A DNA stretch of 20,071 bases from a virus: the IMG/VR virus record IMGVR_UViG_3300035698_003878, positions 1-20,071 of that record. One strand, written 5' to 3'. How positions within the stretch are numbered: the stretch's first letter is position 1; each line of letters starts with the position of its first letter. The notes beneath the pieces are model-generated. The model was not told the DNA's origin, searched no databases, and worked only from the letters and a program-made list of their open reading frames with translations. This document shows positions 1 through 20,071 of the stretch, piece after piece. A program made the translations under genes and the position numbers.

Positions 1-112
1 CTTTCCCCATGAATTAGAGAGCATACGGCGGGTCAGTGATACAGGTATCGACACTGTTGTCCGGCATTGTCCTCAAGACTTCCAAACTATCGCCGTTGAT
101 AACTCTATTCAT
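1..112 (-). pseudogene. N-terminal end of a DNA (N4/N6) methyltransferase, interrupted by an in-frame stop; runs off the window edge
   Basis: From ATG at 112 the minus strand encodes 32 residues beginning MNRVINGDSLEVLRTMP and ending TDPPYAL, then TAA at 16-14. The same frame continues as FMGK to the window edge. GDSLEVL...MPDNSVD...TDPPY is the typical opening of a phage or restriction-type DNA methyltransferase of the N6-adenine/N4-cytosine class, in which DPPY is catalytic motif IV. With motif IV near the N-terminus the order resembles beta-class enzymes. In related proteins DPPYxLxFMGK normally runs uninterrupted, so TAA replaces one sense codon. The ATG overlaps the stop of the upstream lipoprotein gene as ATGA, so it looks like a genuine translationally coupled gene. 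It may be a true nonsense mutation, a sequencing error or, less likely, readthrough. The rest of the gene lies outside the window. Confidence 0.72.
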
Positions 113-414
113 TTCCCGACTCGAATCCAATACTGCGTCTCGATAACCTGGTAAGCATAAGGTTTTCGGGTCTCATTCAAGGCCACTGAATCAATCAGGC
201 TTTCCGCTGCGTTACCGACCGACTCGGAGTTGATAAGAGCCGTCCAGAGGTTTGGGATCGGCATTCCCCAGAAGGTTTCCGGTGGGTCCGCGGCAGCCGC
301 GCTTTCCGAGGTATCAAATATCGGAATCACGGTTGCCTCCTTCTCGAATAATACGAACGAACAACAGCCCGGAATTAGGACCAATAATAAGAGTACCGTT
401 GATATTTTTTTCAT
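109..414 (-). CDS. Small lipoprotein-like protein, second of a tandem pair
   Basis: The 101-residue product begins MKKISTVLLLLVLIPGC: a short basic N-terminus, a hydrophobic core, and a lipobox-like IPGC with the candidate lipidated cysteine at residue 17. Proline at the -2 position is unusual for a lipobox, so lipidation is probable rather than certain. The mature part is about 84 residues with no repeats or motif I recognise. The start overlaps the stop of the preceding lipoprotein-like gene as ATGA, and the stop overlaps the following methyltransferase start in the same way, so all three look translationally coupled. Position after the tail genes, next to a holin-like gene, makes a lysis role (outer-membrane spanin subunit) or a superinfection-exclusion lipoprotein conceivable. 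I see nothing that settles this. Confidence 0.7.
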   Translation of the reverse strand: MKKISTVLLLLVLIPGCCSFVLFEKEATVIPIFDTSESAAAADPPETFWGMPIPNLWTALINSESVGNAAESLIDSVALNETRKPYAYQVIETQYWIRVGK

Positions 415-683
415 TGGTCTAGCTCTTCACCGCCGTGCAAATCGGACCACTCTTTCCAGATGATATGCTCTTCCTCGGTTATGTCTTCACCGGTAAGAAT
501 TTTGCGGTGGATTTCCTGCAGTTCGGCGTTGCCATAAATCTTGATCGATTCGTCACTCATATTATAAGTGTCGTTAAAATCAAAACAGCCCGGTAAGAAT
601 ATCACCGGCCAAAGTGCTATCCACATCAGGATTATCATGGCCAGGAGGAGCGCCCCCGCCTTCTTTTTTTGTCGGTTTTTCAT
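411..683 (-). CDS. Small lipoprotein-like protein, first of a tandem pair; starts inside the upstream gene
   Basis: The 90-residue product has a basic N-terminus (MKNRQKKK), a hydrophobic stretch at residues 10-30, then LPGC with a candidate lipidated cysteine at residue 33. The mature part is acidic. ATG at 683 has a strong Shine-Dalgarno AAGGA seven bases upstream, so this start is well supported although it lies 104 bases inside the 3' end of the preceding gene in another reading frame. An out-of-frame lipoprotein overlapping its upstream neighbour recalls the lambda Rz/Rz1 arrangement, but the upstream product lacks the N-terminal membrane anchor expected of an inner-membrane spanin. Alternatively the hydrophobic segment is a plain membrane anchor. 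Function unknown. Confidence 0.7.
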   Translation of the reverse strand: MKNRQKKKAGALLLAMIILMWIALWPVIFLPGCFDFNDTYNMSDESIKIYGNAELQEIHRKILTGEDITEEEHIIWKEWSDLHGGEELDQ

Positions 684-870
684 CGTTTTTTCCTTCCTGG
701 TTTAACGGGCAATTTACACACACAATATATTGGCCTTTTGCGAGGCAGAGGAATGTCGCTGTATTGAAAGATATTTGTTGAGGATATAACTCCTCACCAG
801 AATAACGACAGATCCAGCAGTCCTTCTTTTCGTTGTAAATTGCCACGCCTTCTTTGATGTAGTTTGTCAT
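580..870 (-). CDS. Small cysteine-containing protein of unknown function
   Basis: The 96-residue product has no membrane segment. It contains two CxxC pairs (CWIC at about residues 18-21 and CVNC at about 51-54) plus an isolated Cys between them, which could form a small zinc-binding knuckle. The C-terminal third is hydrophilic and low in complexity (KPTKKEGGGAPPG) and is encoded by DNA that also carries the start of the following lipoprotein-like gene. ATG at 870 overlaps the stop of the holin-like gene as ATGA and is preceded by GAGGTG eight bases upstream, so the start is secure. I do not recognise a family. Confidence 0.65.
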   Translation of the reverse strand: MTNYIKEGVAIYNEKKDCWICRYSGEELYPQQISFNTATFLCLAKGQYIVCVNCPLNQEGKNDEKPTKKEGGGAPPGHDNPDVDSTLAGDILTGLF

Positions 871-1163
871 TTCGTCAACACCTCAGATATGACATCAACT
901 ACTTTCATTACAACAGGCAGACTCACGGCGAGAATGGCCAAATAGAGCTTGAGCTTACGAGCCATAGCTTTATTTTTATCGGCTCGTGAAGCAATCACGC
1001 CCTCGTGATAACCTTCTTTGCGAGCGTCTTCATTGTTCCGCTTATGGATAGCCTCCTCAACAGCCAATAACGCTGACTCTACCTTGTCGAGCTTGTCATT
1101 AAGAACCTTCTTCACGCCTACGCATTCAGTCCGTAGGATGAATTTCTCATCGTTGCTTGCCAT
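867..1163 (-). CDS. Coiled-coil protein with one C-terminal membrane segment, holin-like or XhlA-like
   Basis: The 98-residue product starts with a charged, probably coiled-coil region (residues about 10-45, KVLNDKLDKVESALLAVEEA), continues through a lysine-rich stretch, and ends in a hydrophobic segment at about residues 73-92 (LYLAILAVSLPVVMKVVDV) with a short charged tail. A soluble coiled coil followed by one C-terminal membrane helix is the layout of XhlA-type haemolysin/holin-associated proteins and of some class III holins. Its place directly after the tail and fibre genes suits a lysis function, although no endolysin is visible in the window. Shine-Dalgarno AAAGGA lies seven bases upstream of ATG 1163. 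The family assignment is inference from topology and position. Confidence 0.6.
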   Translation of the reverse strand: MASNDEKFILRTECVGVKKVLNDKLDKVESALLAVEEAIHKRNNEDARKEGYHEGVIASRADKNKAMARKLKLYLAILAVSLPVVMKVVDVISEVLTK

Positions 1164-1174
1164 GTTGGAATCCT

Positions 1175-2158
1175 TTATGCTGTCGTTGTCGGCGCGTCGC
1201 TGACGTTGTTCACGTCTAGTTCAGTGCCAGGACTTACGTTAAGCTGATACGTGCCGCCTTGAATTTTGATCGGGTTCGTGATTGTAATGTTGCCTATGCC
1301 ATTGTTGAGATTGAGATAAGCTCCGTCGTGCCCTTCAACGTCTGTAACTGTCCGTGCCGTGTGACCTTTGCTTGCGTCGATCGTTCCAGCATGATGCTCA
1401 AATTTTGTCGCATCACCCTTATTCCAGATAAGAGTTCCGCCTCGGACAACGAAAGTTCCAAGATCACCGCAATTCGTCTCAGTATCGCTGCCATGAGTCC
1501 ATTGCCCCCCCTGAAATGCTACAGCGGTTGTTTCGGCATAATTCGTGATAACGCCTCCAGTGACTTCTATTGAAGCGGGAAGAACCGCGCCATGATGAAT
1601 CACCATGTTGACATCTTTAGCCGGGTCATCGACATAGCCGATGTTGAGGACTTGGTCCGAGCCAGTGAACCTGGTCAGGTAAGACAATTCTGAAAGGCCT
1701 TTTTTAGCGTATATCTGCTCGAAATAACCTGAGAGATATACCTTTGCATCGACTTTCGAATTCTGTAAACGTACCACTTCGATGTAAGTCGGTGCCGCTG
1801 TGGTCGTCGCTGCAATGGATGTTGTGGCGTCTTCATGTGAGGTCGTTGGGAGTTCGTAATTACCGCCGTGAATGTAGATGTCCTCGGCATTTTCGGCGTC
1901 AAGGATCACCTCCTCGGCGGTGAATTGCAGTGGCAAACCATAGCTTCCGAGACCGCCGTTGTAATTCTTGCCAACGAGGAACTTACGGAACTTCACCCCG
2001 AGATTGCCACCGACAGGTGAGTTGGTCGGATCGGCATAGATAAAACAGGGATCGTCACCTGCTACAGGATAACCGACACCACCGCCCTCTTTTTCCCAAT
2101 TCGCATTGACAGCCCAGACTGCGCTAGTGCCTCCAAGCCAATAATAGATATCTGTCAT
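1175..2158 (-). CDS. Fibre-like tail protein, probable beta-solenoid, with two Thr/Ala/Pro tags
   Basis: The 327-residue product is rich in Gly, Asn, Thr and Val, with recurring short beta-strand-like runs (VEVTGG, FVVRGGTLIWN, NITITNPIKIQGGTYQL) typical of parallel beta-helix adhesins and phage fibre or appendage proteins. It opens with a W-rich segment (YYWLGG...WAVNANWE) seen in many secreted or appendage proteins. It contains an internal AATTTAAPT stretch at residues 116-124, preceded by ATTSIA, and ends DAPTTTA at the stop codon. The same short tag ends the tail tube and cement proteins. Position among the last virion genes suggests a receptor-binding or decorative virion protein. I recognise no specific family; the virion location is inferred from position and the shared tag. 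Confidence 0.65.
   Translation of the reverse strand: MTDIYYWLGGTSAVWAVNANWEKEGGGVGYPVAGDDPCFIYADPTNSPVGGNLGVKFRKFLVGKNYNGGLGSYGLPLQFTAEEVILDAENAEDIYIHGGNYELPTTSHEDATTSIAATTTAAPTYIEVVRLQNSKVDAKVYLSGYFEQIYAKKGLSELSYLTRFTGSDQVLNIGYVDDPAKDVNMVIHHGAVLPASIEVTGGVITNYAETTAVAFQGGQWTHGSDTETNCGDLGTFVVRGGTLIWNKGDATKFEHHAGTIDASKGHTARTVTDVEGHDGAYLNLNNGIGNITITNPIKIQGGTYQLNVSPGTELDVNNVSDAPTTTA
1178..1195 (-). repeat. Thr/Pro C-terminal tag copy 1 (APTTTA, fibre-like protein)
   Basis: The last codons before TAA read GCG CCG ACA ACG ACA GCA. The plus-strand word gtcgttgtcggcg (1182-1194) recurs exactly at 7094-7106 and 12586-12598, each time just before a TAA stop of a different structural gene. Confidence 0.75.
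1787..1807 (-). repeat. Thr/Ala/Pro tag, internal copy (TTTAAPT)
   Basis: This is an internal copy of the tag, residues 118-124 of the fibre-like protein, within AATTTAAPT. The amino acid pattern matches the cement protein C-terminus, but the codons differ (ACG ACC ACA GCG GCA CCG ACT). It may mark a former C-terminus or a linker between two domains. Confidence 0.55.
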
Positions 2159-2179
2159 TTTATGTCATTCCTTTTTAGG

Positions 2180-3418
2180 TTAAGCTTTACCAAATTGCCA
2201 ATTTGGCTCTACTAATATGTAAGCAGGGATAGCGGTGTTAGTTTGCCTGTATAAATATCTGTTTGTAACTCGTTCAGTTCTCGTTTCAGTATTATCATCT
2301 CCAGGATCGTCTGGCCGGCACTTATTTCTGTCGGTTGAGTTCCATTCATTTAATGATGAAAAGACAAACAGAATCTCTTCGTCTCCGCCAAAATAACTTA
2401 TTATATCCTCGTCAATAACTCGCCCGTAATATGTCCCTGAACTATAACAATCTGCGCTCTCGCCCGTTGTTACACATTTACCAAACAACCCTGATTCAGT
2501 AGAGGGGAACATACATAGTTTCGCTCTCAATGGCGGGATGTAATTATTCCACGAATCGTAAGGATGCCCGGACGGCGGCCAAGTAGTTCCGCCGTCGTGA
2601 ATCTCTAAATCCATATTGAATGTAAGTCTAATTTCTTGAGTCCATATTCGGCCTGCATAATCATCATTTGACGAGCTATAGGTTATACTGCCTTTCCCCT
2701 CTAAATGTTTTATGTGTTCATAACCACTTGTGTATTCCGACCATCCTCCCCAGCTATTACTTTCCCAATCTGCATTCGCTGCATCCCAAGCCGCGGTTGG
2801 TGTTGCTTTATGAAGAGATTGGCCATATCGGAGTCTGTATTCAGTTTTCGCTATGTATGGAGCGACCCAATACATCTTCTGTAGACACGCGCGAATTTCA
2901 TTAACGTGTAATGCTCTAATATTAACACTATCTGCGATTAATTCCATATCAGTCCACGCAGATGAACCCACCCCTGCCGTCAATATAGATTCGACCCAAT
3001 ACTTATCAACAATACCGCTATCATCTATGCTATAGAACCAATTACAAGGAGGGTAGGAGTAAGCACCATTAAAGCAAGTTTGTGTACCATATCCGGCATA
3101 TCTTCCTGTATCACCATCACCTTGATGGCCAACAACATAACCGCGTCCTTCGTACATATGATCGTTTTTATATTCATTATCTGGGGATTGGTTCGGAGGC
3201 CAATGAGCAGGGTCGGCTATCGGAACACTGTTCCATAAAGTGCTCAAGCCTATGTCGTAAAGCATAGCATGTAGAACAAAAGTATTAACTTCATTTCCGC
3301 TAACAATTGCGTTTATTATTTTACAGCGTTCTTCTCCAGCCCAATGCAGTTCTTCCATATCAAATTTACGTCGTGGACTGACATTTGCTGTTATTGTATT
3401 AAGCCAACGAATCGTCAT
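2180..3418 (-). CDS. Distal tail or receptor-binding candidate protein, unknown family, AT-rich gene
   Basis: The 412-residue product is rich in Tyr, Trp, Ser, Asn and Cys (many WESNSWGG, YSYPPCNWFYS and SSGTYYGR type stretches), has no signal peptide or membrane segment, and matches no family I can name. Such aromatic-rich, compositionally odd proteins at the end of a tail operon are often receptor-binding or tail-tip proteins, which is the best guess from position. Shine-Dalgarno AGGA six bases before ATG 3418 supports the start. In the 60-base lines I counted by hand the gene is about 33-42% G+C, clearly lower than capsid and glycosyltransferase lines (about 47-58%), and A/T is common at third positions. 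This suggests separate acquisition or fast divergence. Confidence 0.6.
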   Translation of the reverse strand: MTIRWLNTITANVSPRRKFDMEELHWAGEERCKIINAIVSGNEVNTFVLHAMLYDIGLSTLWNSVPIADPAHWPPNQSPDNEYKNDHMYEGRGYVVGHQGDGDTGRYAGYGTQTCFNGAYSYPPCNWFYSIDDSGIVDKYWVESILTAGVGSSAWTDMELIADSVNIRALHVNEIRACLQKMYWVAPYIAKTEYRLRYGQSLHKATPTAAWDAANADWESNSWGGWSEYTSGYEHIKHLEGKGSITYSSSNDDYAGRIWTQEIRLTFNMDLEIHDGGTTWPPSGHPYDSWNNYIPPLRAKLCMFPSTESGLFGKCVTTGESADCYSSGTYYGRVIDEDIISYFGGDEEILFVFSSLNEWNSTDRNKCRPDDPGDDNTETRTERVTNRYLYRQTNTAIPAYILVEPNWQFGKA

Positions 3419-3426
3419 TTTTCTTC

Positions 3427-3813
3427 CTAATCATAATAATACGCACCATAAGAAAGCAACATTGCTACAGTCTGACTACCAATCTTGAATACTAGCCCGA
3501 AATTGCCGTCAGTGAATCCTGTTTTCAAATCCCAATCCTTGTCAAAGTCCCCAACGCACCATACGTTTGTGAAATCTCTCCCGTCGGCGACTTCGTTCCC
3601 CTCCCAATCGACCTGCGAGAAGGTATGCAATCCTGCACCGCCTGAATCCTCGACGGTGCATCTACATGGTGTGAACAAGCCAGCCAAGCCGCCACCGCCA
3701 CCGCCCTTGCTTCGCCGGCGGAACGGTGCGAGATTCAACGAGCCAGTGCGGAACGCGTGAGCCATTTGTCTCAGCGTCCTCACATCGGTTTCTGTTAATC
3801 CATAGAGGGTCAT
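3427..3813 (-). CDS. Small tail protein with a glycine-rich linker, unknown function
   Basis: The 128-residue product from ATG 3813 (MTLYGLTETDV) starts exactly at an ATGA overlap with the stop of the preceding gene, matching the coupling used elsewhere in this operon. An in-frame ATG at 3837 would add eight residues but is less well placed. Residues about 33-48 hold a run of six Gly (RSKGGGGGGLAG) followed by CRC. The C-terminal half is rich in Asp, Trp and Phe (DFDKDWDLKTGF). There is no membrane segment or catalytic motif. Position between two unknown tail genes suggests a minor tail or tail-tip component; function not recognised. Confidence 0.6.
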   Translation of the reverse strand: MTLYGLTETDVRTLRQMAHAFRTGSLNLAPFRRRSKGGGGGGLAGLFTPCRCTVEDSGGAGLHTFSQVDWEGNEVADGRDFTNVWCVGDFDKDWDLKTGFTDGNFGLVFKIGSQTVAMLLSYGAYYYD

Positions 3814-4688
3814 AGTGGTAAATCCAGAGGGCGCCAATTAACCTTTTCCAGAATTTCGAATTCATGCCAGTAAGCTTCAACGCCTTCGGCTAGTACCAAT
3901 TTGTTTCCCGCCCCATCGAGTAGATGGGGCTCGGCCAATGGGAGCCCGTCTTTGTCTGTAAGGTTCACGGTTGCCGTTTGTCCCGATGATGATGTCGTAG
4001 AGGGCATAACGCCCTTCACTCTGTATCCTTGGTCGACAATACGACGCGCCCAGCCGTCTTTTCTGAATTGTATTTCGTAGGTCATCTTTACATATTCGTA
4101 ATCACCTGAAACAATCTCTTCACCGTCCATCCGGGACATCCAACATTTACCCGGAGAGGCTCCCCAGAAGACGGTTCCGTTCAAAGAGTTGCGATAGGTC
4201 TCTGCTTTCTGTTGGGAGAAAGAGCGTTCATTTCGTACTATTTCAATGGCGTGTGTATATATTTCGGCGGTTATCGGCGGATCAAAAGGTTCTCCCGCGC
4301 TGTTCTGGATCGGGCTCCCGTTGATATCCTTATCAATTTGTTCCGTTGTGATAACCGAGTAATACCGAATAATCGGTTTCTGTTTCAGCGGGTTTTCTTC
4401 CTGCTCAGGAACGCTCCAACCGCCTCGAACATAGCGGCAATCAACCGTCCAAAGGTTTAATCCCTTTGTTGGCTTGGGAATAGCTGAATCACAAATAAGC
4501 CACGCGTCCCCAGGGTAAGAATCTCCGACCGATGGAACATCAGAGGTTGCCGTTGCAAGGATCGACATCTCATGCGGTGTATCTGTACCATCGAAACTGA
4601 CCGTGTACCGGGCTTTTCCTGTACGACCTTTACGCGTGATTGCTCGCTCCAAGCTAGACCAATCCAGTTCAACGTCTACTACTGCCAT
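3810..4688 (-). CDS. Minor or distal tail protein following the tape measure, unknown family
   Basis: The 292-residue product lies directly after the tape measure gene, where siphophages encode distal tail and hub proteins. It has a soluble mixed composition with beta-rich stretches (ARYTVSFDGTD, VKMTYEIQFRKDG) and a WxVDCRYV segment. It contains no cysteine cluster, NlpC/P60 motif or membrane segment, so it does not look like lambda gpL, gpK or gpI. Shine-Dalgarno AGGA with seven-base spacing precedes ATG 4688. A run PSTTSSSGQTATV near residue 230 looks like an interdomain linker. A distal-tail role is inferred from position only. Confidence 0.65.
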   Translation of the reverse strand: MAVVDVELDWSSLERAITRKGRTGKARYTVSFDGTDTPHEMSILATATSDVPSVGDSYPGDAWLICDSAIPKPTKGLNLWTVDCRYVRGGWSVPEQEENPLKQKPIIRYYSVITTEQIDKDINGSPIQNSAGEPFDPPITAEIYTHAIEIVRNERSFSQQKAETYRNSLNGTVFWGASPGKCWMSRMDGEEIVSGDYEYVKMTYEIQFRKDGWARRIVDQGYRVKGVMPSTTSSSGQTATVNLTDKDGLPLAEPHLLDGAGNKLVLAEGVEAYWHEFEILEKVNWRPLDLPL

Positions 4689-4697
4689 TATTTCATC

Positions 4698-6359
4698 CTA
4701 TATATTTGCTGGTTCTAATGCGTTATCGTTTCCGGTCTTTACAGCGTCAATAAGTTCGCGTCTGTCTGTTTCCTCTTTTTTGCCTTGAACAACGAGTTGT
4801 TTTGTGTTGTTCATGGTGGTCTTCGCAGCGTCCATGCCGGGCGCCCTGGACAGGAAACGGGATTCTATGGCGCCGACACCGCCACGGGATTTGAGGATGT
4901 CTTCGGATTGTTTTGATTTGTTGGCTTCGGCGATCTTGCCATAAAGTTCTGTTAGATATGCAATTTGATCCTGGTCCATTCCGCCCGTAGCCCAATCAAA
5001 CTGTTTCCACTGAAGCTCAGTCGCCGTCCCATTGAGCAGGGAAAGTTCCTTTTGGAGACTCACAGCGGCCGTTTCAAACTTAACAAACACCTTTGCCATG
5101 TCCTCCATTGCCTTCTTCTCGGCGTCCATTTCGTCAAGTTTCATGCTCAAGGCAATTGCGCTACCCAGATTGGACTCGGTTGCCCCTGACATTCTCAATT
5201 TATATATGGCCGCTTCTCGTGAGGTCATCTCAAAAGTCGCGATTTGTGTCTGTAACGCGATAACGGTTTTATCGATTGCATTAGCTAAAGACACCGCCTG
5301 GTCGATCATCGCGGCGGCTTGTCTCTTCGTTGCCCCTTGCTTCTGGAGTTTGGCCATCAGTTCTTTGGCCATAGTAGATGGAAGCGGGGCGGAAAAGGAT
5401 TGGCCTATTTCCTTGAGGTTGGTCATAAAGGCGCCACCGAAAGCTTCCCTGACTTCATAAATACTATCGACTAATCCAAGAGTAGCAAGGTTCGCGGCTG
5501 TCAGCGCGGTGTATCCGACGCCTTCCATAAAGCCCTGGGCAACCTTAAAGGGCGTCTTAACCACACGCCAGGCAATGTTAATGATATCCATCGCCACGCC
5601 TACTTTGGTCGCATCCTCTGCCATTTTTGCGAATTTCAAAGATGCCAATTCGATATAAGGAATTATTCCCATAACCAATGTTTGGCCCAAGCCTCGCATT
5701 GACCATTGGAGCCGCGTCATAGCGTCCTTCGCTTCTTCCGCTTTTCCGGCCATTGACCGCGTGAAAACGTTACCCGTCAAGTCTGCTTCTTTCCCTAGTT
5801 TCTTAAGTTCGTCCTTGCCAAGTTTTAGAAGGTTGAGCAGTTCTACGCCTTGCCTTCCGAACATGAGATATGCTAGAGCAGCCTGTTCCGCCGGGGTCTT
5901 CTGTTTCTTGATAGCTTCAGCAACATCCTCAAACATTTCCGCCGGCTTCATCTTTGCGAATTCGTCCGCTGTTTTGCCTAGCATCTGAATGCCCCGGACA
6001 CCCTCTCCCGATCCATGGACGGCCTCGCCGACTCTACGCACTAATATCATTAAGGCCTTATCGAGCTTTTCTATGCTTGATCCGGATATTTCGGCGGCGT
6101 ATCTGAATCGTTGTAGATCATCTGTTTGCATTCCTAGGACGTCAGAAAACTTCGCAGATTGGTCCATGTAGTCAATCATGCCGGTAGTGAAATTCGCAAA
6201 ACCTTTTACCATTCGGAAACCAACATAAGCCCCGATCATGGTTTTTAATTGGCCCAAACTGGCGGAGAAACCGCCCATCGATTTCCCCATCTTATTGAAT
6301 TTTTGACTGGCCTGGTCGTGCGCTTTGACCACCACATCTACGCTTCGCTTCGTACTCAT
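4698..6359 (-). CDS. Tail tape measure protein
   Basis: The 553-residue product sits immediately after the frameshifted tail assembly chaperone, the standard place for a tape measure. It is Ala-, Lys- and Met-rich and largely helical, with an N-terminal VVVKAHDQASQKFNKMGKS segment of the kind common in phage minor tail proteins (D.AS..F..M), a hydrophobic stretch near residues 38-60 and others near 235-250 and 290-305, and a coiled-coil-like region around 395-450. At roughly 0.15 nm per residue, a rule for tape measures, the tail would be about 80 nm, shorter than lambda. ATG 6359 overlaps the -1-frame chaperone stop as ATGA, so the two are translationally coupled. Confidence 0.88.
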   Translation of the reverse strand: MSTKRSVDVVVKAHDQASQKFNKMGKSMGGFSASLGQLKTMIGAYVGFRMVKGFANFTTGMIDYMDQSAKFSDVLGMQTDDLQRFRYAAEISGSSIEKLDKALMILVRRVGEAVHGSGEGVRGIQMLGKTADEFAKMKPAEMFEDVAEAIKKQKTPAEQAALAYLMFGRQGVELLNLLKLGKDELKKLGKEADLTGNVFTRSMAGKAEEAKDAMTRLQWSMRGLGQTLVMGIIPYIELASLKFAKMAEDATKVGVAMDIINIAWRVVKTPFKVAQGFMEGVGYTALTAANLATLGLVDSIYEVREAFGGAFMTNLKEIGQSFSAPLPSTMAKELMAKLQKQGATKRQAAAMIDQAVSLANAIDKTVIALQTQIATFEMTSREAAIYKLRMSGATESNLGSAIALSMKLDEMDAEKKAMEDMAKVFVKFETAAVSLQKELSLLNGTATELQWKQFDWATGGMDQDQIAYLTELYGKIAEANKSKQSEDILKSRGGVGAIESRFLSRAPGMDAAKTTMNNTKQLVVQGKKEETDRRELIDAVKTGNDNALEPANI

Positions 6360-7068
6360 GATTTAATTCCCAGCTTGCTTTTCCAATAACTTTGTTCGCG
6401 CCAAATCAAACGGCACGATTGTGTGAAGCATTTGCATTGATCTACAATGCCCCCGGCCACGGGGGGGAGGCCCTTCTCATATAACTCCGCTCCTTCGATT
6501 GCATCCCAAACGTCCGGCGTAACATATTCTTTTGGGCATCCAGTTAATTCAAATTCTCCTTTGTCATCACATTCACTGCATCCCTTCCCGCCGCAAGCGG
6601 GGCATTCAAAGATCGCCGGCTCTAATTCTGTGGGTCCTGCTCCGCAGCTTTCGGGAGGCTTGCAGGTTCTACAGAGCTGTCCGTATTGGAGGGCGACGGC
6701 GACTCGGATTTTTTTTTATCCATATGTCCGAGACTTGTCTTGTCCCTCAAGGCAAATATGAGCTCCCATATTTCAGCTTGCATTAGAACCTCTTCTACGA
6801 GCTCCGAGTTATATGGAATCTCGTTCCCGTCTCTGTCCTTGAGATTCTTCCAACCCACAAGGCCGATCCTTAAAGCGCTCTCGATCGCTTCCAACATCGG
6901 TTCGAGGCCTTGTTCTTTCATTTCCAAAACCAGATCACCGACGCCCGCAACCTGTTTCCATTCGCGGTTTGTTAAATACCGGAAAATAAAAGCCGGCGGT
7001 TCCGCCTTCCCCTGGTCTGATTCGAGCACCAGCTCAAATGTTTCTTGTGGATCAAGTGCTAATGGCAT
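6356..7068 (-). CDS. Tail assembly chaperone, -1 frameshift fusion (gpGT-like), Cys-rich C-terminal domain
   Basis: Ribosomes starting at ATG 7068 read 120 codons to the end of AAA AAA AAA (6717-6709). Slipping back one base there gives ATC CGA GTC and an open frame of 117 further residues to TGA at 6358-6356, a product of about 237 residues. The -1 domain carries CRTC, then CPACGGKGCSEC, GCP, CKC and a final Cys, which looks like zinc-binding knuckles, plus the segment DVWDAIEGAELYEKGLPPV. This layout, with a short major product, a rarer -1 fusion, and tape measure directly downstream, is the conserved G/GT system of long-tailed phages, in which both products chaperone the tape measure before tube polymerisation. 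No independent start with a good ribosome site is needed to explain the second frame. Confidence 0.85.
6622..7068 (-). CDS. Tail assembly chaperone, unshifted product (gpG-like)
   Basis: The zero-frame product has 148 residues. The N-terminal 110 or so are helical and acidic (RYLTNREWKQVAGVGDLVLEM, ESALRIGLVGWKNLKDRDG), as expected for a tail assembly chaperone. After the lysine run encoded by the slippery A9, the last 28 residues are a low-complexity Ser/Pro-rich tail (SESPSPSNTDSSVEP), probably because this DNA is also constrained in the -1 frame. GGAGG lies nine bases upstream of ATG 7068. Its place between tail tube and tape measure genes matches lambda gpG. Confidence 0.85.
   Translation of the reverse strand: MPLALDPQETFELVLESDQGKAEPPAFIFRYLTNREWKQVAGVGDLVLEMKEQGLEPMLEAIESALRIGLVGWKNLKDRDGNEIPYNSELVEEVLMQAEIWELIFALRDKTSLGHMDKKKSESPSPSNTDSSVEPASLPKAAEQDPQN
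6709..6717 (-). promoter_or_regulatory. Slippery A9 programmed -1 frameshift site
   Basis: Minus strand ATG GAT AAA AAA AAA TCC contains nine consecutive A in the zero frame, so A AAA AAA slippage by -1 is possible with perfect re-pairing at both sites. The -1 frame is open from here to 6356 and closed shortly after the +1 shift, with a TAG 14 codons on. I did not identify a clear downstream pseudoknot by eye. Confidence 0.85.
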
Positions 7069-7086
7069 GTTTCATTTCCTCCTCGT

Positions 7087-7992
7087 TTAAGCCGTCGTTG
7101 TCGGCGAGCCAAAGGTTATTGTGATTTCATCGTTTCCTGCCGAAGCCGATCTATTAGCTTGGAAATCGATTTCATCTGTCTGAATTCCTTCACGATCTCC
7201 CGGCTGGATATTTGTGAATTGCAGTTTCGGCATTGCAAAAGTGATCCCGCTTACGGTCAAAGTGAAAGCCGCTTCCGTCCCGATGATCCATTCTCCGAAG
7301 ACATCTTTGGTTGCGACAAGGCCCGATTCTGGATTGATACTGCCCACAACTTTCCTGTCAGTAATTGCTGCGTATACATATCCGTCAGAACTATTACCGC
7401 TCTCCCGCAGCATAACTGTATTGCCGAGGTCAATGCGCAACGATTGAATCACCGCCGTTGTCCATGAGCCTATTTCCAACCCGGCGCCCATAAATCGTGG
7501 AGGCCTGCTAGTCGGGAAGGTCGGCGCGAGCATTACGGTGTCCACCGGGGCTATCCAAATGCCGGTGAATGTCCACTCGACTTGTACCGGCTTGCCACTT
7601 TCAAAAACGAAAACGGCATTTCCCATAGCCCCTTTGAGTTTTTTGCAAAGCCCGTTTTCATAAATCCCGAGCGTTATTGTCTTGGCGTTTGTACCTGGGA
7701 CTTCTGAAACTGGAACATACGGTGTTCCTACTAATCCACAGGCTGGCAAAAGGATCGCTGACCAAGCAGAATCAAGCTCAGTCTTGAAGGAACAACTTCC
7801 GCCCAGCGCTCCAGGTTCGGCTGTAAGTTGCGAGAAAGCCGATTGCCCTGGGCGTTCGGCCAATTCAATTTCGGGTGTCATCTCGGCATCGAAGACATTG
7901 AACGCACCATCACTAGCGGTAAGCGCGATAGCCGTCCCTGCTGTCGTTTCTATTTTCGCGGCAAGGACACGTTTCTTTTTCAATAGTGACAT
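7087..7992 (-). CDS. Major tail tube protein (gpV-like), with Thr tag at C-terminus
   Basis: The 301-residue beta-rich protein lies between a tail-terminator-like gene and the tail assembly chaperone, the place of the tail tube subunit (lambda gpV). The start SLLKKKRVLAAKIETTAGTAI resembles the opening of many siphophage tube proteins (kvlaakiEttyGta). The middle includes short strands and the C-terminal region a beta sandwich-like stretch (AAFTLTVSGITFAMPKLQFT...DEITITFGS). It ends SPTTTA directly before TAA, the same tag as in the cement and fibre-like proteins. AGGAG at seven-base spacing supports ATG 7992. The tube assignment rests on position, start pattern and composition. Confidence 0.8.
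   Translation of the reverse strand: MSLLKKKRVLAAKIETTAGTAIALTASDGAFNVFDAEMTPEIELAERPGQSAFSQLTAEPGALGGSCSFKTELDSAWSAILLPACGLVGTPYVPVSEVPGTNAKTITLGIYENGLCKKLKGAMGNAVFVFESGKPVQVEWTFTGIWIAPVDTVMLAPTFPTSRPPRFMGAGLEIGSWTTAVIQSLRIDLGNTVMLRESGNSSDGYVYAAITDRKVVGSINPESGLVATKDVFGEWIIGTEAAFTLTVSGITFAMPKLQFTNIQPGDREGIQTDEIDFQANRSASAGNDEITITFGSPTTTA
7090..7107 (-). repeat. Thr/Pro C-terminal tag copy 2 (SPTTTA, tail tube)
   Basis: The codons before TAA are TCG CCG ACA ACG ACG GCT. They include the exact 13-base word (7094-7106) shared with the fibre-like and cement genes. Confidence 0.75.
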
Positions 7993-8016
7993 TTTAGTTC
8001 TCCTGTATTTATTTCA

Positions 8017-8496
8017 TTATGCTTTTGTATATGGATCGTTTTCGCGTGTGCGATACATCACTTCAATTAGAATTGCGATTCCACTCATCCTCCCGCCTTC
8101 GTCAAACTTGGCCGATCCCTTCATTTCAGTGTTTAATGCCAGGGTGCTTCGTTGGTCATCCTCCATGAGTTTCTTTTCGATGTCAGCGCGGACCTGGTTG
8201 ATCTTGGTGTCGATTGGTGTTGTGGTTTTGTCGCTGGCAATAACAAATGCAACAAGCAAATATTGCTGATTCCACGCTTTCATGCTGACGTTCCCTTGTG
8301 AGGAGAGTTCTTCGTTTTCGTCAGGATCTTCCTGTATCAAGACCACCTTGCCATCCTCGGGGGCCGCGTTGCCCTCAAAACCCGTCCGTGTTGGCCGGAC
8401 GCATACCAGGGTCTGGTTGTAACCATTGCCCGTGGTGACCGCGTTAATGGCCGTCTGGATGTCCTGGCTTATCAGTTCAACAACTGGATTGCTCAT
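8017..8496 (-). CDS. Tail terminator-like protein (gpU position)
   Basis: The 159-residue soluble protein with alternating helix and strand lies between the gpZ-like gene and the tail tube, matching lambda gpU, which caps the tube and joins it to the head. Its C-terminal half (FDEGGRMSGIAILIEVMYRTRENDP) resembles the final strands common in tail-terminator proteins, and the N-terminal helix (VVELISQDIQTAINAV) fits as well. ATG 8496 overlaps the previous stop as ATGA, with GGAG five bases upstream. No direct family motif is visible, so the assignment is chiefly positional. Confidence 0.65.
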   Translation of the reverse strand: MSNPVVELISQDIQTAINAVTTGNGYNQTLVCVRPTRTGFEGNAAPEDGKVVLIQEDPDENEELSSQGNVSMKAWNQQYLLVAFVIASDKTTTPIDTKINQVRADIEKKLMEDDQRSTLALNTEMKGSAKFDEGGRMSGIAILIEVMYRTRENDPYTKA

Positions 8497-9056
8497 TTCT
8501 TCTCCAATAACAGTTTGACCTGGGCGGCCATATATTTTTCGAGAAGGTCAGCAGCTTGTACTCGGATATGGTGATCTTTCCGAAGGTAGGCGCTCAGGAC
8601 CGACGGGCCAAACTTCTCATCAATGCTTAATCGTGCAACGGGTTTGCCGCCTTTTATCTGTCGTTCAAACACACCTCTATGACCTGACGGCATTGTCGAA
8701 ATAAAAGCATGTCGCAGCTTTTCACGTTTACCGGCCAACTTGAAACTGACGCCACTTTTCGTTTCCCGTGCTCCAAAAGCAATCAACGGAGTCAGCCCGC
8801 CCTTCACTCTTATCCGAGCAAATAACCGTGATTTATTCGCTTTCATTACGACAATTTTCTTGCGAATGTCTTTCAGCTTCAGGGGGATGAATTGCCGTAC
8901 AAGTTTCGTAATCTTCGACCGGATAGTTGTTGCAGTCTTGTTAATGGCTCTAGATGCAGCTTTTGGATAACCTCGAGGGATAGCTGATAGCAACCTCTTG
9001 ACTTCTTTCACCTGAGCTTTGTTGAACTCTATGTCGATTAAACCCGATCCAGCCAT
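8493..9056 (-). CDS. Minor tail protein Z-like (GPZ family)
   Basis: The 187-residue very basic protein contains KAASRAINKTATTIRSKITKL at about residues 32-52, the typical ARALNRTA...R...R motif of lambda gpZ-type minor tail proteins, followed by an IPLKLKDIRKKIVVMKAN segment and a glycine-rich middle ending near PSGHRGVFER. Lambda gpZ (192 residues) is of similar length and lies at the same position between the head-tail joiner and gpU. The gpZ family acts late in tail assembly and head joining. Overlaps (ATGA) with the next gene indicate translational coupling. Confidence 0.82.
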   Translation of the reverse strand: MAGSGLIDIEFNKAQVKEVKRLLSAIPRGYPKAASRAINKTATTIRSKITKLVRQFIPLKLKDIRKKIVVMKANKSRLFARIRVKGGLTPLIAFGARETKSGVSFKLAGKREKLRHAFISTMPSGHRGVFERQIKGGKPVARLSIDEKFGPSVLSAYLRKDHHIRVQAADLLEKYMAAQVKLLLEKK

Positions 9057-9060
9057 TATG

Positions 9061-9402
9061 TTAGCTCACTTCTAATCTCAACATCCCGTCGTCATGGTTT
9101 ACCAATCCATTGATTATTCGCGTCTGTACATCTTCACCGAGTCGCAACGCAACATCAATCTTGTCCCCGCCCGTATCTAGCTCGGTGCCACTGATACCGC
9201 CATAATCGTCATCGTCCTTGTCTGTCTGTCTATTCGCCACTGTTATTGTTATATTCTGTCCCATGCCCCCGGGGGCTTGCGATATCCCCTCTGGAGGGTT
9301 CCTGTCCACAACAGCAAGGATTAACCGGGGATTGCCGTTCGCTGGCCTGTAGGTGATTTCCTCGCCAAACTGTTTCAGGATGATTTCCGCGTCACTTGCC
9401 AT
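9061..9402 (-). CDS. Head-tail joining protein (gpFII-like candidate)
   Basis: The 113-residue beta-rich protein has an N-terminal helix (DAEIILKQFGEEITYRPANG) followed by strand-like segments (PRLILAVVDR, NITITVANR) and an internal acidic loop (DKDDDDYGG). In lambda-like phages the small gene directly before gpZ is gpFII, which forms the head surface to which the tail binds, and length (117 in lambda) agrees. The start, with AAGG nine bases upstream, overlaps the end of the methyltransferase gene by 11 bases. The assignment is by position and general pattern. Confidence 0.65.
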   Translation of the reverse strand: MASDAEIILKQFGEEITYRPANGNPRLILAVVDRNPPEGISQAPGGMGQNITITVANRQTDKDDDDYGGISGTELDTGGDKIDVALRLGEDVQTRIINGLVNHDDGMLRLEVS

Positions 9403-10033
9403 GTAGGAATACCTTTTCGTTCACTTGTGATTCTTGCCGTCTGAAAACCATTATCCCTTTGCGCATATATGGGAAGTTGAGTTGCGGCAAGTCGTATTCT
9501 GGTTTGCTAACGAACTCATGCAGGCCATGTGAGGCTTGCGCGTCAAAACACATTCCATGTTCTCTGAATCGATGTATCCACCACGTCGGCGGCTGGCAGT
9601 TGAAATGACCGACTCCGCCCTGGTTGCCCGGCGTTGCTATGAGTAGAGGAGAAAACCTTTTGAGGTTTTCAAGAAATGTGTCGAGTGCTTCCTTTTCGAT
9701 ATGCTCAATCGTCTCGATACAGATTGTCAGGTCGTATTCCTGGCCAGCATCATAAGGGTCTCTCAGGTCAACAATATCTATTATATTCGGATTGATAACC
9801 GTCCGAGTTTTCGCAGAGGGTGATATATCTACACCTTTGATTGCATATCCCGCATTGCTGAAATGCTGCAAGAAGCATCCTGTAGCACACCCGGCATCGA
9901 AAACCGAAGTCACCTCGGGAAACAGCTTTTTCACCGCTTCAAGTAAAACTATCCCGGCCTCGGAATCACAACGATTGATTGTTTCCATAAATCCTGTGTC
10001 ATATATTTCTGCTAATTCGGTGGCAGTCTTCAT
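9392..10033 (-). CDS. Class I SAM-dependent methyltransferase (probable sugar O-methyltransferase)
   Basis: The 213-residue protein has motif I VFDAGCATGC at residues 44-53 (the Gly loop binding SAM), an acidic residue in GVDIS at about 69, and DLTICIETIEHI at 101-112, as in Methyltransf_11/23-type enzymes. HFNCQPPTWWIHRF at about 143-156 is common in the small methyltransferases that sit beside glycosyltransferases in phage and polysaccharide clusters. There is no membrane segment, so it is cytoplasmic. ATG 10033 lies in a TGATG overlap with the GT11-like gene, with GGAG six bases upstream; the GTG at 10036 is less likely. Context suggests it methylates a sugar added by the two upstream glycosyltransferases. 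A small-molecule or nucleic-acid substrate is not excluded. Confidence 0.82.
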   Translation of the reverse strand: MKTATELAEIYDTGFMETINRCDSEAGIVLLEAVKKLFPEVTSVFDAGCATGCFLQHFSNAGYAIKGVDISPSAKTRTVINPNIIDIVDLRDPYDAGQEYDLTICIETIEHIEKEALDTFLENLKRFSPLLIATPGNQGGVGHFNCQPPTWWIHRFREHGMCFDAQASHGLHEFVSKPEYDLPQLNFPYMRKGIMVFRRQESQVNEKVFLHGK

Positions 10034-10752
10034 CACTCGCTCCCCATTATTATATCGTTCTCATTCCAGATGAATCGGGTATGGTTGCCCTCGACATACT
10101 CACAATCACAAAGACCCGGTTCTTTAATGTCTGGACTGAAAACCTTCTTGCCATTGAGCAAAGCAGCCCAGAAACTGAAAGTGGAATTGGCGCGAAAGAT
10201 TACATCGGCCTGTACCATCCACATGAAATCACGCATGAAAGATACGCCTGTTGTAACGTGGAATTTATTCCGTCTTCTGAAATGCTCTTCCCTTTTAGGA
10301 TTCCCGTCGGAAATCCACAGAATATCATCCGCGTCATACCCCTCTTTTATTATTGCTTCAAACGTTGATTTCTTTGATATGACTGTCCGTTCTTCTAAGT
10401 TGTCTTGATAGTCCCCTGCACGAGAATGTGCTGCGACATAAAAAGGGATTGGCTTTGGATATTTCTCAAACCATTTCTTTTTGATTGGCATGATTTGACG
10501 GCAGTATTCAGCGGTGTATAGCTTGAGGAATTCTTGTTTTTGATAGTACCCGTATGGCATGAATTCGGCTTCACAATAAGCCAACCGGGGATCATCCAGG
10601 TCAAAAACTTCCCGGCCGTTCCAATCTTCGGGAACTTCTAATACGGCGTTTCGGTCTCTTGCGTATGCTTTCGCATAGGCATACTGAAACAGCGCATTCC
10701 CGAAACCACCAAACAGACCAATGCTTACAGCTCTAATTATCGCTAAAGACAT
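10033..10752 (-). CDS. GT11-like glycosyltransferase (alpha-1,2-fucosyltransferase family)
   Basis: The 239-residue protein starts with FGGFGNALFQYAYAKA at residues 14-29, the signature of GT11 alpha-1,2-fucosyltransferases (GGlGNqlFqYa.g). HSRAGDY at 109-115 corresponds to the HxRRxD motif that binds GDP-fucose, but the second Arg is Ala. NSTFSFWAALL at 189-199 matches the conserved SSFSwWaA.l motif. Family members are usually about 270-300 residues, so this copy is short in the middle. No membrane segment. It overlaps the end of the two-domain glycosyltransferase by ten bases, with GAGG seven bases upstream of ATG 10752. The sugar donor cannot be fixed from sequence, especially with the altered motif. 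Confidence 0.8.
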   Translation of the reverse strand: MSLAIIRAVSIGLFGGFGNALFQYAYAKAYARDRNAVLEVPEDWNGREVFDLDDPRLAYCEAEFMPYGYYQKQEFLKLYTAEYCRQIMPIKKKWFEKYPKPIPFYVAAHSRAGDYQDNLEERTVISKKSTFEAIIKEGYDADDILWISDGNPKREEHFRRRNKFHVTTGVSFMRDFMWMVQADVIFRANSTFSFWAALLNGKKVFSPDIKEPGLCDCEYVEGNHTRFIWNENDIIMGSE

Positions 10753-12500
10753 TTTACCGCCTCATAGATATTAAGTGTTTCGGCATCGTGTTCAAATCCT
10801 ACCGACGGCAACCAGTCCCTTCCTCCCCAACATTGGCCGTGCATTCCGATGTGTTTGACAAAACTCTCATCGGGGATGAAGTGCCAGAAATGCTTTTCAG
10901 TAAGGTCAAACCCAATCCCTTCATCCCAACCGAAGCCGTCGTGTTTCCAATAATCAGCGTCAAGATCGATCGATCTTATAACCTCTCGTGTCATCACATA
11001 TATCTGAGAGGAGGTTCTTGCCTTAATCCAAAACCCGGTGTGCTGCTTGCCTGATTCAGTCCACGGGAAGGCGACCCATTGCGGTTTGTAAAGCATGTTG
11101 TGAAAATGGTTCGGAAAGATTAACCCTAATCTTTTGCCGTGATTTGCCGATGCAAGATACCGTCGCATTTCGGCCTCGAATTCCATCGTCCTTTCGTACC
11201 AGTCATGGCGAAATAGGACGTCATTCTCGATCCACAAGAACCGCTCCCATTGATCTGATTTCGCTGCTTCACGCATTCGCATAAACGCTGTATGAGCAGA
11301 GGGACCGGGGCCAGGTGTTTTCGGATCGTCTTCTATTATCTCGCCGACACGGAGCTTGAACTCGTAAAGCATCTCCCTAACTCGTTGCGGCCCGAGATCG
11401 TCCGTCGGACAGATAATCACATTCATCAGTAATCGGTTTGCAACACTTGACTTGGAAAGAGACTCCAGAGTTGCCCGGGTATATTCCGGCCTGCCTTTGA
11501 TTTGAATAAATGCGTAGAGATCGGGGAATATCTTCTTAGGTGCGTCTGTGGTTATTCCAATTTCCTTTGCCTTTCTGTAAATGTCTTTTAGAATCCCGAC
11601 CTTTTGCAACCACTCTTTGTCTGTGAATTTCCGATTGTTTTGCACCCGTTCCTTCATCTTCAGTTCGTCTACTGTGAGCATACTATCGTCAAACACATAT
11701 CCAAAACATACTTGCTGGACCAGAGCTCTCATGTCGTCAAACATGATCTGTGTCATGGCTCTCATTATCACACTGGAATCGTTCCGGTCACACGCGTATG
11801 GTCTTGCCGGTTGTTCTTTCGTGTGCCCTCGATATTGGTGATAAGCGATGACGTGAGGTAGTAAGATGATCGGGATATCAAGAAGACCCGCACCACAGCC
11901 CAGGTATTCCTCATCCTGGCCATACCCCCGTCGGGCAGGTAGTCCTGGTAGTAGTTCCCAAGTCGCACGGCTTATGCCGTAACACGCGCCCATTAAACCG
12001 TTAACTCGAGTTAGCCCTTCTTGTTCCAGGGGATCCCAATGCAACCCTAGAAATTCCCTGCCAAGATTGTCGTGATGAGGCTCAAATATCCAATGGCACC
12101 CAAAACAAGGCAGCGGTTTCATTTCATAGCTACCCGAACGGCAACAGATAATGCACGGGCTATTTTCGTCAATCGCTTTGATGTATTCCTGTATCCAGCC
12201 AGAAGTGAATTTCATATGCGCATCGAGGATGATAAATCTGTCGGCGGTTGCCTTATTGATTCCGAACGTTCTTGACACCCCAACACCTTTGAAACCGACA
12301 TGGAAAACCTTCACTCCGTCTATCCAGTGAAGCCCTTCTGCACAACCATCCTCTGAGCTATCATCAATGACAATGATCTCGACAACCGCGCCGTTCGCTG
12401 TGTCCAGTACACACTTGACGGTCGGCTTTAATTCGACCTCATTCCTTGCTGTAATTATCACACTGATGTCTGGTTTCATTTTCTTCCTATTCTCTATCAT
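10743..12500 (-). CDS. Two-domain GT-A glycosyltransferase, N-terminal GT2 domain resembling polypeptide GalNAc-transferases
   Basis: The 585-residue cytoplasmic protein has an N-terminal GT2 domain at about residues 10-230: ISVIITARNE, IIVIDDSSEDG (42-52), GVGVSRTFGINKA, ILDAHMKFTSGW (91-102), GLMGACYGISRATWELL and YGQDEEYLG (193-201). DAH in place of DxD, with the following GLMG..Y.I and Q/E-DEE region, is the pattern of polypeptide GalNAc-transferases and related GT2 enzymes. After a linker (about 240-325) a second GT-A-like domain starts (LYAFIQIKGRPEYTRATLESL) with ENDV at 425-428 as candidate metal-binding motif. Starts at 12500 (GAGG, four-base spacing) or 12479 (MKPDISV, AGGA, five-base spacing) are both plausible. 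A bifunctional enzyme building a two-sugar unit is likely; acceptor unknown. Confidence 0.82.
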   Translation of the reverse strand: MIENRKKMKPDISVIITARNEVELKPTVKCVLDTANGAVVEIIVIDDSSEDGCAEGLHWIDGVKVFHVGFKGVGVSRTFGINKATADRFIILDAHMKFTSGWIQEYIKAIDENSPCIICCRSGSYEMKPLPCFGCHWIFEPHHDNLGREFLGLHWDPLEQEGLTRVNGLMGACYGISRATWELLPGLPARRGYGQDEEYLGCGAGLLDIPIILLPHVIAYHQYRGHTKEQPARPYACDRNDSSVIMRAMTQIMFDDMRALVQQVCFGYVFDDSMLTVDELKMKERVQNNRKFTDKEWLQKVGILKDIYRKAKEIGITTDAPKKIFPDLYAFIQIKGRPEYTRATLESLSKSSVANRLLMNVIICPTDDLGPQRVREMLYEFKLRVGEIIEDDPKTPGPGPSAHTAFMRMREAAKSDQWERFLWIENDVLFRHDWYERTMEFEAEMRRYLASANHGKRLGLIFPNHFHNMLYKPQWVAFPWTESGKQHTGFWIKARTSSQIYVMTREVIRSIDLDADYWKHDGFGWDEGIGFDLTEKHFWHFIPDESFVKHIGMHGQCWGGRDWLPSVGFEHDAETLNIYEAVKCL

Positions 12501-12529
12501 CTATCCTCTGTTTGTTTCATCCCCCAGAG

Positions 12530-12553
12530 GGGAGAGGCTCCATAGCCCCTCCC
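12530..12553. other. Hairpin-forming inverted repeat in the gap between cement protein and glycosyltransferase genes
   Basis: The arms 12530-12539 and 12544-12553 pair over 10 positions with one mismatch around the loop CCAT. The stem is G+C-rich but no T run follows on the minus strand, so it is not a canonical terminator. It sits at the left boundary of the sugar-gene insertion, in the longest intergenic gap (81 bases) of the head operon. Confidence 0.6.
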
Positions 12554-12581
12554 GTCCGAGGAGTGATGAAAGATGCCACCA

Positions 12582-12965
12582 TTACGTCGTTGTCGGCGCA
12601 GCAGTGGTTGTCGCGGCTGTTACATCCGGTGAATTGTTATTTAAGACCACTTTTGCGGCCGTCATTGTTGTTGCTACTTTTGCTTCTGCGGCTCGACCGG
12701 CTGCCACATTTGCGTACTCGGTGTCGGTCAGTTCACTGTTAGTGGCATCCCAATATATCTGCGCGCCAATGACCCACGCGTCAGCAGTTTTCGCATCGAG
12801 ATCATGAACGCCGTCTATCTCGACTTCACCCACGCCGGAACCGGCTGCAATATCTGCAACCGCAATTCCGATAAGGGTTCCCATCACAACGACATCCCCG
12901 GCACTTATCGCCGATCCAGCGTTGGTGTACGTTATCCGGTGTGCTGATTGAATGAATGTATCCAT
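12582..12965 (-). CDS. Capsid cement (decoration) protein, DUF2190-like, with TTTAAPTTT tag
   Basis: The 127-residue protein has the pattern of DUF2190-type capsid cement proteins: hydrophilic start (MDTFIQSAHRITYTNAGSA), ISAGDVVVMGTLIGIAVADIAAG, VEIDGVHDLDA and IGAQIYWDATNSELTDT. Members bind outside the capsid shell of tailed phages, like lambda gpD in role. It is encoded directly after the major capsid fusion, as expected. The final residues AATTTAAPTTT run to the stop and are unlike the rest of the domain; they form the clearest copy of the Thr/Ala/Pro tag found on three other structural proteins. AGGAG ten bases upstream supports ATG 12965. Confidence 0.85.
   Translation of the reverse strand: MDTFIQSAHRITYTNAGSAISAGDVVVMGTLIGIAVADIAAGSGVGEVEIDGVHDLDAKTADAWVIGAQIYWDATNSELTDTEYANVAAGRAAEAKVATTMTAAKVVLNNNSPDVTAATTTAAPTTT
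12585..12617 (-). repeat. Thr/Ala/Pro C-terminal tag copy 3 (AATTTAAPTTT, cement protein)
   Basis: Two TTT blocks are separated by AAP and end at TAA. The codons ACA ACC ACT GCT GCG CCG ACA ACG ACG include the exact 13-base word also found at the ends of the tail tube and fibre-like genes. Confidence 0.8.
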
Positions 12966-13038
12966 TTTTTTATGTCTCCTGAATTCTTGTTTTCGTTTCG
13001 TTATTTCACGCTATCGTTACTATCGTTTGAGTTTCGGT

Positions 13039-15318
13039 TTAGGTAGTTGTTGACGCAGCAGCTACACCTGAGTTGCTGTAGAGGCCACGGTGATCTATGG
13101 CTTTGGCAGCGCAGTAGTGAGTTACTGCGTATTTAATATCGCCTGTGTCGAATTCGGTTTCCTGTTTGAGCTGTGGAACCTGCTCCGCCTCGAGGAAAGC
13201 AATTTCGATTGTGTCGACCTGATTGGGGTCGGCGGCGATATACCAGATGTCTGTTGAGTTTGAATCCAAACGAGAATCGAACACCGGAATAAGCCCGTTA
13301 TTCCAAATGTTGACAACCCCGCCATAACCGGATTCCGGTTTGGAGGTTGACGCCAATAGCTCAAGGATAGTGCCTCGCAGAGCGTGTGGCGCGATGATGA
13401 ACTTCGGGACAAGATTCAGATTAGCCTCGCCGGAAATCCCTGTCTGGATCGCCATTGCAGCAGCCGCTGCATTAAGCGTGGTTACGCTCGGAACCGCGCC
13501 GGAACCATAAGCGACAAGGTTCGCATGTGTGGCGTGGAACAGCTCAACGGAATCAGTTCCGAGAGCCGCGTTAGCGGTCAAAATCGCATAGACAACATCG
13601 TCCTCTTTACGTTTGGCTGCGTTGGCCTGAAGCATCGGCACTCGGGAAAAGGCGTCAAGGTCATCATTGATGATCGTGTTTTTCGTCACCTTGATCCCGC
13701 CAACGTATTCGGCCAGTGCGTATGTCTCTTGCGACTCTGAAAGCGTGACATATTCGATGGGACCACCCTCATATCTTACCGCGAGATTCGGCGATTCGCT
13801 GAGTGCGTTGCGCTTGATAGTCTTGAGGTCGGCGCTTAGTGTTCTGCGAGCCCACACCTGCCATGTAGAGGGGGCCTCAAAATACGCCTGATTGAGCGTT
13901 TTGTTCATCGCGTTTTCGAGGATGTACGGGAAGTCGCTTGTTGATTGAGCAAGGAACTTGTCTCCGCATATCCGGCCAAGACGCTTAGGACTCATCATGC
14001 AATCTGCGATCTGAGAATTGCTGAGGGTTTCAGGACTTGCAACACCGAGGTTCCTGAGCCATTCACGGCCAATACCAACCAGGCTGAGGTTGCGGAATTG
14101 CCGGGCTCGATTGTGTGGCTGTTTGTATTTCAGCGTGCCGAGGTCTCCCCTTATGGCAAGGCCGGTGAATTCGTCTATCTCTACTTCACGCCCACCAGAT
14201 TTTAGAAGGATTGCTCCTTCAATTCCGGCTGAAAGAGATTCTCTGTTGAGATCTGTACCGCCTGAAATGATGAGTGGTTGTCCTTTTTTCGACATCGCTT
14301 CCAACGCTTCTTTTCGAGCGCTCCCTTCTGTGGTTCCTTTGTTTATGTTTTTCTGCAACCATTCCTGACTGAAGCCTGCTTGAGTTGCGATCCCCGTAAG
14401 AGCCGCGACCCGTTTCCGCTCAGTGAGCATGACCGTTTTAGCGGCTTTGTTTGCTGCAAGCTCGGCATCAGCAGCGCCGCTATCACCGTCTCCATCACCG
14501 TCACCGTCGTCGGCTTTTCCGTCATCGTTACCGTCGTCGGCGTCTCCGTCTGGTTTAGGTTCTGATTCCTCGGAGGCTACCTTCTCTGCGATAGCCTTTT
14601 CGTCACCATCGAGGCCGTCATAAAATTTCTGCGCTTCCTCTTCGGTAGCATCCGCTGGTAGTCCTTGTGTGATGAGATACTTCTTTAGTAATTCATCCAT
14701 TGTGTTTGTCCTTTCTGATATAAGTTCTGGTTTTCTTTGGCTTAATAGCCCGTTTGGATTTGCACTTGGCACACCAACAAAATCGACAGCTAGAAGCTCT
14801 CGAATACGGCCTGCCGGCAATCCTTCTTTCTGTTGTGATTCGTCGTACTCGTCAGGGCTGAATGCTATTGACAGCCCTATGATTTCAGGGTCTTCAACTG
14901 CAATGCCCAGGAGGAAGCTCCTAACATCACCACGACCCGGTAAGTTCTTTGCGTAGTTGGCAAGGTGCGCGTCGGCCCTAACTACGCCGTTTTCAATCTT
15001 CGCGTTCTTGAATCGTCCGACTGTCATATCAATATCTTCACCCGAAAATCTTTCGATTTCAGGATGAGTTAATCGGCTCCTGGCACCCTTCTCTTCAGCG
15101 TTAATCGCGTCGGAAACTTGCTGCAACATCACGTCATCCACGTGGAAAAAATGGCCTTTCGCCTCCCCTTTCGTTAAAACCGCAACGTTCTTTATCGTTC
15201 CAGCTTCCTCGTCGACGGTGATCTTCCCCGTCGAGAGATGTTTCTGTGACAGTTGAATAACTCCGTAGTTATTCCTTTTCGCTATTCTCGGATTCTTGTT
15301 CTTCGTTTTTACTGGCAT
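13039..15318 (-). CDS. Prohead protease / scaffold / major capsid protein fusion
   Basis: The 759-residue product from ATG 15318 (GGAG, seven-base spacing) is preferred over the 15372 start, which would overlap the portal more. Residues 1-205 are a prohead protease: LTHPEIERFSGEDID with candidate catalytic His85, GLSIAF with candidate Ser150, and AVDFVGVPSANPNGLL. Residues about 207-345 are a scaffold-like helical domain with an acidic GDGDGDGD stretch (251-288). Residues from about 350 on are the major capsid protein (HK97-type fold expected), ending AAASTTT. Proteases fused to capsid proteins are known in tailed phages. The scaffold is cleaved off during maturation. An internal in-frame Met207 with a strong ribosome site at 14700 suggests a second product without protease. 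The gene order portal, fusion, cement protein fits. Confidence 0.88.
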   Translation of the reverse strand: MPVKTKNKNPRIAKRNNYGVIQLSQKHLSTGKITVDEEAGTIKNVAVLTKGEAKGHFFHVDDVMLQQVSDAINAEEKGARSRLTHPEIERFSGEDIDMTVGRFKNAKIENGVVRADAHLANYAKNLPGRGDVRSFLLGIAVEDPEIIGLSIAFSPDEYDESQQKEGLPAGRIRELLAVDFVGVPSANPNGLLSQRKPELISERTNTMDELLKKYLITQGLPADATEEEAQKFYDGLDGDEKAIAEKVASEESEPKPDGDADDGNDDGKADDGDGDGDGDSGAADAELAANKAAKTVMLTERKRVAALTGIATQAGFSQEWLQKNINKGTTEGSARKEALEAMSKKGQPLIISGGTDLNRESLSAGIEGAILLKSGGREVEIDEFTGLAIRGDLGTLKYKQPHNRARQFRNLSLVGIGREWLRNLGVASPETLSNSQIADCMMSPKRLGRICGDKFLAQSTSDFPYILENAMNKTLNQAYFEAPSTWQVWARRTLSADLKTIKRNALSESPNLAVRYEGGPIEYVTLSESQETYALAEYVGGIKVTKNTIINDDLDAFSRVPMLQANAAKRKEDDVVYAILTANAALGTDSVELFHATHANLVAYGSGAVPSVTTLNAAAAAMAIQTGISGEANLNLVPKFIIAPHALRGTILELLASTSKPESGYGGVVNIWNNGLIPVFDSRLDSNSTDIWYIAADPNQVDTIEIAFLEAEQVPQLKQETEFDTGDIKYAVTHYCAAKAIDHRGLYSNSGVAAASTTT
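13042..13062 (-). repeat. Thr-rich C-terminal tag, weak copy 4 (AAASTTT, major capsid)
   Basis: The major capsid protein ends GVAAASTTT. Codons before TAA are GCT GCG TCA ACA ACT ACC, similar in amino acid pattern to the other tags but without the shared 13-base word, so this copy is weaker. Confidence 0.5.
14481..14552 (-). repeat. Acidic Asp/Gly low-complexity repeat in the scaffold domain
   Basis: Short tandem units of the type CACCGT/CGTCGT on the plus strand encode repeated GDGD/DDG on the minus strand. Such tracts are prone to length change. It lies in the scaffold linker between protease and capsid domains. Confidence 0.75.
14698..14712 (-). promoter_or_regulatory. Internal ribosome binding site and start within the protease-capsid fusion
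   Basis: AGGA (14712-14709) lies eight bases before an in-frame ATG at 14700, which begins MDELLKKYL. The spacing is ideal, and the site falls exactly between protease and scaffold domains, giving a 553-residue scaffold-capsid product in the same frame. Confidence 0.75.
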
Positions 15319-16873
15319 CGGTTTTCTCCGTTGGAGTGTTGTTTGCTTGGGCGTCTGGTAGGTATAATTCAAGCTGTTTCGCTTGCTCTTGTTCGTCTTT
15401 TGTCTGTCTCAACACGGTCCCGACATCGGTGCCCTTTTCGTTGAGAAGGCCGCCCCGTGTCGCTAATCTATAATCAATTGCTTTCGCCGCTGCGTTAACC
15501 TCTTTGAGAGGATCAATCCAAGGCTTGGCAGGCCCACGCCATTCATCCTCGAGATATGCTTCCATTGTTTCCGGTGAATCGAAAAAGCCAGGAGCTTCTA
15601 CAAGGCCCTGCATGATTGCGTACATCTTAAATGCTTCACGAACAGGCCTGCAAAAGTCATCTATGATGAGTAGTTGGATTGCGTCGGTCTCTTTGTAACA
15701 TTCCAGCATCCCTTGACGCTGTGAGCTGAAATTCCCTCGTGAATAATCGCGGGCAATGGAAGCGAAATCCAATCCCATTGCGGCTGCTATTTGTGAGACC
15801 TGTGCTTTCACAAACGGGTCATACTGATTCCCCGGTGATTGTGGATTGTTGAACTCGATTTTTTCTCCCGGTGCAAGTGGAATAAAGCCACCCGGCTCCA
15901 TGATGTATTCGTCCGAGCCGCGGCTGTCTGTTCCCGTCTCCCCGTCAGACGTGTCCGGGGCAAGTCCTGGAAGGACTGCATCGGCGTCAAGGTCTCTCTG
16001 GATTGCTGCAACATGGCAGGCTTCCATTCGCGCTTTCACGATGGTATATTGGTCATACATCTCAAGGTGTCTTGTCTTGATTCCCACCGGAGCCATACGA
16101 GTAACGCCGCGTGTTTGTCTCACCCGATCTTGATCGAAAACATGAAGGACACGTCGAGCTTCCACGCGTAGAGATTTCATCGAATATCCGTAGTTCGTAG
16201 AGGACACAAACCAATAAGCGAGCGGCGCTCCATATGAGTCTATCTCGACTCCACCACGAACATCGTTTCCATTGTCAGGGTTCTTTGTCAGTGTCATATC
16301 AAGCTGTTCGGCTTCAGCCATTTGAAGCACGAGCCCGACGCGGTTTTCTTGCGGTATGTAAGAGAGGATGCAGAACGCTTCACCGACAATAACCAGCTCT
16401 GATACAAGCAAGTTTTCGATTGTCCGGAAGTTCTTCTGCCTTTCGATATCACAGAAGGCTTTTGTCCGCGCCCATCTGTTCCAGGATCTATCGAGGCCCT
16501 TGTTGAATTTACTAAAGGCTTCACCTGTTCCCGGGTCTCTTGCAACAGAGACAGGGGTTATGCCTGTACCGACAACGGAGCGCTTGAAACTTCTCAATGC
16601 CGATGCAATGATCCAGTTATCGCGTGCCAATTGACGCGCTCGATTGTTGAGCGTTTCAACATCCGTCACCATGATTTGATCGGCTGTTTGTTTTTTCGCA
16701 GTCCAATCAGAGGTTAATCGGTTCTTTGCAGCGGCACCATGCGTGCTTAACAGAGCCGTCCTAGTCTTAATAATCTTGCGCTTGTACTTAGCTTCTGCGA
16801 GCGATAACCTTGTCTGTTCGTCCGAAAGTCTTTCTTTCAATGTCCGAGTCTTGCGCTTCTTTTGATTAGCCAT
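15269..16873 (-). CDS. Portal protein (lambda gpB family)
   Basis: The 534-residue product from ATG 16873 (AGGA seven bases upstream) matches the length of lambda gpB (533). An upstream in-frame ATG at 16936 would overlap gpW extensively. Family features: NNRARQLARDNWIIASALRSF near the N-terminus, VVGTGITPV, EAFSKFNKGLDRSWNRWA, FRTIENLLVSELVIVGEAFC (the clip/stem region), HVFDQDRVRQTRGVTRMAPV, and a long stretch ending AAMGLDFASIARDYSRGNFSSQRQGMLE, typical of lambda-like portals. The portal dodecamer forms the DNA entry vertex. The C-terminal tail is low-complexity and acidic (EKTDASKNEEQESENSEKE). The 3' end overlaps the protease-capsid start by 50 bases. Confidence 0.9.
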   Translation of the reverse strand: MANQKKRKTRTLKERLSDEQTRLSLAEAKYKRKIIKTRTALLSTHGAAAKNRLTSDWTAKKQTADQIMVTDVETLNNRARQLARDNWIIASALRSFKRSVVGTGITPVSVARDPGTGEAFSKFNKGLDRSWNRWARTKAFCDIERQKNFRTIENLLVSELVIVGEAFCILSYIPQENRVGLVLQMAEAEQLDMTLTKNPDNGNDVRGGVEIDSYGAPLAYWFVSSTNYGYSMKSLRVEARRVLHVFDQDRVRQTRGVTRMAPVGIKTRHLEMYDQYTIVKARMEACHVAAIQRDLDADAVLPGLAPDTSDGETGTDSRGSDEYIMEPGGFIPLAPGEKIEFNNPQSPGNQYDPFVKAQVSQIAAAMGLDFASIARDYSRGNFSSQRQGMLECYKETDAIQLLIIDDFCRPVREAFKMYAIMQGLVEAPGFFDSPETMEAYLEDEWRGPAKPWIDPLKEVNAAAKAIDYRLATRGGLLNEKGTDVGTVLRQTKDEQEQAKQLELYLPDAQANNTPTEKTDASKNEEQESENSEKE

Positions 16874-16877
16874 AGTG

Positions 16878-17099
16878 TTATCCTGCATTCCTAAATCGGC
16901 CCACAGCGGTACGGCCAGCGCTAGTTGCCTTTGCAACCTTGCCCGCGAAGTATTTCTCCGCTGCTATTAGTTCGGTGAATGAGAAAGACGATACCGTCCT
17001 GCCATTAATCGAGGTCGATTGAGCCTCTCTGTCAGCAGTTCCGTGAATCGCCGATCTTATAGCGTCGAGAATTTCTTGATTTGTGTAGGTCGTTGTCAT
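16878..17099 (-). CDS. Head-tail connector gpW-like
   Basis: The 73-residue product from ATG 17099 begins TTTYTNQEILDAIRSAI and continues STSINGRTVSSFSFTELIAAEKYF, the helix-hairpin-helix pattern of lambda gpW (68 residues), which sits under the portal and allows gpFII binding. The start overlaps terL as ATGA, with GGAG eight bases upstream; the upstream ATG at 17129 inside terL is less likely. Location between terL and portal is exactly that of lambda W. Confidence 0.85.
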   Translation of the reverse strand: MTTTYTNQEILDAIRSAIHGTADREAQSTSINGRTVSSFSFTELIAAEKYFAGKVAKATSAGRTAVGRFRNAG

Positions 17100-19084
17100 A
17101 AAAAGTTCTCCATACCGCCTATATCCCAACCGGCACCTTGTTTTCTTTTCTTGTTAGCATTCGCTCTTTCCGAACGTTCCTGTTGTCGAGCGGCTTGAAT
17201 TTTTAGAAGCTCCTCTTCGGGAGGCAAGAGATGTATCTGGGCCATGTATGCCGCTGCGATCGAATATGCTTCGCAATCAGCAAGGTCAATCTTTGCCCCG
17301 GCCTCGACGGGAACCCAACGGCGTTCCATTTTTCCGGCCTTTGTCTTTACAACAATCTTGTGGTTGTTTGATAAATGCGAGTTGTATTCAGGATCGTCTC
17401 TTTTGTTTAGAAGCCACGCTTGCGGTTCGTCGTCGTCCGACTTCGTGCCACAAGTAATGAGCGTTGCGAGTTGGTCATAGTAGTGGTGAGTCCAGACGAA
17501 CCAGATTCTAAGGTCGTGGTTTTGCCTCTTCTTGCGTTTGCCGCTATCAATCCAGCCTTTCCCTGGCCAGATAGAGAGACCTCCGGCGCGTGGCCGTACC
17601 GCTCCCTTGATCGCTCTTACACGGGCACGTCTCGATAATGTCCACTTGTAAACTTCAACAGTCCGGCTGTCCTCTTCATGCTCAAGTCGTGTACCACCTG
17701 AATCGATGAGGATCATTTCGGGAAGCATCGGCGGTCTTGCGTTGTCCTCAACTTGCCAGAGATGCTTGAAACATAAATTGTCAAGCTCCTGGAACGTCTC
17801 AACACGGCCATGGAATACCCGTTGCGATTTCATTCCGCAACCCCAGGCACGGATAACTAGCCAGAAGTGATCATGCTGTGTGTCGATAGTTGCCAACAGT
17901 TTCACAGCCCACTTGGGCACGATGCCCTCGGCAAGATTGGATTCCTGTGATTTCTTGCTGAAGATCGAGCCGTGGATTTTATCTACTTGTTGTTCCCAAA
18001 CCTCACCGAGAGTTTCAGTCTGGAAGTTGTAGGTTGCTTCATAATCGCTCTTTGCCCGTATGAATTGAGCAACGATAGACGCCCAGGATTCCCACAGGCA
18101 ATAGAGCGCTGATATATGCATTCCAATTCTTGTACCACGAGGCCAGATGTCTATTGCTTCAGCATCTTGTATCTTGCCGTCCAATGTAGCCCACTTGCCG
18201 GAGCGGATCATCTCAGTCTTTTGTTTGGGCTGTATCTTCCCCTTGCACTCAACGCATTCGTACCAGACACAATCATCGGCCATGATTCGAGCAGCAGCGT
18301 CTCTCTGATTTTCGCCCTTTATCTTTTTCCATTTCAATTGAGGGAAAACGAGCTTTTGACCGTGGCCACAAAGCGGACACGGTACTTTGTATTCGAGCTG
18401 TACTGCGCTCTGGTCATGCAACTTGAATATCGCGCCGTCTCGATCTGTCGGAGTTGATATGTTGACTTGTATTTTCCGGTCTCCGAAAGAGCGAAGCCTT
18501 GTCCATGTACGACCAACGGGGTCGGGTTCTTTCCCTGTCCATGCTTGGAACTTGTCCACCTCGTCATTGACAACGCGCCGCATGGGATCGGAAGCTGTCG
18601 ACGCCGGGGAACCAGCCCACATAAGATGGAATAGAAATCCGTTGACGAGTTTTATCTGTTCTTTCTTGACATCCCAGGTCTTCTCTGTGAGCAGTTCCTT
18701 CAAGCATTTCGTGTCGAAAAGCAAGGGGATGATCCGGTTGCTGACAATGTTCCGGCCTTTTGATTGGTTAGGGAGAGCCAGCCCGATCGGGTCCGGTTCA
18801 CGATGAGCCCAATAGCCGATGAGATTTCGGAGTGCTTCGGAGACTCCGAGCTGGCCGCCTTTCATCAGATTAAGCTGCTCGACCCCTGGCGCGACACATA
18901 AGTCCATGATCCCCCGGAGGTAAGGGGCATTGCTGTTACGCCAGGGGCCGGGCCTGTCGGATTGACCGGGGGAAAGGACCCGGTACATCTCCGCCCATTG
19001 AGACGGCTTGAGTTGTTGCTCAGGCTGCCACGCTTTGCGCTCTTCTGCATCCCATATATATTCTGCTATTGCTGTTGCTGGCAT
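17096..19084 (-). CDS. terL: Terminase large subunit (GpA family)
   Basis: The 662-residue protein has GpA-family features in order: WAEMYRVLSPGQSDRPGPW (30-48, the start segment seen in lambda gpA), a Walker A variant KGGQLGVSEAL (75-85), Walker B RVVNDEVD (170-177), STPTDRDG (210-217), zinc-ribbon pairs CPLC (236-239) and CVEC (277-280), and nuclease-domain acids in LLATIDTQ (D401) and ILIDSGG (D461). It cuts concatemeric DNA and pumps it into the prohead. Upstream, only about 20 bases separate it from an intrinsic terminator-like hairpin, and its Shine-Dalgarno is weak (AGAG). It is coupled to the gpW gene by ATGA. Confidence 0.93.
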   Translation of the reverse strand: MPATAIAEYIWDAEERKAWQPEQQLKPSQWAEMYRVLSPGQSDRPGPWRNSNAPYLRGIMDLCVAPGVEQLNLMKGGQLGVSEALRNLIGYWAHREPDPIGLALPNQSKGRNIVSNRIIPLLFDTKCLKELLTEKTWDVKKEQIKLVNGFLFHLMWAGSPASTASDPMRRVVNDEVDKFQAWTGKEPDPVGRTWTRLRSFGDRKIQVNISTPTDRDGAIFKLHDQSAVQLEYKVPCPLCGHGQKLVFPQLKWKKIKGENQRDAAARIMADDCVWYECVECKGKIQPKQKTEMIRSGKWATLDGKIQDAEAIDIWPRGTRIGMHISALYCLWESWASIVAQFIRAKSDYEATYNFQTETLGEVWEQQVDKIHGSIFSKKSQESNLAEGIVPKWAVKLLATIDTQHDHFWLVIRAWGCGMKSQRVFHGRVETFQELDNLCFKHLWQVEDNARPPMLPEMILIDSGGTRLEHEEDSRTVEVYKWTLSRRARVRAIKGAVRPRAGGLSIWPGKGWIDSGKRKKRQNHDLRIWFVWTHHYYDQLATLITCGTKSDDDEPQAWLLNKRDDPEYNSHLSNNHKIVVKTKAGKMERRWVPVEAGAKIDLADCEAYSIAAAYMAQIHLLPPEEELLKIQAARQQERSERANANKKRKQGAGWDIGGMENFL

Positions 19085-19105
19085 TGTTTATCTCTGATTC
19101 AGGGC

Positions 19106-19152
19106 AAGAAAAAAGGCGGCAGTTAAGTGGTTAGGCACCTAACTGCCGCCTT
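19106..19152 (-). terminator. Intrinsic terminator-like hairpin before terL
   Basis: Perfect 13-base arms 19113-19125 and 19140-19152 surround a 14-base loop that can pair further (GTG/CAC). On the minus strand the stem is followed directly by TTTTTTCTT (19114-19106). This meets the definition of a Rho-independent terminator for leftward transcription. Confidence 0.85.
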
Positions 19153-19168
19153 GAATTTTCTTTTTCTG

Positions 19169-19191
19169 CTCTCAGGGAGCTAACCTGAGAG
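19169..19191. other. Second hairpin between the small membrane gene and terL
   Basis: Arms CTCTCAGG (19169-19176) and CCTGAGAG (19184-19191) are perfect with a 7-base loop. On the minus strand no T run follows, so alone it is not a terminator. It lies 16 bases from the terminator stem and could act with it, or as a protein or RNA-processing site. Confidence 0.65.
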
Positions 19192-19205
19192 ACGCCCTGT
19201 AATTG

Positions 19206-19502
19206 TTATTTCATTTCGGTCGAAGCCTTTAATATTCGTCTTGCAATTTCTAAATATTGAGGTAGTGCTATTATTAACCTTAGTAATACTTCTGGTCTTT
19301 CTGTACACCCAAGCGTACGTGTTTTATGAATTACTCCTTGCCCCTTCACGTTGTTTTTGAATGCTTCAATACAACGTGTGAGTTCTGAGTTTACTTGTAG
19401 CCAAATGCGCTGGTTGCGCAATCTGTTCCACTTTCGCCGCCTGACTATCCGCATAATCAAATAACACGTGAGTGGAATTCCTAGTATTAAACAAATAGTC
19501 AT
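19206..19502 (-). CDS. Small single-membrane-segment protein of unknown function, moron-like
   Basis: The 98-residue product from ATG 19502 (seven bases after the terS stop, with GAGAG just upstream) begins MTICLILGIPLTCYLIMRIVRRRKW: one N-terminal hydrophobic helix followed by a strongly basic stretch, so cytoplasmic C-terminus is expected. An upstream ATG at 19553 would overlap terS and add 17 basic residues. The remainder is soluble and helical with two cysteines. The gene is AT-rich (about 38% G+C in lines counted by hand) and is followed directly by the tandem hairpins. That makes it look like a moron inserted between terS and terL. No family recognised; superinfection exclusion is only a guess. 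Confidence 0.6.
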   Translation of the reverse strand: MTICLILGIPLTCYLIMRIVRRRKWNRLRNQRIWLQVNSELTRCIEAFKNNVKGQGVIHKTRTLGCTERPEVLLRLIIALPQYLEIARRILKASTEMK

Positions 19503-19509
19503 TGCTCTC

Positions 19510-20016
19510 TCATCCTGTCTTTTCTTTCGCTTCGATTTCAATATCACCCGCAAACTGTTTACAAATCCGTTCTATTTGTTCTGTCAATTTCCCTTTGATA
19601 ATTTCTTTTGACCGATTCACAAGCTCTTCTGGTAAGTGTCGCACGAGGGCATAGAGTTCATGCTTTACGGAGTATATCTGCTTGAGCCGTCTTTCTTTGC
19701 AATCCGAAACCCGATGCAGCAAGCCTTCTAGTTCTTTCCTTTGAAGCTGTTTCATGAGGGCTCTCTCAACAGTGAGGCTGAGCTGAGCTGTGCGTTGTTC
19801 TCTGCTAACAACGCCACCGCCGAGGGGACGCCCAGGTTGAGCTGTACGTCCCTGCTTCTCTAACCATTTATCGACTTCGGAAATGCTAAACATATACGGC
19901 GAGCCGACAATCTTTTTGCGGCTGCTCGGACATCCTTCTTTCGCCCAATTCAAAACAGTCCGAGGGTTCACCCCGAAATGCTTCCCGATGTCTTCTTTAA
20001 GCTTTGTTCGTCTCAT
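19510..20016 (-). CDS. terS: Terminase small subunit, Nu1-like DNA-binding protein
   Basis: The 168-residue protein opens with a winged-helix-turn-helix: LKEDIGKHFGVNPRTVLNWAKEG at about residues 6-28 and SPYMFSISEVDKWLEKQG at about 39-56, the typical arrangement of lambda gpNu1. A coiled-coil region (REQRTAQLSLTVERALMKQLQRKELEGLLHR split across about 72-105) follows, as in Nu1. Residues about 106-160 form the probable terminase-binding and oligomerisation part. It recognises cos or pac DNA and recruits TerL. GGA eight bases upstream supports ATG 20016. Position next to terL fits, although another gene lies between them. Confidence 0.82.
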   Translation of the reverse strand: MRRTKLKEDIGKHFGVNPRTVLNWAKEGCPSSRKKIVGSPYMFSISEVDKWLEKQGRTAQPGRPLGGGVVSREQRTAQLSLTVERALMKQLQRKELEGLLHRVSDCKERRLKQIYSVKHELYALVRHLPEELVNRSKEIIKGKLTEQIERICKQFAGDIEIEAKEKTG

Positions 20017-20071
20017 GTATAAATTCCATTCGAGCCCAACTTTCTATCAAAAAACGGGCTGTTAAAGCACC
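20017..20071. other. Region upstream of terS, nothing firm
   Basis: This stretch holds the terS ribosome site and a weak inverted repeat (AGCCC...GGGCT, 5-base arms). It may belong to a cos or pac site, but too little is in the window to tell. Confidence 0.3.

Follow-up and report, generated by a model that had tools for sequence, protein, structure and literature searches.

What are two glycosyltransferases (GTs) and a methyltransferase doing in the middle of a phage head operon? The window analyzed here is an entire IMG/VR record of 20,071 bases; it is linear and represents part of the genome of an uncultured tailed phage. All its credible genes lie on the minus strand in a lambda-like order: terminase, gpW-like protein, portal, protease-capsid fusion, cement protein, three enzymes, head closure, neck and tail terminator, followed by the major tail protein, tape measure, tail tip and small genes (Table 1). 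The enzyme cassette splits the order of cement followed by head closure (head-tail) that is usual for a lambda-like head module. In RcOceanus and LESphi2, head closure comes directly after cement, with nothing between. An earlier sequence-only reading had described three adjacent, overlapping genes that break the head gene order, and the coordinates, the overlaps and the adjacency in RcOceanus and LESphi2 all agree with it. PDB searches gave no useful solved structure for the capsid or tail protein, and 9gay alone, a weak match (E 0.005), for cement.

Table 1. Positions of the features of the window that are discussed in the text; each C-terminal tag is followed by the stop.
Feature	Position	Strand	Basis or remark
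327-aa protein, 3' of the tail genes	1175..2158	minus	by its position and tags, probably a fibre or another surface protein of the virion
Thr tag, C-terminus of 327-aa protein, DAPTTTA	1175..1198	minus	tag count
Internal Thr tag of 327-aa protein, AATTTAAPT	1787..1813	minus	translation
Major tail (tube) protein	7087..7992	minus	position, phrog_290 match, similarity to L002 tail protein
Thr tag, C-terminus of major tail protein, SPTTTA	7087..7107	minus	tag count
Head-closure/head-tail joining protein, normally next after cement	9061..9402	minus	phrog_82 weak, E 0.05; position as in RcOceanus and LESphi2
Class I SAM-dependent methyltransferase, 214 aa	9392..10036	minus	PF13489, E 1e-10
GT11-like glycosyltransferase (alpha-1,2-fucosyltransferase family), 239 aa	10033..10752	minus	PF01531, HSRAGDY motif
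Two-part glycosyltransferase, 585 aa	10743..12500	minus	PF00535, E 3e-19
N-domain of this enzyme, polypeptide-GalNAc-transferase-like GT-A	residues 8-318	minus	DDSS 46-49, DAH 93-95, H221, R224
Second region of this enzyme, possibly another GT-A domain	residues ~319-585	minus	ENDV motif
Strong RNA hairpin, cement stop to GT start	12523..12561	minus	RNA folding
Cement (decoration) protein	12582..12965	minus	PF09956
Thr tag, C-terminus of cement, SPDVTAATTTAAPTTT	12582..12632	minus	reads ...AATTTAAPTTT
Prohead protease-major capsid protein fusion	13039..15372	minus	taken from the first start of the ORF; the true start may differ
Thr tag, C-terminus of protease-major capsid fusion, VAAASTTT	13039..13065	minus	tag count

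The overlaps measure 10 bp between the 585-aa glycosyltransferase (GT2) and GT11-like genes, 4 bp between the GT11-like and methyltransferase genes, and 11 bp between the methyltransferase and head-closure genes. Since successive cassette genes overlap by 4-11 bp, translational coupling inside the structural operon is suggested. No internal promoter above background was found in the cassette region (4 found vs. 6.4 expected). The predicted hairpin between the cement and GT genes is without a T tract; the 96-base stretch at 12495-12590 folds at -40.2 kcal/mol (z -3.8). This hairpin may hold the enzyme level below the cement level.

In PDB sequence searches, the N-domain of the first enzyme matched polypeptide GalNAc-transferases best (E about 6e-5). 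Searches with the entire 585-aa enzyme or parts of it found no homologue in INPHARED, IMG/VR or GTDB contigs. N-domain homologues were reached via a DNA pattern for DAHMxFxxGW, which gave 25 IMG/VR and 37 genome stretches, and many of these encode N-domain homologues (best E 4e-23). In 13 aligned sequences, DDxS, DAH (D93-A94-H95) and H221 were invariant and R224 was nearly so; the invariance of DAH is partly built in because DAH was the search key, while the other motifs were not selected. We take the DxH and the downstream His (D93, H95 and H221) to be equivalent to the metal ligands of GalNAc-transferases. The AlphaFold model, made from the homologue alignment, was confident over most of residues 8-318. 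With this model, the best 50 chains in Foldseek were all polypeptide GalNAc-transferases. After re-alignment, the top 29 PDB entries were again all of this family (Z 23.9-28.4), and the next family was represented by the fucosyltransferase WrtF (Z 22.0). The earlier claim of a first GT domain with DAH and other GalNAc-transferase features is thus borne out by the motifs, the PDB matches and the predicted fold, and a GalNAc-transferase-like N-domain is supported on all three counts, as far as a modeled fold can tell. "GalNAc" here denotes resemblance, not donor specificity, as a shared fold shows neither donor nor acceptor.

The window enzyme shares with CAZy family GT27 (mucin-type) the GT-A fold, DDxS, DxH and a downstream His/Arg, and the Thr/Ala/Pro tags of the window are acceptor-like. 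However, the two are 16-20% identical, the C-terminal region of the window enzyme differs from the ricin-type lectin domain of GT27, and GT27 enzymes belong to the Golgi, whereas this one is phage-encoded and cytoplasmic. Pfam found no ricin-type lectin domain in the 585-aa protein, nor anything besides PF00535 at E <= 0.1; given that no lectin domain was found, we named the enzyme GT27-like and not a GT27 member. Searches with the C-terminal region found no homologue, and AlphaFold without an alignment gave it a pLDDT of 36. This region is possibly a second GT-A domain, a label for which the ENDV motif is the sole basis. The PF11397-like phage DAHM enzymes were considered as relatives and set aside as a separate set, with Thr-runs in 0 of 12 examined stretches. 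GT genes of this PF11397-like DAHMxFxxGW type occur in L211, L212, L219, L222 and similar stretches; several IMG/VR contigs carry them, as do many bacterial genomes. L273 (9518-10909), from a phage tail region, has a GT27-like domain with a match to PF00777 (glycosyltransferase family 29) in the N-terminal stretch ahead of it.

The second enzyme scored 28.3 bits against PF01531 (Glyco_transf_11; cut-off 23.9) and has the HxRxGDY motif of GT11 alpha-1,2-fucosyltransferases, although it is only about 25% identical to cyanophage GT11 members. The third scored 41.6 bits against PF13489 (cut-off 27). Hydropathy gave no credible membrane span in any of the three enzymes; the single peak above 1.6, at residues 200-218 of the GT2 protein, is inside the GT-A core, in keeping with the earlier statement that membrane segments are missing. 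These results bear on a possible role of the cassette in infected cells, namely modification of a host protein or, as in serotype conversion, of the host envelope. The N-domain weakly matched the GtrB-like phage family phrog_841 (E 4e-5) as well as generic exopolysaccharide GTs, and GtrABC O-antigen conversion also employs a family-2 glycosyltransferase in a phage. We nevertheless consider envelope or host-protein modification decidedly unlikely: neither a flippase (GtrA) nor a GtrC-like, membrane-bound specific transferase was seen in the 20,071-base fragment, the three enzymes sit in the structural operon at a late position and lack a convincing membrane segment, and the GalNAc-transferase-like fold outranks other GT-A families. 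Some phage GTs glycosylate DNA (PMC12619734), but such a role is very improbable here, as the enzymes lie within the head operon and no modified-base synthesis gene was recognized within the 20 kb of this fragment record.

If the substrate is a virion protein, the structural proteins of the window offer candidates. TTT was found within the last five residues of 4 of the 24 window proteins, where composition predicts 0.026 (P = 9e-9). This confirms the earlier observation of Thr/Ala/Pro tags on structural proteins. Profile searches gave no family match for the tagged 327-aa protein. The Thr codons of the tags are mixed (ACA, ACC, ACT and ACG). Because the codons vary, the tags are not a simple DNA repeat, and DNA slippage or such a repeat is ruled out as their source. 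The DNA word CCGACAACGAC is common to three of the four tags (12582-12599, 7087-7107 and 1175-1198), and the tags may have been copied between genes.

The C-termini were compared with those of homologues in 86 other records, of which 84 capsid and 61 cement proteins had readable ends. TTT in the last five residues was present in none of these 84 capsid and 61 cement homologues; only one tagged phage of the lineage stands on the other side of the comparison. The near-identical cements of L131 and L132 have TTT inside the last strand and no tag. Capsid homologues mostly end near ...RGLYKNPGA and cement homologues near ...VRLNGSF; the window proteins run about 7 and about 16 residues further, respectively. 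Similarly, the L002 tail protein ends at ITIG, where that of the window goes on with SPTTTA. In a few homologues, those of L002 and L133 among them, the end is rearranged or extended. None of the three cassette enzymes was found by phmmer at the examined loci of the relatives, and a PF00535 gene was present in 0 of 44 whole records of relatives. At the level of sequence, these comparisons support the tags as clean C-terminal add-ons that are missing from relatives that are also without the enzymes.

L002 is the closest relative (terminase 50% identical) and has no Thr tags. It carries (12058-12822, 19090-19665) a gene of weak GT-A likeness that lies between terminase and gpW, with PF00535 at E 0.05, below the cut-off, and genes without assigned function in the gap between cement and head closure, the site of the window's cassette. 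In L133 (12373-14133), cement is extended to 586 aa and nearly 3 kb precede head closure. Cement seems to be where surface add-ons are mounted, and the cement/head-closure gap to be a cargo site.

The tags could instead be flexible C-terminal spacers, with the enzymes glycosylating a virion protein elsewhere, the baseplate or tail fibre being examples. Phage proteins often have Thr/Ala/Pro runs as linkers, the peptide TTTAAPTTT occurs in at least 120 IMG/VR stretches, and L273 and L280 have a GT27-like gene without a Thr-run in the stretch examined. In the window, however, the tags end unrelated folds, lie beyond the stops of homologues and occur on likely surface proteins only, and a spacer at the extreme C-terminus would join nothing. 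We regard the spacer explanation as unlikely.

Among the matches listed, TTTAAPTTT was placed at the C-termini of small proteins and also in the interior of longer ones. The sequence-only reading had called for an analysis of tag and GT co-occurrence across related phages, and the outcome was divided. Again among the matches listed, PF00535, the only GT family surveyed in the tag-bearing records, was found in 18 of 84: 7 of the 34 whose tag is C-terminal and 11 of the 50 others. The controls, selected not at random but by means of an unrelated peptide pattern, had it in 1 of 50. The Fisher p value was 9e-4, or 5e-6 once the 44 relatives (0/44) joined the controls, in a test that ignores relatedness. 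Counting against the association, 66 of the 84 tag-bearing records, many of them short fragments, had no PF00535 match, and 8 of the 13 examined GT27-like-bearing stretches had no Thr-run. A dense Thr-run protein was present in the other 5 of the 13, compared with 2 of 86 controls, likewise without regard to relatedness; one phage group accounts for four of these, and the fifth, L279, is independent, making two lineages. A GT ORF directly follows the tagged ORF in L042, L050 and L018 and is close by in L102. For the 18 positives, the distance from tag to GT was marginally short (8/18 within 5 kb vs. 5.2 expected, P 0.06), so that the proximity is only suggestive.

That weak distance test, together with the other genes that L002 and L133 have in the cement/head-closure gap, could mean that the cassette consists of moron genes unconnected to the tags, the co-occurrence being a coincidence or a host-lineage bias. 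We consider this very improbable, as GT-positive records are about tenfold commoner among tag-bearing records and the enzymes recur near Thr-run proteins. On the 204-kb phage contig L279 (8420-16492), a Thr-run protein is followed in order by a GT27-like enzyme, a GT2, a NodZ-like gene (a putative fucosyltransferase, of weak likeness), a protein of unknown family, a GT and a methyltransferase. L282 has a Thr-run protein together with a cassette of several GTs, a likely methyltransferase and a nucleotidyltransferase. Both cassettes parallel the GT27-like, GT11-like and methyltransferase set of the window.

The cassette is, in our judgment, probably a phage-encoded, cytoplasmic, mucin-like virion O-glycosylation system acting on the Thr tags, comparable to the glycosylation of mucins in animals. 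The gene order, the tags, their absence in relatives, the predicted GT27-like fold with its motifs and the co-occurrence in unrelated phages support it. The earlier reading, in which the cassette would build a short methylated glycan on the tags, is borne out in part. We infer the acceptor, the sugars, the order of the steps, the surface exposure and the purpose as follows. The GT27-like domain would place a first sugar, from a nucleotide-sugar donor drawn from the host, directly onto the tag Thr in the cytoplasm, before or during assembly. The acceptors would be the short Thr/Ala/Pro tags at the ends of the capsid, cement, tail-tube and fibre-like proteins. The C-terminal region of the 585-aa protein and the GT11-like enzyme would lengthen the glycan, and the methyltransferase would cap it. 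The glycan might serve to shield the virion or to alter adsorption.

Mycobacteriophages such as Che8 are reported to carry glycans at the C-termini of the major capsid and tail-tube subunits (Freeman 2023, via PMC12619734, PMC11256854 and PMC10877033). On this account, the two systems have phage-encoded glycosyltransferases in common, and in the window the capsid and tail tube likewise bear C-terminal tags. The last residues are FNKTGS in the Che8 capsid protein and SDGS in its tail protein; in the window they are Thr/Ala/Pro tags. The window further differs in its GT27-like, GT11-like and methyltransferase set within the head operon, and in the tags on cement and the fibre-like protein. By this analogy, the window system would be a new variety of the C-terminal virion glycosylation already known from mycobacteriophages.

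If this is true, the locus encodes a compact, lipid-free system of two parts, a peptide tag and an initiating transferase, for mucin-like O-glycosylation in the bacterial cytoplasm. It would give a reason for the Thr/Ala/Pro tags that are very common, and so far unexplained, in proteins of environmental phages, point to virion shielding, offer a simple tag-and-enzyme tool and give a testable rule: where a tag is found, a transferase should be sought. More tentatively, and with rather less confidence than for the window itself, mucin-type O-glycosylation could be widespread in uncultured tailed phages. TTTAAPTTT-like tags on virion proteins and adjacent soluble GalNAc-transferase-like or related GT-A enzymes would then have been gained independently by unrelated lineages, and glycan-coated virions would be built entirely in the bacterial cytoplasm. 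In L018 (2956-4378), a 102-aa protein consists mostly of TTTTAAP repeats, resembling a mini-mucin, and the start of the GT encoded directly after it (IFVQIASYxD) resembles the PF11397-like enzymes.
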